Shown: positions 1-64,000 of the stretch, piece after piece
Layout: the number at the start of each line of letters is the position of its first letter
Numbering within the stretch: the stretch's first letter is position 1
NCBI RefSeq assembly: GCF_027947595.1
Contig: NZ_CP116257.1
Span: 3,286,001-3,350,000 of the forward strand
DNA length: 64,000 nt
Origin: Streptomyces lienomycini
Lineage (GTDB): Bacteria; Actinomycetota; Actinomycetes; Streptomycetales; Streptomycetaceae
Direction: 5' to 3'
Position numbers and translations under genes: made by a program
The notes under the pieces: model-generated
Told to the model about the DNA's origin: nothing
Seen by the model: only the letters and a program-made list of their open reading frames with translations
The model's database searches: none

Positions 1-264
1 CGCCAGTTCGGCGGCGAGGGAGGCGCCCCACACGAAGACGAACTCCTTGCCGAAGGCCCGGCGCCGGAAGATCGGGCCCAGTTGCCGCGCGTACCGCAGC
101 GAGTCCTGCATCGGGGTGCGTGTGCTCGCCCCCACCACATCGCCGACCAGCGGGAGCCGGTGCGGCGGGTGCGGTATGCGGTGCAGTTCGGGCCAGTCCA
201 GCTCGGCACTGCGAAAGCCCTTCCGCAGTCCGTCCCGGGTCGTTTCCCTCGCGGTCGGGGCCAT
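1..264 (-). CDS. Cytochrome P450, N-terminal fragment (CYP102-like), cut by window edge
   Basis: Only the first 88 codons lie in the window; the rest of the gene runs off the left edge. The visible protein has the proline-rich hinge that precedes the first P450 helix (IPHPPHRLPLVGD, residues 30-42), then LRYARQLGPIFRRRAFG, which resembles the N-terminus of the P450 domain in CYP102-type self-sufficient P450-reductase fusions. The heme Cys and ExxR are outside the window, so the family call is by resemblance only. The ATG is preceded by AAGGGAGA at good spacing. The gene diverges from a TetR gene 121 bp away, the usual arrangement for a repressor controlling a neighbouring P450. Confidence 0.7.
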   Translation of the reverse strand, partial: MAPTARETTRDGLRKGFRSAELDWPELHRIPHPPHRLPLVGDVVGASTRTPMQDSLRYARQLGPIFRRRAFGKEFVFVWGASLAAELA

Positions 265-385
265 GACGCGATCTCCCTTGGCGCAGCGGTGTGTTGCACG
301 GGTCGGGGCAAGCGTGTTGTACATGGATTCAATAGCGCGCCCAGTCTCGTCCCGTTGTTGAACCGGCGTCAAGTAAGGTGCGGGC

Positions 386-994
386 ATGGTCGCGAACCAG
401 GGCGAGCGGACCCGCCGCCGGCTCAGTACGGGGGAGCGCCGGGAGCAGTTGCTGTCGGTGGGCGCGCGACTGTTCTCGGAGAGCCCCTACGACGAGGTCC
501 GCATCGAGCGGGTCGCCGAGATCGCCGGGGTCTCCCGCGGGCTCCTGTACCACTACTTCCCGAACAAACGGGACTTCTTCGCCGCGGTCGTCGAGCGCGA
601 GAGCGAGCGCATGCTGCGGCTGACGGCGGCCGTGCCCGGCGTCCCGGTCCGCGAGCAGCTCACCACGGGCCTCGACGCCTATCTGGAGCACGTCCGCGCC
701 CACGCGCACGGCTACCGCGCCTTCCAGCGCGCCGACGCGACCGGCGACCGGGCCGTGCGGCGGATCTACCGTCGGGCGCTCGCCGCGCAGGAACGGCAGA
801 TCCTCGCGGCCCTGGCCGCCGACCCGGAGTTCGGCCCGGCCTTCGGGGAGCGCGGGGACGTGCGGCTCGCGGTGCGCGGCTGGCTGGCGTTCACCACCGC
901 GGTCTGCCTGGAGTGGCTGCGTGATCCGGAACCGGCCCGGGAGCAGGTGCGCGATCTGTGCGCGCGGGCGCTGCTGGGCGCCATCGCGCGCTGA
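386..994 (+). CDS. TetR/AcrR family transcriptional regulator
   Basis: A 202-residue protein with the TetR N-terminal helix-turn-helix at about residues 18-65; the recognition-helix signature VSRGLLYHYFPNKRDFF is clear. The C-terminal part is a variable ligand-binding/dimer domain, so the effector cannot be named. It is divergent from the P450 on the left, which it probably represses. A weak inverted repeat TTGA-N7-TCAA (358-372) lies just upstream of the start and could be part of its operator; this is a guess. The ATG at 386 is the first in frame that keeps the whole HTH. Confidence 0.9.
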   Translation: MVANQGERTRRRLSTGERREQLLSVGARLFSESPYDEVRIERVAEIAGVSRGLLYHYFPNKRDFFAAVVERESERMLRLTAAVPGVPVREQLTTGLDAYLEHVRAHAHGYRAFQRADATGDRAVRRIYRRALAAQERQILAALAADPEFGPAFGERGDVRLAVRGWLAFTTAVCLEWLRDPEPAREQVRDLCARALLGAIAR

Positions 995-1049
995 GAACGC
1001 GCCGCCGGACCCCGCGTCGTGGTTGGCGGGACCCCCGATCTCCGATAGG

Positions 1050-1068
1050 TTAGGTGAGCCTTACCTAA
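1050..1068 (+). promoter_or_regulatory. DmdR/IdeR-type iron box
   Basis: TTAGGTGAGCCTTACCTAA is a 19-bp interrupted palindrome. It matches, on one strand or the other, the actinobacterial iron box recognised by DmdR1/IdeR (TTAGGTTAGGCTCACCTAA) at all but one or two positions. It ends 42 bp before the start of the DUF2470 gene, where a repressor would overlap the promoter. Iron-dependent repression of that gene is therefore expected; this is inferred from the site, not measured. Confidence 0.88.
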
Positions 1069-1110
1069 TGACCCTTTGCCCCATGGGATGAACTGTGAAC
1101 GGAGGTCGGG

Positions 1111-1836
1111 ATGGGAGACAGCCACGCCTGGACGGCCGCACCCGCCGCGGCGGAGCAGGCCCGCTCCGTACTCGCCGCCGCCTGGTCCTGCGCGGTGACC
1201 GCGGAGGGCGGTCGCGAGGAGTTCGTCGGCGCGCACACCGTGGCCGACGACGGCCGGGTGCTCCTGCACGTGCCCGAGGACAGCGCCCTGCTCACGGCGG
1301 CCGTCTGCGCGCCCCGCGGGGAGCCGACCGCCGTGCTGGAGTTCGCCGACGTGGCACCCGTCCCGGTGCGGGGCCGGATCAGGGCCCGGCTCTGGATCGC
1401 GGGCTGGTTCGCCGTGGCGGACGGGCACCTGGCCTTCCGGCCCACCCGCGTGGTGCTGCGGCGGCCGTCCGGTGCCGTGGTGGTCGACGTCGACGAGTTC
1501 ACCGCCGCCGAGCCCGACCCGCTGGCCCTGGCCGAGGCCCGGCTGCTGACCCACCTCGCCGACTGCCACGGCGACGCCGTACAGCGGCTGACGCGGCTCG
1601 TCGACCCGGACAGCCTGCACGGCGCGGTGCGGGTGCGGCCGCTCGCGGTCGACCGGCACGGGCTGACCCTGCGCGTCGAGCGCACCCGCGGCCACGGCGA
1701 CGTACGCCTGCCCTTCCACGCGCCCGCCGACGACGTCGCGCAACTCACGGAGCGGGTCCACGTGCTCCTCACCCAGGCGAGCGCCGCCTCCTGCCCGCGG
1801 TCCCTGCAGCGGCAGCGCACGGACGGCGACGGCTGA
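1111..1836 (+). CDS. DUF2470 domain protein, iron regulated
   Basis: A 241-residue soluble protein without signal peptide or membrane segment. The region from about residue 135 (ALAEARLLTHLADCHGDAV) to about 220 looks like the DUF2470 domain, also found at the C-terminus of HugZ-type haem-utilisation proteins. The N-terminal half resembles the flavin-binding split barrel of pyridoxamine-phosphate-oxidase-like proteins but lacks a diagnostic motif. In Streptomyces such genes often belong to the iron-limitation regulon. The iron box directly upstream and the strong ribosome site (GGAGGT, 6 nt before ATG) fit that. A role in handling haem or siderophore iron is inferred from family and control. 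Confidence 0.82.
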   Translation: MGDSHAWTAAPAAAEQARSVLAAAWSCAVTAEGGREEFVGAHTVADDGRVLLHVPEDSALLTAAVCAPRGEPTAVLEFADVAPVPVRGRIRARLWIAGWFAVADGHLAFRPTRVVLRRPSGAVVVDVDEFTAAEPDPLALAEARLLTHLADCHGDAVQRLTRLVDPDSLHGAVRVRPLAVDRHGLTLRVERTRGHGDVRLPFHAPADDVAQLTERVHVLLTQASAASCPRSLQRQRTDGDG

Positions 1837-1841
1837 GCCCC

Positions 1842-1889
1842 GCCCCTCCCGGTCCCCGCCCCTCCCGGTCCCCGCCCCTACCAGTCCCC
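1842..1889. repeat. 16-bp tandem repeat between convergent genes
   Basis: Two perfect head-to-tail copies of a 16-bp C-rich unit (GCCCCTCCCGGTCCCC at 1842-1857 and 1858-1873) and a third, diverged copy run into the 3' end of the next gene. It sits just after the stop of the DUF2470 gene. It does not form an obvious hairpin, so it looks like slippage-type duplication, not a terminator. Confidence 0.75.
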
Positions 1890-2939
1890 GTCCCGCACGG
1901 GCTTGCCAGGGGTGTCCCCGAGGGGGTTGATCTGCGGGGGCGCGGGTGCCTGCCACGGTTCGTGGTCGTCCCCGATCCAGTCCCCGACCGGCTTGACGTC
2001 CCGGAGCGGTTCGGCGGGCGCGAGATCGTGGGCGTCCTGGTCGTAGTAGTCGTACCAGGGCAGACCGGCGCGGGTGTAGGCGGCCCGGTCCACCGGGGAC
2101 GGCGGCGGCGCCTCGCCGGTGATGCGGCGCCACTCGGGCGGCGTCACCAGGTGCACGAAGACCCGGCCGGACGGCCGCTCGGCCCAGTCCGTCAACGGCC
2201 GCGCGTCGCGGTACACCTCCTGGCGCATGGTCCCCCCGACGCCCAGGCCCATGGCGGGCGCGGACCGGGGCCGGGCCGCGCCCGCGTAACCCGGTGCCGC
2301 GCCCGGGGCGGCCGGGGCCGCCGCCGGCGCAGGGGCCCCGAGAGCGCCGAAGGCCCCGCCCGAACGGGCCGCCCTGCGCCGCACTTCGGCGCGGCGCCGC
2401 TCCTCCTCGCGCCAGCGGGCCAGCTCCGTGTCGTTGAGGGTGAACGCCTGCAGCTGGACGCCGCCCCACACCTCCTCGCCGGTGACCTGACCCTCGACGG
2501 TCGCCCCCATGCCCAGCGGCACCGCCACGAACTGGCGGACCGTGCCCGTCCCGGAGTTGATGCCGTCCAGCCAGGGCTGGCGGGGCAGGACCAGGTAGTT
2601 CTGCGGATCCCCGGACAGCCGGTCGCTCCAGGGCCTGCCCGAGACCGCGCACACCTTGCCCGCCCCGACCTGGAGCGCGGCGGGCTCCTTCGTACCGGCG
2701 AAACTCAGCCACATGGCCTCCCGCAGGTACACCGGCAGCATCACGCCACCGCGCGCCCGCCACGCCTCGGGCACGGTGTCCGCGTAGTCGGCGACCCGGC
2801 GGACCGGGAACTCGCCGAGTCCGGGAGGCAGCGGATGCGTGCCCGTCTCGGGCAGCCGCAGGGTGCGGACGAAACGCACCGCCGCACCGCCCGGCAGCAC
2901 CAGCCGGTTCCCGTCGATCCGCACACCGGTGTCGGTCAT
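1878..2939 (-). CDS. Conserved hypothetical protein (integral role unknown)
   Basis: A 353-residue protein whose function I do not recognise. The first ~190 residues look like one globular unit (DNRLVLPGG-type start, a tract with LREAMWLSF and QPWLDGINSGTGTVRQF). The second half has a charged helix (residues ~185-205), an Ala/Pro/Gly-rich linker (~205-245) and a C-terminal Asp/Pro-rich part with WYDYYDQDAHD. No signal peptide or transmembrane segment. The start at 2939 is preferred over an upstream GTG because GGAGGGGG lies 8 nt before it. The wording resembles proteins often seen in Streptomyces with no assigned role. Confidence 0.7.
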   Translation of the reverse strand: MTDTGVRIDGNRLVLPGGAAVRFVRTLRLPETGTHPLPPGLGEFPVRRVADYADTVPEAWRARGGVMLPVYLREAMWLSFAGTKEPAALQVGAGKVCAVSGRPWSDRLSGDPQNYLVLPRQPWLDGINSGTGTVRQFVAVPLGMGATVEGQVTGEEVWGGVQLQAFTLNDTELARWREEERRRAEVRRRAARSGGAFGALGAPAPAAAPAAPGAAPGYAGAARPRSAPAMGLGVGGTMRQEVYRDARPLTDWAERPSGRVFVHLVTPPEWRRITGEAPPPSPVDRAAYTRAGLPWYDYYDQDAHDLAPAEPLRDVKPVGDWIGDDHEPWQAPAPPQINPLGDTPGKPVRDGDW

Positions 2940-2999
2940 CCGAACGCCCCCTCCATCGCCGCCCACCGACGCGTGGGCCCGTCGACTGTTCCTCGTCTC

Positions 3000-4274
3000 T
3001 CAGGAGGAACGCCGCGCGGTGGTCCCGCGGTTCCGCCGGCCGAGTCCGCGGAGCCGGCGGAGTCCGGCCCGCACCCGGTCCCGCAGCCGGGTCAGGCGCG
3101 GCATGCGCTCGCGCTGCTCGCGCGTGTGACGGTCCAGCTCCTCCAGGAGCCGGCGGGAGCGGTGCTCGGTGTCCATCTCGTCGATGATCCGGTTCACCTC
3201 GGCCAGTACCGCGCCCCGCAGCTGCCACTGCCCGGCGTCCCGCCTGACCTCCTCGAGCAGCAGGTCGGCCAGCCTGTCCCGGGTGGCCGCGGCCTGGCGC
3301 AACTCGGCGGTCAGCCGCTCCTCCGCGGACTCGGCGTTCTCGCTCGCGTTGCTGGTGACCAGCACCGAGAAGCTCACCACGGCGTCGGCGATCTCGGACA
3401 GCAGCTGCTGGACGGCGGCCCCCGTCTCCGGCGCGAACAGGGGTTCTGGCTCCCGCTCCTTGGCCAGGTCGGTGAAGCTGCGCGCGAGGACCCGCATGAC
3501 CACGGTGCAGATCTCCAGGGTGTCCAGGCCGGTGCGCAGCACCACCCGGTGCAGCAGTCCCTCGCGCACCCGGGGGTTGAGCCGCAGGCTGTCCTCGGCC
3601 TGGCGCAGGTCCTCGTCCACCTCGCCGATGTCGTGGTCGAGCCGGCGTGCCTCGTGCAACCGGGCCGCCGCCTCGTGGAACGGCGTGCTCCCGGCGGCCT
3701 CCTCACCCATGCGCAGCAGCAGTTGGCGCACCTGGCGGGCCAGCCCCACGACGGACTCGCCGGCCTGCTCCACCCACACCGGAGGCGCGAGGACCAGGTT
3801 GAACGCCAGTCCGACGATCGCCCCGATCAGGGTCTCCACCACCCGGGCCCACGCCAGGCTCCCGTGCGAGGTCACGCCGAGCACCAGCATCGCGCTGATC
3901 GCCACCTCGGCGGTGAACTCCTCGGCGCGCACCAGGTGTCCCACCCCCAGCGCCGCCACGATGATCAGGGCCAGGCTCCACCAGCTCAGCCCGACCAGCT
4001 GACTGAAGGCGATGGCGACCAGGACACCGGCCACCACGGCGTTCACCCGGCGGAAGCTCATCTTCAGCGTCGCGTACAGGGTCACCTGGACGACCAGCAG
4101 GGCGGTCAGCGGCGCGGTGAGCGGTGCCGCCGACTTGTCGGGGGTCAGCCGCACCGCGATGACGAAGGCGATCGAGGCCGCGGCGGCGGAGCGCAGGGCC
4201 TGCACGACCACGGGGTCCCGAAGCCACTTCACCCGCCGCAGGGCCGACGCCGCGGCCGCACGCACATCCCGCAT
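3000..4274 (-). CDS. FUSC-family (aromatic acid exporter-like) membrane protein
   Basis: A 424-residue protein. The first ~165 residues hold about five hydrophobic helices (for example SAAAASIAFVIAVRL, VNAVVAGVLVAIAF, SLALIIVAALGVGHLV, LIGAIVGLAFNLVLAPP). A long charged, helical cytoplasmic part rich in Arg/Glu follows. This is the layout of the ArAE/FUSC family, whose known members export aromatic acids or fusaric acid. The substrate here is unknown. A second, similar gene lies at 8199-9407. The gene stands alone in its orientation, with a 60-bp gap to the hypothetical gene downstream. Confidence 0.85.
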   Translation of the reverse strand: MRDVRAAAASALRRVKWLRDPVVVQALRSAAAASIAFVIAVRLTPDKSAAPLTAPLTALLVVQVTLYATLKMSFRRVNAVVAGVLVAIAFSQLVGLSWWSLALIIVAALGVGHLVRAEEFTAEVAISAMLVLGVTSHGSLAWARVVETLIGAIVGLAFNLVLAPPVWVEQAGESVVGLARQVRQLLLRMGEEAAGSTPFHEAAARLHEARRLDHDIGEVDEDLRQAEDSLRLNPRVREGLLHRVVLRTGLDTLEICTVVMRVLARSFTDLAKEREPEPLFAPETGAAVQQLLSEIADAVVSFSVLVTSNASENAESAEERLTAELRQAAATRDRLADLLLEEVRRDAGQWQLRGAVLAEVNRIIDEMDTEHRSRRLLEELDRHTREQRERMPRLTRLRDRVRAGLRRLRGLGRRNRGTTARRSS

Positions 4275-4381
4275 CCTCGGGCTGTTCCCTTCCGCAGGCG
4301 CCTCGATACGTGTCCGATCAGGACGGTATCCGCACGCGGGCCGCCCAACCCCTTCTCACGCGCCGTGCGCCGCCGGACGGG

Positions 4382-4876
4382 TCAGGCGGTCACCTTGGCG
4401 ACGAAGGCGGACAGGTTGCCCAGGGTCCGGGCGACCTGTTCCTCCAGGGTGAGGCTCTCCTCGAACCGGGCGCCGCTCTGCGAGACCTTCTTGCCCCGCA
4501 GGTACAGGGAGCAGGCGAGGTCGGTGCACATGTACAGGCCGACCGAGTTGCCCTCACGGCCGGCCGCGCCCGCCCTGCGCGCGGTCATCAGCGACACCCC
4601 GCCCCGCGGATGGGTGGTCAGGCACAGCGCGCACATGCTCCGCTGGAAGTAGCCGCTGCGGGCCTGCTGGAACCGCAGGGCCACACCGGTGAGCCGCCCG
4701 CCGTGCTCGGTGACCAGGTAGCTGCGGTCCGGCGCCCCCTGATCCCGCCAGCCGAGGAAGTCGAGATCGTCCCAGGGGCGCTCGTCGAGATCGCGGGGAA
4801 GGGCCAGGCGCTTGGCCTCGCCCTTCGAGCAGTTGATGAAGGAAGTGCGGATGTCCTGCTCGCCGAGTGCTCTCAC
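4382..4876 (-). CDS. FBP domain protein with treble-clef zinc finger
   Basis: A 164-residue protein. Its central part has the pattern CALCLTTHPRGGVSLMTARR followed by CTDLAC, which matches the C-terminal treble-clef zinc finger of the FBP family (named after fibronectin-binding-like proteins and related to the EF-G-binding protein of fusidic-acid resistance). The paired CxxC and CxxxxC would bind one zinc. A ribosome-associated role is possible by family relation but unproven. The start is GTG at 4876, with GGGGAGG just upstream. An inverted repeat at 4931-4949 lies in its promoter region. Confidence 0.8.
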   Translation of the reverse strand: MRALGEQDIRTSFINCSKGEAKRLALPRDLDERPWDDLDFLGWRDQGAPDRSYLVTEHGGRLTGVALRFQQARSGYFQRSMCALCLTTHPRGGVSLMTARRAGAAGREGNSVGLYMCTDLACSLYLRGKKVSQSGARFEESLTLEEQVARTLGNLSAFVAKVTA

Positions 4877-4930
4877 GGGAGCCTCCCCTTGCGTGTCGAC
4901 ATGGCGGAGTCGCGCGGTGACGCGACCGTG

Positions 4931-4949
4931 AACCTAGGGGCTCTAGGTT
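4931..4949. promoter_or_regulatory. Inverted repeat AACCTAG-N5-CTAGGTT, operator candidate
   Basis: Perfect 7-bp arms separated by GGGCT, in the 221-bp gap between the divergent FBP gene and the ROK regulator, 55 bp upstream of the FBP start. Size and place suit a repressor site, perhaps for the ROK protein itself. No protein-DNA evidence is available. Confidence 0.5.
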
Positions 4950-5097
4950 TCCGCCTAGCGTAAGTAGCTCACGGTGGAGGCCGCCAGTGGATTTCCGCGG
5001 AGCGCGAGTTCATAGCATGAATTAAGGGCAAAGGGAAGTCGCGTGCGGCAGTCCGGCAGAGGTATGTTGCAGACCGGGCACGTACGGGAGGAACCAC

Positions 5098-6387
5098 ATG
5101 GCGGGGCGGAGCGGGCGCACGGTGCGCGACCTCAGGAGGGCCAACCGCACGGCGGTGCTGCAACGGCTCTACTTCGACGGACCGCTCAGCCGCTTCGAAC
5201 TGGGCCCGGCGACCGGCCTCAGCTCCGGCTCCGTCAGCAACGTGGTCGCCGACCTGGTCGCCGACGGGCTGGTGGAGGAGGCGGGCAGCGTCGACTCCGA
5301 CGGCGGCCGCCCCCGCACCCTGCTGCGCGTGTCCCCCGCCAGCGGCCACATGATCGGCGTGGACGTCGGAGAGACCCGGGTGCGGGTCGAACTGTTCGAC
5401 CTGACGCTCACCGAACTCGCCCGCGCCGAACGCCCCCTGGCCCAGCAGCGCTACGACGTCGACGTCATCGTCGGTCACATCCGCGACGGCGTCGCCGAGG
5501 TGCTGGCCGCGACCGGTCTCCCGCCCGAGCGGCTGCTCGGCGCCGGGATCGGCGTCCCCGGCATCGTCGAGCACACCGCCGACCGCGGCGCCGTGGTGCA
5601 CGGCCAGACCATCGGCTGGGACGCGGTCCCGCTGGAGGCACTGCTCCGCGCCGGCTCGCCGCTGCCCGACAGCGTGCCGTACCTCATCGACAACGGCGCC
5701 AAGACGCTCGGCCAGGCCGAGATGTGGTTCGGCGCCGGGCGCGGCGCCCGCAACGCGGTCGTGGTCCTCTTCGGCTCCGGCGTCGGCGCCAGCCTCGTCA
5801 CCCCCGACGTGGAACAGGGCCGGGCGGTCGAGTGGGGGCACCTGACGGTCCGGGTCCGCGGACGCCGCTGCCGGTGCGGCGCGCTCGGCTGCCTGGAGGC
5901 GTACGCGGGCGCCGAGTCACTGCTGGCCCGCTGGCGGGAGGAGGGCGGACGGGTGCCGGAGGGCACCGACGAGGAGGGTGCCCTCACCGCGATGCTGGCC
6001 GCCGCCCACCCGGCGGGGGGCGAGGCGGCCGACCCGGTCGCGCTCGCCGTCCTGGAGGAGACCGCCGAGTACCTGGGCGCGGGCCTGTCCGACCTCATCA
6101 ACCTCTTCCAGCCCGAGCGCATCCTCATCGGCGGCTGGGCCGGCCTCCAGCTCGGCACCCGCTTCCTGCCCGCCGTACGCCGCCACGCCGTGTCGTACGC
6201 GCTGCGCCACCCCGCCAGGAAGGTCACCGTCGACCTCGGGCGGCTCGGCCCCGACGCGGTCACCGTCGGCGCCGCGATCCTGCCGCTGGCCGACTTCTTC
6301 GCACGGGGCGGACGCCGCCCCGAACCGGCCCCCGAGGACCCGGTGCCCGCCTGGCGCACGGCGCTCGAGGAGCGTGCGCCGCACTGA
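5098..6387 (+). CDS. ROK family transcriptional regulator / sugar kinase-like (NagC/XylR type)
   Basis: A 429-residue protein. Residues 1-75 form a winged helix-turn-helix (LSRFELGPATGLSSGSVSN). From about residue 85 the ROK fold begins with the phosphate-binding IGVDVGETRVRVELFD. The zinc-binding ROK signature CRCGALGCLEAYAG is at about residues 258-271. The HTH plus ROK combination marks a sugar-responsive repressor. The ligand is not evident; the ATP and sugar residues look intact, so kinase activity cannot be excluded. It starts at ATG with GGGAGG 6 nt upstream. The adjacent small acidic gene may be co-transcribed. Confidence 0.88.
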   Translation: MAGRSGRTVRDLRRANRTAVLQRLYFDGPLSRFELGPATGLSSGSVSNVVADLVADGLVEEAGSVDSDGGRPRTLLRVSPASGHMIGVDVGETRVRVELFDLTLTELARAERPLAQQRYDVDVIVGHIRDGVAEVLAATGLPPERLLGAGIGVPGIVEHTADRGAVVHGQTIGWDAVPLEALLRAGSPLPDSVPYLIDNGAKTLGQAEMWFGAGRGARNAVVVLFGSGVGASLVTPDVEQGRAVEWGHLTVRVRGRRCRCGALGCLEAYAGAESLLARWREEGGRVPEGTDEEGALTAMLAAAHPAGGEAADPVALAVLEETAEYLGAGLSDLINLFQPERILIGGWAGLQLGTRFLPAVRRHAVSYALRHPARKVTVDLGRLGPDAVTVGAAILPLADFFARGGRRPEPAPEDPVPAWRTALEERAPH

Positions 6388-6458
6388 GGTTTCGCCGGTC
6401 ACCGGGGAGGTACCCGCCGACGCTCGGACCACCGGACGACCACGGGAAGGAGCGTGCC

Positions 6459-6767
6459 GTGTCCGACCACCGCCACGACGAAGCGGGTGAGAACGCCGCC
6501 CCCGTGCCGCGCGACATGCCGGACCAGCAGGCCGGGGACCACGACGACCCCTGGGAGGCCGCCGCGCCCACCCGCGAGCAGCGGGAGCACCGCCAGGGCC
6601 TGGAGAACGAACGACCCGACGGCGGCGACACCGACGACGAAGCAGCGGACGCCGGGTCCGCGGACGACGTACCGGACACCGACGAGGCGGGCACGGGCCG
6701 GCAGGGCGCACCGCACTCGGCGGCCGTGCACCCCGAGCACCCGGTGCCCGACGAGTCGCCGGGCTGA
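6459..6767 (+). CDS. Small acidic hydrophilic protein, hypothetical
   Basis: A 102-residue protein with no hydrophobic segment, rich in Asp, Glu, Pro, Ala and Gly. It looks intrinsically disordered (tracts such as GGDTDDEAADAGSADD). I do not recognise a family. The GTG start at 6459 is supported by GAAGGAG about 7 nt upstream and by strongly GC-biased third positions. It follows the ROK gene by 71 bp and is closed by a strong terminator hairpin at 6781-6820, so the two probably form one transcript. Confidence 0.65.
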   Translation: MSDHRHDEAGENAAPVPRDMPDQQAGDHDDPWEAAAPTREQREHRQGLENERPDGGDTDDEAADAGSADDVPDTDEAGTGRQGAPHSAAVHPEHPVPDESPG

Positions 6768-6780
6768 ACGGCGCACACGC

Positions 6781-6820
6781 GCGAGGGGCGGCGGGCCCGC
6801 ACGGGTCCGCCGCCCCTCGC
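6781..6820. terminator. Terminator hairpin (14-bp stem), bidirectional
   Basis: GCGAGGGGCGGCGG pairs perfectly with CCGCCGCCCCTCGC around a 12-nt loop. It sits between the convergent ends of the small acidic gene (+) and the epimerase gene (-), so it can stop both. There is no U-tract, as is usual in Streptomyces. Confidence 0.85.
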
Positions 6821-6837
6821 GTCGTGCCGTACGGCGC

Positions 6838-7869
6838 TCAGCCCACCTTGCGCCCCCGCATGGGCACCGTGTCGGTCCCGGCGCCCTCCTGGAGGCCCCG
6901 CAGGAACTCCTCCAGCACCTCCGTGGCCGTACGCGTCGCCCGCCAGCCCAGCTCCGCGCGCGCCCGCGTGCAGTCCATGAGCGGCAGCCGCAGCACCGCG
7001 TCGAACAGGTGCGGGGAGGCCGGCAGCAGCCGCAGCCCCCACGCGGCGGCGATCGCCGAGCGGGCCGCGGTCCGGGGCAGCCGCCGCGGACGCACCCCGA
7101 TCAGCTCGCCCAGCAACGCGGCGTCCACCGGCGGCTCGGCCGCGAGGTTGAACGCGCCCCGGGCGTCCTTCGAACGCGCCGCCAGCCGGTACGCGTGGGC
7201 CGCGTCGTCCGTGTGCAGGGCCTGCACCCGCAGACCGGGGATGTCCGGCAGGAAGGGGAGCAGCTCCGGACGCGCCGCCGGACCCGGCAGGAACCGGCCG
7301 CCGAAGATCCGGCGCTGCTCGCTGGCCGACTCCCGCTTGAAGAGGAAGGCCGGACGCATCCGCACCACCCGGACGCCGGGGTGGTCGCGTTCGAAGGTGT
7401 CCAGGGTCCGTTCCAGATAGGCCTTCTCCCGGCAGTACGCGGCGTCCGGCCAGCCGTGCGTCGGCCACGACTCGTCCACGGCGTGGTTCTTCGGCCCCGG
7501 CGAGTAGGCGCCGACGGACGAGGCGTGCACCAGCGCGGGCACCCCGGCCTCGGCCACAGCGTCGAAGACCCGGATGGAGCCGAGTACGTTGGTGCGCCAG
7601 GTCGTCGCCGGGTCGTGCGTCGGCTGGAACGCCCAGGCCAGATGGATCACGGCGTCGGCGCCGGCGAAGTGGCCGGCCAGGTCGCTCTGCTCGGAGGCCA
7701 GGTCGACCGCGGCCCACTCGGTCTTGGCGGGCGACCACCCGGGGATGCGCCGGGCCAGCCCCAGTACGGTCCCCACCTCCGGATCCTCGGAGAGAAGCCG
7801 CACCACGCTGGTGCCGACGTTGCCCGTGGCGCCCGTGACCACGATCCTGCTGCCCGTTGTGCTGCTCAC
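6838..7869 (-). CDS. NAD-dependent epimerase/dehydratase family protein
   Basis: A 343-residue extended short-chain dehydrogenase. The N-terminal Rossmann motif is VVTGATGNVG (residues ~11-20). The catalytic Ser/Tyr/Lys region shows HASSVGAYSPG and then AAYCREKAYLE, giving the YxxxK-type motif as Y-C-R-E-K. The C-terminal half is the variable substrate domain, so the substrate is unknown. The GTG start at 7869 has AAGGAG 6 nt upstream. It is a single-gene unit, followed by the shared terminator. Confidence 0.88.
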   Translation of the reverse strand: MSSTTGSRIVVTGATGNVGTSVVRLLSEDPEVGTVLGLARRIPGWSPAKTEWAAVDLASEQSDLAGHFAGADAVIHLAWAFQPTHDPATTWRTNVLGSIRVFDAVAEAGVPALVHASSVGAYSPGPKNHAVDESWPTHGWPDAAYCREKAYLERTLDTFERDHPGVRVVRMRPAFLFKRESASEQRRIFGGRFLPGPAARPELLPFLPDIPGLRVQALHTDDAAHAYRLAARSKDARGAFNLAAEPPVDAALLGELIGVRPRRLPRTAARSAIAAAWGLRLLPASPHLFDAVLRLPLMDCTRARAELGWRATRTATEVLEEFLRGLQEGAGTDTVPMRGRKVG

Positions 7870-8198
7870 CCTGTGCTCCTTCCGGCGGCGCTGCGCGTGC
7901 GGAGAGCACCGGGTACCCGCCGCCCGGGAGGGACACGCGCGAGAAGCGCGCGCCGGGCAGGGGCGCGGACACGGGGAAGCCCCGACCGCGACGGGGGAAT
8001 CACGGCCGGGGCGGCTCGGGGTGGATACGGATGGCGGTCGCCTCTCGGCGAAACGCTCCACAGGGCTTCAGCCGAACGATCGTCCCTGTGGGCAAATGGT
8101 GAGGCCCGGGGACACTGTCCCATCCGTACCCACGGTGTGTTCAACGGAGGAACCCCCGCCGGTGTTCCACCGTTCGTCGCGGTTTGGGGTGATGTGTG
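7870..8198. other. Intergenic region, 329 bp, with inverted repeat
   Basis: No convincing gene is present. It should hold the promoter of the epimerase gene and the end of the FUSC transcript, both on the minus strand. The main structured element is the CCACAGGG/CCCTGTGG inverted repeat at 8058-8091. No start codon with a good ribosome site and coding-type codon use was found on either strand. Confidence 0.5.
8058..8091. promoter_or_regulatory. Inverted repeat CCACAGGG-N18-CCCTGTGG
   Basis: Perfect 8-bp arms about 190 bp upstream of the epimerase start and about 110 bp downstream of the FUSC stop. It may be a terminator-like hairpin for FUSC (long loop, so weak) or a regulatory site. Confidence 0.4.
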
Positions 8199-9407
8199 TC
8201 ACTGCCCGTCGGGCTCTGCGGACGCGGCGGGCTCGGGCACGATCTCCGCCCACAGGTTCTCCGCCTGCAGCAGCAGCGTGCCGAGGACCGCCGTGCGCGC
8301 GGCCCCCTGCCCGGCATGCTCCCGCAGCCCCTCCTGCAACCTGCGGTGCAACTCCTCCATCGTCACCTCGGTGGCCGCCTGCGGATCCGTCTCGGGCCTG
8401 ACGCCCACCAGCCTGCTCGCCTCGGCGTGGCAGGCGTCGCCGAGCAGCCGCAGCAGGCGCGCGTACAGGTCCAGCACGGGCCCTTCGGGCGGGGCAGGGG
8501 TCCGGTTCTCGTCGGCGGCCACCGCCAGGGTCCGGGTCAGCGCGGTGATGTTCCCGGTGACCCGGCTCCACCGCTGGTCCTCGTCCTCCGGCGGCAGGGC
8601 GGTGGGCGGGCGGTGCAGCCTGCGCAGCGTGCGCGAGGTCAGGCGCAGACTCTCCCGGCTCCAGGAGCGGGCCGACTCCAGGGCCTCCAGCCTGCGCTGG
8701 AGGCGCGCGGCGTCGCTCGACCAGGCGGCGGCGCTCTGCGCGTCCCACTCGGTCTCCCGCAGGTCGGCGGCCACGGAGTGCAGGAGGTCGCCCGACTCCC
8801 GGGCCAGCGCCGCGAGGTTCTCCCGCACGTCCCGCAGATGGATCGGCGGCAGCACCAGGGCGTTGACCGCCACGCCGATGACCGCGCCGAGCGCCGCCTG
8901 TCCCACCCGGTGGCCGACCGCGGCGGCCGACACCGTCGTGCCGGAGGCCAGGACGAACACCGCCGTGGTGGCGGTGTAGATGCCCTGCCGCCCGAAGCGG
9001 GACCAGTTCGCCATCAGCATCAGCACCGGCAGGGACAGCGCCAGCGCCCCCGTGTTGTCCTCGGCGACCGCCTGCGCCGCCGAGGCCACCACTGCCCCGG
9101 CGCAGATCGCCGCGAACTGCTGCCCGGCCTGACGCACCGAGCTGTAGACGGTGGCCTGTACGAGGACGAGCGCCACCCAGGGCGCCATCAGCGCCATCGG
9201 ATCGTCCAGCCAGACGCCCGCCACGGCCCAGGCGATCAGGGCCGCGCCGGCGGCCTTCAGGGACTGGACGACGAGGTCGCGCTCCCGTCCCGGTCCGCGC
9301 CAGGCGGCCCGGACGGCCCGCCCGACGGCACGCGCCTCCCACCACACCGCGGCCGCGGGCCGCCGTCCCCGGAGCGCTTCCCGGAGGGTGTGTGCCCCAG
9401 CGGTCAT
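8199..9407 (-). CDS. FUSC-family membrane protein, second copy
   Basis: A 402-residue protein with the same architecture as the gene at 3000-4274. An N-terminal bundle of about five hydrophobic helices (VVQSLKAAGAALIAWAVAG, ALMAPWVALVLVQATVY, FAAICAGAVVASAAQAVA, ALGAVIGVAVNALVLPP) is followed by a long charged helical tail. Both proteins share the ALxAPW/APLTAP-LxxVQxTxY region typical of FUSC/ArAE exporters. The ATG at 9407 lacks a strong ribosome site, so the start is uncertain. Its substrate is unknown. It lies 85 bp downstream of the HAD gene and may be read from the same transcript. Confidence 0.82.
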   Translation of the reverse strand: MTAGAHTLREALRGRRPAAAVWWEARAVGRAVRAAWRGPGRERDLVVQSLKAAGAALIAWAVAGVWLDDPMALMAPWVALVLVQATVYSSVRQAGQQFAAICAGAVVASAAQAVAEDNTGALALSLPVLMLMANWSRFGRQGIYTATTAVFVLASGTTVSAAAVGHRVGQAALGAVIGVAVNALVLPPIHLRDVRENLAALARESGDLLHSVAADLRETEWDAQSAAAWSSDAARLQRRLEALESARSWSRESLRLTSRTLRRLHRPPTALPPEDEDQRWSRVTGNITALTRTLAVAADENRTPAPPEGPVLDLYARLLRLLGDACHAEASRLVGVRPETDPQAATEVTMEELHRRLQEGLREHAGQGAARTAVLGTLLLQAENLWAEIVPEPAASAEPDGQ

Positions 9408-9492
9408 GCGGTGCCGGGCGTCCGCGGGGTCGGCGGACCCGTCTCGGCGCGGGGCGCGGACCGGCGGTTCGAGCGGGGCGGGGACCGGCGCC

Positions 9493-10149
9493 TCATGCGA
9501 ACGGGCCCCGGTCCAGGGAGGCCAGCAGGTCGGCCGGATCGGCGTAGACCGTGTCCGCGCCCGCCTCCTCCAGGTCGGCGCGGGGCAGGCCGCCGCAGAG
9601 CACGCCCACGCACCGCACCCCGGCCCGGCTGCCCGCCCGCATGTCCCAGACGGTGTCGCCGACGAAGACGGCCCGCTCGGCCGGTACTCCGGCCAGTTCC
9701 AGCGCGTGCTGGACGGGTTCGGGTGCCGGTTTGCCCGCGTCGACGTCGTCGGCGCTCGCGGTGGCGGTGATCGCCTCGTCCGCGTCGATCGCCCGGCGCA
9801 GCGCGCCCAGCTCGGGGCCGCCCGCCGAGGTGGCGAGGACCACCTGCCAGCCGTCACCGGCCAGCCGCCGCAGCAGGTCCCCGGCGCCCGGCAGCGCCGG
9901 CAGCCGGTCGAAGTACTGCCCGTACAGCGCCTTGTGGGCGGCGCTCAGCTCCGCGTCCCGGTCCTTGTCCCGGTCCTCGCCCAGCAGCCGTGCGACGAGG
10001 TCGCCGGAGGGGAGGCCCACGGCGCGGTGGACGGCGTGCATCGGCACCCGGTGCCCCGCCTGCCGGAACGCCTCCCACCACGTGGTCACATGCAGGTGAT
10101 TGGTGTCGACGAGGGTTCCGTCGACGTCGAACACGGCCGCCCGTTCCAT
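9493..10149 (-). CDS. HAD superfamily hydrolase (phosphatase/phosphoglucomutase-like)
   Basis: A 218-residue haloacid-dehalogenase-type protein. Motif I is FDVDGTLVD, with the nucleophile Asp8 and acid/base Asp10. An alpha-helical cap follows (residues ~15-85), motif II is ATSAG, motif III lies around DAGKPAPEP and motif IV is FVGDTVWDM. Subclass IA caps of this kind are common in sugar-phosphate phosphatases and beta-phosphoglucomutases; the substrate is not predictable. It is the middle member of a run of minus-strand genes (PHP protein, HAD, FUSC) with gaps of 51 and 85 bp. Confidence 0.9.
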   Translation of the reverse strand: MERAAVFDVDGTLVDTNHLHVTTWWEAFRQAGHRVPMHAVHRAVGLPSGDLVARLLGEDRDKDRDAELSAAHKALYGQYFDRLPALPGAGDLLRRLAGDGWQVVLATSAGGPELGALRRAIDADEAITATASADDVDAGKPAPEPVQHALELAGVPAERAVFVGDTVWDMRAGSRAGVRCVGVLCGGLPRADLEEAGADTVYADPADLLASLDRGPFA

Positions 10150-10200
10150 GCACTGTCCCTTCCCGGTCCGCGGAGTGTGGATCGAAGAACGGGTACCACG

Positions 10201-11232
10201 TCAGCGCCGCGCCACTCCGGACGGTGTACGGCCCTCGTGCGTCCAGGCCAGCAACTCCTCCAGGGACCACGTGGTGACCACGCGCTCCGCGGGCACCCCG
10301 CACTCCTCGGCCCGCGCGCATCCGTGGATCTGCCAGTCCAGCTGGCCGGGCGCGTGCGCGTCGGTGTCGATCGAGAACAGCACGCCCGCCGCCACCGCCC
10401 GGCGCAGCAGCCGCCGCGGCGGGTCGAGCCGCTCCGGGCGGCTGTTGATCTCCACGGCCGTGCCCGACTCCGCACAGGCGGCGAAGACCTCGTCGGCGTC
10501 GAACTCCGATTCCGGCCGCCCCCGCCCGGTCAGCAGCCGGCCGGTGCAGTGCCCGAGCACGTCCGCGTGCGGGTCGCGGACGGCGGCCACCATCCGGCGG
10601 GTCATCGAGCGGGCGTCCATCCGCAGCTTGGAGTGCACGGACACGACCACGACGTCGAGCCGCTCCAGCAGCTCCGGCTCCTGGTCGAGCGAGCCGTCGT
10701 CGAGGATGTCGCACTCGATACCGGTCAGCAGCCGGAACGGCGCCCAGGTCGTGTTGAGTTCCGCCACCACGTCCAGCTGCTCGCGCAGCCGCTCGGGGGA
10801 GGGGCCGCGGGCCACGGTCAGCCGCGGCGAGTGGTCGGTCAGCGCCGCCCACGCGTGCCCGAGGGACGCCGCCGTGCGGCCCATCTCCTGGATCGGGCTG
10901 CCACCGTCGGACCAGTCCGAGTGCAGGTGGCAGTCGCCGCGCAACCGCTCCCGCAGCCCCTCGCCGCCGCGCGCCGGTGGAGCCTTGGCCTCCTCCTCCA
11001 GCTTCCCGAGGTAGCCGGGCACCTCTCCGGCCAGCGCCTCGCGCGCCACCTGCGCCGTCTTGGGTCCGACGCCCTTGAGCGACTCCAGCGAGCCGGCCCG
11101 CTCGCGCAGCTCGGCGGCCGGCAGCCCACCGAGCACTCGGGCCGCGGTGCGGAAGGCGCGCACGCGGTACGTGGGCGCCTGGGCACGCTCCAGGAGGAAC
11201 GCGATCCGTTCCAGTGCCTCGACGGGATCCAC
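10201..11232 (-). CDS. PHP domain phosphoesterase with helix-hairpin-helix (PolX C-terminal type)
   Basis: A 343-residue protein. The N-terminal ~95 residues form a helix-hairpin-helix unit (LKGVGPKTA, about residues 52-60) like the N-terminus of family X polymerases. The PHP metal-binding phosphoesterase domain follows, with DCHLHSDWSDGG, LTDHSPR, GIECDIL, VVSVHS, LGHCTGR and SIDTDAH. The polymerase domain itself is absent, so it is probably a stand-alone PHP nuclease/phosphatase. I chose GTG at 11232 because GAGGAG lies 6 nt before it; a longer GTG start at 11310 has no ribosome site. Confidence 0.88.
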   Translation of the reverse strand: MDPVEALERIAFLLERAQAPTYRVRAFRTAARVLGGLPAAELRERAGSLESLKGVGPKTAQVAREALAGEVPGYLGKLEEEAKAPPARGGEGLRERLRGDCHLHSDWSDGGSPIQEMGRTAASLGHAWAALTDHSPRLTVARGPSPERLREQLDVVAELNTTWAPFRLLTGIECDILDDGSLDQEPELLERLDVVVVSVHSKLRMDARSMTRRMVAAVRDPHADVLGHCTGRLLTGRGRPESEFDADEVFAACAESGTAVEINSRPERLDPPRRLLRRAVAAGVLFSIDTDAHAPGQLDWQIHGCARAEECGVPAERVVTTWSLEELLAWTHEGRTPSGVARR

Positions 11233-11361
11233 CGCCACCTCCTCGTCCGGTCCCCGGCCGGCCTCCTCCGGCCCGTCCAGGGTTCCCCGGTACACCGGGA
11301 GCCGCACCACGAGCCCGGCGGTTTGCCCCCGCCGTGCTCGGGAAGCGCGACGCCCCGGTCC

Positions 11362-11388
11362 TTGCCCGCGGCGGTTGCGGCCTACGCT
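11362..11388 (+). promoter_or_regulatory. Predicted promoter of a leaderless transcript
   Basis: TTGCCC (11362-11367) and TACGCT (11383-11388), 15 bp apart, place a transcription start at or within a base or two of the ATG at 11395. No Shine-Dalgarno sequence precedes that ATG. This is the typical layout of leaderless actinobacterial mRNAs. The spacing is slightly short. Confidence 0.5.
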
Positions 11389-11394
11389 CTAGGC

Positions 11395-11631
11395 ATGACC
11401 GAAATCGACAGCCCGCACATCGGCAGTCCGCGGATCATCGTGCTCCGGGTGCAGCCGGGCACGCCCCCGTTCCGGATCGTGGAGATCGACGGCCAGGTGG
11501 TCGGCGAGGCCAGGGAGGTCACCGACGTACTGGAGGCGGCCGCGGCCTTCGGCATCACGGTCCACGACCTGGACGACCCCGACGTGGTCCGCTGGGTGGG
11601 CGGGGACAAGTTCACCTGGACCCTGCACTAG
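11395..11631 (+). CDS. Small conserved hypothetical protein, probably leaderless
   Basis: A 78-residue protein with a compact alternating hydrophobic pattern. An IIVLRVQPGTPPFRIVEIDG tract suggests a beta-rich start, followed by a helix (AREVTDVLEAAAAFG) and DPDVVRWVGGDKFTW. No known domain recognised, no signal peptide. Codon use is normal for the neighbourhood. It is divergent from the PHP gene. The ATG lacks a ribosome site but lies just after a promoter-like sequence, so translation is probably leaderless. Confidence 0.75.
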   Translation: MTEIDSPHIGSPRIIVLRVQPGTPPFRIVEIDGQVVGEAREVTDVLEAAAAFGITVHDLDDPDVVRWVGGDKFTWTLH

Positions 11632-11657
11632 GACGCGCCCTGTCCCCGCCCGGCGAC

Positions 11658-12923
11658 TCAGCCGACCGTCCACTTCTGGTTGGCGCCGCCCGTGCAGGTC
11701 CAGATCTGCAGGCGGGTGCCGTTGGCCGAGTCGTTGCCGCTGACGTCGAGGCACTTGTCGGCCTGCGGGTTGACGATGTCGCGCGCGGCGGTGACGACCC
11801 ACTGCTGGGCGGCGGTGCCGTTGCAGTCCCAGAGCTGGACGACCGTGCCGTCCGCCGTGCCGGCGGCGTTCACGTCAAGGCACTTGCCGAGCGCCCGGAT
11901 CGTGCCGTCGGAGCCCACCGACCACCGCTGGGCCGCGGTGCCGTTGCAGTCGTAGAGCTGTACGGGCGTGCCGTTGGCGGTGTTCGCCGCGGCCACGTCC
12001 ACGCACTTGCCGGCCAGGCCCCGGATGGCGCCGCCGGCCGGTGAGTCGCCCGTGGTCACGGAGACGTGGTCGACGACCAGGGCCTGCGGGAAGACCGTGG
12101 AGCCGTCCGGGTCGCCCGGCCAGTAGCCGCCGACCGCCAGGTTGAGGATCAGGAAGTACGGCCTGTTGAACACCCACTGCCTGCCGCCCAGGTCGGCCGG
12201 GGTGCGCCGCTGGTAGACGGTGCCGTCCACCGACCAGGTGACCGAGTCGGGCGCCCAGTCGACGGCGAAGGTGTGGAAGGCGTCCGCGAGGGCCTGGCCG
12301 CCCGGCAGGCTGTAGCCCGCCCCGATGCCGCCGGAGCCGGAGTAGCCGGGGCCGTGCAGGGTGCCGTGCACGGTGGAGGGCTCGAAGCCGACGTTCTCCA
12401 TGATGTCGATCTCGCCCGAGTCCGGCCAGTTCACCGGCGTGCCCAGCATCCAGAACGCGGGCCACATACCCTGCCCGCGCGGCACCTTCATCCGCGCCTC
12501 GACGTGTCCGTACTGCGCCGTGAACTTCCCCGAGGTGTTGAGCCGGGCGGAGGTGTACTGGCAGGTGCCGTACCAGCACTGGTAGTTGGCCGGGTTCTCC
12601 TTGCGGGCCGTGATGACCAGGTGGCCCTGGCCGTCCAGGGCGGCGTTCTTGTTGCCGGAGGTGTAGTACTGCCGTTCGTGGTTGTTGACGTTGTCACCGG
12701 TCTCGATCTGCCACTTCGAGGAGTCGACGGCCGCACCGGCCGGGCCGTCGAAGGTGTCGGAGAAGGTCACGGCGGCGGCCGCCGAGGGCGCGGCGCCGGG
12801 GGCCCCGGCGGTCGGGGCGGCTCCCGGTTCCGCCTGGGCGGGGCCGGTCACGAGCGACGCGGCGAGCCCGGCGGACAGGGCGGCGGCGAGGAGGCATCTG
12901 CGGAGCAGGCGTGGGCGGGCCAC
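11658..12923 (-). CDS. Secreted GH16 endo-beta-1,3-glucanase with ricin-type (CBM13) domain
   Basis: A 421-residue protein. Residues 1-31 are a Sec signal peptide (RR, hydrophobic core, cleavage near AQA). Residues ~52-287 are a GH16 fold with the catalytic EIDIME motif: Glu171 nucleophile, Asp173, Glu176 acid/base. The spacing matches laminarinase-type enzymes. Residues ~297-421 form a three-repeat beta-trefoil with QxW-type repeats (GTAAQRWSV, GTAAQQWVV, GANQKWTVG), a carbohydrate-binding CBM13. It probably degrades fungal or algal beta-1,3-glucan outside the cell. The GTG start has GAAGGGAG upstream. No CebR-type box was seen before it. Confidence 0.93.
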   Translation of the reverse strand: MARPRLLRRCLLAAALSAGLAASLVTGPAQAEPGAAPTAGAPGAAPSAAAAVTFSDTFDGPAGAAVDSSKWQIETGDNVNNHERQYYTSGNKNAALDGQGHLVITARKENPANYQCWYGTCQYTSARLNTSGKFTAQYGHVEARMKVPRGQGMWPAFWMLGTPVNWPDSGEIDIMENVGFEPSTVHGTLHGPGYSGSGGIGAGYSLPGGQALADAFHTFAVDWAPDSVTWSVDGTVYQRRTPADLGGRQWVFNRPYFLILNLAVGGYWPGDPDGSTVFPQALVVDHVSVTTGDSPAGGAIRGLAGKCVDVAAANTANGTPVQLYDCNGTAAQRWSVGSDGTIRALGKCLDVNAAGTADGTVVQLWDCNGTAAQQWVVTAARDIVNPQADKCLDVSGNDSANGTRLQIWTCTGGANQKWTVG

Positions 12924-13055
12924 GGCTCTCCCTTCCGTACGGCGCCCCGCGGGGGAGCGCCGACCGAGGTGGGGGGTCGGGGGTGTGTCGCCTCTTTATT
13001 CAAGTAGTGAGATAAGGGCCGGTCAATACCTTGGTACGGACCGGATGTCCCGCCG

Positions 13056-13604
13056 TCAGGTACGCGCCCGGCGTGCGTGCACCGTACGGCTCATCCGCCG
13101 GCCGAGCAGCAGGTAACCGATCAGCGCGCCACCGGTGTTGAGGATGACGTCGTCGATGTCGAAGGCCCGCCCGGTGACCAGGGCGCCCTGCGCGAACTCC
13201 ACCAGCAGCATCACCACCGCCGTCAGCAGCAGCACCCGCAGCGGCCCGCGGGTGCGCGGGGCGACGACCGGGACGAGCACGCCGAACGGCACGCCCAGCA
13301 GGATGTTCCCGCCGACCTGCTTGACCGCGTCCCGCAGCGCGGGCTGGTCGAGATACGCCCGCAGCGAGCGGCCGGGGTGCATGTTGGTGTGCGTCAGCGC
13401 CTCCGACGCGGGGGAGGGGTGCAGGGTCAGCCGCGCCAGCACCACCGCGAACGCCACCATGAAGACGAACGCGCACGCCGTCGCCAGCAGCCGCAACGGC
13501 AGGGCGAGCACGTGCCGTTCGCGGGCCTCGGTGTCCGGTGCCTTCGCGGCGCGGGGACGCGAGCGCGAACGCAGTCCCGAAGCGGCACGAGCCATGCGAA
13601 CCAT
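13056..13604 (-). CDS. VanZ family membrane protein
   Basis: A 182-residue protein with a short basic N-terminus and about four membrane helices (LLATACAFVFMVAFAVVLA, GGNILLGVPFGVLVPVVA, LRVLLLTAVVMLLVEFAQG, AFDIDDVILNTGGALIGYLLL). The NILLGVPFG, EFAQ and DIDDVILNTGG motifs are those of VanZ-like proteins, named after a teicoplanin-resistance accessory protein. Most members have no proven role. The ATG is preceded by GGAGG. It is divergent from the antiporter operon. Confidence 0.9.
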   Translation of the reverse strand: MVRMARAASGLRSRSRPRAAKAPDTEARERHVLALPLRLLATACAFVFMVAFAVVLARLTLHPSPASEALTHTNMHPGRSLRAYLDQPALRDAVKQVGGNILLGVPFGVLVPVVAPRTRGPLRVLLLTAVVMLLVEFAQGALVTGRAFDIDDVILNTGGALIGYLLLGRRMSRTVHARRART

Positions 13605-13731
13605 GTCGGTCCTCCAGTCGTCAACTTCCCCGCGTGCTAGGGCGGTTACCCGCCGATCCGCCGAGGATGCCCGGCGACCCGGGCGGGCCGGGCGCGCTCA
13701 CCCCGCCCGCCTTCCGACCCGCGGTTTCCCC

Positions 13732-13761
13732 GCCCCCGGCCGGGGCACTCCGGCCGGGGGC
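13732..13761. other. 12-bp GC hairpin between divergent genes
   Basis: GCCCCCGGCCGG pairs with CCGGCCGGGGGC around a 6-nt loop, about 140 bp before the first antiporter gene. Both flanking genes point away from it, so it is not a normal terminator. It may be a 5'-leader structure of the antiporter mRNA or a DNA-binding palindrome. The remaining sequence between 13605 and 13902 shows nothing else clear. Confidence 0.45.
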
Positions 13762-13902
13762 GCCACCGCGCGCCGCCGTCCACCGCCGCCCGCACGGTGC
13801 TTGGATGGCGGCGAACCGGAAGGAAAACCAACAAGAGCGGCACAAGGGGCATCCGGGGCGCCAGGCGTCCGGCTCAGCCGTGGAGGGCCGTGGAGGTGGC
13901 GT

Positions 13903-14085
13903 GTGAAGGGCCGTAGGACACTCCTCGCCGTGGCCGAGGTGGCCGCCTGGTGGGTCCCGCTCGCCGCGCTCTGGCTGGTCCTCATCAGCACCGTCGACCC
14001 CCTCGAACTCGCCGTGGGCGCCGCTGCGTCGGCCGTGGCGGCGCTCGCGGCCCGGGGCGCGCGGCGGGCGGTGACCGGACGGTGA
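13903..14085 (+). CDS. Mrp/Mnh antiporter subunit E, short form
   Basis: A 60-residue membrane protein with two hydrophobic helices (VAAWWVPLAALWLVLIST, LELAVGAAASAVAALAA). Position and pattern fit the N-terminal membrane part of MrpE/MnhE, but typical MrpE is about 160 residues with a cytoplasmic domain, which is absent here. The GTG start follows GGAGGTGGC. The stop overlaps the start of the next gene (GTGA). It begins a six-gene operon on the plus strand. The short length makes the subunit name tentative. Confidence 0.6.
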   Translation: MKGRRTLLAVAEVAAWWVPLAALWLVLISTVDPLELAVGAAASAVAALAARGARRAVTGR

Positions 14086-14519
14086 ACGGCTGGATCCTCG
14101 CCGCGGCCGTCGTCCTGGCCACCGGCGTCGGAGCCACCGTGTGGGGCGTGGCGAGCGGACCGCTGCGCCGCCGCGCCGCCGCCCAGAACCTCTCCACCGC
14201 ACTGGCCTGCCCGGTCCTCCTCCTGCTCGCCCAGGGCTTCGACCGCCCCGCGTACGTCGACCTCGCCCTGGTCCTCGCCCTCCTCGGGCCCGCCGGCACA
14301 CTCGTCTTCGCCCGGCTGCTCGCCGACGAACTGGCCGACGACCCGCCGCACGCCCGGGGCCCCACCTGGACGGCCGCCGCCCTCGGCGCCGCGGTCGTGG
14401 TGGCGGTGGGCGTGGCCACCGGGCCGGGCCGCGCCCTGGTCAAGCTCCTGGTCGTCGGGGCGCTGCTGGTCGGCGGCAACCTGGTCGCCTCCCGGGCGCT
14501 CGCGGGCGGCATGCGATGA
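14082..14519 (+). CDS. Mrp/Mnh antiporter subunit F-like protein with G-like C-terminus
   Basis: A 145-residue protein. Residues ~1-90 resemble MrpF (AAQNLSTALACPVLLL then YVDLALVLALLGPAGTLVFARLL). Residues ~95-145 add two more hydrophobic helices ending in LVKLLVVGALLVGGNLVASRALA, which resembles the C-terminus of MrpG. No separate mrpG is present in the operon, so this looks like an F-G composite. It overlaps its neighbours by GTGA and ATGA, implying translational coupling. Confidence 0.65.
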   Translation: MNGWILAAAVVLATGVGATVWGVASGPLRRRAAAQNLSTALACPVLLLLAQGFDRPAYVDLALVLALLGPAGTLVFARLLADELADDPPHARGPTWTAAALGAAVVVAVGVATGPGRALVKLLVVGALLVGGNLVASRALAGGMR

Positions 14520-14788
14520 CTGAGGCCGTGATCGTCGTCGCGCTGCTGCTGGTCGCCGCGTCCGCCACGGCGGCGGTGGCGGTCCGCGACCCCGTGCGCC
14601 AGTCCCTGGTCCTGGCGGTCCTCGGAGTCGTCCTCGCCGTGCTGTTCACCGTCCTCCAGGCGCCCGACGTCGGCCTGTCGCAACTGGCGGTGGGCTCCGC
14701 CCTGACCCCGCTGCTGCTGATGCTGACGGTCCGCAAGGTGAAGCGGCGCGGACAGAGCGAGGACCGGGGCAAGGAGAACGGAACATGA
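14516..14788 (+). CDS. DUF4040 / MbhD-like antiporter subunit
   Basis: A 90-residue protein with three predicted membrane helices. The motif VLQAPDVGLSQLAVGSALTP matches the APDVALTEAAVG-type signature of DUF4040, the domain that in MrpA lies C-terminal to the NuoL-like part and in Mbh complexes is subunit MbhD. Its C-terminus is basic and soluble (VRKVKRRGQSED). It overlaps the next gene by ATGA. Confidence 0.78.
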   Translation: MTEAVIVVALLLVAASATAAVAVRDPVRQSLVLAVLGVVLAVLFTVLQAPDVGLSQLAVGSALTPLLLMLTVRKVKRRGQSEDRGKENGT

Positions 14789-15570
14789 GCCGGCGCGTGC
14801 GGCTGTGGCTGGTGGCCGCGGGCGGCGCCGGACTCGCCGCCCTCCTCGTGGCCGCCTGCCTCGGGCTGCCCCGCTTCGGCGGCGACCGGCACCCCTACGG
14901 CGACCGGGCCGTCGAGGCGTCCCTGAGCCGGCGCACCGCCAACACCGTCGCGTCCGTCACCTTCGACCAGCGGGCCTTCGACACGCTCGGCGAGATGAGC
15001 ATCCTGTTCGCGGCGGTGCTCGGCTGCGTGATCCTGCTGCGGCAGACCCGCGACGAGCACCGGGCCCGCCCCGAACCCGCCGCCGTCGCCCGGCCCGTAC
15101 GCCGCTACGCCCTGCTCGTCCTGCCCGTCGCCCTGCTGACCGGCCTCTACGTCGTCGCCCACGGCCAGGTCAGCCCCGGCGGCGGCTTCCAGGGCGGGGT
15201 GGTCGCCGCCACCGCACTGCACCTGCTGTACCTCGGCGCCGACTACCGCGCCCTCGAACGCCTCAGGCCCATCGCCCCCTACGAGGCGGGCGACGCGCTC
15301 GCCGCCTCCGCCTACCTGGTCACCGGCCTCGCCGCGCTGCTCGGCGGTTCGGCCTTCCTCGCCAACACCCTGCTCCCGTACGGCACCTTCAACACGCTGG
15401 CCTCCGCCGGCACCGTCCCCCTGCTGAACGCCGCGATCGGCATGGAGGTCGCCTGCGCGGTCGTCGTCCTGCTCGCCGGCTTCCTCGACCAGGCCGTCGA
15501 GATCGTGGACGAGGGCGAGAGCGGCGGGAACGGCGGGAGCCCCGACGACCCCGACGCGCGCGGGAAGTGA
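14785..15570 (+). CDS. mnhB: Mrp/Mnh antiporter subunit B with MbhE-like N-terminus
   Basis: A 261-residue membrane protein. The first ~95 residues (one helix, a loop with NTVASVTFDQRAFDTLGE, a second helix) correspond to the MbhE-type end of MrpA. From about residue 100 the MnhB domain follows, with the strongly conserved glycine motif HGQVSPGGGFQGGVVAA. The tail is acidic (VDEGESGGNGGSPDDPDA). Known MrpB subunits are needed for cation/proton exchange in the multi-subunit complex. Start ATG at the ATGA overlap with the DUF4040 gene. Confidence 0.85.
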   Translation: MSRRVRLWLVAAGGAGLAALLVAACLGLPRFGGDRHPYGDRAVEASLSRRTANTVASVTFDQRAFDTLGEMSILFAAVLGCVILLRQTRDEHRARPEPAAVARPVRRYALLVLPVALLTGLYVVAHGQVSPGGGFQGGVVAATALHLLYLGADYRALERLRPIAPYEAGDALAASAYLVTGLAALLGGSAFLANTLLPYGTFNTLASAGTVPLLNAAIGMEVACAVVVLLAGFLDQAVEIVDEGESGGNGGSPDDPDARGK

Positions 15571-15577
15571 GAGCGCC

Positions 15578-15937
15578 ATGACCACCCTCACGCACGTACT
15601 GCCCTACCTGGTCGCCGCCTGGATCTTCCTGGCCGGCTGCTACGGCCTGGCCACCAGCCGCGACCTGATCCACGCGGTCGGCTGCCTGTCCGTGTGCCAG
15701 GCCGCCACCTACGTCCTGCTGCTGGCCGTCGGCTACCGCGACGATGCCACCGCACCGGTGTTCTCCGACCTCGAGCCCGGATCCCGGCCGGTGGTCGACC
15801 CCGTGGTCCAGGCCCTCGCCCTCACCGACGTCGTCGTCGGCGCGACCGTCACCGCCCTCCTGCTGGCCCTGGTCGTGCAGGTCGCCAAGCGGCACGGCAC
15901 GGTCGACCCCGACGAACTGAGCGAGCTGCGCGGCTGA
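15578..15937 (+). CDS. mnhC: Mrp/Mnh antiporter subunit C (NuoK-like)
   Basis: A 119-residue protein with three helices (LVAAWIFLAGCYGLATS, LSVCQAATYVLLLAVG, ALTDVVVGATVTALLLALVVQ). This is the MrpC/NuoK arrangement, including the conserved PVVQALALTDVVVGATVTA tract that carries the membrane-embedded residues. It is in the middle of the operon, 7 bp after mnhB and sharing one base with the stop/start of mnhD. Confidence 0.9.
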   Translation: MTTLTHVLPYLVAAWIFLAGCYGLATSRDLIHAVGCLSVCQAATYVLLLAVGYRDDATAPVFSDLEPGSRPVVDPVVQALALTDVVVGATVTALLLALVVQVAKRHGTVDPDELSELRG

Positions 15938-17718
15938 TGCCCCACCTGCTGCCCCTTCTCGTCGCCGTCCCCCTCCTCGGCGCCGCCCTGCTCGCCGCCG
16001 GCGGCCGGCACATGCCCCGCGTCGTCGCGGAGAGCACCGCCTGCGCCGTCGCGGCCGGCACCGCGGCGCTCGCGGTCGTTCTGCTGGCGCACTCCTCCCC
16101 GCCGCCGACCGAGTGGGCGGGCGGCTGGGAGCCGGTGGACGGCCACAGCGTCGGCATCGCCCTGACCGGCGACGGCCCGGGGCTCGGCATGGCCGCGCTG
16201 GTGTCCGTACTGACCCTCGCCGCCCTCGCCTACTCCTGGCGCTCCTTCGACGAACCGCCGCCCGGACACGCCGGGGCGTTCCCCGCGCTCGTGCTGGTCT
16301 TCCAGGCCGGCATGTGCGGCTTCTCGATCGCCGGGGACCTCTTCAACGCCTTCGTCTGGTTCGAGCTGATGAGCGTCGCCGCGTACGCCCTGACCGGGCA
16401 CCGGGTCGAGGAGGCCAGGGCCGTCCAGGGCGCGCTGACCTTCGCCGTGGTCAACTCGCTGGGCGCCTACGCCCTGCTCATGGGCATCGCCCTGCTCTAC
16501 GCCCGCACCGGCGAACTCGGCCTGGCGGAGATCGGCCACGCCCTCGACGCCCACGGTCCGCCCGACGCGACGGTGCTGGCCGCGTTCGTCCTCGTCCTGA
16601 CCGGTCTGCTGGTCAAGGCGGCGGCCGTCCCCTTCCAGTTCTGGCTGCCGGACGCGCACGCGGTCGCCCCCACCCCGGTCTGCATGCTGCTGTCCGGCGT
16701 CATGGTCGAACTGGGCGTCTTCGGCGTCTGGCGCGTCTACGACACCGTGTTCTCCGGTCCCGGTGGACTGCCCGCCGCCGACGCGGAGCGGGTCCTGAGC
16801 GTGCTGGGCGCGCTGACGGCGGTGATCGGGGCGGTGATGTGCTGGCACCAGCGGCACATCAAGCGGCTGCTGGCGTACTCGACGATCGCGCACACCGGCC
16901 TGTTCCTGCTCGGCATCGGCACCCTCGCGCCCGGGGGCGACGACGGGATCGCGCTGTACGTCGTCGGACACGCCGGGGTGAAGGCCGCGCTGTTCGCCTG
17001 CGCGGGCATCCTCCTGGACCGGTACGGCAGCGTCGACGAACACGTCCTGCACGGACGCGCGCGCCCGCTGCGGAGCGTCGCCGTGATGTTCGTCGTCGGC
17101 GCGCTGGGCCTCGCGGGACTGCCCCCGTTCGGCACGGCGCTCGGCAAGTCCGCGGCCGAGGAGGCGGTGGGCGGCCCGCTCACCGTGCTCTACGTCCTGG
17201 CGAGCGCGGTGACCGCGGCGGCCGTACTGCGGGTCGCGGCACGGGTGTTCCTCGGCCTCGGCCCCACCCCGCGGGACGCCGGCGGTCAGGGCGCCGCCGA
17301 CCCGGACGAGACGACGGGCTCCGGGGAGCAGCCCGAGACGACGCGGCGGCTCGGCCGGGTGCCCGACACCATGACGGTGGTCCCCGCCCTCCTGCTCGCC
17401 GGGGCCCTCGCCGCCGGCGCCGTCCCCGGCTTCGGCGACGCGGTGGCCCGCGCCATGGGCGAGGCCACCACCGCCGGGCTGGTCCACACCTCCGTGCACT
17501 GGACACCGGTGGGCGTCGGTTTGGGACTGCTGTCGACCGTCCTGGCCGCGGTCCTGGCCGCCGTCGCCGTCGCCCGCCCGGGGCGGCTCGTCGCGCCGGG
17601 CTGGGCGACGGTGCTGCGACGGCTGCAGTCCGGGCACGTCGGCGACTACGTGGCGTGGCTGCTGGTGGGCGCCACGGTGATGGGGGTGCTGGCCCTCCCG
17701 GCGGTCCTGCCCGGGTGA
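15937..17718 (+). CDS. mnhD: Mrp/Mnh antiporter subunit D (NuoN/NuoM-like proton pump)
   Basis: A 593-residue protein with about 14 membrane helices, the largest subunit here. The proton_antipo_M core is clear: DLFNAFVWFELMSVAAYAL with the key Glu, the Lys-bearing LVKAAAVPFQFWLPDAHA, the broken-helix region and HIKRLLAYSTIAHTGL. A hydrophilic loop (residues ~450-480) is longer than usual. It ends the operon. No NuoL-like MrpA N-terminal protein is encoded nearby, so MnhD is the only large antiporter-type subunit. Confidence 0.92.
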   Translation: MPHLLPLLVAVPLLGAALLAAGGRHMPRVVAESTACAVAAGTAALAVVLLAHSSPPPTEWAGGWEPVDGHSVGIALTGDGPGLGMAALVSVLTLAALAYSWRSFDEPPPGHAGAFPALVLVFQAGMCGFSIAGDLFNAFVWFELMSVAAYALTGHRVEEARAVQGALTFAVVNSLGAYALLMGIALLYARTGELGLAEIGHALDAHGPPDATVLAAFVLVLTGLLVKAAAVPFQFWLPDAHAVAPTPVCMLLSGVMVELGVFGVWRVYDTVFSGPGGLPAADAERVLSVLGALTAVIGAVMCWHQRHIKRLLAYSTIAHTGLFLLGIGTLAPGGDDGIALYVVGHAGVKAALFACAGILLDRYGSVDEHVLHGRARPLRSVAVMFVVGALGLAGLPPFGTALGKSAAEEAVGGPLTVLYVLASAVTAAAVLRVAARVFLGLGPTPRDAGGQGAADPDETTGSGEQPETTRRLGRVPDTMTVVPALLLAGALAAGAVPGFGDAVARAMGEATTAGLVHTSVHWTPVGVGLGLLSTVLAAVLAAVAVARPGRLVAPGWATVLRRLQSGHVGDYVAWLLVGATVMGVLALPAVLPG

Positions 17719-17763
17719 GCGGGCGACACCCACGGGCGGATCCTCGGGTCCCGGACGTCCCCC

Positions 17764-18447
17764 TCAGGTCCCGTACGTCACCCGCACCTCCTCGAAGCCC
17801 AGGGAGTTCAGCAGCCCCCGGAGCATCGCCGTGGTGTTGGCCTCGGCTCGCGCCTTCAACTCGCTCTCCTCGGCCGCCTCACCGATGTGCCGGGCCGCCA
17901 GCTTCCGCACGGCCTGCTCGCTGTTGGGATTGTCCGAGAACAGGTCGCCGAGGCGGTCGAACAGCCCGCGCTGCTTGGACACCGCGTAGGAGCGGTCGGG
18001 GTCGAGGGCGGGCTCGCCGAGCCCGGCGTGCGGCAGCCGCAGCGTGGCAGAGGTGCGGCCGCCGTCGACCGTCACGTCGTCCTCGCCCACCTTCCCGAGG
18101 TCGACGAAGGCGTCGACGGTGCCCGCCCCGACGTACAGGGTGCGGGTGCCGCGGATCGCGTCGGGCAGGAACTTGGCGTCCTTCTCCAGGTCCACGACGA
18201 CCTGGAAGTTGCCGGAGGCGGCGTCGAAGCGGCTGATGTCCCGGATGGACTCCAGCAGCGCGGGACCGGAGCGGTCCCGGGTCTCGGAGCCGAACAGGTC
18301 CTTCAACCCCGGCAGGACACTCAGCCGGAGCCCCGCGAACAGCACGACCAGCACCAGCACCACCGCGGTCAGCGCCTTCGCCCAGCCGGGCATGCGCCTG
18401 GCGGGCCTCTCGGCGGGACTCTTGGGCTTCTTGACGGGAGTCGTCAT
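17764..18447 (-). CDS. DUF4230 domain protein, membrane anchored
   Basis: A 227-residue protein. A basic N-terminus precedes one transmembrane helix (WAKALTAVVLVLVVLFAGLRL, residues ~22-42) and an extracytoplasmic domain. The domain has the pattern LLESIRDISRFDAASGNFQVVVD and LYVGAGTVDAFVDLGKV typical of DUF4230. The function of the family is unknown. The ATG has GGAGGG about 8 nt upstream. It is convergent with the antiporter operon and follows the tetracycline-type GTPase gene on the same strand. Confidence 0.85.
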   Translation of the reverse strand: MTTPVKKPKSPAERPARRMPGWAKALTAVVLVLVVLFAGLRLSVLPGLKDLFGSETRDRSGPALLESIRDISRFDAASGNFQVVVDLEKDAKFLPDAIRGTRTLYVGAGTVDAFVDLGKVGEDDVTVDGGRTSATLRLPHAGLGEPALDPDRSYAVSKQRGLFDRLGDLFSDNPNSEQAVRKLAARHIGEAAEESELKARAEANTTAMLRGLLNSLGFEEVRVTYGT

Positions 18448-18554
18448 GGCGACGGCCCTCCTTCCTACTGACCCGGATGCCCCCCATCTCCCGTGCCAGA
18501 CCGAGCAGTTGGCGCGGCGGGACGGAGCGGGCACCCGGGTCGTACGACGCCGGC

Positions 18555-20423
18555 TCAGCGCCCCGGCTTCAGCGGGCGGTCCGCGGACGGGCGCGACGAC
18601 CACACCGCCTCGCCGCGCGTGAGCCCCGGCAGCCGCAGCTCGGCCTCCCGCACCCGCCGGGCCGCCAGCTCCCCGGTGACGATCCAGGCCGGGTCGCCGC
18701 CGGTCGTACCGGTGAAGTCCGCGCGCAGCGAGGCCAGCAGGGCCGTCACGGCCGCCAGCGCGTCCGGCGGGACCTCCGCCTCGAAGGACTGGTACGGCTC
18801 GTGGAGCACGGTGCCCGCCCGGGCGAGGGCGCGGCGCAGCACGATCGCCGTCAGCCCGCGGAAGTCGGCGGCCGTGCTGAGCGGCGAGCTGAATCCGGAG
18901 CGGACCATCGTCACCCGGTAGTCGGTGACCGCGGCCCCGGTCAGCCCGGTCAGCAGCGTGGCGTGGACCGTTTCCTCCACGGCCTGGTGGAAGGCGCGGG
19001 GCAGCGCGCCGAGTTCCGTCTCGTACCCGAAGTGCCCGCCCGAGCCGCGCGGGCCCGGCTCGACACGCAGCCCGATCGTCGCCCAGTACCGGGTGTGGTC
19101 GAGCCACGGCATCTCCTCCTCCGCCTCGCCCGGGCCGGCCGGCCGCTCCAGGAACCGGACGCGGCCCGGCGTGAACTCCGCCTCGATCCCGAACTCCTCG
19201 GCCAGCGTCGCGGCGAGCACCTCCATCTGGACCTCGCCGTACAGGAGCAGCGCGGTGGCGCCGGACGCCGCCGGCCGGGCGTGCAGCAGCGGGTCCTGGT
19301 CGGCCAGTGCCAGCAGGGCGGAGCGCAGCGGGGCCGCCTGCTCCGGGTGCCGGGCCCGGACCAGCGTCCGCAGGGTCGGCGGCGCGAATTGCGGCGCGCG
19401 GTCGGCGGGCTCGCCGAGCCGGTCGCCCACGCGCAGGCCCCCGGGAACGGTGAGCGCGGCGATGTTTCCGGCGGTGAGCGTGGCGTCCCCGCCGACCACG
19501 TCGAGGCGGGTCACCCGGCCGCGGACCTCGGTGGTCCGCCCGTCGGCCTCGCGCCGCAGGAACGTCAGCCGCCCGCGCGGACGCACCTCGCCGTCGTACA
19601 GCCTGAGGTACGCGGTGCGCTCGCCGGTGGCTCCGGGACGTACGGCGAAGACCGTGCCCCGGGGTTCCGCGGTGCCCGCCGCGCCGGGATCGGCGGCCGG
19701 GACCAGCCCGACCAGTCCCTCGACCAGCTCCGCGACGCCCTGACCCCCGAGCGCGCAGCCGTGGTACAGCGGGTGGAACGAGCCGTCGGCGGTACGGGCG
19801 GCGAGGGCGGCGGCCAGATGCGCCGCGGTCGGCTCGGGGCCGTCGACCAGCGCGGCCAGGACGTCCGGGTCGACCTCGGCGAGCGCCTGTGCGGCGAGCC
19901 CGTCCGGCGGACGGCGGGTGACCCGCGCGTGCGCGGTCCCGGCGCCCGTCACCTCGGTCAGCGGCACGACGTGCGGGGTCAGCAGGCGCCGGACGTCGTC
20001 GAGCAGGCCGTCGGGGCGTGCCCCGGCCCGGTCGATCTTGTTGACGAACACGAGGGTGGGCAGCCGCAGTCGCCGCAGCGTGCGCATCAGGACGCGGGTC
20101 CGCGCCTGTACGCCCTCCACGGCCGACAGCAGCAGCACCGCGCCGTCGAGCACCTCCAGTGCCCGTTCGACCTCCGCGACGAAGTCGGAGTGCCCCGGGG
20201 TGTCGATGAGGTTGACGCGCGTGTCGCCGACGGTGAAGGCGGCGACGGCGGAGCGGATGGTGATGCCGCGGCGGCGCTCGATGCCGCCGTCGTCGGTGCG
20301 GGTGTCGCCGGCGTCGACGCTGCCGAGCCGGTCGACGGCGCCGTGGTCGAACAGGAGCCGTTCGGTGAGGCTGGTCTTACCGGCGTCGACGTGGGCCAGA
20401 ATGCCGATGTTCAGGGTGCGCAT
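18555..20423 (-). CDS. Ribosomal protection-type GTPase (TetM/OtrA-like)
   Basis: A 622-residue EF-G-like protein. The G domain begins at once with NIGILAHVDAGKTSLTE (G1), RRRGITIRSA (G2), LIDTPGHSDF (G3) and FVNKIDRAG (G4). Domains II, III, IV and V follow with the expected length (TetM and OtrA are ~640-660). The family releases tetracycline from the ribosome; chromosomal Streptomyces members can confer intrinsic resistance or have other ribosome roles. Near the end the domain IV loop region reads MVRSGFSSPLSTAADFR. It is divergent from a PRPP synthetase gene, with a strong palindrome between them. Confidence 0.9.
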   Translation of the reverse strand: MRTLNIGILAHVDAGKTSLTERLLFDHGAVDRLGSVDAGDTRTDDGGIERRRGITIRSAVAAFTVGDTRVNLIDTPGHSDFVAEVERALEVLDGAVLLLSAVEGVQARTRVLMRTLRRLRLPTLVFVNKIDRAGARPDGLLDDVRRLLTPHVVPLTEVTGAGTAHARVTRRPPDGLAAQALAEVDPDVLAALVDGPEPTAAHLAAALAARTADGSFHPLYHGCALGGQGVAELVEGLVGLVPAADPGAAGTAEPRGTVFAVRPGATGERTAYLRLYDGEVRPRGRLTFLRREADGRTTEVRGRVTRLDVVGGDATLTAGNIAALTVPGGLRVGDRLGEPADRAPQFAPPTLRTLVRARHPEQAAPLRSALLALADQDPLLHARPAASGATALLLYGEVQMEVLAATLAEEFGIEAEFTPGRVRFLERPAGPGEAEEEMPWLDHTRYWATIGLRVEPGPRGSGGHFGYETELGALPRAFHQAVEETVHATLLTGLTGAAVTDYRVTMVRSGFSSPLSTAADFRGLTAIVLRRALARAGTVLHEPYQSFEAEVPPDALAAVTALLASLRADFTGTTGGDPAWIVTGELAARRVREAELRLPGLTRGEAVWSSRPSADRPLKPGR

Positions 20424-20528
20424 GCGTGGAGGAGTCCTCGAAAGCCGTGGGCCGGAAGGGGCACTGGGGGATTCCGAGGAGTCGGCGCATGCGGGGGATC
20501 CTGACGTGAGGAGGGGTGGGGGACACGA

Positions 20529-20547
20529 CCGTCCTCGCCGAGGACGG
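20529..20547. promoter_or_regulatory. 19-bp palindrome in divergent promoter region
   Basis: CCGTCCTCGCCGAGGACGG is a perfect palindrome apart from its central base, in the 219-bp gap between the ribosomal protection gene (-) and the PRPP synthetase gene (+). It could be an operator for either gene, or form a 9-bp hairpin in the leader of the GTPase mRNA, where attenuation is known for tet(M). Confidence 0.6.
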
Positions 20548-20551
20548 ACCG

Positions 20552-20564
20552 CGCCATCATGGCG
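20552..20564. promoter_or_regulatory. 13-bp palindrome CGCCAT-C-ATGGCG
   Basis: Perfect 6-bp arms around a single C, four bases after the 19-bp palindrome in the same divergent promoter region. It may be a second half of one control site. Confidence 0.4.
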
Positions 20565-20642
20565 TGGGGCCCCGGGCGCGGCGCAACAGGATTTCCGTAA
20601 GCTGAGGGCCCCGGCCGGACAGGATCACGCGAGGAGCGGTCC

Positions 20643-21596
20643 GTGCGAGACATCGCCGTGTTCAGCGGTAGTGCCCACCCCGAGCTGGCCGAGGAGGTCT
20701 GCGCCCAGCTGGGCGTGCCGCTCAGCCCCACCCGGGTCAGTCGGTTCGCCAACGACTGCCTGGAGGTGCAGCTGCTGGCCAACTGCCGCGAGCGGGACGT
20801 GTTCCTCGTCCAGCCGCTGGTCAAGCCGGTCCAGGAGCACCTCGTCGAGCTGCTGCTGATGTGCGACGCGGCCCGCGGGGCGTCGGCCGGCCGCATCACC
20901 GTGGTCATGCCGCACTACTCGTACGCCCGCTCCGACAAGAAGGACGCCCCGCGCATCTCGCTGGGCGGGCGCCTGGTCGCCGACCTGCTGGTGGCGGCGG
21001 GCGCGAGCCGGGTCCTCGCCATGACCCTGCACTCGCCCCAGGTGCACGGCTTCTTCTCGGTCCCGGTCGACCACCTGCACGCGCTGCGTGAACTGGCCGC
21101 GCACTTCGGGCAGTACGACCTCTCCCGCGTCACGGTCGTCTCCCCGGACCTGGGCAACGCCAAGGAGGCCGCCGCGTTCGCCCGGATGCTCGGCGCCCAG
21201 GTGGCGGCCGGGGCGAAGCAGCGGTACGCGGACGACCGGGTCAGCATCAGCTCCGTGATCGGGGACGTCGCCGGACGGGACGTCATCGTGCTCGACGACG
21301 AGATCGCCAAGGGCAGCACCGTGCTGGAGCTGCTCGACCGGCTGCGGGAGGCGGGTCCGCGCTCCATCCGCGTCGCCTGCACGCACGGGCTGTTCGCGGC
21401 CGGTGCGCTGGGGCGGCTCAGCGAGCAGCCGGACGTGCTGGAGATCGTGTGCACCAACACCGTGCCGGTGCCGGTGGACGACCACACGGACAAGCTGCGG
21501 ATCCTGTCCATCGCCCCGGCGCTCGCCGAGGCGGTGCGCCGCATCCACAACGGCGAGTCGGTCAGCGCCCTGTTCGACGCCCGGCCGGCCGGCTGA
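20643..21596 (+). CDS. Ribose-phosphate diphosphokinase (PRPP synthetase) paralogue
   Basis: A 317-residue protein of the Prs family, which makes PRPP from ribose 5-phosphate and ATP. Conserved parts are visible: FANDCLEVQLLANCRERDVF, the YARSDKKD region (usually YARQDRK), HSPQVHGFF and the PRPP-binding loop. That loop, residues 218-226, reads DDEIAKGST, where normal enzymes have D-D-x-I-x-T-G-G/N-T, so a Thr is Lys and a Gly is Ser. It is thus probably an accessory paralogue with altered activity. GTG start with GAGGAG 7 nt upstream. Its 3' end overlaps the convergent STAS gene by 35 bp. Confidence 0.88.
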   Translation: MRDIAVFSGSAHPELAEEVCAQLGVPLSPTRVSRFANDCLEVQLLANCRERDVFLVQPLVKPVQEHLVELLLMCDAARGASAGRITVVMPHYSYARSDKKDAPRISLGGRLVADLLVAAGASRVLAMTLHSPQVHGFFSVPVDHLHALRELAAHFGQYDLSRVTVVSPDLGNAKEAAAFARMLGAQVAAGAKQRYADDRVSISSVIGDVAGRDVIVLDDEIAKGSTVLELLDRLREAGPRSIRVACTHGLFAAGALGRLSEQPDVLEIVCTNTVPVPVDDHTDKLRILSIAPALAEAVRRIHNGESVSALFDARPAG

Positions 21597-21948
21597 CGCC
21601 GAGGGCCTCCTCCAGGGTCGGCCGGGGCGGCAGCAGCCGGGCCAGGCCGGTGATCCGCAGCATGCGCAGTGTCAGCGGGTGGGTGCACACCAGGTGCACC
21701 TGTCCGCCCCGGTCCAGCGCCTGACTGCGCGCCCGGTACAGCAGCCGCAGCCCCGAGCAGTCGAAGAACTCGATCCCGCCGAGGTCCAGGACGATCCGGG
21801 CGCCGGGACGCCCCGTCTCCCGGTCCAGGTGCGGGGCGATCTCCGCGGCCGAGGCGATGTCGATCTCGCCCCGGAACTCCAGCACCGTGTGACCTTGGTG
21901 ACGGCGCACCCGCAGATGCCGGGTGGGCGACGCGGATTCCTGCCGCAC
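21562..21948 (-). CDS. STAS domain protein (anti-sigma factor antagonist)
   Basis: A 128-residue single STAS domain. The signature FFDCSGLRLLYRA contains the serine that is phosphorylated by an anti-sigma kinase in SpoIIAA/BldG/RsbV-type switch proteins. The N-terminal FRGEIDIASA is also typical. Unphosphorylated protein would bind an anti-sigma factor and free a sigma factor. No anti-sigma or sigma gene is adjacent. GTG start with GGAGG upstream. The last 35 bp overlap the PRPP synthetase gene tail to tail. Confidence 0.9.
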   Translation of the reverse strand: MRQESASPTRHLRVRRHQGHTVLEFRGEIDIASAAEIAPHLDRETGRPGARIVLDLGGIEFFDCSGLRLLYRARSQALDRGGQVHLVCTHPLTLRMLRITGLARLLPPRPTLEEALGVSRPAGRRTGR

Positions 21949-22111
21949 GAACCTTGCCTCCAGCCTGTTCCGGCCTGCTTCTGGGGGCTCAACTACCCAA
22001 TCCGCTCAAGAAGTTACCCCGATCGAGCGAGTTTGAGCATGTTCGATTGACATATGTCATCGAAATCTCACGGCCGCGTTCCATGGATGGCCGGATGGCC
22101 GGATGGGCAGA

Positions 22112-23053
22112 TCAGTCGACCACGAGGACGATCTTGCCCGTGGTGCGACCGGTCTCGCCCAGCGCGTGCGCCTGCGCGGCCTGGGCCAGCGGGAAGGTCC
22201 GCGCGATCGTGGCCCGCAGCTCGCCCGACCCGACCAGGGCGGCGATCTCCTCCATCCCGGCCCGGTCGGCGTCGACCAGCATCCGCACCGCCCGTACGCC
22301 GAGCCGATCGGCCTCCTCGTAGAACTCGTCCGACCCGACCGGCAGGATCGACACCACCACACCGCCCGGACGCAGCACGCGCAGCGACCGCAGCGACGTG
22401 TCGCCGCCGATCGTGTCCAGAACGACGTCCACGTCCTTCACCGCCTCGGCGAAGTCCGTCTCCCGGTAGTCCACGGTCTCGTCCGCCCCCAGGGAGCGCA
22501 GGAACTCGTGCTTGCCCGCGCTGGCGGTCCCGATCACACGGGCACCCCGCGCCTTGGCGATCTGCACCGCCGCATGGCCCACACCACCCGCCGCCGCGTG
22601 GATCAGCACCCGCTGCCCGGGCCGGACGTCCGCCCGCTCCACCAGGGCCTGCCAGGCCGTCAGCGAGACCAGGGGGAGGGCACCCGCCTGTACGTGGTCG
22701 AGGCCGGCCGGCTTGTGGGCGAAGGTGCGCGCGGGCGCCGTGACGTACTCCGCGTGGGAACCGTGGCCGAACGGGTAGGAGAGCATGCCGAAGACCTCGT
22801 CACCGGGCCGGAACGCGGCGACGCCGATCCCCACCGACTCCACCACGCCCGACACGTCCCAGCCCAGCACGAAGGGCGGCTCGCCGAGGAAGCCGCCGTT
22901 CGCCCGGTGCTTCCAGTCGGTCGGGTTCACTCCCGCGGCGCGCACCCGCACCAGCACCTCGTTGGGGCGTGGCTCCGGGCGTTCGAGCCGTACCTCCTTC
23001 AGGACCTCGGGACCGCCGAGGACGTCCTGGCCGATGGCGCGCATGGTGTTCAT
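22112..23053 (-). CDS. NADP-dependent quinone oxidoreductase / zinc-free alcohol dehydrogenase
   Basis: A 313-residue medium-chain dehydrogenase. The N-terminal GroES-like domain has VRVRAAGVNPTDWKHRANG and VLGWDVSGVVESVG. The cofactor domain has the NADPH motif AAAGGVGHAAVQIAKARGA. The structural and catalytic zinc cysteines of alcohol dehydrogenases are missing, as in zeta-crystallin/QOR enzymes. Likely role: two-electron reduction of quinones or enones. The start is taken at ATG 23053; ATG 23044 is also possible. It stands alone, divergent from the conservon. Confidence 0.88.
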   Translation of the reverse strand: MNTMRAIGQDVLGGPEVLKEVRLERPEPRPNEVLVRVRAAGVNPTDWKHRANGGFLGEPPFVLGWDVSGVVESVGIGVAAFRPGDEVFGMLSYPFGHGSHAEYVTAPARTFAHKPAGLDHVQAGALPLVSLTAWQALVERADVRPGQRVLIHAAAGGVGHAAVQIAKARGARVIGTASAGKHEFLRSLGADETVDYRETDFAEAVKDVDVVLDTIGGDTSLRSLRVLRPGGVVVSILPVGSDEFYEEADRLGVRAVRMLVDADRAGMEEIAALVGSGELRATIARTFPLAQAAQAHALGETGRTTGKIVLVVD

Positions 23054-23431
23054 CGAGACCTCGCAACTGGGGCAGGGGCGGGCAGCACGGTCTGCAACCT
23101 CCGGGGAGATCGTGCCATTCCCGGCGCCGTCCGGCACCCGGGGCGGGGCACCCGGGGGGTCGGCGCCAACTTGCCTGGCGGGCAAGGACATTCGCCAACC
23201 CGGAACGACCTCCCGGTCGTGACGGAATCCTCACTTCCGCAGGACGGTGAAATTGATCTTTTAGGCTTCACAACCGATAAGCTCCCCAGCGGCGCTGCGA
23301 GTTGACGCGATCGCGACGGGTCGGCTCAGTGTGCGCCCTCACGAGTGGGGTCCCCCCTTCCTCTCCCCATGCCTGGACACCCCCGCTCGAACACTCCCCC
23401 CTGTTCGATCGTTTTGCTTCGAAGGATGCAG
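23054..23431. other. Divergent promoter region, 378 bp
   Basis: No gene seen. It separates the quinone oxidoreductase (-) from the conservon (+). An inverted repeat CTTGCC-N5-GGCAAG (23170-23186) lies 117 bp before the oxidoreductase start and could be an operator. On the plus strand TTGACG at 23302-23307 is a possible -35 element for the conservon, without a convincing -10. The part near 23240-23285 is relatively AT-rich for this genome. Confidence 0.45.
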
Positions 23432-25167
23432 ATGGAACTCGCCACTCCGCCACCGGCGGCGCGGGCCCCCGTCGCCTGGTACAGCTGGTGGCTGATGCCA
23501 CTGGGCCTGGGAGGCGGGACGGTGGCCGCCACGTTCATGAGCTCCGAGCGAATATCCGTGGCCGTCGCCGGCGCGGCGGCCACCGCGGCCGGCACCGTGT
23601 GCGTGCGCCTCCTGCTGCGCACCCGCGCACAGCTGAGCCGGGCCGAGGACGCCCACCGCGCCGCCCGGGCCGAACACTCCCAGCAGTGGCAGCAGCACGT
23701 GAGCGCTCTGGAGCAGCGGTTCTCCGCCGAGCGCGCCGCCCTGGACGCCCAGCTCACCGAGCAGGTACAGACGTACGAGGCACAGCTGACGGAACAGTCC
23801 CGGGTCCACGAGGACCGGCTGGCCGAGCAGGCCGCGGTCCACGAGAGCCGGCTCGCCGAGCGGACCGAGGCATGGCAGGAGCAGCTGGGCCACCAGCTGG
23901 CCGCCGTCTCCCGGCTCGCCGACGAGCAGCTGCCCGACGCGATGCGCCGACTGCGGGCCGGTGACGCCATCGACGACATCCTGCCGACCATGGAGCAGTG
24001 CGCCAAGGTGGGCGCCGACCTCCAGGCCGAGCTGCGCAAGGTCCTCAGAACCGCGCTGATCGGCGTCGAGGCGGAGTTCGACCGCTCGACCTCCGCCGAG
24101 CAGGCCGTCATCAGCGTCGGCAACCGCATCCACGTCCTGACCAGCAAGCTCCGGGGCCGCCTGCACGAGATGCAGGGCGAGCACGGCCGGCTGCCCGCCG
24201 TCGCCCGGGGCCTGATGGAACTCGACCAGGCCATCGGCCCGGCCGACTGCCTCGCCGCCAGCATCGGTGTGCTCGGCGGCTCCGACCGCCCCGGCCGGCA
24301 GTGGCAGGAACCGCAGCGGCTGCTGAGCGTGATGCGCGGCGGGATCGGCCGGATCAAGGACTTCCACCGCGTCCAGCTGCGCCACCTTCCCGAACTCGGC
24401 GTCGACGGCGGCCTGGTGGACCACCTCACGCTGATCTTCGCGCACCTGCTGGACAACGCCGCCCGCTACTCGCCGCCCACCGAGCCGGTGGTCGTCTCCG
24501 GCAAGGAGGTGCCCAACGGCGTCGGCATCGAGATCCAGGACTCCGGCAAGGGACTGAGCGAGGAGAAGAAGCGCGAGGCCGAGCACGCGCTGGCGGGCAC
24601 CTCACCCGGCGCGGGACTCGGCGGCATCTCGGAGGACGCCAACATCGGCCTGCGCGTGGTCGGCGCCCTCGCCCGCCGCTACGGCATCCGCGTCACCTTC
24701 GCCGACTCGCCGTGGCTGGGCACGTCCGTCGTGGTCGTCGTACCCCACAAGTACTTCAGCCCGCTACCCGCGGCCGCCGCTTCCTCGACCGCCGCCGTCG
24801 CGGAGCCCCCGCGACCGCCACCGCGCCCCCGGCCGTGCCCGCCGCGAGCGCGGCCCCGGGTCCCGAGGCATTCCCGGACCCCACGGGCGGGACCGGGGGC
24901 GAGACCACCCCGGGCGGCCTGCCCCGCCGCCGGAGCAGGCGTGCCGAACCGGCCGCCGGGCCGCCTTCCGCCCCGGCCGCCGCTTCCGGGCCCGCCGCGC
25001 TCCCGGCCGGCTCCGGGCCCGCCGGGCGGACTCCGGTCTCCGCCGTTCCGCCGGACGCGTCCTTCGCCGGTCTCGCCGCCTTCGCCACCGCGGGCCGCGA
25101 CCCGGGCCTCCCCGACACGACCACCGGTGGCCCGTCCACCGGGCACCGCACTGAAGAGAGCGACTAG
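23432..25167 (+). CDS. cvnA: Conservon sensor histidine kinase-like protein CvnA, with frameshift in the tail
   Basis: Two membrane helices lie near the N-terminus (WYSWWLMPLGLGGG, ISVAVAGAAATAAGTVCV), then a Gln/Glu-rich coiled coil (residues ~60-160) and an HATPase domain with N box HLLDNAARYSPP and IEIQDSGKGLSEE. This is the CvnA type, which senses a signal and works with CvnB-D. After VVPHKYFSPLPAAAASS the frame is lost at a C5 run (24806-24810). One extra C restores the usual Ala/Pro-rich tail ending GHRTEESD with a TAG at 25165. Without correction translation runs to 25540 through the next gene. ATG 23432 has GAAGGA at good spacing. Confidence 0.85.
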
Positions 25168-25172
25168 TCCCC

Positions 25173-25583
25173 ATGACGCACCAGGGAACCGACGTGAGCT
25201 GGGCGCTCCGCGACCTTGTGGAGTCCATCCAGGAGATCCGCTTCGCCCTCGTGGCCTCCAGCGACGGCAAGGCCATCACCTCCTACGGCGCCGAAGACCC
25301 CGACGACGTGGACCGCTTCGCCGCCGTGGTGGCCGGACTGCAGGCGCTGGCCCAGCCGGTCGCCGAGCAGTTCCCGCAGCACGCGGGGCAGTTGCGCCTC
25401 GCCATGATCGAGGTGGACGGCGGGCACCTGTTCGTCGTCCGCGCGGGCCTGGAGACGTATCTCGGCGTCCTCGCCCGCGAGGGCCTCGACCAGGGCCTGC
25501 TCGGCCATCAGATGCGCGACCTGGCACGCCGGATGGGTGAACTCCTCGGCACCACCCCGCGCCAGGAGGAGCACTCTGGATGA
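25173..25583 (+). CDS. cvnB: Conservon roadblock/LC7 protein CvnB
   Basis: A 136-residue protein of the roadblock/LC7 fold: SWALRDLVESIQEIRFALVA, then SSDGKAITSY and a beta-alpha region with LRLAMIEVDGGHLFVV. CvnB proteins resemble MglB-type GTPase-activating or platform proteins and interact with CvnA and the CvnD GTPase at the membrane. Start ATG lies 5 bp after the tail of cvnA; its 3' end overlaps cvnC by ATGA. Confidence 0.93.
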   Translation: MTHQGTDVSWALRDLVESIQEIRFALVASSDGKAITSYGAEDPDDVDRFAAVVAGLQALAQPVAEQFPQHAGQLRLAMIEVDGGHLFVVRAGLETYLGVLAREGLDQGLLGHQMRDLARRMGELLGTTPRQEEHSG

Positions 25584-25951
25584 GTGCTCCCCGCCGACCG
25601 ACCGATCCGTCCGGTCTCGAGCGCTACTACGTCCTCACCGGAGGACGCAGCGGGCCGGGCGGTTCGGCGTCGACCCTCGACGTGGCGACCCTCGTCGTCT
25701 CCCGTGCCGTGCCCTTACCGGGCATGCAGCACGAGCACGAGGAGATACTCCGGCGCTGCCGCGAACCGCTGTCGGTGGCCGAACTCGGCGCCCACCTTCA
25801 CCTGCCCTTCAACATCCTCGCGGTGCTGCTGTCCGACCTGCTCCAGGCGGGCCGCGTCGAAGCCCGTGATCCGATCCCGGCACTCGACGCCGGTCGCGGG
25901 CCCGACCTCGCGCTCCTTGAGGAGGTACTCAGTGGACTTCAAAGGCTTTGA
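25580..25951 (+). CDS. cvnC: Conservon DUF742 protein CvnC
   Basis: A 123-residue DUF742 protein. Typical elements are YYVLTGGRS near the start, LDVATLVVSR, EILRRCREPLSVAELGAHL and LPFNILAVLLSDLLQAG, giving a winged-helix-like fold. CvnC is part of the conserved four-gene signalling set; its biochemical role is not settled. It overlaps cvnB by ATGA, and its last 20 bp overlap the GTG start of cvnD. Confidence 0.93.
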   Translation: MSAPRRPTDPSGLERYYVLTGGRSGPGGSASTLDVATLVVSRAVPLPGMQHEHEEILRRCREPLSVAELGAHLHLPFNILAVLLSDLLQAGRVEARDPIPALDAGRGPDLALLEEVLSGLQRL

Positions 25952-26537
25952 CCGACCGGGGTCACCGACGGCCGGGGACACCCGCTCGGTGAAGGTCATG
26001 ATCGCCGGGGGCTTCGGCACCGGCAAGACCACCATGGTCCGCTCCGTCAGCGACATCAAACCGCTGACCACCGAGGAGACCCTCACCCAGGCCAGCGTGG
26101 ACGTCGACCACCTCATCGGCGTGGCCGACAAGACGCAGACCACGGTCAGCCTGGACTTCGGCAAGATCGGCCTCAACGACACGCTGATGCTGTACCTCTT
26201 CGGAACCCCGGGCCAGGAGCGCTTCTGGTTCCTGTGGAACGGCCTGTTCAAGGGCGCGCTCGGCGCGGTCGTCCTGGTGGACACCCGGCGGCTCGCCTCC
26301 AGCTTCCGGGCCATCGAGGAGATGGAGCGGCAGCAGGTCCCCTTCGTCATCGCGCTCAACGTCTTCCCCGACTCCCGCGACTACCCGGCCGAGGAGATCC
26401 GCGACGCCCTCGACATCCCCCCGCACACGCCGGTCGTCTCCTTCGACGCCCGCGACCGCACCGCCAGCCGCGATGTGCTGGTCACCCTGATCCGGCATCT
26501 GAAGGACCGCTCGGCCGCCGCCCTGGAGCCCCGATGA
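25932..26537 (+). CDS. cvnD: Conservon small GTPase CvnD
   Basis: A 201-residue MglA/Ras-like GTPase. The P-loop is GGFGTGKTT (residues ~24-32), switch II region is FGTPGQERFWFLW, and the base-specific motif is ALNVFPDSRD in place of NKxD, as usual in CvnD. The GTG start at 25932 has GGAGG about 7 nt upstream. It ends in an ATGA overlap with the P450 gene, so all five genes are translationally linked. Conservons act as G-protein-like signalling complexes that influence development or secondary metabolism. Confidence 0.93.
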   Translation: MDFKGFDRPGSPTAGDTRSVKVMIAGGFGTGKTTMVRSVSDIKPLTTEETLTQASVDVDHLIGVADKTQTTVSLDFGKIGLNDTLMLYLFGTPGQERFWFLWNGLFKGALGAVVLVDTRRLASSFRAIEEMERQQVPFVIALNVFPDSRDYPAEEIRDALDIPPHTPVVSFDARDRTASRDVLVTLIRHLKDRSAAALEPR

Positions 26538-27778
26538 ACGACGACCAGACCCCGCCCGCCGCCACGGGCGGCGGCTGCCCCGTCGCCCACGGCGAGGGCG
26601 TCACCCGGCTCTACGGACCCGAGGCGGCCGACCCGCACGACATCTACACGCGGCTGCGCAAGGAACACGGCAGTGTGGCACCGGTACTGCTGGAGGGCGA
26701 CGTCCCCGCCTGGCTGGTGCTCGGCTACCGCGAGAACCGGCGGGTGCTCGACAACCCCCTCCAGTTCAGCCGCGACTCGCGGAGCTGGCGGGACTTCCGC
26801 GACGGCCGGGTGGAGCAGACGTCGCCGCTGATGCAGATGGTGGGCTGGCGCCCCGACTGCGTCTCCCAGGACGGCGAACCGCACCGCCGGCTGCGCGGAG
26901 CCGTCACCGACAACCTGTACGCCGTCGCCGGCCGGGGCATCCGCCGCCACGTCACCCACTTCGCCAACAAGCAGATCGACGCGTTCGCCGACGCGGGCCG
27001 CGCCGACCTGGTGGGGGACTTCGCCGAGTACCTGCCCATGCTGGTCCTCACCCGTGTCTTCGGGCTCGCCGAACGGGAGGGGCGCACCCTCGCCGAGTCC
27101 AGCAACCAGGTGATCAAGGGCGGCGCGGACGCCCTCACGCACAACGGGCGCATCATGGGCATCCTCGGCGAACTCGCCGCGCGCAAGCGGGAGGAGCCCG
27201 GCTCCGACTTCGCCTCGGGGCTCATCGGGCACCACTCCGGCCTCGACGAGGACGAGATCGTCAACCATCTGCGCCTGGTGCTGATCACCGCGCACACCAC
27301 CACCAGCAACCTGCTGGCCCGCGCGCTCCAACTGGTCCTCACCGACACCACCCGGCTCTCCGGCCTGGTGAGCGGTCAGCTGAACATGTCCGCGGTGGTG
27401 GAGGAGGTGATGTGGAACTCCCCGCCGCTCGCCGTGCTGCCGGGCCGGTTCGCCACCGCCGATCTGGAACTGGGCGGCTGCCCGGTCAAGGAGGGCGACC
27501 TGCTCGTGCTGGGCCTCGCGGCCGGCAACCACGACCCGGAGATCCGCCCCGACACCGCCGTCTCCGTCCAGGGCAACGCCTCGCACCTCGCCTTCAGCGC
27601 GGGCCCCCACGAGTGCCCGGGGCAGAGCATCGGCCAGGCCATCATCGAGACGGCCGTCGACGTCCTGCTGCACCGGCTGCCGGGGCTGCGCCTGGCCGTG
27701 CCGTCGGCCGACCTCACCTCCACGGCCTCCACCTGGGAGTCGCGTCTGGACAGCCTGCCGGTGGAGTTCGCCGCGTAG
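26534..27778 (+). CDS. Conservon-linked cytochrome P450 lacking ExxR (CYP157-like)
   Basis: A 414-residue P450. The heme loop is FSAGPHECPGQ with Cys361. The I-helix region reads LITAHTTTSNLL, without the usual acidic residue before Thr. The K-helix, normally ExxR, reads E291-V-M-W294 (EEVMWNSPP), so the near-universal Arg is Trp. The CYP157 family, found in conservons, is described as lacking the ExxR Arg, which fits. Whether it has monooxygenase activity is open; it may work as a redox sensor or use another partner. It ends the conservon operon, before a strong terminator. Confidence 0.9.
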   Translation: MNDDQTPPAATGGGCPVAHGEGVTRLYGPEAADPHDIYTRLRKEHGSVAPVLLEGDVPAWLVLGYRENRRVLDNPLQFSRDSRSWRDFRDGRVEQTSPLMQMVGWRPDCVSQDGEPHRRLRGAVTDNLYAVAGRGIRRHVTHFANKQIDAFADAGRADLVGDFAEYLPMLVLTRVFGLAEREGRTLAESSNQVIKGGADALTHNGRIMGILGELAARKREEPGSDFASGLIGHHSGLDEDEIVNHLRLVLITAHTTTSNLLARALQLVLTDTTRLSGLVSGQLNMSAVVEEVMWNSPPLAVLPGRFATADLELGGCPVKEGDLLVLGLAAGNHDPEIRPDTAVSVQGNASHLAFSAGPHECPGQSIGQAIIETAVDVLLHRLPGLRLAVPSADLTSTASTWESRLDSLPVEFAA

Positions 27779-27791
27779 CCGCGCGGGAGGA

Positions 27792-27840
27792 CGGGAGGGC
27801 GCCGCCCGGCCGGAGGGGTCCGGGCCGGGCGGCGCTCCCG
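27792..27840. terminator. Bidirectional terminator between P450 and terpene synthase
   Basis: GCGCCGCCCGGCC (27799-27811) pairs perfectly with GGCCGGGCGGCGC (27823-27835), extended by CGGGAG/CTCCCG outside. It is placed exactly between the convergent stops of the conservon P450 and the terpene synthase. Confidence 0.88.
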
Positions 27841-27842
27841 TC

Positions 27843-28874
27843 TCACACGCTCAGCAGGTCGTCCACCGATCCCCGCCCGGCCAGTTCCGCCGTGGCCACC
27901 GGACCCTCCTTGGCCGCCGCGTACCGGCCGCTGGTCAGCGCCCACTCGTAGTTGCCGTTGATCCAGTGCTGGATGGCCTCCACCCCCATCCGCACCCGTG
28001 CCCGCCCGTCGGCGTCCAGCCCCAGCTCGGCGCACATCTCCGGCACCCGCGCCTCGCAGGCGACGTACGCGTCGAGGCAGGCGGTCGTCATGCGGTACGC
28101 CTCGTCGGCGGCCTCCTGCCACGAGCAGCCGCGTTCCCGGTGCAGGACGGCGATGAGGTTGTGGCCGTCGCCCCGGCGGCGCTCGCGCTCGAAGGAGTGG
28201 ATGTCGTTCATGAACCCGATGGTGTCCGCCGCCAGGTCCCGCATCCGCTCCATCAGCGGGTGCGCCATCGCCGCGGCCGGCACCTCGAAGCCGCGGCTGC
28301 GCTCGCCCGCGTCGATGCTGTGGTGGATGCCGACCGTGCGGCGCCGGAAGACGGCGTACTCCTCCAGCCCGAGCGTGGCGGCACGGCCGCGGGCCGCCAG
28401 GTCGACCTCCTCGCAGTGCGCCACCAGGAACCGGCCCCAGGAGGCGGCGAACCGCGACGTCCAAGTCAGGGACATGCCATCCGAAAGGTGGTCCCAGACC
28501 TCCGCCCAGGCCAGCGTGATGGGGCACTCCACCCGCGGCGCGGTGCCCGCCGGCCGGAGCGGCGTGGCGATCAGTTCGCGCGCCACCTCCGCTATGCGCT
28601 CCGCGCGGTCGGGCCGGGCCGCGTCGAACTGGTCGTCGAAGAGGAAGGCGAGGGAGAACCAGTTCATCAGGACGACCATGTCGTCCGCCGACGCGTGGGG
28701 GTAGGTGCGGGCCGCGGCCCCGGCGAGGTCCCAGGACCGGTACTCGTCGAACCCGGCCCGGCTGCGCACCAGCCCCCGTTCCCGCACCCACCGCAGATGC
28801 TGTTCACGGGCCCGGTCGAGATGCGGGCTCACGGGGGTTTCGAAGGGGAGGTCGAAGCGGACGTCCTGAGACAT
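27843..28874 (-). CDS. Class I terpene synthase (sesquiterpene cyclase type)
   Basis: A 343-residue bacterial class I terpene cyclase. The first metal motif is DDQFD (residues 80-84) in FLFDDQFDA. The second, NDIHSFERE (223-231), is a complete ND-x-x-S-x-x-x-E. HWINGNYEW lies near the C-terminus. Length and motifs fit enzymes such as pentalenene or epi-isozizaene synthase, which ionise farnesyl diphosphate with three magnesium ions; the product here cannot be read from sequence. No prenyl transferase or other P450 is in the same operon. It faces the conservon, whose P450 may or may not act on the product. ATG 28874 has AAAGGAAA upstream. Confidence 0.92.
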   Translation of the reverse strand: MSQDVRFDLPFETPVSPHLDRAREQHLRWVRERGLVRSRAGFDEYRSWDLAGAAARTYPHASADDMVVLMNWFSLAFLFDDQFDAARPDRAERIAEVARELIATPLRPAGTAPRVECPITLAWAEVWDHLSDGMSLTWTSRFAASWGRFLVAHCEEVDLAARGRAATLGLEEYAVFRRRTVGIHHSIDAGERSRGFEVPAAAMAHPLMERMRDLAADTIGFMNDIHSFERERRRGDGHNLIAVLHRERGCSWQEAADEAYRMTTACLDAYVACEARVPEMCAELGLDADGRARVRMGVEAIQHWINGNYEWALTSGRYAAAKEGPVATAELAGRGSVDDLLSV

Positions 28875-29213
28875 GTGTTTCCTTTCGGGAGACGGAGCGC
28901 AGAGTCCCCCCGGCCCTGCCGACGGACGGCCGTCCGACCGCCCGCGCACACTCGAACTGGCTTCCCGGACGCGAAAGTTGAACCGAGAAGCAGTAAGAGG
29001 CTGCCCCGACCCTAAATGATCTACGCGGAGTCCGTCGGTGATCTTCGCAACTGCCCGGCGGCGACACGGCCGCGAGCGTTCACCCGTGCGGCCCGCCGGG
29101 TGCGGCACCCACCCGGGGCGGCCGCCCACCGACTGATTCGGCCGGGCCGGGATATCAGCAAGGTACAGGGCACGGGGTACGACGCCCCGCGCCCCGAATC
29201 CTTCGGAGGAGAC
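28875..29213. other. Divergent promoter region, 339 bp
   Basis: No gene recognised. It carries the promoters of the terpene synthase (-) and the VOC protein (+). A relatively AT-rich patch near 28970-29050 is the likely place for the terpene synthase promoter. No clear palindrome or known operator was found. Confidence 0.4.
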
Positions 29214-29609
29214 ATGGCACTGGTCAACGCGGGCGTCGTGGTGCTCGACTGCGCCGAACCCGAGCGGCTCGCCGAGTTCTACAAGGGGCTGCTGGGCGCG
29301 GAGGAGAGCGACGTGAGCGCCAACCGGATCGAGATCGAGGGCCCCCGCGGTTTCCGCATGGCCTTCCGGCGGGACGTGAACGCCACGCCGCCGAGCTGGC
29401 CGCGCCCGGAGAACTCCCTCCAGGTCCACCTGGACTTCGTGGTCGCCGACCTGGACGAGGCCGAGCGGGCGATCGTGGGGCTCGGCGGCCGTCCGGTGGA
29501 GGCGAAGGACCCGGCCGGCCCGTACGAGGAGCGCGGCTTCTCCGACCCGGCCGGCCACTCCTTCACCCTGCGCCTGGCCCTCGCACCGACGGCGCCCAAG
29601 CAGGGCTAG
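29214..29609 (+). CDS. VOC superfamily (glyoxalase-like) protein
   Basis: A 131-residue protein with the paired beta-alpha-beta-beta-beta units of the vicinal oxygen chelate fold: VVVLDCAEPERLAEFYKGLL at the start and LDFVVADLDEAERAIVGLGG in the second half, ending with FSDPAGHSFTLR. The possible metal ligands (His and Glu) are not complete in a way that identifies glyoxalase I, so it could be a dioxygenase-like, resistance or binding protein. ATG has GGAGGA 3 nt upstream. Confidence 0.88.
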   Translation: MALVNAGVVVLDCAEPERLAEFYKGLLGAEESDVSANRIEIEGPRGFRMAFRRDVNATPPSWPRPENSLQVHLDFVVADLDEAERAIVGLGGRPVEAKDPAGPYEERGFSDPAGHSFTLRLALAPTAPKQG

Positions 29610-29636
29610 GAAAGGGCCCTGCCCGGGCGCCGCGGA

Positions 29637-29655
29637 GGGGAGGGGAGGGGAGGGG
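29637..29655 (+). repeat. G-quadruplex motif (GGGGA)3GGGG
   Basis: Four runs of four G separated by single A residues on the plus strand, in the 57-bp space between the convergent VOC and DUF4235 genes. It meets the standard sequence definition of a very stable G-quadruplex. It may help end the VOC transcript. Confidence 0.8.
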
Positions 29656-29666
29656 CGCCGGGGCGT

Positions 29667-29969
29667 TCAGTCCCGGCCGCCCTTCCCGCCGACCGGCCAG
29701 GCTCCGGTCGAGCGCTCGATGGCCTTGGCACCCGTACGGTCCACCGCGCTGCGCACCGCGGCGAAGATGGCGCCCTGGATCGCGGCGGCCAGCAGGATCT
29801 CGCCCCAGCCGCGGTCCGGGTCCAGGGCGTCGGGCGCGTCGTCCTCGTGCCGGATCATCTTCCAGGTCTTCTGGAAGGTCATCCCGGCCAGCGTGCCGCC
29901 CAGCCAGCCGAGCGCGAACCCGACGGGCTTGTAGGCGAGGGGGAGCTTCTTCTTCTTGGTCTTCGCCAT
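29667..29969 (-). CDS. DUF4235 family small membrane protein
   Basis: A 100-residue protein with a Lys-rich start (KTKKKKLPLAYKPVGFALGW), a hydrophobic helix LGWLGGTLAGMTFQ, a short acidic stretch and a second helix ILLAAAIQGAIFAAVRSAVDR. This is the DUF4235 layout, widespread in actinobacteria and without known role. ATG 29969 has AAGGAGA about 6 nt upstream. It follows the GST gene by 53 bp on the same strand, probably in one transcript. Confidence 0.88.
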   Translation of the reverse strand: MAKTKKKKLPLAYKPVGFALGWLGGTLAGMTFQKTWKMIRHEDDAPDALDPDRGWGEILLAAAIQGAIFAAVRSAVDRTGAKAIERSTGAWPVGGKGGRD

Positions 29970-30022
29970 GGGGATCTCCTTGCCTCGTGTGCGCTGCATG
30001 GTCGTACGCGTACCGGTGCGGG

Positions 30023-31048
30023 TCAGGGCCTGCCCCGCACCGGTACCTCCTCGTCGGCCCGTACCGGCCCCGGCGGGGTGCCGTCGCCGAACGGACGGCC
30101 GCCCAGCTCCTCGCGGTGGTGCGGGGTGAGCCAGCCGGACAGGTCCGGGCCCATGGGCACGATGGCGGTCGGGTTGATGCCGGTGTGCACCTGGTAGTAG
30201 TGGCGCTTGATGTGGTCGAAGTCGACCGTGTCCCCGAATCCGGGCGTCTGGAACAGGTCGCGGACGTACCCCCACAGCACCGGGTTCTCCGTCAGCTTCC
30301 AGCGGTTGCACTTGAAGTGGCCGTGGTACACCGCGTCGAAGCGGACCAGCGTCGTGAACAGCCGGATGTCCGCCTCGGTGATCGTGTCGCCGACCAGGTA
30401 GCGCTGCCGTTCCAGCCGGGGCACGAGCTGCTCCAGGCGCCCGAACACGCCCGCGCAGGCGGCCTCGTACTCCTCCTGGCCGGTCGCGAAGCCCGCCCGG
30501 TACACGCCGTTGTTGACGTCCTCGTACACCCCCGCCATCACCTCGTCGATCTCGTCGCGCCGGGCGTGCGGATACAGGTCGGGCGCATCCGGACGGTGCA
30601 GGGAGGCCCACTCGGTCGCGAGATCGAGCGTGATCTGCTGGTAGTCGTTGGTGACGAGCCGTCCGCTGGGCACGTCGACGACCGCGGGCACGCTCACCCC
30701 GCCCGGATAGCCCCTCTCCCGCCGGTCGTACGCCTCGCTCAGGTAGCGGATGCCGAGGACGGGGTCCCGGCCGTCCGGGTCCAGCGTGAACCGCCAGCTG
30801 CGGTCGTCCTGGACCGGGTCGGCGACCGCCAGGGACAGGGCGTCCTCCAGACCGAGCAGCCGCCGCGAGACCAGGGCCCGGCTCGCCCACGGGCAGGCGC
30901 GGCTCACCACCAGCCGGTAGCGGCCGGCCTCCACCGGCCAGCCGTCCCGGCCGTCCGCCGTGATCCGGTCCGCGAAGTGGCTGCGGGACCGTTTGAACGC
31001 CTTCCTTCCGTAGCCGCTGTTCCCGGGCGTCCCGCCGTCACCGCTCAT
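30023..31048 (-). CDS. Glutathionyl-hydroquinone reductase-like (ECM4/YqjG) protein
   Basis: A 341-residue member of the Xi-class GST family. The catalytic Cys motif is SRACPWASRALV. The large loop has YPGGVSVPAVVD and VTNDYQQITLDL, and the C-terminal helical domain includes DITEADIRLF-type residues (GDTITEADIRLFTTLVRFD) and HYYQVHTGINPTAIVP. Enzymes of this type reduce glutathionyl-hydroquinones; actinomycetes use mycothiol, so the thiol partner is inferred to be mycothiol. ATG 31048 is divergent from the CDF transporter. Confidence 0.9.
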   Translation of the reverse strand: MSGDGGTPGNSGYGRKAFKRSRSHFADRITADGRDGWPVEAGRYRLVVSRACPWASRALVSRRLLGLEDALSLAVADPVQDDRSWRFTLDPDGRDPVLGIRYLSEAYDRRERGYPGGVSVPAVVDVPSGRLVTNDYQQITLDLATEWASLHRPDAPDLYPHARRDEIDEVMAGVYEDVNNGVYRAGFATGQEEYEAACAGVFGRLEQLVPRLERQRYLVGDTITEADIRLFTTLVRFDAVYHGHFKCNRWKLTENPVLWGYVRDLFQTPGFGDTVDFDHIKRHYYQVHTGINPTAIVPMGPDLSGWLTPHHREELGGRPFGDGTPPGPVRADEEVPVRGRP

Positions 31049-31221
31049 GACCCTGCCTTCCCGCCGTTCGTCTCCGTGCGCCGTGCGCTCTCGTACTGGT
31101 GTTCCTGTGCGCAGGTGCCCTTGTAGAGGCGTTCCCCGTTTTCGGCCGTCGGCACTGGTGGACACCCGTCGGACATGTCGGTCGGGGTGTGAGCGGCGGG
31201 GACCCGGGCAGTCGGGCCTTC

Positions 31222-32247
31222 GTGAGTGGGACAGCCGTGGAAGAGAAATCGGGCCCGAAGGCCGACCGCAGGACACGCGTCACCGTGCTGGTGGCCCTCG
31301 CGGCCAATCTGGTGATCGCCGTCGCCAAGGCGGTCGGCGGATTCCTCGCGGGCTCGCCCGCCCTGCTGTCGGAGGCCGCGCACTCGGTGGCGGACAGCAT
31401 GAACGAGATCTTCCTGCTCGCCGCCCTGCGCCGCAGCCGCCGGCCCGCCGACCGGAGGCACCCCTTCGGCTACGGCAAGGAACGGTTCTTCTGGTCGCTC
31501 CTGGCGGCCGTCGGCATCTTCGTCATGGGCGGCTGCTTCTCCTTCTTCCAGGGCGTCGAGGCCCTGCGCAACGGCGCGGACGAGGAACTCGGCGGCTACG
31601 TGGCCGGCCTGATCGTGCTCGGCGTCGCCCTGCTGGCCGAGGGCGGCTCCCTGCTGCGGGCCCTGCACCAGGTGCGGGGGCAGGGCGGGATCGCCGTCGG
31701 GCTGCGCGACCCGGCGCTGCGCACGGTCGTCGCCGAGGACGGCACGGCGGTGCTCGGCGTGACCCTCGCCATGACCGGCATGGCGCTGCACATGGTCACC
31801 GGGCAGGTGGTGTGGGAGGCCAGTGCCTCGCTCGCCATCGGCGCGCTGCTGGTCTACGTGGCCTACCGGCTCGGCCGCGAGGCCCGCGACCAGCTCATCG
31901 GCGAGGCCGCCGACCCCGAGGCCAGCGGCCGGATCCGGGCGCTGCTGCGGGCCCAGCCGGAGATCGACAGCGTCGAGGCGCTGTTCACCATGAAGACCGG
32001 CCTCGACTCCGCGCTGGTGGCCGCCCGCGTCGACCTGGTGCCGGGCCTGGACAGCGAGCGGGTGGAGGAGGTCGCCGTGCGCATCAAGAGGTCGATCACC
32101 CACACCGTCCCGGAGGCGAGCCAGGTCTTCCTGGACGTCACCGACCGGCTCGCGCGGGAGGCGGCCCAGAGCCCCGCCGCGACACCGGAGAGCCGGGCCG
32201 CGACAGCGGAAGGCCCCGCCGCGACGGGGGAACGCGGCGGGGCCTGA
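31222..32247 (+). CDS. Cation diffusion facilitator (CDF) family transporter
   Basis: A membrane protein of about 340 residues with about six helices. The first metal site region is LLSEAAHSVADSMNEIFLL (H-x3-D pattern), followed by HPFGYGKERFFWSLLAAVG, both classic CDF/ZnT signatures. A C-terminal cytoplasmic ferredoxin-like domain (~240-310) has IDSVEALFTMKTGLDSALVA. It exports divalent metal ions such as Zn, Fe, Co or Mn in exchange for protons; the ion is not certain. The start is uncertain: GTG 31222 or GTG 31237, neither with a strong ribosome site. The tail is Ala/Pro rich. Confidence 0.87.
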   Translation: MSGTAVEEKSGPKADRRTRVTVLVALAANLVIAVAKAVGGFLAGSPALLSEAAHSVADSMNEIFLLAALRRSRRPADRRHPFGYGKERFFWSLLAAVGIFVMGGCFSFFQGVEALRNGADEELGGYVAGLIVLGVALLAEGGSLLRALHQVRGQGGIAVGLRDPALRTVVAEDGTAVLGVTLAMTGMALHMVTGQVVWEASASLAIGALLVYVAYRLGREARDQLIGEAADPEASGRIRALLRAQPEIDSVEALFTMKTGLDSALVAARVDLVPGLDSERVEEVAVRIKRSITHTVPEASQVFLDVTDRLAREAAQSPAATPESRAATAEGPAATGERGGA

Positions 32248-32312
32248 ACGACGTGTTCCCGGCGCGAGCCGGTCCATGCACGCCGGGCCGGGCTGATCCC
32301 GAGCCCGTCCGG

Positions 32313-32762
32313 TCAGCTCCCGTCGGCCGGCTCCAGGACGAAGACGGGGATGTCCCGGTCCGTCTTCTCCTGGTACTCGGCGTACTGCGGGAACGCCGCG
32401 ACCGCGCGCTCCCACCACTCGGCCTTCTCGGCGCCGGTGACCTCACGGGCCGTCATGTCCCGCTTGTGGGGGCCGTCCTGGAGTTCCACCCGGGGGTCGG
32501 CGCCCACGTTGTAGTACCAGACCGGGTGCTGGGGAGCCCCGCCCAGGGAGGCCACCACGGCGTAGCGGCCCTCGTGCTCGACCCGCATCAGCGGCGTCTT
32601 GCGCAGCTTGCCGCTGCGCGCGCCCCGGGTGGTCAGCACGATCACGGGCAGACCGGTGTCCCGCAGGGTCGTCCCCTCGGTGCCGCCCGAGCTCTCGTAC
32701 AGCTCGACCTGTTCGCGCACCCACTGCGTCGGGCTGGGTTCGTACTCGCCGTCAAGAGGCAT
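32313..32762 (-). CDS. F420-dependent nitroreductase (DDN) family protein
   Basis: A 149-residue split beta-barrel of the deazaflavin-dependent nitroreductase type. Signatures are [20 protein letters not shown], the basic patch that binds the F420 tail, then [20 protein letters not shown] and [12 protein letters not shown]. Relatives (Ddn and FDORs) use reduced F420 to reduce quinones or nitro compounds. The physiological substrate is unknown. It is convergent with the CDF gene and divergent from the CYP105 unit. Confidence 0.92.
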
Positions 32763-33142
32763 CCGCGCATCCGTCCCATCGTCGTGTCACAAGGCCGGCC
32801 GGACCGGTGAGCCCACCGTCCGGCGCGTAACCATCCTTACCCCATCCTGCCCGCCGACCCCCGGTGGCCGCGCGGACATCCGGACGGGAGAGGTCCGGTC
32901 GACTGCCGCCGCACCGTGCCGCTCGGCCAGTTCCGACGGGCGCCCGGCGCCGCCGGGGGACGTGATCGGGCCACCCGCGCGACGCGACGGACCGCGGGGG
33001 AGGGGACGTGTCGCCTCCGACCCGGTGTTCCCCGGCCAGTCTGCTCCCGCCACCGTTGTGGCCGAACTTGACGTCGTCCCATAGATGCCCGAGGCATCTA
33101 ATGAAGATCGGCACGCCGCACTCTTCGTCTGCGAGGTCTTCC
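32763..33142. other. Divergent promoter region, 380 bp
   Basis: No gene supported on either strand. It lies between the F420-dependent enzyme (-) and the P450 (+). The last 80 bp hold a promoter-like TTGACG (33068-33073) and the inverted repeat at 33083-33099. The rest is GC-rich without clear features. Confidence 0.45.
33083..33099. promoter_or_regulatory. Operator candidate AGATGCC-CGA-GGCATCT before the P450
   Basis: Perfect 7-bp arms with a 3-bp centre. The site lies 44 bp before the P450 start and just behind TTGACG (33068-33073), so it would cover the -10 region. This is the geometry of a repressor site controlling the P450-ferredoxin pair. The cognate protein is not known; the TetR gene next to the ferredoxin has a different operator type (see 35214-35266). 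Confidence 0.6.
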
Positions 33143-34381
33143 ATGACGGACACGAACACGACGACCGGCACCGGCACGACGACCGACGCGGGCCCGGCGC
33201 AGCCCGTCGCCTTCCCCCAGGACCGGACCTGCCCGTACCAGCCGCCCCCCGGCTACGACCCGCTGCGCGCCACCCGGCCGCTGGCCCGGATCACCCTCTT
33301 CGACGGCCGCCCCGCCTGGCTGGTGACCGGGCACACCGCAGCCCGCCGGCTGCTGGCCGACCAACGCCTGTCCACCGACCGCACCCGCGACGACTTCCCC
33401 GCCACCTCGGCGCGGCTGGCCGCCGTACGCGGACGCAGCCCGGCCCTGCTCGGCGTCGACGACCCCGAACACCGCGCCCAGCGCAAGATGGTGCTTCCGG
33501 AGTTCACCTTCAAACGCGCCGCCGCGCTGCGCCCGAGCATCCAGCGGATCGTCGACGAGCGGCTGGACGCGATGATCGCGCAGGGCCCGCCCGCCGACCT
33601 GGTGACGGCCTTCGCGCTGCCCGTGCCCTCGATGGTGATCTGCGCGCTGCTCGGCGTCCCCTACGCCGACCACGACTTCTTCGAGGAGCAGTCCCGTCGG
33701 CTGCTGCGCGGCCCGCTGCCGGCCGACACCCGCGACGCCCGCGACCGACTGGAGGCGTACCTGGGGGAGTTGATCGACCGCAAGCGACAGGCACCCGGCG
33801 ACGGCCTGCTGGACGACCTGGTCCGGCAGCAGCTGGCCGAGGGCGCGATCGACCGCGGGCAACTGATCGCGTTCGCGGTGATCCTGCTGGTCGCGGGACA
33901 CGAGACGACCGCCAACATGATCTCGCTGGGCACCTACACCCTCCTGACCAACCCGGGGCGGCTGGCCGAACTGCGGGAGGATCCCGCGCTGCTGCCCGGC
34001 GCCGTGGAGGAGCTGATGCGCGTCCTGTCGATCGCGGAGGGGCTGCTGCGGATGGCCACCGAGGACATCGACGTGGACGGACAGACCATCCGGGCCGGAG
34101 ACGGGGTGGTCTTCTCGACCTCCGTCATCAACCGCGACGAGAGCGTCTACCCCGACCCGGACGCCCTCGACTGGCACCGCCCGGCCCGTCACCACGTCGC
34201 CTTCGGGTTCGGCATCCACCAGTGCCTGGGCCAGAACCTGGCCCGCGCCGAACTGGAGATCGCCCTGCACACCCTCTTCGACCGGCTGCCCGCGCTGCGC
34301 CTGGCCGCCCCGGCGGACGAGATCCCCTTCAAACCCGGTGACACGATCCAGGGGATGCTGGAACTCCCCGTGGCCTGGTAG
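33143..34381 (+). CDS. Cytochrome P450, CYP105-type
   Basis: A 412-residue class I P450. The I-helix motif is LVAGHETTANM (Gly-His-Glu-Thr-Thr), the K-helix ExxR lies in VEELMRVLS and the heme loop is FGFGIHQCLGQNLAR. The N-terminal FPQDRTCPYQPPPGYDPLR and LLGVDDPEHRAQRKMVLPEF are strongly CYP105-like. CYP105 enzymes oxidise a wide range of xenobiotics, fatty acids and macrolides. The ferredoxin gene directly downstream (12 bp) is the likely electron donor. GAGG precedes the ATG. An operator-like repeat lies upstream. Confidence 0.93.
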   Translation: MTDTNTTTGTGTTTDAGPAQPVAFPQDRTCPYQPPPGYDPLRATRPLARITLFDGRPAWLVTGHTAARRLLADQRLSTDRTRDDFPATSARLAAVRGRSPALLGVDDPEHRAQRKMVLPEFTFKRAAALRPSIQRIVDERLDAMIAQGPPADLVTAFALPVPSMVICALLGVPYADHDFFEEQSRRLLRGPLPADTRDARDRLEAYLGELIDRKRQAPGDGLLDDLVRQQLAEGAIDRGQLIAFAVILLVAGHETTANMISLGTYTLLTNPGRLAELREDPALLPGAVEELMRVLSIAEGLLRMATEDIDVDGQTIRAGDGVVFSTSVINRDESVYPDPDALDWHRPARHHVAFGFGIHQCLGQNLARAELEIALHTLFDRLPALRLAAPADEIPFKPGDTIQGMLELPVAW

Positions 34382-34393
34382 GAGGCTCCGCAC

Positions 34394-34594
34394 ATGCGCA
34401 TCGGCATCGACAAGGACACCTGCATCGGCGCGGGGCAGTGCGCCCTGACCGCCCCCGACGTGTTCACCCAGGACGACGACGGCTACAGCACGCTCGTGCC
34501 CGGCCGGGAGGACGGCGGCGGCAGCCCCCTGGTACGGGAGGCGGCCCGGGCGTGCCCCGTGGGCGCGATCACCGTGTCGGAGCGGGTGGGCTGA
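34394..34594 (+). CDS. 3Fe-4S ferredoxin, P450 electron donor
   Basis: A 66-residue ferredoxin. Cluster ligands are Cys10, Cys16 (DTCIGAGQC) and Cys54 (RACPVGA); the position of the fourth Cys is Ala13, so a 3Fe-4S cluster is expected. This is the form that usually serves CYP105 enzymes. It lies 12 bp after the P450 and has GGAGG upstream. Its last 26 bp overlap the convergent TetR gene. Confidence 0.93.
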   Translation: MRIGIDKDTCIGAGQCALTAPDVFTQDDDGYSTLVPGREDGGGSPLVREAARACPVGAITVSERVG

Positions 34595-35195
34595 CCCCCG
34601 CACTCGTACCCGCACCGGCACCCGCACCGGCACTGCTCCCCACCCCGGCGGCGCCCAGCAGCACCCGTGCCGCCGCCCGGGCCTGACCGGCGGGTTCCGT
34701 ACCGCCCGTCACGCCCGCCGTCACCATGGCGCCCTCCGCCAGCAGGAACAGCTGCCCGCCCGTCGCGGCGGGCAGCCCCGTGTCGGCCACCAGGGCGTCG
34801 AGGAACGCGCGGAACGCCGCCTTGTGCGCCCGCACCCGCTCCGCCACCGGCGGCGAGGCGGGCCCCAGTTCGCCGTACGCGTTGATCCAGGCGCAGCCGC
34901 GGAACCCGGGCTCCGCGAACCACTGCCCGAGCCAGTCGAACACGGCCAGCACGCGCGCACCGGGCTCCTCGAACCGGCCGACGTGCTCCGCGAGCCGCCC
35001 CCGCCAGCGCACGTCCCGCCGGTCCAGACAGGCCACCACGAGCTGCTCCTTGGCGGGGAACAGCTGGTACAGGCGCTTGAGCGAGACCCCGGAGGCGCCG
35101 CGGACCTCGTCCATGCCGACGGCCCGCACCCCCCGCGCGTAGAAGAGCCGCTCCGCCGCGTCCAGCGCCCGCTCCCGGGCCGTCTCGGTGTCCAT
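34569..35195 (-). CDS. TetR family regulator
   Basis: A 208-residue protein with the HTH at about residues 8-52 (GMDEVRGASGVSLKRLYQLFPAKEQLV), then an all-helical ligand domain and an unusual C-terminal Gly/Ala-rich tail (AGAGAGAGTSAGV). It is divergent from the DUF1348-type gene. The intergenic region carries two near-identical 18-bp palindromes, which are its probable operators. Its 3' end overlaps the ferredoxin gene. Confidence 0.92.
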   Translation of the reverse strand: MDTETARERALDAAERLFYARGVRAVGMDEVRGASGVSLKRLYQLFPAKEQLVVACLDRRDVRWRGRLAEHVGRFEEPGARVLAVFDWLGQWFAEPGFRGCAWINAYGELGPASPPVAERVRAHKAAFRAFLDALVADTGLPAATGGQLFLLAEGAMVTAGVTGGTEPAGQARAAARVLLGAAGVGSSAGAGAGAGTSAGVSPPAPTR

Positions 35196-35213
35196 GGGTC
35201 CTCTTCCTTGACC

Positions 35214-35231
35214 GGAGAACGTTCGTTCTCC
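35214..35231. promoter_or_regulatory. TetR operator candidate 1
   Basis: GGAGAACGTTCGTTCTCC, with perfect 8-bp arms, lies 19 bp upstream of the TetR gene. It is nearly identical to the second copy at 35249-35266. Sites with a CGTTCT-type half are known for many TetR regulators. Confidence 0.85.
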
Positions 35232-35248
35232 TACGGTAGCAGTCAGCT

Positions 35249-35266
35249 GGAGAACGCTCGTTCTCC
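35249..35266. promoter_or_regulatory. TetR operator candidate 2
   Basis: GGAGAACGCTCGTTCTCC differs from the first copy only at one central base. Its centre is 35 bp from the other. It lies 24 bp upstream of the plus-strand gene start, so one repressor can control both divergent genes. Confidence 0.85.
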
Positions 35267-35290
35267 TCTGCTGTTTACGGAGGTTCAGCC

Positions 35291-35728
35291 ATGACGACGA
35301 CCGACCGACCGCCCCTGCCCCCGTTCACCCGCGAGAGCGCGGCACGCAAGGTGCGGGCCGCAGAGGACGCCTGGAACACCCGTGACCCGCACAAGGTCGC
35401 CCTCGCCTACTCCGAGGACTCGGTCTGGCGCAACCGGGACTCCTTCCTCACCGGCCGCGCCGCCATCGTCGAGTTCCTGACCGCCAAGTGGGAGCGCGAG
35501 CGGGAGTACGCGCTGCGCAAGGACCTGTGGGCCTTCGACGGCAACCGCATCGCCGTCCGCTTCCGTTACGAGTCCCGCGACGCCGACGGCCAGTGGTGGC
35601 GCTCCTACGGCAACGAGCTGTGGGAGTTCGACGAGCACGGCCTGATGACCCGGCGCGAGGCGAGCATCAACGACGTACCCATCGAGGAGGCGGACCGGCG
35701 CATCCTCGGGCCGAGGCCCGCCCAGTAG
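35291..35728 (+). CDS. DUF1348 / nuclear transport factor 2-like protein
   Basis: A 145-residue protein of the SnoaL/NTF2 cone-fold group: [39 protein letters not shown] and [19 protein letters not shown] are DUF1348 hallmarks. Function unknown; often seen next to TetR regulators. It is probably repressed by the divergent TetR through the twin palindromes. ATG 35291 has GGAGG 7 nt upstream. Confidence 0.92.
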
Positions 35729-35737
35729 GGTGCCCGG

Positions 35738-36286
35738 GTGAGCGAACAGGCTGCCGGCGGTACCACCGGACGACCCTTCCTCCACGTCGTCGTCTGCGCC
35801 GCGGGCGTGGCCGAAGGCGTCGGCGCCCTGATCGACGCGGCACAACGGCGCGGCTGGGAGGTCGGGGTCGTGGCGACACCGGTCGCCATGGGCGGCTTCT
35901 TCGACGCGGCCGCCGTCGAGGCACGCACCGGCCGGCCGATCCGCTCGGCCTGGCGCACCCCCGGCGATCCGCGGCCCTTCCCGGCGCCCGACGCCGTCGT
36001 GGTCGCGCCCGCCACCTTCAACACCGTCAACAAGTGGGCGGCCGGGCTGGCCGACACCCTCGCCGTGGCCACCCTGTGCGAGGCGTGCGGTCTCGGCGTC
36101 CCCGTCGCCGTCCTGCCCTGCGTGGCCGACGCGCTGGCCTCCCACCCCGCCTACCGGGAGAGCCTGGAGCGGCTGCGCGGGATGGGCGTGCGCTTCGGCG
36201 ATCCGTACACCGGGGACGCGGGGGAGGACGGCGGCCGCCCGGAGTTCGGCTGGGAACGGGCCCTGGACCTGCTCGAACGGCGCTGA
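35738..36286 (+). CDS. Flavoprotein (HFCD family)
   Basis: A 182-residue protein related to homo-oligomeric flavin-containing Cys decarboxylases. Seen are VVVCAAGVAEGVGALIDAAQ at the start, VVATPVAMGGFF, DAVVVAPATFNTVNKWAAGLAD (PxTxNTxxK type) and VAVLPCVADALASHP. FMN binding is likely; decarboxylase activity is uncertain. GTG start, 9 bp after the DUF1348 gene, so co-transcribed and under the same TetR control. Confidence 0.85.
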   Translation: MSEQAAGGTTGRPFLHVVVCAAGVAEGVGALIDAAQRRGWEVGVVATPVAMGGFFDAAAVEARTGRPIRSAWRTPGDPRPFPAPDAVVVAPATFNTVNKWAAGLADTLAVATLCEACGLGVPVAVLPCVADALASHPAYRESLERLRGMGVRFGDPYTGDAGEDGGRPEFGWERALDLLERR

Positions 36287-36367
36287 CCCGCGGGAAGTTC
36301 GAGCCCGCACGAAGACGTACGCTCGGCCCTGGTACCCCGATGATCGGCGAAGACAGGAGCAGCAACG

Positions 36368-37336
36368 ATGCAGTACGTGAAGCTCGGCTCGACCGGCCTG
36401 GACGTGTCGCGGATCTGCCTGGGCTGCATGACCTACGGCGACCCCGCCCGCGGCACGCACGAGTGGACCCTCGGCGAGGAGGCCTCGCGTCCGCTGATCC
36501 GGCAGGCGCTGGAGGCCGGGATCACCTTCTTCGACACGGCCAACGTCTACTCCGACGGCACCAGCGAGGAGATCGTCGGCAAGGCGCTCGCCGACTTCGC
36601 CCGCAGGGACGACATCGTGCTCGCGACGAAGGTGCACGGCCGGATGCGACCCGGACCGAACGGCGGGGGACTGTCCCGCAAGGCGATCATGACGGAGATC
36701 GAGCACAGCCTGCGGCGCCTGGGCACCGACTACGTCGACCTCTACCAGATCCACCGCTTCGACCCGGGCACGCCGGTCGAGGAGACGATGGAGGCCCTGC
36801 ACGACCTGGTGAAGGCGGGCAAGGTCCGCTACATCGGGGCCAGTTCGATGTACGCCTGGCAGTTCTCCAAGATGCAGTACGCCGCCGAGCGGCACGGCTG
36901 GACCAGGTTCGTGTCCATGCAGAACCACTACAACCTCGTCTACCGCGAGGAGGAGCGCGAGATGCTGCCCCTCTGCGCGGACCAGGGCGTCGGCGTGCTG
37001 CCCTGGAGCCCGCTCGCCCGCGGCCGCCTCACCCGGGACTGGGACACCGCCACCGGGCGCAGCGCCACCGACACCTTCGGCAGCACCCTCTACCAGGAGG
37101 GCGACCGCGCCGTGGTCGAGGCCGTCACCCGCATCGCCGGCGAGCGAGGCGTCCCGCGCGCCCAGGTGGCCCTGGCGTGGCTGCTGCACCGGGACACGGT
37201 GACCGCGCCGATCGTCGGCGCCTCCAGGGCGGGACACCTCGAGGACGCCGTGGCGGCGGTCGAACTCACCCTGACGGAGAAGGAGACCGAGGAACTGGAG
37301 CGGCCCTACGCACCGCACCCGATCGCCGGCCACTGA
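36368..37336 (+). CDS. Aldo/keto reductase
   Basis: A 322-residue TIM-barrel reductase. The catalytic tetrad is visible as Asp in FFDTANVYSDG (with Tyr of NVYS), Lys in LATKVHG and His in YQIHRFDPG. The NADPH part is APIVGASRAGHLEDAV. The YKxLGxTGLxVSRICLGCMTYG start groups it with YghZ/Tas-type aldehyde reductases. It acts in the cytosol on aldehydes; the physiological substrate is unknown. It begins 81 bp after the flavoprotein gene. Confidence 0.93.
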   Translation: MQYVKLGSTGLDVSRICLGCMTYGDPARGTHEWTLGEEASRPLIRQALEAGITFFDTANVYSDGTSEEIVGKALADFARRDDIVLATKVHGRMRPGPNGGGLSRKAIMTEIEHSLRRLGTDYVDLYQIHRFDPGTPVEETMEALHDLVKAGKVRYIGASSMYAWQFSKMQYAAERHGWTRFVSMQNHYNLVYREEEREMLPLCADQGVGVLPWSPLARGRLTRDWDTATGRSATDTFGSTLYQEGDRAVVEAVTRIAGERGVPRAQVALAWLLHRDTVTAPIVGASRAGHLEDAVAAVELTLTEKETEELERPYAPHPIAGH

Positions 37337-37385
37337 CCGGCGGACCGGCGCGACCGGGACGGCACCTGCGAGGACCGCCGAGGCC

Positions 37386-38054
37386 TCAGGGGCCGGTGCC
37401 CGCGTCCAGGGCGGTGACGGACACCGACGACGCGTTGCCGCCCACCGGGACCGCGCCGGCCGTCCACTCCACCTTCAGGGGCTCCCGTTCGTCCGGCGGG
37501 GTGACGAGCAGCGCCGCCGGAGTGGCCGTACGGGCGCCGCTGATCTCCGGGCTGGAGAACGACAGCCCGGCCCACGCGCTCCTGCCCGGCGCCAGCGTGA
37601 CCGTCTCCGGGGAGCCGGGCCCGCGCTCCGGGTCCGGGCCCACCTGCCTGCCGGACGCGTCCACGAAGGCGGCGCCCGGATAGCCGTACACCGTGCAGGT
37701 GCGGTCGGAGGTGTTGGTCAGCACGACGGGGAAGTTGCGCTGACCGGCCCCCGGGTCCACTCGGCCGACGGAGGCCCGCAGCTCAGAGGTGTGGCAGCGG
37801 CCGTCGGTGCGGGCGGAGGACGAGGCCGAGCCCGCGGTGTCGCTGGGCGTGGCGCCGACCGCCGGCGCGGTGGTGGCCGTGCCGGTCGCGGTGTCCGTGC
37901 CCGGTTCCGCGCTGGTGGTGCGGGTGGTCTCCCCGGGCTGCGGGGTGCCGCTCGAGGTGGCGTTCTCGTCGCCGCAGGCGGTCAGCAGACCGAGCAGCGC
38001 GACCGCGCTCGCGAGCAGCGCCGTCCGGCGCACCGGCTGGGACGTGTTCGGCAT
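37386..38054 (-). CDS. DUF4232 lipoprotein
   Basis: A 222-residue exported protein. A signal peptide ends in the lipobox LLTAC, so Cys27 is lipidated. A Thr/Ser/Ala-rich linker (about residues 30-85) leads to a DUF4232 domain with GQRNFPVVLTNTSDRTCTVYGYPGAAFVD. Two Cys in that domain may form a disulfide. The domain is common in Streptomyces cell-surface proteins and has no assigned role. Convergent with the aldo/keto reductase. Confidence 0.92.
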   Translation of the reverse strand: MPNTSQPVRRTALLASAVALLGLLTACGDENATSSGTPQPGETTRTTSAEPGTDTATGTATTAPAVGATPSDTAGSASSSARTDGRCHTSELRASVGRVDPGAGQRNFPVVLTNTSDRTCTVYGYPGAAFVDASGRQVGPDPERGPGSPETVTLAPGRSAWAGLSFSSPEISGARTATPAALLVTPPDEREPLKVEWTAGAVPVGGNASSVSVTALDAGTGP

Positions 38055-38138
38055 CGTCTCTCCACACTCCCGTCAGGTTGTCGCGCACGGCCCTGGACCG
38101 ACCGGCCGTGCGCCCTGTGTCTCGAGTGTCCCGCCGTA

Positions 38139-38176
38139 CGGCCGGGGAAACGAGGGGCGCATTCCCCCTCCGGCCG
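38139..38176 (-). terminator. Imperfect hairpin after the phosphatase gene
   Basis: CGGCCGGGGAA pairs with TTCCCC-CT-CCGGCCG, leaving a 2-nt bulge. It lies about 65 bp beyond the stop of the SpoIIE-type gene on the minus strand and is a likely terminator. Confidence 0.45.
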
Positions 38177-38239
38177 GAGCCGACGGGGCGCGCGCGTTCA
38201 CCACCGGGGCGCGGGCGCACTCCCGTGCGAACGGGGAAC

Positions 38240-40621
38240 TCACACCTCGTCGTCGAGCAGTCCCAGCTCCGCCCAGATCGTCTTGCCCTCGGTCGTGTGC
38301 CGGCTGCCCCAGCGCTGGGTGAGCTGGGCGACCAGCAGCAGACCGCGCCCGCCCTCGTCCCAGGTCCTGGCCCGGCGCAGGTGCGGCGCGGTGTGGCTGG
38401 TGTCGGAGACCTCGCAGATCAGCGTGGCCGTGTCGTGGATCAGCCGGAGCCGGATGGGCGGGGAGCCGTACCGGATGGCGTTGGTGACCAGCTCGCTGAC
38501 GACCAGTTCCGCGGTGAAGGTCGCCTCCAGCAGGCCCCAGTCGGCGAGCTGTTCGAGGACCTGCTTGCGTACGGGGGCGACCAGCGACGGGTCGGCGGGG
38601 ATGTCCCAGGTGGCGACCTGTCCGGCGGGCAGCCCGCGGGTACGGGCCAGCAGCAGGGCCACGTCGTCGGCGGCGCTGCCGGACGGGAGCAGGGTGCGCA
38701 GTACGCGGTCGCAGGCGGCGTCCAGGGAGTCGGCGGGGGCGGCCAGGGCGTCGCGCAGCAGCTCCTGGCCGGCGTCGGCGTCCTGGTCCCGGCTCTCGAT
38801 CAGCCCGTCGGTGTAGAGCGCCAGCACGCTGCCCTCGGGCAGCTCCAGCTCGGCCGACTCGAACGGCAGTCCGCCCACCCCCAGCGGTGGCCCGGAGGGC
38901 AGCTCGACCTGCCGGGGCGGGCCGTCCGGCGGGATCAGGACGGGCGCCGGATGCCCGGCCCGGGCCAGGGAGCAGCGCCGCGACACCGGGTCGTACACCA
39001 CGTACAGGCAGGTCGCGCCGAGTTCGCCCGCCACGTCGTCGCCGGACTCCTCGGACAGCCGGACGACCAGGTCGTCGAGGTGGGTGAGCAGTTCCTCCGG
39101 GGTCAGGTCGATGTCGGCGAGGGTGCGCACGGCGGTGCGCAGCCGGCCCATCGTGGCCGAAGCCTGGATGCCGTGGCCGACGACGTCCCCGACGACCATG
39201 GCCACGCGCATCCCGGACAGCGGGATGACGTCGAACCAGTCGCCGCCGACGCCCGAGCGGGCCGCCGGAAGGTAGCGGGACGCAGCCTCCACCGCGGCGG
39301 TGGGCGGCAGCCACCGGGGCAGCAGGCTGCGCTGCAGGGTCAGCGTGGCCTCGCGCTCGCGGGAGTAGCGGCGGGCGTTGTCGATGCAGACGGCGGCGCG
39401 GGCGCTGACCTCCTCGGCCAGCAGCACGTCGTCGTGCGTGAACGGGTCGGGACGCCGGAACCGGGTGAAGACGGCGACGCCGAGGGTGGTGCCGCGGGCC
39501 TGGAGCGGCACCGACATCGTGGAGTGGATGCCGTACTCCTCGACCCGCCGGAGCCGGACGGGGTCCCAGCGGAGCCAGCGTTCGAGGTCGCCGTAGGCCA
39601 CCGAGGCCACGATCACCTGCCCCGAGAGCAGGCACTCGGCCTGGGGGGAGCCGGCCGGGTAGGAGTCGAGCTGCCCGGTCGCGGCCACCGACTGCGGGCA
39701 CTGCGCGGTGACCGACCGGTGGGCGGTCCGGCGCAGGTCGACCGGGGGTTCGACCACGGTGGCGGGCTCACCGCCGTGCTCCCGCGGCTCCAGCAGATCG
39801 ACGCTGACGAAGTCGGCGAGCACCGGAACGCACACGTCCGCCAGCTCCTGCGCCGTACGGGTGACGTCGAGGGTGGTGCCGATGCGCACGCTGGCCTCGT
39901 TGACGAGTTGCAGCCGTTCCCGGGCGCGGTGCTGCTCCGTGAAGTCGTGGGCGCTCACGCACACGCCGCACACCCGGCCGTCGGCGTCCGTGAGCGGGGC
40001 GATACGGGCGTTCCACGCGTGGGCGCGGCTCTCGCCCACCGCCTTGAGACGGGTCTGCATGTCGTGCCGCCGGCCGGAGGACAGGACGCGCCGCATCTGC
40101 CGTTCCAGTTCCACGTTCTGCGGCCGGCCGCTGATGTCGGTGGCCCGCAGACCGCGGACGAGGTCGGCGGGGAGCCCCATCAGCCGCGCCATGGCGTCGT
40201 TGACCCCGCGCAGCAGGAGGCGGTCGTCGAAGATCATCATGGCGCAGGGGGACTGGGTGAGGGCCGCTTCGAACAGCGGGTCGTCCTGCGGCTCGGGGCC
40301 GGACTCCAGCGGGGTGACGGCGAGCCAGGTGTCCGGGGCGCCGTCCGAGGCCGGTCGGCGGTGCGCGAGCACCCACACCGACACGGTGTGCCCGTCGCGG
40401 TGCCGCAGCGCCAGGGTGCCGCTCCAGTGCCTGTCGTCGCGCCCGGGGGGCGTGCCGTCGCGGTCGCCGGCGAGCAGGTCGGCGGCGGGGTGCCCCACGA
40501 CCTCGTCGGCCGGGTGGCCGAGCAGCAGGCGGGCGCCCTCGTTCCACTCCCGCAAGGTGCCGGAGTCGTCGACGACGACGCGGGCCGTGGCGGCATCGTC
40601 GAACGGGTTGACCGGACTCAT
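38240..40621 (-). CDS. PAS-GAF-SpoIIE protein phosphatase with C-terminal HATPase kinase domain
   Basis: A 793-residue multi-domain regulator: two PAS domains (~15-115 and ~125-240), a GAF domain (~255-410), a PPM/SpoIIE phosphatase (~440-650, with GVGGDWFDVIPL and VGDVVGHGIQASATM) and an RsbW-like HATPase (~670-790, with ELVVSELVTNAIRYGSPP and GGRGLLLVAQL). This combination dephosphorylates anti-sigma antagonists and may also phosphorylate them, so it could feed into STAS proteins such as the one at 21562. Start ATG 40621 has GGAG upstream; a GTG 27 nt earlier is possible. Confidence 0.92.
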   Translation of the reverse strand: MSPVNPFDDAATARVVVDDSGTLREWNEGARLLLGHPADEVVGHPAADLLAGDRDGTPPGRDDRHWSGTLALRHRDGHTVSVWVLAHRRPASDGAPDTWLAVTPLESGPEPQDDPLFEAALTQSPCAMMIFDDRLLLRGVNDAMARLMGLPADLVRGLRATDISGRPQNVELERQMRRVLSSGRRHDMQTRLKAVGESRAHAWNARIAPLTDADGRVCGVCVSAHDFTEQHRARERLQLVNEASVRIGTTLDVTRTAQELADVCVPVLADFVSVDLLEPREHGGEPATVVEPPVDLRRTAHRSVTAQCPQSVAATGQLDSYPAGSPQAECLLSGQVIVASVAYGDLERWLRWDPVRLRRVEEYGIHSTMSVPLQARGTTLGVAVFTRFRRPDPFTHDDVLLAEEVSARAAVCIDNARRYSREREATLTLQRSLLPRWLPPTAAVEAASRYLPAARSGVGGDWFDVIPLSGMRVAMVVGDVVGHGIQASATMGRLRTAVRTLADIDLTPEELLTHLDDLVVRLSEESGDDVAGELGATCLYVVYDPVSRRCSLARAGHPAPVLIPPDGPPRQVELPSGPPLGVGGLPFESAELELPEGSVLALYTDGLIESRDQDADAGQELLRDALAAPADSLDAACDRVLRTLLPSGSAADDVALLLARTRGLPAGQVATWDIPADPSLVAPVRKQVLEQLADWGLLEATFTAELVVSELVTNAIRYGSPPIRLRLIHDTATLICEVSDTSHTAPHLRRARTWDEGGRGLLLVAQLTQRWGSRHTTEGKTIWAELGLLDDEV

Positions 40622-40942
40622 CGTCGCCACTCCATTGCGCACACCCACAGTGATCAGCGCGTCACCTGCTTCCCAGCCTAGTGGGTCCGGGCCCGGTGCG
40701 GACCCGAACCCGCCGGGCGCGGGCGGCCCCGCCCGGGGGGTGGGTCAGCGGACGGTTCCGGACCGCGCAAGACAGAAAGAGCTTTCCGCGCCCTTGACGG
40801 GCGCGTGTGGCTCGACGTCAGAATCTGTTTGTTCGCGATTGCTTGTGAGTGCTTCTGAGTATCGAAGAGTTCTGAAGCGTTCCGAAATGGTTCGGGTGGT
40901 TCCGATGAGTTCCCAGACGAGTTGCACAGAGGGAGATCCGTC
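40622..40942. other. Divergent promoter region, 321 bp, with AT-richer tract
   Basis: No gene seen. It holds the promoters of the SpoIIE gene (-) and the GH2 gene (+). CGCGCCC-N5-GGGCGCG (40787-40805) is an inverted repeat around TTGAC. The stretch 40810-40935 is unusually AT-rich for this genome and has several GTTC-type repeats (GTTCC, GGTTC), a likely promoter and regulator-binding zone for the glycosidase. Confidence 0.5.
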
Positions 40943-43900
40943 ATGACGGTCACGCGCAGATCGGTTCTGATCGCCTCCGCCGCCACGCCCGCGGCCGGGG
41001 CGCTGCTCGGTGCCCCGTCGGCGTGGGCCGCGGACGCGACCGGCGACGCCGCGGGCCGCAGCACCGTCGCCCTGCGCGACGGCTGGCGCTTCCGGCTGGT
41101 CGATCCCGACGGAGCGGCCGAGGACACCGCGGACGCCGCCGACCCCGCCCACGACGACTCGGCGTGGCGCGAGGTCGCCGTCCCGCACGACTGGAGCATC
41201 GAGCAGACGCCCACCACCGAGCACGGCACCACCAGCGGCACCGGGTTCCTGCCCGGCGGCCTCGGCTGGTACCGCCTCGCCTTCACACTGCCGCCCGCGC
41301 TGGCCGGGAAGCGGATCTCGGTCGAGTTCGACGGCGTCTACATGGACTCCCGCGTCCACTGCAACGGCCGGGAGGCCGGCCACCACCCCTACGGCTACAC
41401 CGGCTTCGCCCTCGACCTCACCGACCTGGTGCACACCGACGGCCGCACCGAGAACGTCCTCGCGGTCCGGGTGCGCAACCGGCTGCCCAGCAGCCGCTGG
41501 TACTCGGGCAGCGGCATCTACCGCGAGGCCCGCCTCGTCGTCACCGAACCGGTGCACGTACGGCGCTGGGGCACGTACGTCACCACACCCCGGGTGAGCG
41601 AGGAGAGCGCCGTCGTCCGGGTCCGGACGTCGGTGGTGAACGCCTCGGGCGACGAGCGCGAGGTCGAGATCCGGTCGACGGTGAAGGACGCAGACGGACG
41701 CACCGTGGCCCGTACCTCCTCCACGGTGGACGTCACCGACGCGGCGACCGAGACCCACGAACTGACCGTCACGCGCCCGCGGCTGTGGGACTTCGCGAGC
41801 CCGCACCGCTACACCCTGCACACCGAACTGCGCGTCGGCGGCCGCGGTGTCGACACGTACCGCACCCCGTTCGGCGTCCGCACCTTCCACGTCGACCCCG
41901 AAGAGGGCTTCCACCTCAACGGCGGGCACGCCAAGATCAAGGGCGTCGACCTGCACCACGACCTCGGCGCGCTCGGCGCGGCGGTGAGCGTCGACGCGAT
42001 CCGCCGCCAGATGTCCCTCATGAAGTCGATGGGCGTCAACGCCTTCCGCACCTCGCACAACCCGCCCTCGCCCGAGATGATCGAGGTCTGCGAGGAGATG
42101 GGCATCATCATGCTGGTGGAGGCCTTCGACTGCTGGCGCACCGGCAAGAACCGCTACGACTACGGCCGGTTCTTCGACGAGTGGTGCGAGCGCGACGCCA
42201 CCGAGATGGTGCTCGCCGCCCGCAACTCGCCCGCCGTCGTCATGTGGTCCATCGGCAACGAGGTCCCCGACTCCACCGCCACCGCCGGACTGGCCATGGC
42301 CGACCGGATCATCGACGCCATCCGCGCCGCCGACGACACCCGCCCGCTGATCATCGGCTCCGACAAGTACCGCCGGATGCCCGCCAAGGGCTCCGCGGCC
42401 GACCTGATGCTGGCCAAGCTGGACGGACTGGGCCTCAACTACAACACCGCCAAGTCGGTGGACGACCTGCACGCGGCCTACCCCCACCTGTTCCTCTTCG
42501 AGTCCGAGTCGTCCTCCGAGACCTCCACGCGCGGCACCTACCAGGAACCGGAGCACCTCAACACCGGCGAGAACCACACCCCGGGCGGGCGGGCCACCTC
42601 CTCCTACGACAACAACCTCGCCTCCTGGACGATGAGCGGCGAGTACGGCCACAAGAAGGACCGGGACCGCAAGTGGTTCGCCGGGCAGTTCCTGTGGTCC
42701 GGCATCGACTACATCGGAGAGCCCACGCCGTACGACGTCTTCCCGGTCAAGGCGTCCTTCTTCGGCGCGGTCGACACGGCCGGGTTCCCGAAGGACATGT
42801 ACCACCTCTTCCGCAGCCAGTGGACGGACGAGCCGATGGTCCACCTGCTGCCGACGACGTGGAACCACCGCGAGGGCGACACCGTCGAGGTCTGGGCCTA
42901 CACCAACGTCGACACGGTGGAGCTGTACCTGAACGGGAAGTCGCTCGGCACCCGCCGCTTCGACCGGAAGAAGACCGTCGACGGCCGGGCCTACCTGGAG
43001 ACCACCGAGGCCACCGGCGACGACAAGACCTTCACCGACGGCCCCTACCCCGGCAGTTACACCAGCCCGAACGGCAGCGCGGGCAAGCTCCACCTGACCT
43101 GGAAGGTGCCCTTCGAGGCGGGCGAGCTGAAGGCCGTCGCCCGGCGCGGCGGCAGGGTGGTCGCCACCGACGCCGTGCGCACCGCCCGGGCGCCGTACGC
43201 CCTGCGCCTCACCCCGGACCGGGAGGCCGTCGACGCGGACGGGCGCTCCCTGGTCTTCGTGACCGCCGAGGTGGTCGACCGGCACGCAGTGGTGGTGCCC
43301 GGCGCCGAGCACCTGATCTCCTTCGAGGTGGCGGGCGGCTCCCTCGCCGGACTCGACAACGGCCGCCAGGAGAGCGCCGAGCGCTACCAGTCCCGTACCC
43401 GCACCGCCTTCCACGGCAAGGCGCTCGCCATCGTCCGGTCCGGCACCCGGCCGGGCACGGTGCGGGTGACGGCCCGCGCGGAGGGGCTGCGCACGGACAC
43501 GGCGACGGTGCGCGCCCGCCGGGCCGGGGACCGGGCGACCACACCGGCCCCGGAGTTCCGCCCCGAGCACCCGGCGCCCGCGGCCCACCCGCACGCGGAC
43601 GCGAGTTACTCCGGCCGGCCCGACACCCTGCCCGCCGCCGTGCTCGACGGCGACCCGGCCACGGGCTGGTCCAACGGCTTCCGCAAGGACGCCACCGCCC
43701 TGCTGCCCGCCTTCGACGGCGCCCGGGCCGAGGACTGGATCTCGGTCGACCACGGACGCACACGCACCTACGACCGGCTGGAGGTCTCCTTCACCGTGGA
43801 CGACGGGCACAGCCTGCCCGCGGCCGTCGAGGTCGCCGTCTGGGACGGCCGTTCCTGGCGTGCGGCGAAGGAGACGCGGACCGACTGGGCCACCGCCTCC

Positions 43901-44029
43901 GACACGCCCACGGTCGTCACCTTCGACCGGTTGCGGGGCTCCCGGGTCCGCCTCACGCTGACCAGCCGGCACCCCGGCGAGGTACGGGGCGCGATCCGCG
44001 TCAGCCGCCTGGAGGCGCCCGCCGCCTGA
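40943..44029 (+). CDS. Tat-exported glycoside hydrolase family 2 enzyme (beta-galactosidase-like)
   Basis: A 1028-residue protein. A Tat signal ([16 protein letters not shown], residues ~4-30) leads to the GH2 sugar-binding domain (~45-210), the immunoglobulin-like domain (~215-320) and the TIM barrel (~325-620). The acid/base is Glu440 (WSIGNEVPD) and the probable nucleophile Glu526 (ESSSETS). Ig-like domains and a C-terminal galactose-binding-like domain (~880-1028, with [15 protein letters not shown]) follow. Substrate is probably a beta-galactoside or related plant glycan. ATG 40943 has GGGAG. A terminator follows at 44086. Confidence 0.92.
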
Positions 44030-44049
44030 GCCGCCGTACGACAGGTCCG

Positions 44050-44082
44050 GACGGGACCTCGACGGGACCTCGACGGGACCTC
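44050..44082. repeat. 11-bp tandem repeat, three copies
   Basis: GACGGGACCTC occurs three times head to tail just after the GH2 stop, followed by a partial copy that runs into the terminator. It is not coding. It could be a slippage-prone spacer. Confidence 0.85.
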
Positions 44083-44085
44083 GAC

Positions 44086-44116
44086 GGTTCCCCGACCGGA
44101 GACCGGTCGGGGAACC
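44086..44116. terminator. Strong terminator hairpin (14-bp stem, 3-nt loop)
   Basis: GGTTCCCCGACCGG pairs perfectly with CCGGTCGGGGAACC around AGA, directly after the tandem repeat and 57 bp beyond the GH2 stop. It isolates the GH2 gene from the GH9 promoter. Confidence 0.9.
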
Positions 44117-44178
44117 GGTCCCGTCCGGACCGTTGACGGCATGTCATGTCTGCCACAAGCATGGCCTGCGACCGCATT

Positions 44179-44192
44179 TGGGAGCGCTCCCA
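44179..44192. promoter_or_regulatory. CebR box
   Basis: TGGGAGCGCTCCCA is the exact 14-bp palindrome known as the CebR operator, which represses cellulose-utilisation genes in Streptomyces until cellobiose is present. It lies 39 bp upstream of the GH9 start. Confidence 0.93.
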
Positions 44193-44231
44193 TCCCAGAG
44201 GGAGCGCCATCTCCCCCCGAGGAGCCCGGAC

Positions 44232-46475
44232 GTGAACAGACGCAGAACCGCGCTCGTCTCCCTGACGGCCCTGCTGGCGGCGGCCGTCACCGCGCTGCCC
44301 GCCGCCCCGGCCGGTGCCGAGGAGACCGAGCAGGTCAGGAACGGCACCTTCGACAACGGCACCGACTCCTGGTGGGCGAGTGCCGATGTCACCGCGGCCG
44401 TGACCGACGGCCGGCTGTGCGCCGACGCCCCCGGCGGCACCACCAACCGCTGGGACGCCGCCCTCGGCCAGAACGACGTCGCCCTGGTCGCGGGGGAGTC
44501 GTACAGGTTCTCCTTCACCGCCACCGGTACGCCCGCCGACCACGTGGTCCGGGCGATCGTCGGCCTGTCGGTGTCCCCGTACGACACCTACTTCGAGGTC
44601 AGCCCGCAGCTGAGCGTCTCGGGCAACACCTACTCGTACACCTTCACCTCGCCCGTCGACACCGCCCAGGGCCAGGTCGGCTTCCAGCTCGGCGGCACGC
44701 CCGACGCCTGGCGGTTCTGCGTGGACGACGTGTCCCTGCTGGGCGGGGTGGCGCCCGAGCCGTACGTGCCGGACACGGGGCCGCGGGTGCGGGTCAACCA
44801 GGTCGCCTACCTGCCGTCGGGACCGAAGAACGCCACGCTCGTCACCGACGCGACCACCCGCCTGCCGTGGCAGCTCAAGAGCGACGCCGGACGGGTCGTC
44901 GCCCACGGCTGGAGCAAGCCGCGCGGCGTCGACGCCTCCTCCGGTCAGAACGTGCACTCGATCGACTTCGGCCGCTACAAGAAGCGCGGCGAGGGCTACA
45001 CGCTCGTCGCCGACGGGGAGACCAGCCGCCCGTTCGACATCGGCACGGCCGCCTACGAGCGGCTGCGCCTGGACTCGGCGAAGTACTACTACACGCAGCG
45101 CAGCGGCATCGCCATCAGCGACGAACTCCGCCCCGGCTACGGCCGCCCCGCCGGACACGTGGGCACGGCACCCAACCAGGGCGACACCGAGGTGCCCTGC
45201 CAACCCGGCGTGTGCGACTACACCCTGGACGTCTCCGGCGGCTGGTACGACGCCGGCGACCACGGCAAGTACGTCGTCAACGGCGGCATCTCCACCTGGG
45301 AGCTGCTCAGCACCTACGAGCGCTCGCTGCACGCCCGCACCGGGGAGCCCCGCAAGCTCGGCGACGGCTCGCTCGACATCCCCGAGAGCGGCAACAGGGT
45401 GCCGGACATCCTCGACGAGGCCCGCTGGGAGCTGGACTTCCTGCTGAAGATGCAGGTGCCAAAGGGGCAGCCGCTGGCCGGGACGGCGCACCACAAGATC
45501 CACGACGAGCAGTGGACCGGGCTGCCGCTGCTGCCGAGCGCCGACCCGCAAAAGCGCGAGCTGCACCCGCCGACCACCGCGGCGACCCTCAACCTGGCGG
45601 CGACGGCCGCGCAGGCCGCCCGCCTGTACCGACCCTACGACCGGGAGTTCGCCGCGAAGGCCCTCGACGCGGCCCGCACCGCCTGGACCGCCGCACTCGC
45701 CCACCCGGACCTGCTCGCCGACGAGAACGACGGCATCGGCGGCGGCGCCTACCCCGACCACGAGGTGGCCGACGAGTTCTACTGGGCCGCGGCCGAGCTG
45801 TACCTGACGACGGGGGAGCGGGACTTCAAGGAGTACGTGCTGAACTCCCCGGTCCACACCGCCGACATCTTCGGCCCGACCGGCTTCGACTGGGCGCGCA
45901 CCGCGGCCGCCGCCCGCCTCGACCTGGCGACCGTCCCCAGCCGGCTCCCCGGCCGTGACCAGGTCCGCCGCTCCGTCGTCCGGGGCGCCGACGGCTACCT
46001 CGCCACGCTGAAGGCCCACCCCTACGGGATGCCCTACGCCCCCGACGGCAACGTGTACGACTGGGGCTCCAGCCACCAGGTCCTCAACAACGCGGTCGTC
46101 CTCGCCACCGCCTACGACATCACCGGCGGCTCCACGTACCGTGACGGTGCCGTCCAGAGCATGGACTACATCCTCGGCCGCAACGCCCTGAACATGTCGT
46201 ACGTCACCGGCTACGGCGAGGCCAACGCGCACCACCAGCACAGCCGCTGGTACGCCCACCAGCTCGACCCCACCCTGCCCGCGCCGCCCGACGGCACCCT
46301 GTCCGGCGGCCCGAACTCGAGCATCCAGGACCCCTACGCGCAGAGCAAACTCCAGGGCTGCACAGGCCAGTTCTGCTTCATCGACGACATCCAGTCCTGG
46401 TCGACCAACGAGCACACGATCAACTGGAACGCCGCGCTGGCCCGGATGGCCTCCTTCGTGGCGGACCAGGCATGA
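44232..46475 (+). CDS. Secreted glycoside hydrolase family 9 endoglucanase
   Basis: A 747-residue cellulase. The signal peptide (residues ~1-30) precedes a CBM4-type carbohydrate-binding domain (~34-175, [14 protein letters not shown]), an Ig-like N-terminal GH9 domain (~185-270) and the (alpha/alpha)6 barrel. Key motifs: [20 protein letters not shown], with the catalytic Asp, [11 protein letters not shown], and the C-terminal [10 protein letters not shown] containing the catalytic acid Glu. It hydrolyses beta-1,4-glucan outside the cell. GTG 44232 has GGAG upstream. The CebR box upstream implies induction by cellobiose/cellulose. Confidence 0.94.
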
Positions 46476-46502
46476 CCGGCTGACGCCCGCGCCCCGCGCC
46501 CG

Positions 46503-46552
46503 AGGGCCGCGCCGCCGCTTCCGCGGGAAACGCGGAAAGCCGGTGCGGCCCT
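46503..46552 (+). terminator. Two-part terminator hairpin after GH9 gene
   Basis: Outer stem AGGGCCGC/GCGGCCCT and inner stem TTCCGCG/CGCGGAA with loop GGAAA form one extended hairpin 28 bp after the stop. Confidence 0.75.
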
Positions 46553-46702
46553 TGTGGCGTGCCGTGGATTCTGACCTTCTTTCAAAGGCGGCCGAGGTTG
46601 CCCGGTCGCCTTGTTGACCATGAGTGGTTTGTGCGAGAGTGAAGCACCCGTGCGGGGGGTAAAGGCCGGGTCTCGCACGCGCTTTGACGGACCGGGTCCG
46701 AT

Positions 46703-46716
46703 TTCGCCATGGCGAA
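46703..46716. promoter_or_regulatory. 14-bp palindrome TTCGCCATGGCGAA
   Basis: A perfect palindrome in the promoter region of the sigma-like/ricin gene. No known operator family recognised. Confidence 0.45.
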
Positions 46717-46819
46717 TTCACGCCCCTCGTGCCGCGCCCCAGAGGTACACACCAATTCGTGGATCCTTTTCGGCGCTCGGAACTTCTGAGTCACCTGCGC
46801 GTGGGAAGGAAACACCTCA

Positions 46820-48427
46820 GTGCCCACCCCCCACCCTCCTCGGCCCGTCCACCCGCCCTCCGGCGGAGACCCCGGGGAGTCCGACGAGCTGCTGGCCGCG
46901 CGCCTGCGGGACGGCCCGGAGAGCGACGCCGCCCGGATCGCCGCGCTGCTGATGGCCCGCCACTGGCAGCCCGCGCACGACTACGCGACCGTCTGCCTCG
47001 CCACCTCGGACCAGGTCACCGCCATGGTCACCGCCGCCGCCTGGCACCGGGTGCTGGCCCGCCTGGCGCAGGGCGAACCGGCCACCGCGCTGCGTCCGCG
47101 GCTGCTGGTGGCCGTGCGCGACACCGTCCGTCAATGGTCCGCGGAGGACGCGATATCCGGCGTTCTGCCGCAGTTGCTCAAACCCGCCGGCGGACGGGGC
47201 ATGCGGGCGGCGAAGTCCCTGACTCCGGAAAACCGCACCCTCGCCGCGCGGGCATTCGCGTCTCTTCCCGGACCGGCCCGTTGTTTGCTGTGGCACACGG
47301 AGGTCGAAGGCGAGCCCATAAGCGTCCCGGCCGGTCTGCTCGGCATGGATACCGACACCGCGTCGGCCACTCTCGAGCAGGCGCGGGAGAAATTCCGCGA
47401 GGGTTGTCTGCACGCCCACAGGCAGTTGGCGCCGAGTCAGGACTGCCGCTTCCACAGCCGACTGCTCGACGTCCCGATCCGCCGGGGCGGGGCCCTGCTC
47501 CCGGACGTCCGCAGGCATCTGGCGGACTGCCGGCACTGCCGACACGCGGCCGACCAGCTCGGACACTTCGAACGTGAGCTGGGGACACTGATCGCCGAAG
47601 CCGTGCTCGGCTGGGGCGCCCGGCGCTATCTCGACTCACGTCCGCCGCGCGCGACACGGGGCGCGCAGGCCAAGGGCGCCGCCCGGCACCGAGGAGGGCG
47701 CCCCGGGCTGCTGGCCCGCATTCCCGTGCCCGTGCGCAGGATGCCCGGCCGTCCGCGCTCGGGCCGGTCCGTGCTCAGGCAGTTCGGCGCCGCCTCGGCC
47801 GGAGTGCTGGCCGTCGTACTCGTGGTGAGCGTGTGGTCGTACGACGGCGGCGGCGCCGATCCGGCCGCCTCCACCAGCGCCGTCGACGGCGAGGGCGAGA
47901 CCTCCGCGACGAGCCGCCCCGAACCGCCCGACGCGGCGGGGCTGCCCACGGCGCCCGACCGCACGCGGCTGCGCAACGTCGGCGCGGACCTGTGCCTCGA
48001 CGTGCGGGGCGAGCCGAAGGCCGGGGCGGGCGCCCGGCTGGCGAAGTGCTCCGAGGCGTGGACCCAGCAGTGGACCCGCGAGGACGGCGGACTGCTGCGC
48101 AGCGTCGCCGATCCCGGGCTGTGTCTGGACTCGCGGGCGGACGCCGGCGTCGTCATCCTCGGTACCTGCGCCGACGAGGGCACCGAGCGGGGCGACGACG
48201 TGCGCTACGACCTCACCGGCCGGGGGGAGCTGGTCCCGCGCGGCCAGAGACTGCTGGCGCTCGCCGCCACCAGGCCCGCCCCGGACGCCGACATCGTCGT
48301 CAAGGTCCACGACGGCTCCGTGGCGCAGCGTTGGCGCACCGACCCGGTCCCGACGGCGGAGGGCTCCCTGTCGATCGCCCGCACCGACGCCCCGGACGCG
48401 CGGGCGGTGGAGATGTCCGGCGGCTGA
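46820..48427 (+). CDS. Sigma-like / zinc finger / transmembrane / ricin-domain protein
   Basis: A 535-residue one-pass membrane protein. Residues ~21-100 resemble ECF sigma region 2 in helix pattern. Residues ~147-200 resemble region 4 (LPGPARCLLWHTEVEG then a helix-turn-helix and LEQAREKFREG). H233-x3-C237-x2-C240 is a zinc anti-sigma-type motif. One transmembrane helix (~323-340, ASAGVLAVVLVVSVW) leads to an outside ricin beta-trefoil (~370-515). It may sense sugars outside and act on transcription inside; DNA or core polymerase binding is unproven. GTG 46820, with GAAGGAA upstream. Confidence 0.8.
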   Translation: MPTPHPPRPVHPPSGGDPGESDELLAARLRDGPESDAARIAALLMARHWQPAHDYATVCLATSDQVTAMVTAAAWHRVLARLAQGEPATALRPRLLVAVRDTVRQWSAEDAISGVLPQLLKPAGGRGMRAAKSLTPENRTLAARAFASLPGPARCLLWHTEVEGEPISVPAGLLGMDTDTASATLEQAREKFREGCLHAHRQLAPSQDCRFHSRLLDVPIRRGGALLPDVRRHLADCRHCRHAADQLGHFERELGTLIAEAVLGWGARRYLDSRPPRATRGAQAKGAARHRGGRPGLLARIPVPVRRMPGRPRSGRSVLRQFGAASAGVLAVVLVVSVWSYDGGGADPAASTSAVDGEGETSATSRPEPPDAAGLPTAPDRTRLRNVGADLCLDVRGEPKAGAGARLAKCSEAWTQQWTREDGGLLRSVADPGLCLDSRADAGVVILGTCADEGTERGDDVRYDLTGRGELVPRGQRLLALAATRPAPDADIVVKVHDGSVAQRWRTDPVPTAEGSLSIARTDAPDARAVEMSGG

Positions 48428-48482
48428 GCAAGCCTCCCGCGCGACGTCGTCAGCGGTGCGGAAGACGGTGCCACCGGCCCCC

Positions 48483-48525
48483 CTCACACCGGGGCCTCGA
48501 CGAGGTCCGAGGGCCCCGGTGTGAG
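48483..48525. terminator. 14-bp hairpin overlapping the stop of the flavoprotein gene
   Basis: CTCACACCGGGGCC pairs perfectly with GGCCCCGGTGTGAG. The hairpin includes the stop codon and last 13 codons of the minus-strand gene, so terminator and coding sequence share bases. It lies about 55 bp past the stop of the plus-strand gene and can serve both. Confidence 0.8.
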
Positions 48526-49653
48526 CGGTGACGCGTGCCCGGACAGGGCCAGGGTGAGGTCGAGTTCGGCGAGCAGGCAGCGGATCACGTGCTCGACGCC
48601 GGCCTCTCCGTCGAGGCCGAGCCCGTAGGCGTAGGGGCGGCCCAGGAGCACCGCCCGCGCGCCGAGCGCGAGGGCCTTGAAGACGTCGTCGCCGGTGCGG
48701 ACGCCGCTGTCGAACAGCACGGTCAGCCGGTCGCCGACCGCCTCCACCACGCGCGGCAGGGCGTCGGCCGCCGCGACGGAACCGGCCACCTGGCGGCCGC
48801 CGTGGTTGGAGACGACCACCCCGTCCATCCCGGCGTCGGCGGCGAGCCGGGCGTCGTCCGGGTGCAGGACGCCCTTGAGGACGATCGGACCGTCCCAGTT
48901 CTCCCGCAGGAACGCCAGGTCCGGCCAGGACTTGCCGGGGTCGGAGAACATGCCGACGAAATGCATCACCGCCGCGTTCGGGTCCTCGTGCACCGGCTTG
49001 GCCAGACCGGCCTGGAAGGCGGGGTCCGAGAAGTAGTTGGCGGTGCCCACCCCGTGCAGGAACGGCAGGTACGCCTGGTCGAGGTCGCGCGGGCGCCAGG
49101 ACAGCAGCGGCGTGTCCAGCGTGACGAACAGCGCCGTGTACCCGGCCGTCCGGGCGCGGTCCAGGAAGCTGCGCGCCACCTCCCGGTCCTTTGGCCAGTA
49201 CAGCTGGAACCAGCGCTCGGCGTCGCCCATCGCCTCGGCGACCTGCTCCATCGGGGTGCTGGAGGCGGAGGACAGGATGTAGGGCACGCCCTGCGCGGCC
49301 GCGGCCCGGGCGGCGGCGGGCTCCGCGTCCGGATGCATGATCGACAGGACCCCGACCGGCGCCAGCGCCAATGGAGCGGGCAGTGGACGGCCCAGGACCT
49401 CGACGCGCAGGTCGCGCTCGTGCACGTCCCGCAGCATCCGCGGGACGATCCGGCGCCTGGCCAGCGCCGCCCGGTTGGCGCGGGCGGTGCTGCCGTCCCC
49501 CGCGCTGCCCGCGACGTACCCGAAGGGACCGGGTCCCAGGCGCCGCTCCGTCAGCTCCTCCAGCCGGGTCAGATCGGTGGGCAGCCGCGGCACCGCGCCC
49601 GTCATGCCGCTCAGGTAGATCTCGTACTGGAAGTCCGCCCAGTGCTTCGGCAT
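48484..49653 (-). CDS. FMN-dependent alpha-hydroxy acid oxidase (lactate 2-monooxygenase-like)
   Basis: A 389-residue TIM-barrel flavoenzyme. Seen are FGYVAGSAGDGSTARANRAA, LALAPVGVLSIMHPDAE, WFQLYWPKDRE, the catalytic base His in VVVSNHGGRQVAGS and the FMN phosphate part DSGVRTGDDVFKALALGA. The alpha-hydroxy acid oxidase fold and the LLSWRPRDLDQAYLPFLHG insertion resemble lactate 2-monooxygenase of mycobacteria. Probable substrate: L-lactate or a similar 2-hydroxy acid. ATG 49653; a single-gene unit. Confidence 0.92.
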   Translation of the reverse strand: MPKHWADFQYEIYLSGMTGAVPRLPTDLTRLEELTERRLGPGPFGYVAGSAGDGSTARANRAALARRRIVPRMLRDVHERDLRVEVLGRPLPAPLALAPVGVLSIMHPDAEPAAARAAAAQGVPYILSSASSTPMEQVAEAMGDAERWFQLYWPKDREVARSFLDRARTAGYTALFVTLDTPLLSWRPRDLDQAYLPFLHGVGTANYFSDPAFQAGLAKPVHEDPNAAVMHFVGMFSDPGKSWPDLAFLRENWDGPIVLKGVLHPDDARLAADAGMDGVVVSNHGGRQVAGSVAAADALPRVVEAVGDRLTVLFDSGVRTGDDVFKALALGARAVLLGRPYAYGLGLDGEAGVEHVIRCLLAELDLTLALSGHASPLTPGPSDLVEAPV

Positions 49654-50011
49654 CCCACGTCCGCCTCTCGTCGTCGGGCTCGCGCCGCCAGCACCATACC
49701 CGCGGGTATGCCGGGGTCGGCCGCCAGGGCGGACGGGGCTGTTTCAGGGGTGTTTCAGGCCTATCGGCGAAGGCGTGGATCACGCCATTCGGCCGGTTCC
49801 GGACTGAGAAATCGATCAAGAACCGCCGTGTTCCGGACTTGGAACGTTCTAATTTCGTGACTTCGCGCCACTGATTCAATACGCAAGGTTACCGAAACCC
49901 GTGGGGTCGAGATGAGTTTCGGTGCCGGACTCGGCAGACTCGCGCTCGCCGTTCCGGCACCGACCGGGCCGGACCGGCACCACCCTCGAAACGAGCGGAA
50001 GGATGCACACC
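49654..50011. other. Divergent promoter region, 358 bp, with repeats
   Basis: No gene seen. It serves the flavoprotein (-) and the protease inhibitor (+). Features: direct repeat GTTTCAGG (49741 and 49752), direct repeat GTTCCGGACT (49796-49805 and 49830-49839, 34 bp apart) and inverted repeat ACCGAAAC/GTTTCGGT (49891-49923). The stretch 49800-49890 is AT-rich and is the likely inhibitor promoter. Confidence 0.5.
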
Positions 50012-50446
50012 ATGCGGAACACCGCGCGCTGGGCAGCGACTCTGGGCCTGACGGCCACCGCCGTCTGCGGGCCCCTCGCCGGGGCCTCCCTCGCCTCCCC
50101 GGCCACCGCCCCCGCCTCGCTCTACGCCCCCTCGGCCCTGGTGCTGACCGTGGGGCACGGAGAGAGCGCTGCCGCCGCCGCACCCCTGCGCGCGGTCACC
50201 CTGACCTGCGCCCCGACGGCCTCCGGGACCCACCCCGCCGCCGGGGCGGCCTGCGCCGAACTGCGCGGGGCGGGCGGCGACCTCGACGCCCTCGCGGCCG
50301 AGGACGAGGTGATGTGCACCCGGGAGTACGCCCCCGTGGTCGTCACCGTCGACGGGGTCTGGCAGGGCCGACGCCTCTCCTACGAGCGCACCTTCGCCAA
50401 CGAGTGCGTGAAGAACGCGGGCAGCGCGAGCGTCTTCACGTTCTGA
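50012..50446 (+). CDS. SSI family protease inhibitor with Arg at P1
   Basis: A 144-residue secreted inhibitor of the Streptomyces subtilisin inhibitor family. The signal peptide ends around residue 30. Four Cys form the two usual disulfides. The reactive-site region reads [16 protein letters not shown]; aligned with the classical CPMVY loop, P1 is Arg and P1' is Glu, predicting strong inhibition of trypsin-like proteases. [17 protein letters not shown] and SVFTF at the end are diagnostic. The start is ATG 50012, with GGAAGGA 8 nt upstream; ATG 50003 is less likely. Confidence 0.94.
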
Positions 50447-50537
50447 GGCCGGGACCGCCAGGACCCCGCGGCGTGACCGGCTGCTCGCTACTGGGGAGTG
50501 CGAGCGCCGCCGCACGGGTCCCGCGGTCCCGCACCGG

Positions 50538-50570
50538 GGGCGGCGGACGGAGTGGGGCCGTCCGCCGCCC
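50538..50570. terminator. Bidirectional terminator (13-bp stem)
   Basis: GGGCGGCGGACGG pairs perfectly with CCGTCCGCCGCCC around a 7-nt loop, between the convergent ends of the inhibitor and the CDGSH gene. Confidence 0.88.
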
Positions 50571-50596
50571 TCCTCCCGGCCCGGGGGCGCCGCCGG

Positions 50597-50952
50597 TCAC
50601 TCCTTCCCGGCGGGCCCGTCACCGGACCCGGACGACCTGGCCCGGTGGCTGGTGTCGCACCAGGGATAGCGGCGACTGCGCCGGCAGGTGCACAGCGCCA
50701 CCCGGAAGCGGTCGGACGACACCGTCGTCCCGTCCTCCAACTCCACCTCCACCGGCCCCTCCACCAGCAGCGGCCCCCGCCGCTGGACCTTGATCCGGCG
50801 AGGAGCCCCGGACGGGCGGGGGGCCTCGGACGGGCGGGGGGCCTCGGACGGGCGGGGGCCTCGGACGGGCGGGGGGCGTCGGAAGAGCGGGGGGCGTCGG
50901 AAGGGCGAGCGGTCTCGGACGGGCGAGACGGGTCAGACGGGGAGTTCGGCAC
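50597..50952 (-). pseudogene. CDGSH iron-sulfur domain protein, frameshifted in a tandem repeat
   Basis: The conserved part is RIKVQRRGPLLVEGP through CTCRRSRRYPWCDTSH (C-x-C-x(9)-C-D-x-S/T-H), which binds a 2Fe-2S cluster. It has no start codon in its own frame after the preceding gene's stop. A good start, GTG 50952, overlaps that stop and opens an Asp/Pro/Ser-rich repeat tract (PSDAPRSSDAPRPSEAP) one frame off. The third 18-bp repeat has five Cs (minus strand; G5 at 50854-50858) where its neighbours have six. Adding one base joins both parts into 118 residues. It is a broken gene or an assembly error. Last gene of the oxidase-methyltransferase set. Confidence 0.75.
50807..50899. repeat. 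18-bp tandem repeat in CDGSH gene
   Basis: About five units of the type GGACGGGCGGGGGGCCTC (plus strand), the outer ones diverged. On the minus strand they encode a Pro/Ser/Glu repeat. One unit is 17 bp long because its G run is five instead of six. Confidence 0.85.
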
Positions 50953-51595
50953 GGACGACCACCAACTCCTCCTCGTACTCGGCCAGGGACAGCAGCCCGC
51001 GCTGCCGCAGCCAGCGCTCCCGGCCCCGCACCACGGGACCGAACGCGATCCGCCGCCGCCGGGTCACCGCGGCCTTCAGGCCCGCCTCGCGCAGCAGCCC
51101 CTCGGTCCTCGCGGGGTCGCTGAGCGCCGACTGCACGAGCAGCAGCACACCACCGGGGCGCAGCAGGCCGGGCGCCTCCCGGCAGATCCGGTCCAGGACC
51201 ATGCGGCCGTCGTGACCCGCGTCCCAGGCCCGGGCCGCACCACGCGGCCGGCGGCCACCGGCCGGCGCGGGCACGTACGGCGGGTTGGCCAGCACCAGGT
51301 CGAACGACTCACCGCGTACGGGCGTGAAGAGGTTGCCGTGCCGGACACGGACCCGCAGTCCGGCCCGTGCGGCGTTGAGCCGTGCGGCGCACACCGCCCG
51401 CCACGACACGTCCACCGCCGTCACCCGGCCGCCCCGCAACGCCGCGGCCAGGGCGAGGGCGCCGGTACCGGTGCCCACGTCGAGCACGGCCGCGCCCGCC
51501 GGGAGCGACTCGTCGGACAGCGCCCCGGCCAGCAGGGCGGTGTCCTCCTGAGGGGCGTAGACGCCCGGTAGCACCATGAAATTCACGGAACCCAC
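50933..51595 (-). CDS. HemK-like class I SAM methyltransferase
   Basis: A 220-residue methyltransferase. The SAM site is VLDVGTGTGALALAAA, the acidic motif is VTAVDVS, and the NPPY motif (LVLANPPYVPAP) marks the HemK/PrmC and MTQ2-like group that methylates glutamine, adenine or protein N. It lies 12 bp after the haem-oxygenase-like gene and overlaps the CDGSH gene by 20 bp, so the three form an operon. The start is uncertain: GTG 51595, or ATG 51577 (MVLPGVYAPQ). Confidence 0.88.
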   Translation of the reverse strand: MGSVNFMVLPGVYAPQEDTALLAGALSDESLPAGAAVLDVGTGTGALALAAALRGGRVTAVDVSWRAVCAARLNAARAGLRVRVRHGNLFTPVRGESFDLVLANPPYVPAPAGGRRPRGAARAWDAGHDGRMVLDRICREAPGLLRPGGVLLLVQSALSDPARTEGLLREAGLKAAVTRRRRIAFGPVVRGRERWLRQRGLLSLAEYEEELVVVRAELPV

Positions 51596-51607
51596 GTACC
51601 CCGGCCG

Positions 51608-52639
51608 TCACGAAATATGGGAAATTTCCCCACGAGCACGGTGCGTCGCGGGCCGCGGTGTGCGCAGCGACGAGTGTCCCGCCCGCCAGTCGGCGAGCAG
51701 CCGGGCGCCGAAGCGGTCGTCGAGGTACCCGGTGGCGTCGATGCCGAACACGACGTCCGCCGCGAGCCCCGGTTCCTGCTCCAGCAGGCCGTCGATCACC
51801 TCGTGCCGCACGATCTGCTCGTGCACCGCGTCGGCCTCGACGTGCTCGTCGTAGAAGTGCTCGGCGGCAGGCCCGGCCCCGGTGCGGCGCATCGCCTCGG
51901 CGAGCCGCCTCGAACCGGGCGACGAGGTGATCTCCACCGCCGCGAAGTGCCCGACCAGCGCGCCCCGCAGGGACCGGTGCAGGCCGAACAGCGACATCAT
52001 GTTCACCGTGGCCAGACACTCGGCCGAGGCCGCGTCGAGATGGCACCCGTACGTGGTGTCCAGGCCCAGGTCGGTCATGAGGTCGGCGAACAGCCGGGCG
52101 TGCACCCGGTCGGCGCGGCCGCCCCCGTACTCGTCGAACTCGACCGCGGCCATCGCCGCCTTCGCGCGCCCCCACAGCCGCGGCAGCACCCAGGCGTGCG
52201 GGTCGGCCTCCTTCAGGTGGTACAGGGAGCGCTGGGCGGCGTACTCGCGCAGCTGCCACAACTCGCCCTCGTCCCGCAGGAAGTGGCTGACGCCCTCACC
52301 GCGGACGGGTTCGACGAGCAGCGCCCCGACCGCGTCCGCCACGCTCCCGTGCACCGGGGTGTCGGTTCGCAGGGCGGACAGGAAGCGCCGCTCCAGAGCG
52401 GCTCGGACGCGCAGCAGGCCGGGGTCCCACTCGAGGTCGGGGCAGACGCCCGCGAAACCCCGGTAGTGCAGCTCGTAGCACTGGTACAGGGCGAGCTGGA
52501 GATCGTCGCCGTACACGGGCGCGGCGGCGACGGCCCCAGGGGCCGGCAGCGCACCCGTGCCGAGCAGATAGGCGCCGACGGCCCCGGAGACCGGGCCCCG
52601 GGCCGTCGGCGGCTGTGGTCCTTCACGGTCGTACTCCAT
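51608..52639 (-). CDS. Haem-oxygenase-like diiron/iron redox enzyme (HDO type)
   Basis: A 343-residue all-helical protein of the haem-oxygenase-2 / iron-containing redox enzyme family. Candidate metal ligands are in QCYELHYRGFAG (Glu, His), in VGHFAAVEITSSP and in FYDEHVEADAVHEQIVRHE (Glu and His repeated). Relatives such as UndA and SznF use a labile diiron site for N-oxygenation or decarboxylation; haem binding is not implied. With the methyltransferase and the CDGSH protein it forms a compact set that may build or modify a small molecule. ATG 52639 has a weak ribosome site. Confidence 0.82.
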   Translation of the reverse strand: MEYDREGPQPPTARGPVSGAVGAYLLGTGALPAPGAVAAAPVYGDDLQLALYQCYELHYRGFAGVCPDLEWDPGLLRVRAALERRFLSALRTDTPVHGSVADAVGALLVEPVRGEGVSHFLRDEGELWQLREYAAQRSLYHLKEADPHAWVLPRLWGRAKAAMAAVEFDEYGGGRADRVHARLFADLMTDLGLDTTYGCHLDAASAECLATVNMMSLFGLHRSLRGALVGHFAAVEITSSPGSRRLAEAMRRTGAGPAAEHFYDEHVEADAVHEQIVRHEVIDGLLEQEPGLAADVVFGIDATGYLDDRFGARLLADWRAGHSSLRTPRPATHRARGEISHIS

Positions 52640-52694
52640 GCGGCGCGAGTACCCGGCGAGCGCCGTGGCACCCGCGCCCGTGCGCGGCGGCGCG

Positions 52695-52874
52695 TCAGTC
52701 TCCCTCGGCGTCCTCCTGGACCCCGGGGTTCGGCGAGGTGGCGTCCCCCGCCTCGCCCCGGTGCTCTCCCTCGTCGGACTCCGCGTCGCGGGGCCTGTCC
52801 TCCTCGATCTCGCGCAGGACCTCCTCGACGGCGGTCTCGGGCTGCTTGTGGTCGTGCTCGCCGTTCCGGGACAA
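52695..52874 (-). CDS. Small acidic protein with TTG start
   Basis: A 59-residue protein beginning MSRNGEHDHKQPETAVEEVL and ending GVQEDAEGD; about a third of residues are Asp/Glu. No hydrophobic segment. The TTG start at 52874 has GAGGAG 7 nt upstream, and codon use is coding-like. It lies between the Ppx gene and the oxidase gene on the same strand. Function unknown. Confidence 0.65.
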   Translation of the reverse strand: MSRNGEHDHKQPETAVEEVLREIEEDRPRDAESDEGEHRGEAGDATSPNPGVQEDAEGD

Positions 52875-52991
52875 CGGGTTCTCCTCTCCTCGCGGGTTCG
52901 CTCTCGGGTTCTCGAGTCCGCCTCGTACGGTCTGCGCCGTTCGCGCGGCTCGTGGATCTCGTGCGGTCCACGGTCGTCTCGACGTGGACGG

Positions 52992-54002
52992 TCAGTTCGA
53001 CGTGGACGCCAGGCGCAGCGGCGCCGGTGCCGGGGGAGCGGCCTCGTCGCTGCGGCGGACGACCTCGGCCCACCAGGACGGGCCGTCCTCGATGTGGCGC
53101 AGCAGGACACCTTCGCGGATCGCCCAGGGGCAGAGCGTCACCGAGTCGAGACCCGTCAGCTTCATCGCCGTGTGCCCGACGACGGCGCCCGCCAGACTCT
53201 GCGCCGAGCGGGGCGCGGAGATGCCGGGCAGCCGGGCCCGCTCGGCGGCGGACAGGGCGGCCAGCCGGCCGACGGCGTCCCCCAGGTCGGAGCAGAGCAT
53301 GCGCCGCACCATGAAGGGCCCGTGCCGGCCGGGCGGCGCTCCGCACAGCCGCCCCAGCTGCTGGAAGGTCCGCGAGGTGGCCACGGCGGTGCGCGGCCCC
53401 TCCCAGCGGATCCGTGCCGCCGCGTCCCGCAACTGGTGGCGGACCTTGCGGCGCAGCGCCCGGAGCTGGTCGGGCGAGGCGGGGTCCTGGCCGCCCGCGA
53501 GGAACTCGTGGGTCAGCCGGGCCGCCCCCAGCGGCAGCGAGGCCACGAAGCCGGGCAGCCGGCCACGCCCGAACGCGATCTCCAGCGAGCCGCCGCCGAT
53601 GTCGAGCAGGGCGAGCGGCCCCGCCCGCCAGCCCATCCAGCGCCGCGCCCCGAGGAACGTCAGCTCCGCCTCGACCTCGCCCGGCAGGGTGCACAGCGGC
53701 ACGCCGGTACGGGCCCGGACCGTGCGCAGCACCTCCTGGCGGTTCGGTGCGGCGCGCACCACGGCGGTCGCGAAGGCCAGGGGGCCGGAGGCCCCCCACC
53801 GGTCCGCGGTCCTGCCCGCGTCGGCGACCGCCGACACGAGCCGCTCCACGGCCTCCTCGGGGACCGGACCGCCCGGCCTCACCTGCTCCGACAGCCGCAG
53901 CCGCCACTTCGCGGTGTGCACCGGCAGCGGGACCCCGCCCTCGGCGTCCGCCACCATGAGCCGAACCGTGTTCGACCCCACATCCACCACGCTGATCCGC
54001 AT
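52992..54002 (-). CDS. Ppx/GppA phosphatase family protein
   Basis: A 336-residue protein of the ASKHA fold. It starts with VVDVGSNTVRLMVAD (phosphate 1) and has LLDIGGGSLEIAFG (phosphate 2). Members hydrolyse polyphosphate or pppGpp; the Streptomyces paralogues are often poorly active. It ends with ICP-like WAIREGVLLR. It starts 30 bp after the ABC exporter and may belong to the same transcript, though its role in export is not obvious. Confidence 0.92.
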   Translation of the reverse strand: MRISVVDVGSNTVRLMVADAEGGVPLPVHTAKWRLRLSEQVRPGGPVPEEAVERLVSAVADAGRTADRWGASGPLAFATAVVRAAPNRQEVLRTVRARTGVPLCTLPGEVEAELTFLGARRWMGWRAGPLALLDIGGGSLEIAFGRGRLPGFVASLPLGAARLTHEFLAGGQDPASPDQLRALRRKVRHQLRDAAARIRWEGPRTAVATSRTFQQLGRLCGAPPGRHGPFMVRRMLCSDLGDAVGRLAALSAAERARLPGISAPRSAQSLAGAVVGHTAMKLTGLDSVTLCPWAIREGVLLRHIEDGPSWWAEVVRRSDEAAPPAPAPLRLASTSN

Positions 54003-54032
54003 GAGGGCAACAGGTACCCATTCGCGGGCCGG

Positions 54033-56855
54033 TCAGGCCAGTTGCCGCCGCACCAGCTCGTGCAGCCGGCCCCCGGTGTCGGCGAGCAGCTCGGCCGGCG
54101 GGCCCTGCTGGGCGACCCTGCCGTCCTCCATGACGATCACGCGGTCGGCGTCCAGCACCGTGGACAGACGGTGCGCGATCACGACGCGGGTGGCGCGGAG
54201 CGCCTTGGTGGACTCGATCACCGTGCGCTGGGTCTCGTTGTCCAGGGCGCTGGTCGCCTCGTCGAAGAAGAGGACACGCGGTCGGCGGATCAGCGCCTGC
54301 GCGATCATCAGCCGCTGCCGCTGGCCCCCGGAGACCGCCCCGCTGCCCGACACGATGGTGTGCAGGCCCATCGGCATCCGCCTGATGTCGTCCGCGAGCC
54401 CCGCCATCTCGGCCGCCGCCATCGCCTCCTCGGGCGTGTACGGCTCGGTGCCGCAGATGACGTCCAGGATCGAGCCGGTGAACGGCTGCGCGTGCTGGAG
54501 CACCACCCCGCACTGCCGGCGCACCGCCGACCGGTCCAGCGCGGCCAGGTCCTGTCCGTCGTACAGGACGCTGCCCGACAGCGGCCGGTCGAAGCCGATC
54601 AGCAGCCGCAGCAGGGTCGACTTGCCGCAGCCGCTGGGGCCGACGACCGCCACGAACTCGCCGGGACGCACCTCGAACGACACGTCGTCCAGGACCGGCG
54701 GACCGTCGTCGGTGTACCGGAAGGACAGCCTGCGCGCCTCGACCGCCCCCGACAGCGGTCCCGGACGGGTGCTCGCCGTCCGCACCTCGGGCGCGGCGTC
54801 CAGGACCGGCCGGATCTCCTCGAACAGCGGCAGCGCCGCCACCCCCGACACGAACGCGCCGGTCAGCTGGGTGACCGAGGTCAGCAGCATCGTCACCGAG
54901 GCGTTGAAGGTGAGGAACTCCGCCGCCGACATCGAGCCCCGCGCCGGACCGGCGAGCAGCATGAACATCAGCAGCGTGCACAGCGGCAGGTAGACCGCGC
55001 CGAGGACCGCGTTCAGGTTCTTGATCCGGCCCGCGCGCCGCTGCAGTTCACGGCTGTGCGCGAACCGCTCCGCCCACGCCGCGTAGGCGTAGTTCTCGGC
55101 GGCCGCCACCCGCAGCTTGGGCAGCCCGCTCAGTGTCTGGAACGCCTGGTTGTTCAGCTTGTTGGTGAGCTTGACCAGCCGCCGCTGCCAGCGCACCTGC
55201 CACAGTCCGAGCCCCAGGAACACCCCGGCGACGACCACCAGCACGCCGATCGCCGCGAGCGCCATCGGCACGCTGTACCAGAGCAGCAGCCCCAGGTTCA
55301 TCACCCCGACCGTCACCGACTGGACGACCGTCGGGCCGACCCCCGCGAGGAGTCTGCGGATCGCGCTGACGCCCATGGCCGCGCTCGCCAGCTCGCCGGT
55401 GGAACGCTCGGTGAAGAACCCCGTCGGCAGCCGCAGCAGCCGGTCCCACACGGCAGGCTGGAGCGTCGCCTCGATCCGGCCCTCCAGGCGCAGGATGGTG
55501 AGGTTCTGCACCAGCATGAAGGCCGCCGCGACGACGCTGCTCAGCATCACCGCGAGGCACACCTGCGCGATCAGCCCGGTCTGCGCCGTCGGCACGAACT
55601 CGCCGAGCACCCGGCCCGTGGCGATCGGCACCAGCGCTCCGAGCGCCACCGTCACCAGACCGGCGAGCAGCAGGGACGTCAGGTCCCGGCGCGTGCCCGC
55701 CAGGCAGAACCGCAGCAGCCGCAGCGGACCGAGCCGGCGATCCGGCAACGGCCGGTAGAACATCACCGCGCGCGGCTCGAACTCCCCGGCGTTCGCCTTC
55801 TCCACCGGCGTCTCCCGACCGGTCGCCGGATGCACGGCCGCATAACCGCCGCGCCGCCACAGCAGCGCCACCGGCGCCCCCGACAGGGTGCGGTGCCCGA
55901 CCAGCGGCCCCACGTCGTCGCGCCACCAGCGGTCCTCCAGCCGCACCGGCCTGGTCCGCACGCGCGAGGCGAGCGCGATGCGCTCCACCGGGTCGAGCCG
56001 GTCGCTCTCCGCGTTGCCCGTGCCCGGCTCGGCCAGCGGAATCCCGGCGGCGCCGGCGACCAGCCTGCAGGCCGCGTACGTGGCGTCGGCGTCGGCTGCC
56101 GTGGTGCGCCCCGCCGAACGCTTGCCGAGGGAGGCCAGCAGCGTCCGGTCGGCCTGCGCGCGCACCGCCTCACCGGCCTTGATACCGGCCGCCGTCCGGG
56201 TCTCGTGGGTGCGCTCCACCTGCTCGATCCACCGGTCCAGGGTGGTCAGCAGCCGGTACTGCTGGTCGACCAGGCTCTGCCACAGCGCCGGGTCCATCAG
56301 CAGGTCGGAGGCCGCCTCCTCGCCGTAGACCGCGCCGTACCGCACGCTGCCCGGCGGGACCTGCATCCAGAACACGTCGTCGTCCGTGGGCGCCGCGGCC
56401 CGGTCGGAAGCCATCGGCGCCTGGAACAGCACGGTCAGACCGCGGCCCACGCCGAGCGCGAGGGCGTACTCCAGCGGACTGGTCGTCGGCGGCACGTACC
56501 GCGGGTTGCCGTACGCGTCGTACGACCACGTCTGCGTGTGCGCCGGCTGGTACAGCTCGCGCAGTCCGATGCGGTGCACCACGCAGTCCCGCAGCGGACG
56601 CGCCACCAGCGTGTGCTGCGGACCGGCGACCGGCCCGAGCAGCACCGAGCCCGCCTCCAGGCGCCCCAGGTGGTGCCAGTGGCCCTGCTCCCCGGCGTCG
56701 ACCGCGAACAGGTCCACCGCGCCGGACACCACCAGCCACAGCACCTGCGGCCCCTCCAGGTCCAGCCGGTTGGACCCGGCGCAGTCGACGCGCGTGCCCA
56801 GCGCGCCGAGCGCCCCGAGGACGAGGTCGCCCTGTTCCTCCCGTACGGTCGTCAT
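54033..56855 (-). CDS. NHLP-type ABC exporter, permease/ATPase without peptidase
   Basis: A 940-residue protein. Residues ~1-150 resemble a cyclic-nucleotide-like sensor domain (LVVSGAVDLFAV, LGRLEAGSVLLGPV). Residues ~370-660 are the ABC transmembrane domain and ~690-940 the ATPase with Walker A GPSGCGKST, signature VSGGQRQRL and Walker B VLFFDEATSALD. No C39 peptidase. It matches the NHLM bacteriocin-export second ABC component. It starts 1 bp after the stop of the peptidase-ABC gene. The two may form a heterodimer for peptide export. Confidence 0.92.
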   Translation of the reverse strand: MTTVREEQGDLVLGALGALGTRVDCAGSNRLDLEGPQVLWLVVSGAVDLFAVDAGEQGHWHHLGRLEAGSVLLGPVAGPQHTLVARPLRDCVVHRIGLRELYQPAHTQTWSYDAYGNPRYVPPTTSPLEYALALGVGRGLTVLFQAPMASDRAAAPTDDDVFWMQVPPGSVRYGAVYGEEAASDLLMDPALWQSLVDQQYRLLTTLDRWIEQVERTHETRTAAGIKAGEAVRAQADRTLLASLGKRSAGRTTAADADATYAACRLVAGAAGIPLAEPGTGNAESDRLDPVERIALASRVRTRPVRLEDRWWRDDVGPLVGHRTLSGAPVALLWRRGGYAAVHPATGRETPVEKANAGEFEPRAVMFYRPLPDRRLGPLRLLRFCLAGTRRDLTSLLLAGLVTVALGALVPIATGRVLGEFVPTAQTGLIAQVCLAVMLSSVVAAAFMLVQNLTILRLEGRIEATLQPAVWDRLLRLPTGFFTERSTGELASAAMGVSAIRRLLAGVGPTVVQSVTVGVMNLGLLLWYSVPMALAAIGVLVVVAGVFLGLGLWQVRWQRRLVKLTNKLNNQAFQTLSGLPKLRVAAAENYAYAAWAERFAHSRELQRRAGRIKNLNAVLGAVYLPLCTLLMFMLLAGPARGSMSAAEFLTFNASVTMLLTSVTQLTGAFVSGVAALPLFEEIRPVLDAAPEVRTASTRPGPLSGAVEARRLSFRYTDDGPPVLDDVSFEVRPGEFVAVVGPSGCGKSTLLRLLIGFDRPLSGSVLYDGQDLAALDRSAVRRQCGVVLQHAQPFTGSILDVICGTEPYTPEEAMAAAEMAGLADDIRRMPMGLHTIVSGSGAVSGGQRQRLMIAQALIRRPRVLFFDEATSALDNETQRTVIESTKALRATRVVIAHRLSTVLDADRVIVMEDGRVAQQGPPAELLADTGGRLHELVRRQLA

Positions 56856-56856
56856 C

Positions 56857-59079
56857 TCACCGCTCCCCGACCAGCGCCGCGTACGCGCCACCGCGCGCCA
56901 CCAGCTCCTCGTGCCGCCCGCGCTCCACCACCGTGCCGTGCTCCAGGACGACGATCTCGTCGCTGTCCCGTACGGTGCTGAGCCGGTGCGCGATCACCAC
57001 GCAGGCGCAGCCGCGCCGGCGCAGGTTGTCCATGACCACCAGCTCGGTCTCCGCGTCCAGCGCACTGGTCACCTCGTCCAGCACGAGGACGCTGGGCCGG
57101 CGCACCAGCGCCCGCGCGATCTCCAGGCGCTGGCGCTGCCCGCCGGAGAAGTTCCGGCCGTCCTGCTCGACCCGGCTGTGGACGCCGCCCGGCCTGCGCG
57201 TCACCACGTCGTACAGCGCGGCGTCCCTCAGCGCCTCCACCACGGCGTCGTCGGGGATCGACGGGTCCCACAGCGCCACGTTGTCGCGCACCGAGCCCTC
57301 GAACAGGAACACGTCCTGGTCGACGAAGGAGACGGAGGACGCCAGCGCCCCGCGCGGGATGTCGTCGAGCCGCTGCCCGTCCACGCGGATCACCCCGTCC
57401 CAGGGCGCGTACAGGCCCGAGATCAGCCGCGACACCGTCGACTTGCCGCTGCCCGAACCGCCCACCAGCGCCACCTGCTGCCCCGGCCCGACGGTCAGGT
57501 CGAAACCGGTCAGCAGCGGCTCGTCGAGCGGGTTGTAGCCGAAGGACACGTTCTGCAACTCGACGTGGCCGCGCAGCCGGCGGGTCGAGTCGGCGCCGCC
57601 CGGGCGGTCGTAGAGCGGGTCCGCCCGGAAGTTCTCCACGTCCTTCAGCCGGGCCACGTCGGCCGCGAAGTCCTGGATGCGGCCCGCGACGCCGTTGAGC
57701 CGGGTCAGCGGGGCCGTGAAGCGGACCACCAGGGCCTGGAAGGCGACCAGCAGACCGACCGAGATGTGGCCCTCCACCGCGCGCATGCCGCCGATCCACA
57801 GGATCAGCCCGCTGTTCAGCGTCGCGAGCGTCGGCGCGACCACGCCCAGCCAGGCGCTCGGCACCCCGAGCCGCTGCTGCTCCTCCAGCGTGGTGGCGTG
57901 CTGCCCGGCCCACTTGCGGAAGTAGCCGTCCTCGCCGCCGGTCGCCTTCATCGTCTCGATCAGCTGGAGGCCGGTGTACGCGGTGTTGGTCAGCCGCGCC
58001 GTGTCCGCCCGCAGCTTCGCCGTACGGGTCGCGCGCAGCCGGATCACCACCCGCATCGCGAGGATGTTGAGCAGCGCCACACCGATGCCGACGAAGGTGA
58101 GCTGCGGGTCGTACGTGTACAGCAGCACGGCGTACAGGACGACCACGATCGCGTCCACGCCCGCCGCGGCGAGGTCGCGGGCCAGCGTCTCGGCGACCGC
58201 GTCGTTGGACTGGAGGCGCTGCACCAGGTCGGCGGGGCTGCGCTGGGAGAAGAAGGTGACCGGAAGCCGCAGCAGGTGCCGCAGGAAGCGGGCGCTGGAC
58301 AGGGTCGAGGAGATGATGCGGCCGTGCAGGAGGTTGGCCTGTTGCAGCCAGGTCAGCACCACCGTGAGCAGCACACAGGCGCCCATCGACGCGAAGAGCA
58401 CGCCGAGCAGCGAGGTCTGCCCGCCGATCAGGAACAGGTCGATGTAGGTACGGCTGAGCGCGGGGACCGCCGCGCCGACCGCCACCAGGAGCAGGCTCGC
58501 CAGCACGGCCGCGGGCAGCGTGCCCGCGGTGCCGCGCAGCCGGGCGGGCATCGCGCCGAGCACACCGGGCCTGCGGCCGCCGCGGGTGAAGCCGTCGCCG
58601 GGCACCATGGTCAGCACGACCCCGGTGAAGCTGCCGTCGAACTCCTCCAGGGACACGAAACGGCGGCCCTTGCCCGGGTCGTTGACGAACACCCCGCGCC
58701 GCCCGAACCGGCGGCCCATGCCGTCGTAGACGACGTAGTGGTTGAACTCCCAGAAGAGGATGGCCGGTGCCGTCACCTCGGCGAGCGCGGCCAGGTCCAT
58801 CTGCATGCCCTTGGCCGTGAGCCCGTACCTCCGCGCGGCCTTCAGCAGGTTGCTGGCGCGCGACCCGTCACGGGAGACACCGCAGGCGATGCGCAGCTCC
58901 TCCAGCGGGACATGCCGGCCGTAGTGCCCCAGCACCATCGCCAGGGAGGCGGCGCCGCACTCCACGGCCTCCATCTGCAACACGGTCGGCGTACGGACGG
59001 TCTTCGCGCGGCCCTTGGGCACGCCGCGCCCGGGCGGGGCGGCGCGGCGTCTGCCCCGGGTCTCCTGTGCGGTGCTCAC
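56857..59079 (-). CDS. Peptidase-containing ABC exporter (PCAT, C39)
   Basis: A 740-residue protein with an N-terminal C39 peptidase: Cys41 (EAVECGAASLAM), His114 (FNHYVVYDG) and Asp134 (VNDPGKG) form the catalytic triad. The transmembrane domain (~190-470) and the ATPase (Walker A GGSGSGKST, FSGGQRQRL, VLVLDEVTSALD) follow. It would cut a precursor after GG and export the core. GTG start at 59079 overlaps the HlyD stop by GTGA. The obvious substrate is the GG peptide 900 bp upstream. Confidence 0.95.
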   Translation of the reverse strand: MSTAQETRGRRRAAPPGRGVPKGRAKTVRTPTVLQMEAVECGAASLAMVLGHYGRHVPLEELRIACGVSRDGSRASNLLKAARRYGLTAKGMQMDLAALAEVTAPAILFWEFNHYVVYDGMGRRFGRRGVFVNDPGKGRRFVSLEEFDGSFTGVVLTMVPGDGFTRGGRRPGVLGAMPARLRGTAGTLPAAVLASLLLVAVGAAVPALSRTYIDLFLIGGQTSLLGVLFASMGACVLLTVVLTWLQQANLLHGRIISSTLSSARFLRHLLRLPVTFFSQRSPADLVQRLQSNDAVAETLARDLAAAGVDAIVVVLYAVLLYTYDPQLTFVGIGVALLNILAMRVVIRLRATRTAKLRADTARLTNTAYTGLQLIETMKATGGEDGYFRKWAGQHATTLEEQQRLGVPSAWLGVVAPTLATLNSGLILWIGGMRAVEGHISVGLLVAFQALVVRFTAPLTRLNGVAGRIQDFAADVARLKDVENFRADPLYDRPGGADSTRRLRGHVELQNVSFGYNPLDEPLLTGFDLTVGPGQQVALVGGSGSGKSTVSRLISGLYAPWDGVIRVDGQRLDDIPRGALASSVSFVDQDVFLFEGSVRDNVALWDPSIPDDAVVEALRDAALYDVVTRRPGGVHSRVEQDGRNFSGGQRQRLEIARALVRRPSVLVLDEVTSALDAETELVVMDNLRRRGCACVVIAHRLSTVRDSDEIVVLEHGTVVERGRHEELVARGGAYAALVGER

Positions 59080-59882
59080 GGCAGCAGCCAATCGACGGGA
59101 CGCCGGTCGGCCAGCCGGATGGAGCCCGCGGCCAGGGTCATGGAGGTCAGCTCGAACGGCGGCCCGTCGGCCGAGGACCACTCGTAGCCGCTCCTGGTGG
59201 ACGTCGATTCCGCCAGTTCCACCGTCACGGCGACCGGCCTGCCGTCCTTGGTGAACTGCTCGCCGAGCGCGCCGTCCCCGAGGAACGCACCGATCGTCTG
59301 AGCCGACTGGGCCGAGCGGTCCACGGACTTCACCTCGCCGTGCAGGACGCCGTACCGCTGCGTCGGCACCGACTGCACGGTCAGGTCGACGGAGGCGTGC
59401 GCGGGGATGGCGGCCGCGCTCTCGGCGGGCACGTAGACGGTGGCGCGGAGCGGATCGTCGGCGTGGGCGACCTTCTCCACCGAGGCGACGTTCGCGCCGG
59501 TGGCGATGATCTGCCCGACGGTGGCGGCGAGGCCGCTGACCCGGCCGGCGTCGACCGAGCGGACCACGGTCTCGCCCTCGGAGGTGCGGACCTTCAGCAC
59601 CGGGGCGTCGGCGGCCAGCCGCTGACCGGGGCGCGCGAGGACCGCGGTGACCTGCCCCGCGACGGGACTCTGCAGCAGGTAACTGCCCTGCCCGTGGGTG
59701 AGGACGGCGGGGGCGGCGACCGTGGAGGTCACCGAGCCGCCCACCGCCCACACGGACGCGGCGGCCATCGCGACCACGGTCACGGACAGCGCCAGCCAGC
59801 CCTGCGGGCGGGCGAAACGCACCGGGAGGTCGAGCCCCTCCGGTGACTGGAGTTTGGTGAGGGCCTGTTGGCGGAACTGCAC
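59076..59882 (-). CDS. HlyD-family export adaptor (NHLP type)
   Basis: A 268-residue protein: a short cytoplasmic lead (QFRQQALTKLQSPEGLDLPV), one transmembrane helix (LALSVTVVAMAAASVWAVGG) and an extracytoplasmic part with a lipoyl-like LQSPVAGQVTAVLARPGQ and beta-barrel. HlyD adaptors link ABC exporters to their outlet; in Gram-positives they probably help release. Start taken as GTG 59882 by likeness to relatives; a TTG at 59927 would add 15 residues. It is next to the peptide gene. Confidence 0.9.
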   Translation of the reverse strand: MQFRQQALTKLQSPEGLDLPVRFARPQGWLALSVTVVAMAAASVWAVGGSVTSTVAAPAVLTHGQGSYLLQSPVAGQVTAVLARPGQRLAADAPVLKVRTSEGETVVRSVDAGRVSGLAATVGQIIATGANVASVEKVAHADDPLRATVYVPAESAAAIPAHASVDLTVQSVPTQRYGVLHGEVKSVDRSAQSAQTIGAFLGDGALGEQFTKDGRPVAVTVELAESTSTRSGYEWSSADGPPFELTSMTLAAGSIRLADRRPVDWLLP

Positions 59883-59933
59883 GACTGACGTACCCCGGGC
59901 TCGATGAGAACGGCCGAAGAAGGACAACGGCCG

Positions 59934-59965
59934 AAAAGTCCCGGAGCCTGGCCGGCTCCGGGACT
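59934..59965 (-). terminator. Rho-independent-like terminator between peptide and export genes
   Basis: AGTCCCGGAGCC pairs with GGCTCCGGGACT (12 bp) around 5 nt, followed on the minus strand by TTTT. It lies 19 bp past the peptide stop and before hlyD. It would make a short abundant peptide mRNA with partial read-through into the exporter genes. Confidence 0.85.
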
Positions 59966-59984
59966 CAGCGACGCAAGGGCGCGA

Positions 59985-60200
59985 TCAGAGACCGGCGACC
60001 AGGCCCGTGACCGGGGCCGTGTTCAGGCCGGTGACACCCTCGACGGTGCCGACGGCCGTGTTGAGCAGGCCGGAGACCGGGGCGATGCCGTCCACCAGAC
60101 CGGTGACGGTGCCGGCGGCGTTCACGTTCAGGCCGCCGGAGACGTTGTCGAGGTCGGCGTCGGAGATCTCGACGGTCTCGACCCGGGGGGTGGAGTTCAT
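59985..60200 (-). CDS. Double-glycine leader peptide precursor, Cys-free core
   Basis: A 71-residue precursor. Leader residues 1-23 (MNSTPRVETVEISDADLDNV then SGG) have the typical acidic, SDxDLDxVSGG form recognised by C39 peptidases. The 48-residue core begins LNVNAAG and repeats a V-T/S-G-L unit four times (VTGLVDG, VSGLLNT, VTGLNTA, VTGLVAG). It has no Cys, Lys, Arg, His, Phe, Trp or Tyr; only one Asp and one Glu are charged. Databases may call this type A2 lantipeptide, but no Cys means no lanthionine. ATG with GAAGGGAAG upstream. Confidence 0.9.
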   Translation of the reverse strand: MNSTPRVETVEISDADLDNVSGGLNVNAAGTVTGLVDGIAPVSGLLNTAVGTVEGVTGLNTAPVTGLVAGL

Positions 60201-60780
60201 GATGGAACTTCCCTTCGTATAGCCATTTCACAAGGGGGGAGCGGCCCCCTCTGGGGACAGATGACGGCCGCGACCGCGGGCGCCGGGCGCCCGTTTCCAG
60301 AGCCCTCCGCGGCCCCCGCGGTGCGATGGATCAAAGCACGCGGCCGGTCCGTGCTTCCAATCAATCACCCCTCCCACCAGCGCACTTGCGACGACCGGGC
60401 GCCCAACGGTGCAGGACCGCGCACGCCGTCGGGTCGACTTCTTCACACGGTGCGCGACATCGGCCCGTGCGACCCCTTGCCCACGCGGAAGTGATTGGGG
60501 CACTCCCGCCCCAAACGCGTACCGGGCCCCGCCGGGTTGTGCAGATCCTCCAGCGAGGGTGACCGGGTTGGGCAATCGATGTGCAGATTCGCTGAAGCAC
60601 ACGATCCGTTCCGCGGTCTCAACAGTGCGTCAGCGAACGAGTGCGGAGCGTGGGCGGTCGACGGGACATGACGACCCGTCTGAACACCCCGCCCGGTCCG
60701 TGCGTACCAACAGCCGTCCAGGCGTCCCCACAGCTGCCGGACCGGCGGGCACGGGCCCCGGTCCCAGGAGGTCGAGCAGG
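60201..60780. other. Divergent promoter region, 580 bp
   Basis: The longest gap in the window. No ORF with a ribosome site and coding-like codons was found on either strand. It carries promoters of the GG-peptide operon (-) and the secreted protease (+). Inverted repeats: AAGCACG/CGTGCTT (60334-60356) and TTGGGGC/GCCCCAA (60495-60514). The first is 134 bp from the peptide start and is a possible control site. A GGAGG site precedes the TTG start of the protease. Confidence 0.5.
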
Positions 60781-62010
60781 TTGAGTCACCAGCGAATTCC
60801 GAAGCGCAGGGCCGCGATGGCGGCAGGCGGTGTGGTGGCGCTCGGCGCGGCCGCGATCCTGCTGCCCACCGCCAACGCCTCGCAGGGCGGCGGCTCCCCG
60901 GACGACGCCGCGTCGGCGCCCCGGACCCTCAAGGCGGCGGACGCGTCGCAGCTCGCCTCGCGCCTCGCCGGACTGCTCGGCGACACCTTCGCGGGCTCCT
61001 ACTACGACTCCGGCGCGCAACGGCTCGTCGTCAACGTCGCCGGCGGGGACGACAACCCCGTCGTCGCGGACGCCGAGAAGGCGGGCGCGGACGTCCGCGA
61101 GGTCGACCACAGCATGGGCGAACTGCGCGGCGGCGCCCGGACCCTGAAGTCCGAGGCGAGCATCCCCGGCACCTCGTGGGCGATCGACCCGCGCACCAAC
61201 AGGATCCTGGTGACCGCCGACAGCACCGTCACCGGCGACCGGTGGGACCGGCTGGAGTCCACCGTCGAGCGCCTCGGCTCCGGCATGGCGACCGTCAGGA
61301 AGTCGGCCGGTACCTTCAGAACGTTCGCGTCCGGCGGCGACGCCGTCTTCGGCGGCGGAGCGCGCTGCTCGCTCGGCTTCAACGTCACCGCCGGCGACGG
61401 CTCGCCCGCCTTCCTGACGGCCGGTCACTGCGGGGTCGCGGCCGACCGGTGGTCCGACGCGCAGGGCGGGCAGCCGACAGCCACCGTCGACCGGGCCGTC
61501 TTCCCCGGGGCGGGCGACTTCGCACTCGTCACGTACGACGACCCGGCGACCGACGCCCCCAGCGAGGTGAACCTCGGCGACCGGGCCCTCCCGATCAGCC
61601 GGGCCGCGGAGGCGACGGTCGGGCAGGAGGTCTTCCGCATGGGCAGCACCACCGGACTGGCCGACGGCCAGGTCCTCGGCCTCGACGCCACCGTCAACTA
61701 CCCCGAGGGCACGGTCACCGGCCTCGTACAGACCGACGTCTGCGCCGAGCCGGGCGACAGCGGGGGCTCCCTGTTCACCGGGGACGGCCTCGCGATCGGT
61801 CTGACCTCGGGCGGCAGCGGTGACTGCACGGTCGGCGGCGAGACCTTCTTCCAGCCGGTCACCACCGCGCTGGACGCCGTGGGCGCCACCCTCGGCGACG
61901 GCGACACAGGCGCCGGTGACACGGGCGTGGCGGACGGCACGGGCGCAGGTCACGAGGACGGCTCCGGGCCGACGGGCCGACGGGCCGACGGGCTGGCGGG
62001 CGGGAGGTGA
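60781..62010 (+). CDS. Secreted chymotrypsin-like serine protease (S1, Streptogrisin type)
   Basis: A 409-residue pre-pro-protease. The signal peptide follows the TTG start (SHQRIPKRRAAMAAGGVVAL, cleavage near ANAS). The pro-region (~40-180) is of the alpha-lytic type. The mature domain shows catalytic His (FLTAGHCG), Asp (GAGDFALVTY) and Ser (EPGDSGGSLF). A Gly/Asp/Thr-rich tail of about 35 residues is less usual. GGAGG precedes the TTG. It could be restrained by SSI-type inhibitors, but one with P1 Arg suits trypsin-like enzymes better. Confidence 0.93.
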   Translation: MSHQRIPKRRAAMAAGGVVALGAAAILLPTANASQGGGSPDDAASAPRTLKAADASQLASRLAGLLGDTFAGSYYDSGAQRLVVNVAGGDDNPVVADAEKAGADVREVDHSMGELRGGARTLKSEASIPGTSWAIDPRTNRILVTADSTVTGDRWDRLESTVERLGSGMATVRKSAGTFRTFASGGDAVFGGGARCSLGFNVTAGDGSPAFLTAGHCGVAADRWSDAQGGQPTATVDRAVFPGAGDFALVTYDDPATDAPSEVNLGDRALPISRAAEATVGQEVFRMGSTTGLADGQVLGLDATVNYPEGTVTGLVQTDVCAEPGDSGGSLFTGDGLAIGLTSGGSGDCTVGGETFFQPVTTALDAVGATLGDGDTGAGDTGVADGTGAGHEDGSGPTGRRADGLAGGR

Positions 62011-62156
62011 CGCCCCGCACCGCAGTGCCCCGCGCGGTGGCACGCAGCGTGGCCGGTCCGACCCGTAGGCCGCGCGCCCGGCGTTTCAGGGCGGCCCCGC
62101 CGGGGGACCCGGAGGGCCGAGCGCGGCAACGCGCGACCGGCGCAACCAGAAGGAAG

Positions 62157-62345
62157 ATGATGCTCGTGACCACGGACACCACCCGGAAACCCGCTGTCCG
62201 CAGGCTGGAGACAGGCTGGTCGAAGGCCCGTCGCCTGCGGAGCAGGGGAGTGATGCGTACCTGCGTACCCGCCGTCGAGGACCGCGGAACCGCCCGCGCA
62301 CCGCACCTGGGCCAGGAGTCGAACATCGTCCGGGGCGAGGACTGA
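62157..62345 (+). CDS. Small basic ORF, hypothetical
   Basis: A possible 62-residue basic protein (RRLETGWSKARRLRSRGVMR in its middle), with GAAGGAAG right before two ATGs and a GTG nine bases later. About 85% of third positions are G/C. It lies after the protease and before a hairpin at 62374-62397. No family recognised; it may not be real. Confidence 0.4.
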   Translation: MMLVTTDTTRKPAVRRLETGWSKARRLRSRGVMRTCVPAVEDRGTARAPHLGQESNIVRGED

Positions 62346-62373
62346 AGCAGCCCCGAGGGCGGACACCGCCCGG

Positions 62374-62397
62374 CGCGCCGGCCCCGTCGCCGGCGCG
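62374..62397. terminator. 9-bp GC hairpin
   Basis: CGCGCCGGC pairs with GCCGGCGCG around 6 nt, between the small ORF and rmlB. A likely terminator of the protease/small ORF transcript. Confidence 0.55.
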
Positions 62398-62510
62398 GTG
62401 CGCGTTCCGGGCAGGTCACGAGGCCGGTCCCGGACGGCGAAGGACACGCCGGTAGCGTCACGGGCGTCCCGCACCGCCCGCCCCGACCGCAGCAAGGCAC
62501 TGAACCGTTC

Positions 62511-63485
62511 ATGAACATCCTGGTCACCGGCGCCGCCGGATTCATCGGATCCCGGTACGTCCGCACGCTCCTCGCGCGCGACGCGCCCGACGAGCCGCGG
62601 ATCACGGTGCTCGACGCCCTCACCTACGCCGGGACCACCGCCAACCTCCAACTCGACCACCCACGGCTGGAGTTCGTGCACGGCGACATCCGCGACACGG
62701 CGCTCGTCGACAAGCTGGCGGCCGAGGCCGACCAGGTGGTGCACTTCGCCGCGGAGTCCCACGTGGACCGCTCGATCCACGCCGCGGCCGACTTCGTCCT
62801 CACCAACGTCGTCGGCACCCAGAACCTGCTGGACGCCGCCCTGCGCCACGGCGTGGGCACCTTCGTGCACGTCTCCACCGACGAGGTCTACGGCTCCGTC
62901 GAGACGGGCTCGGCGACCGAGGAACACCCGCTGCGGCCCAGCTCGCCGTACTCCGCCTCGAAGGCGTCGGGCGACCTGCTGGCCCTCTCGTACCACCGCA
63001 CCCACGGCCTCGACGTCCGGGTGACCCGGTGCTCCAACAACTACGGCCCGCACCAGTTCCCCGAGAAGCTCGTGCCGCTGTTCGTCACCCACCTCCTGGA
63101 CGGCCGCAGGGTCCCCCTCTACGGCGACGGACGCAACGTCCGCGACTGGCTGCACGTCGACGACCACTGCCGGGGCGTCGACCTCGTGCGGACCCGGGGC
63201 CGGGCCGGCGAGGTCTACAACATCGGAGGCGGCACGGAGTTGAGCAACCTCGACCTCACCGGCCTGCTCCTCGACGCCTGCGACGCGGGCCCGGACCGGA
63301 TCGTGCACGTCGCGGACCGCAAGGGCCACGACCTGCGCTACTCGGTGGACTGGAGCAAGGCCCGCGAGGAGCTGGGCTACCGCCCCCGGCACGACTTCCC
63401 GGCCGGACTGGCCGAGACCGTCGCCTGGTACCGGGACAACCGCGCCTGGTGGGAGCCGCTCAAGCGGCGCACCGACGTGGCGTGA
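62511..63485 (+). CDS. rmlB: dTDP-glucose 4,6-dehydratase
   Basis: A 324-residue extended SDR. The NAD site is ILVTGAAGFIGSRYV. The catalytic pattern of RmlB is complete: STDEVYG (Thr, Asp, Glu) and YSASKASGD (Tyr-x3-Lys). SNNYGPHQFPEKLVPLFV and GRNVRDWLHVDDHC are diagnostic. It converts dTDP-glucose to dTDP-4-keto-6-deoxyglucose, the branch point for rhamnose and other deoxysugars. No rmlA, C or D is in the window, so partners are elsewhere. Convergent with the isochorismatase gene. Confidence 0.95.
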   Translation: MNILVTGAAGFIGSRYVRTLLARDAPDEPRITVLDALTYAGTTANLQLDHPRLEFVHGDIRDTALVDKLAAEADQVVHFAAESHVDRSIHAAADFVLTNVVGTQNLLDAALRHGVGTFVHVSTDEVYGSVETGSATEEHPLRPSSPYSASKASGDLLALSYHRTHGLDVRVTRCSNNYGPHQFPEKLVPLFVTHLLDGRRVPLYGDGRNVRDWLHVDDHCRGVDLVRTRGRAGEVYNIGGGTELSNLDLTGLLLDACDAGPDRIVHVADRKGHDLRYSVDWSKAREELGYRPRHDFPAGLAETVAWYRDNRAWWEPLKRRTDVA

Positions 63486-63501
63486 GAGGCGTCCCGCCCG
63501 G

Positions 63502-64000
63502 TCAGCAGTGCGTCTTGGCCAGCAGCTCCAGGACCTCCCGCGTCGTGCCCGTCTCGCCCAGGCGCGGGAAGATCCGCTCGACGCTGCCCCGGTGCGCCTG
63601 TGCGCTCATGTCGCTCATGGCGTCGGTGGCGAGCGTGACGTGGTAGCCGTGCTCGTGGGCGGCTCGGGCGGTGGACTCCACGCCGATGCTGGTGGCGATG
63701 CCGCAGAGCACGATCTGGGTGACGCCGCGGCGACGCAGCTGCACGTCGAGACCGGTGCCGTGGAAGGCGCCCCAGTTGCGCTTGGTGACGGTGATGTCGC
63801 CGGGGTGCCCGGCCAGTTCACCGACCACGACGTCCCAGCCCTCGGGCCGCGGACCACCGGCCCCTCCCGCCTCCGTACGGCCGGGCACGGCGTCCGCCCC
63901 GTCGGCGGCGAAGGAGACCCGGACCAGTACCACGGGCAGGTCCCGGGCCCGGAAGGCTTCGGCCAGTTCGGCACTCCGGGCGACGACCTCGGGGCCGGTG
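63502..64000 (-). CDS. Isochorismatase family hydrolase, C-terminal part, cut by window edge
   Basis: The last ~166 residues are present; the start is outside. The catalytic Lys is in VTKRNWGAFHGTGLD and the Cys in VLCGIATSIGVESTARAA, so the cysteine hydrolase site is complete apart from the N-terminal Asp. These enzymes cleave isochorismate, nicotinamide or other amides/ethers; the exact substrate is unknown. Confidence 0.92.
   Translation of the reverse strand, partial: TGPEVVARSAELAEAFRARDLPVVLVRVSFAADGADAVPGRTEAGGAGGPRPEGWDVVVGELAGHPGDITVTKRNWGAFHGTGLDVQLRRRGVTQIVLCGIATSIGVESTARAAHEHGYHVTLATDAMSDMSAQAHRGSVERIFPRLGETGTTREVLELLAKTHC

Follow-up and report, generated by a model that had tools for sequence, protein, structure and literature searches.

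Organization of the operon

The window, a stretch of 64,000 nucleotides of the Streptomyces lienomycini genome, contains on its reverse strand (54033-60200) a gene for a 71-residue double-glycine (GG) peptide, followed by hlyD, the gene of a C39 exporter of the NHLP type (ABC1) and a second NHLP ABC gene (ABC2), as detailed in Table 1. Genes of the window were called by an in-house GC3 script, and some frames, which have no Pfam match, are perhaps wrong. The make-up of the operon given in the initial annotation is confirmed by profile scores and motifs: ABC1 scores 1023 bits against NHLM_micro_ABC1 (TIGR03796, cut-off 853) and 122 bits against Peptidase_C39, ABC2 scores 893 bits against NHLM_micro_ABC2 (TIGR03797, cut-off 709), and HlyD scores 142 bits against NHLM_micro_HlyD (TIGR03794), which is below the cut-off of 156 but still its best family by far. 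The catalytic Cys (EAVECGAAS), His (FNHYVVYDG) and Asp (VNDPGKG) of ABC1, read by eye, are all present.

Table 1. Features of the operon and its surroundings in the window.
Feature	Position	Strand	Remarks
Methyltransferase-small-domain protein	50933-51595		1-3 kb below the operon
PF14518 redox enzyme	51608-53110		1-3 kb below the operon
ABC2, second NHLP permease/ATPase	54033..56855	-	without C39 match
ABC1, C39 peptidase/permease/ATPase exporter	56857..59079	-	GTG start by eye; overlaps hlyD stop
hlyD-type adaptor, NHLM_micro_HlyD-like	59076..59882	-	GTG start placed by alignment
12-bp intergenic hairpin, peptide gene/hlyD	59937..59965	-	read in the sequence
71-aa precursor peptide	59985..60200	-	leader 60132-60200 (23 aa, GG end); core 59988-60131 (48 aa)
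Shared upstream element GATTGG-N16-CGTGCTTTGATC	60329..60362	-	putative promoter-like or regulator site, 129-162 nt 5' of ATG
Streptogrisin-type protease	60778-62010	+	

The hairpin that follows the peptide gene is likely to be a partial terminator or an mRNA 3' stabiliser. Hairpins of at least 10 bp are found 3' of the peptide stop codon at 34/45 loci of relatives versus 16/900 shuffles; a scan of 59800-60800 for U-tract terminators found none and did not flag the hairpin, and a sigma-70 promoter scan of the same interval also found none. Synonymous divergence (dS, 20 loci) is 0.19 for the peptide gene compared to 0.41-0.47 for the remaining genes of the operon, which fits high expression of the peptide.

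The precursor peptide

The GG motif of the precursor occupies residues 22-23, and the 48-residue core that follows is devoid of Cys, Lys, Arg, Phe, Trp, Tyr and His, an absence with a probability of 5e-5 at the rate at which these residues occur in the other proteins of the operon. The core has two acidic residues, with residue counts identical in the nearest relative of the precursor, a GRAVY score of 0.96 and four GxxxG motifs. The four V-T/S-G-L repeats of the initial annotation, which start at residues 32, 42, 56 and 64 of the precursor, are borne out, as none of 20000 shuffles of the core contains as many. No Pfam family matches the precursor at E values up to 1, so there is no match to a chaplin or rodlin. 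NHLP bacteriocin-type export systems feature a nitrile-hydratase-like or Nif11-like leader peptide, whereas the leader here is of the short GG kind with no such family at the same threshold; the model of the CTB family of bacteriocins (NF038167) gives 13.9 bits, below its curated cut-off of 32. An AlphaFold2 model of the precursor, built from a 34-row alignment, has no confident fold (pLDDT 57.5, pTM 0.18). The dN/dS ratio of the core is 0.97 across all 45 ortholog loci, which indicates that genus-wide the composition of the core is kept more than its sequence.

Conservation of the operon in Streptomyces

Homologous proteins number 657, and the operon is present at 40/40 best-match loci, 5/20 second-match or weak-match loci and 80/80 named loci. 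Precursor and exporter are conserved as one unit, as had been supposed, with a hydrophobic core free of Cys, Lys and Arg at 45/45 ortholog loci and 80/80 named loci; the length of the core is 47-62 residues at the 45 loci. Among 36 genomes with no peptide match there are 38 exporter sites, of which 31 were retrieved, and at 27/27 loci read a divergent Cys-free GG peptide is encoded at the same position. These divergent peptides contain Lys or Arg in 13/27 cases and His or an aromatic residue in 17/27, and thus the absence of Cys noted in the initial annotation extends to them, but the absence of basic and aromatic residues holds for one branch only. A regex search found no such leader in the distant NHLP systems L111-L114, where ABC1 is 48-50% identical.

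The proposed check of leader and gene-order conservation reveals broad carriage: ABC1 (E at most 1e-120) occurs together with a strong leader match in 281 of the 392 genomes sampled from the genus, while three have the leader only, five have ABC1 only and 103 have neither, these being counts uncorrected for kinship, with seven genomes of weak leader match (E 0.04-0.1) kept out of the 284 that are leader-positive. Three of the five genomes with ABC1 only have an ABC1 of just 49-57% identity and the other two have a match at a contig edge; the three with the leader only are G001 (79% complete), G317 and G353. Two or more leader matches, counted up to E 0.1 with second matches not individually checked, occur in 128 genomes, and ABC1 is present in 128/128 of these.

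One alternative on which this distribution bears is a bacteriocin of the class II type, which would form pores by way of its GxxxG motifs and be directed against competitors. A GG leader together with a C39 exporter is a classical bacteriocin export set, the exporter models matched here carry bacteriocin export names, and the core is hydrophobic with four GxxxG motifs. Nevertheless, the operon is carried by most of the genomes surveyed, the peptides at the listed genome locations are 73-100% identical, the core encoded in the window has no basic residue, and clustering of ORFs of at least 80 aa found no immunity-like gene, or any further gene, in more than 25/45 ortholog loci. A bacteriocin is judged to be unlikely.

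Neighboring genes and modification enzymes

Pfam scans (E up to 1e-5, 1e-12 or 1e-6, parts such as 23.2-25.1 kb being uncovered) found no RiPP modification enzyme, LanM and LanBC included, among the scanned genes of the window, in agreement with the initial annotation and with its suggestion that the peptide may be something other than a lantibiotic. The database name "type A2 lantipeptide", implying a class II lantibiotic, is rejected on the grounds of the Cys-free cores and the absence of a linked enzyme in the window. For the two genes just below the operon, clusters taken as the methyltransferase-small-domain protein (C13) and the PF14518 protein (C7) are present at 5/60 and 6/60 loci, respectively, and a tblastn search with the PF14518 frame found a match at 8/60. 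The streptogrisin-type protease was considered as a partner of the operon and rejected, as its cluster (C2) is present at just 25/60 loci.

A linked modification enzyme in relatives, which the initial annotation named as a ground for its refutation, does occur. In G049, a RamC-like class III lanthionine synthetase (LanKC, NF038151, 1164 bits) is encoded about 10 kb 5' of the operon; RamC-like matches lie within flanks of up to 10 kb at 18/80 named loci, an undercount because most are clipped by the end of the flank; matches of 80-82% occur in the flanks of G229 and G260 and in L042; and weak LanC-like matches are located 10-11 kb from the operon in 8/40 genomes (G026, G049, G063, G124, G197, G229, G252, G260). 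The synthetase looks like part of a separate ram/SapB-type cluster. These enzymes, along with the Ser and Thr residues of the cores, are what would support a modified RiPP, matured by an enzyme acting from elsewhere such as the class III synthetase of a neighboring ram-type cluster. Against it, the operon cores at the 45, 80 and 27 loci, being Cys-free, can form no lanthionine, no RamC-like match is present in the window or in the 16 kb past it, and 3/40 leader-bearing genomes have no LanC-like match in a genome-wide search for LanC-like enzymes only. Modification from a distance is considered quite unlikely, and the peptide is predicted to remain unmodified.

Unlinked leader peptides and a shared upstream element

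Outside the exporter loci, 64 leader-sharing peptides were read, whose cores differ while the leader is common. They are termed unlinked because no hlyD or ABC1 match lies within the retrieved stretch (about 5-9 kb per side), and consist of 47 from 60 stretches chosen by eye as unlinked (12 of which contained the exporter, with 13 linked peptides, and one of which, L217, gave no row) plus 17 from L071-L090. The 64 are not independent, since related genomes have the same ones in common, and the leader profile (A2), whose input included some unlinked peptides known beforehand, recovers such peptides by design; the upstream element played no part in finding them. Their cores contain Cys in 14/64 cases and Lys or Arg in 24/64, and their role may therefore differ from that of the operon peptide.

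The element CGTGCTTTGATC is present 5' of the peptide gene with at most two mismatches at 45/45 ortholog loci (exact in L060) and is found in this position at 77/80 named loci. The element is weaker in divergent operons: at most one mismatch separates it from that of 10/27 of them, a number that rises to 25/27 at two mismatches, and 6/13 of the further linked peptides have it with two to three mismatches. Among unlinked peptides, 37/64 have the element with at most one mismatch, compared to 1/2592 control starts, which are those of mechanical ORFs of at least 100 aa rather than curated genes; it is missing at one mismatch from the other 27/64. Whole-genome searches of 40 genomes, picked for bearing such leader peptides, found 45 exact copies, of which 42 are directly 5' of a leader peptide (placement being based on 103 of 109 leader rows, E up to 1.7e-5), and four copies of a reversed control pattern. 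The remaining three exact copies (G289, G049, G260), with no GG peptide in the printed frames of the next 700 nt, were set aside as chance occurrences. In the genome studied here, the two-block pattern with up to three mismatches has one site and a control pattern has two. The sharing of this element by linked and unlinked leader peptides looks, from sequence, like the mark of an unreported regulon of secreted peptides, and the common leader, often with the common element, suggests that the unlinked peptides are probably co-produced and co-exported with the operon peptide.

Secreted signals are another possible function, since some streptococcal GG peptides are pheromones. Streptococci with ComAB and BlpAB belong to a phylum other than that of Streptomyces. 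Unlinked GG peptides with a common element and a candidate shared exporter recall the ComAB/BlpAB peptides, which are linked to a common regulator and a common exporter (PMC6181422), and a two-component system affects the operon in Streptomyces coelicolor (PMC6629963). The exporter families differ, however, and the element here is known from sequence alone. Cores of 47-62 residues are long for a pheromone, one leader is common to many different cores, and in the clustering above no sensor kinase recurs at more than 25/45 loci; a signaling function is rated very unlikely.

Comparison with known systems

By gene order and description, the locus is SCO0753-0756 of S. coelicolor, and so is already in print: a 2019 paper describes a Cys-free hydrophobic peptide with its exporter under control via SCO5282/5283, conserved across many Streptomyces (PMC6629963). 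There the genes for the peptide, HlyD and two ABC proteins are followed by the exopolyphosphatase gene SCO0757, the same order as in the window; the peptide is annotated as 77 aa, a length that 19/80 orthologs reach from an upstream ATG (PMC6629963). SCO0753 is reported as the top induced gene in a strain with activated SCO5282 and dispersed growth, and as nearly silent in the null mutant, the change of morphology being accompanied by many other changes of expression (PMC6629963). The portion of that account available here contains no mention of sister peptides or of a common element (PMC6629963); new in the present analysis are the co-occurrence of exporter and leader, the presence of the exporter in every multi-leader genome, and the shared upstream element. 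The published S. coelicolor locus (PMC6629963), the unlinked sister peptides and the element all go beyond the initial annotation.

The small GG peptides EbfG1-4 of Synechococcus elongatus have a role in biofilm and require the C39-peptidase transporter PteB (PMC4997328), and EbfG1-3 show amyloid behavior (PMC9981879); the likeness to this system, a small GG peptide with a C39-peptidase transporter, is one of description. Streptococcal BriC, a GG peptide under ComE control, promotes biofilm (PMC6181422). SapB is a secreted morphogenetic surfactant peptide of Streptomyces (PMC6629963), to which the operon is likened by the RamC-type synthetase near it in some relatives, but SapB is lantibiotic-like, whereas the operon peptide is Cys-free and the search alongside it turned up no dedicated synthetase.

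Predicted function

The favored reading, held with somewhat better than even confidence, is that the operon exports an unmodified Cys-free peptide and anchors a Streptomyces-specific regulon, the peptides of which act at the hyphal surface or matrix. The product would be a hydrophobic peptide of about 48 residues, released by the C39 domain of ABC1 through cleavage after GG and carried out of the cell by ABC1, ABC2 and HlyD. The operon would be the fixed core of the regulon, with the unlinked peptides probably passing through the same transporter, and the peptides most likely act extracellularly on the hyphal surface or the extracellular matrix as surface-active or assembling molecules. A more tentative extension, possible but on balance doubtful, is a genus-specific coat or matrix system of unmodified secreted peptides beside chaplins, rodlins and SapB. 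It would comprise the exporter operon with its Cys-free peptide and a variable set of unlinked leader-sharing peptides, would be switched on as a whole through the element, possibly by SCO5282/5283, and would set the sticking of hyphae.

If the favored reading is true, a conserved peptide that databases name as a lantibiotic would sit at the center of a widespread secretion regulon, in a genus of central importance to industry. The DNA element, the leader and the list of genes are testable in S. coelicolor; in that species the operon is already connected with a two-component system and with the choice between pelleted and dispersed growth, which matters in practice for fermentation.

The exporter operon and its counterpart in S. 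coelicolor

The gene set claimed in the initial annotation, a double-glycine (GG) peptide gene with hlyD, an ABC gene containing a C39 domain (ABC1) and a second NHLP-type ABC gene (ABC2), is present in the window (see table). A Pfam search with the peptide gave nothing at E up to 1. Its predicted core, the part after the GG leader, was said to be free of Cys, basic and aromatic residues and to be built of four V-T/S-G-L repeats; the sequence bears this out, since Cys, Lys, Arg, His and aromatic residues are all absent and there are four V-T/S-G-L units, a number that none of 20,000 shuffles reached.

Features of the operon and its surroundings
Feature	Coordinates	Strand	Basis or remark
Peptide gene, 71 codons	window 59985-60200	-	sequence
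hlyD	window 59076-59882	-	NCBIfam NHLP family, score slightly below cut-off
ABC1 with C39 domain	window 56857-59079	-	NCBIfam NHLP exporter family, well over cut-off
ABC2	window 54033-56855	-	NCBIfam NHLP exporter family, well over cut-off
Ppx/GppA phosphatase	window 52992-54002		same gene order as S. coelicolor
Streptogrisin-like protease	window 60778-62010	+	divergent from operon
Subtilisin-inhibitor-like protein	window 49922-50446	+	further down from operon
RamC-type class III lanthionine synthetase	L297:3279-5936 (genome G049)		ABC gene adjoins
SpoIIE-type phosphatases with GAF/PAS domains	L036:11576-13720; L032:11352-14033		near operon; cluster C1

Passages of PMC6629963 describe SCO0753 of S. 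coelicolor as a highly hydrophobic, cysteine-free peptide of 77 residues, encoded ahead of hlyD (SCO0754) and the two ABC genes SCO0755 and SCO0756, at a locus kept in many Streptomyces; the exopolyphosphatase SCO0757 comes next in the paper's table. The order of SCO0753-0757 is that of the window, phosphatase included, and 19 of the 80 orthologs at named loci have 77 residues when read from an upstream ATG; the identification of the window operon with the SCO0753 locus rests on gene order, this description and these 77-residue orthologs. The earlier finding is real, yet the locus is already known in print. According to the same passages, no gene was more strongly induced than SCO0753 (log2 6.3 by RNA-seq, 8.1 by qRT-PCR) in a strain whose SCO5282 kinase is activated and which grows dispersed, and in the null mutant SCO0753 was nearly silent; elsewhere, SCO0753 is listed as up upon aor1 deletion (PMC5733086), and a slight decrease of SCO0756 is listed for a different mutant (PMC6414726). 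Many relatives carry the database name 'type A2 lantipeptide', which a 2026 paper (PMC13047742) takes to indicate antimicrobial potential; the name is unfit because the core has no Cys, and a bacteriocin is a possible identity of the operon peptide.

Conservation of the operon

In a survey of 392 genomes of the genus, called Streptomyces after its named relatives, the peptide was matched in 254 (E up to 1e-3) and ABC1 in 286 (E up to 1e-120). Peptide matches occurred in 121/197 genomes and 2/6 genera of the order survey, and the leader in 30/394 genomes and 1/137 genera of the class survey. The order peptide-hlyD-ABC1-ABC2, for which the initial annotation proposed a search of Streptomyces, is kept in 80/80 named loci and in 45/60 fetched loci (40/40 best-match picks and 5/20 second-or-weak-match picks). 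Cys, Lys and Arg are absent from all 45 operon cores, in which His or aromatic residues number 0-3. No further gene was common to more than 25 of these 45 loci in our own clustering of ORFs of at least 80 aa. The broad cluster C1, which includes SpoIIE-type phosphatases, is present in 29/60 loci.

ABC1 without a peptide match was found in 36 genomes, and 31 of their 38 exporter places were fetched. All 27 loci with ABC1 at 78-83% identity have a divergent GG peptide upstream of hlyD, Cys-free in every case, with Lys/Arg in 13/27 and His or aromatic residues in 17/27; the remaining 4, with ABC1 at 48-50% identity, had no such leader. Loci L111-L114 hold a distant NHLP system (ABC1 48-50% identical, about 700 nt separating ABC1 and ABC2), in which a regex search gave no GG leader.

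Modification enzymes

The claim that the window lacks a modification enzyme holds for its called genes, among which Pfam detected no lanthionine synthetase, YcaO, radical SAM or ATP-grasp protein, and no RamC-like match was found in the window or the 16 kb beyond it. Among relatives, genome G049 has a class III lanthionine synthetase (RamC_N, NF038151) about 10 kb upstream of the operon, RamC-like genes occur in the flanks of G229 and G260 and in locus L042, RamC-like matches, mostly clipped at the flank end, occur in 18/80 named loci, and weak LanC-like matches lie 10-11 kb from the operon in 8/40 genomes. These nearby synthetases weaken the idea of an unmodified peptide without overturning it, and modification in trans is possible. 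Where the RamC-type synthetase is near the operon (L297, L298, L299, L042), two hydrophobic-peptide systems are side by side.

A leader and an upstream element shared with unlinked peptides

A profile built from 24 leaders gave strong matches in 284/392 genomes, 281 with ABC1 and 3 without, and 5 ABC1 genomes had no leader; at least two leader matches (E up to 0.1, with second matches counted as the search gave them) were found in 128 genomes, all 128 with ABC1, both counts being taken irrespective of kinship. Upstream of the operon peptide, CGTGCTTTGATC occurs at up to 2 mismatches, 67-166 nt before the gene, in 45/45 loci (exact in L060), and GATTGG or a variant of it often precedes it by 16 nt. 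In the divergent class the element is weaker, typically CGTGCTTnCATC, at up to 1 mismatch in 10/27 and up to 2 in 25/27; among 13 further linked peptides it has up to 1 mismatch in 7 and 2-3 in 6. Within 300 nt of 64 distinct unlinked leader peptides, those with no hlyD or ABC1 match in the fetched stretch (about 5-9 kb each side), it is exact in 21 and has one mismatch in 16, counts that are not independent events because related genomes have unlinked peptides in common; at 2592 other ORF starts of the same loci it is exact in none and has one mismatch in one. In 40 whole genomes picked for bearing leader peptides, 42 of 45 exact copies precede a same-strand leader peptide by at most 400 nt, and a reversed control pattern has 4 copies. 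The window's own genome has one two-block element, before this operon, and one leader match, so the regulon there appears to consist of just this operon. No report of the element or shared leader in Streptomyces was found in the open-access listings searched and the papers cited here.

The unlinked peptides have several core types, and because 14/64 cores contain Cys and 24/64 Lys or Arg, they need not act like the operon peptide. Genome G191 has one with a His-rich core of repeated HHG (L084), possibly a metal-binding secreted peptide, and one with collagen-like repeated GLP units (L247); in G145, the exporter operon and two different leader peptides are within one stretch (L237). In the near-complete genomes G317 and G353 (L236, L221), a leader peptide with an exact upstream element is found with no ABC1 match; either the exporter was lost or another is used.

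Expression, export and role

Among 20 close loci (Nei-Gojobori), the peptide gene has a dN/dS of 0.38 and a dS of 0.19, and dS is 0.47 for hlyD, 0.41 for ABC1 and 0.45 for ABC2; the low dS of the peptide gene, one crude estimate, fits high expression with strong codon preference. For the core, dN/dS over all 45 loci is 0.97, and thus across the genus its composition is better conserved than its exact sequence. Downstream of the peptide stop codon, 34/45 loci have a hairpin of at least 10 bp, compared with 16/900 shuffles; it may be a partial terminator or stabiliser, which would give more peptide mRNA than exporter mRNA.

Most likely, the C39 domain, to which the leader would guide the precursor, cuts after GG, and the core would leave via ABC1/ABC2/HlyD. 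Since leader and element are shared, many unlinked peptides are likely made simultaneously and exported by the same route. The operon peptide could possibly be a signal; its composition, its wide conservation, its probably high expression and the published association with dispersed growth favour a surface or matrix role outside the cell, for which cyanobacterial EbfG/PteB and GG peptides of streptococci, BriC for example, are analogues. The proposed leader-and-element regulon raises the value of an already-known locus and is sharply testable.
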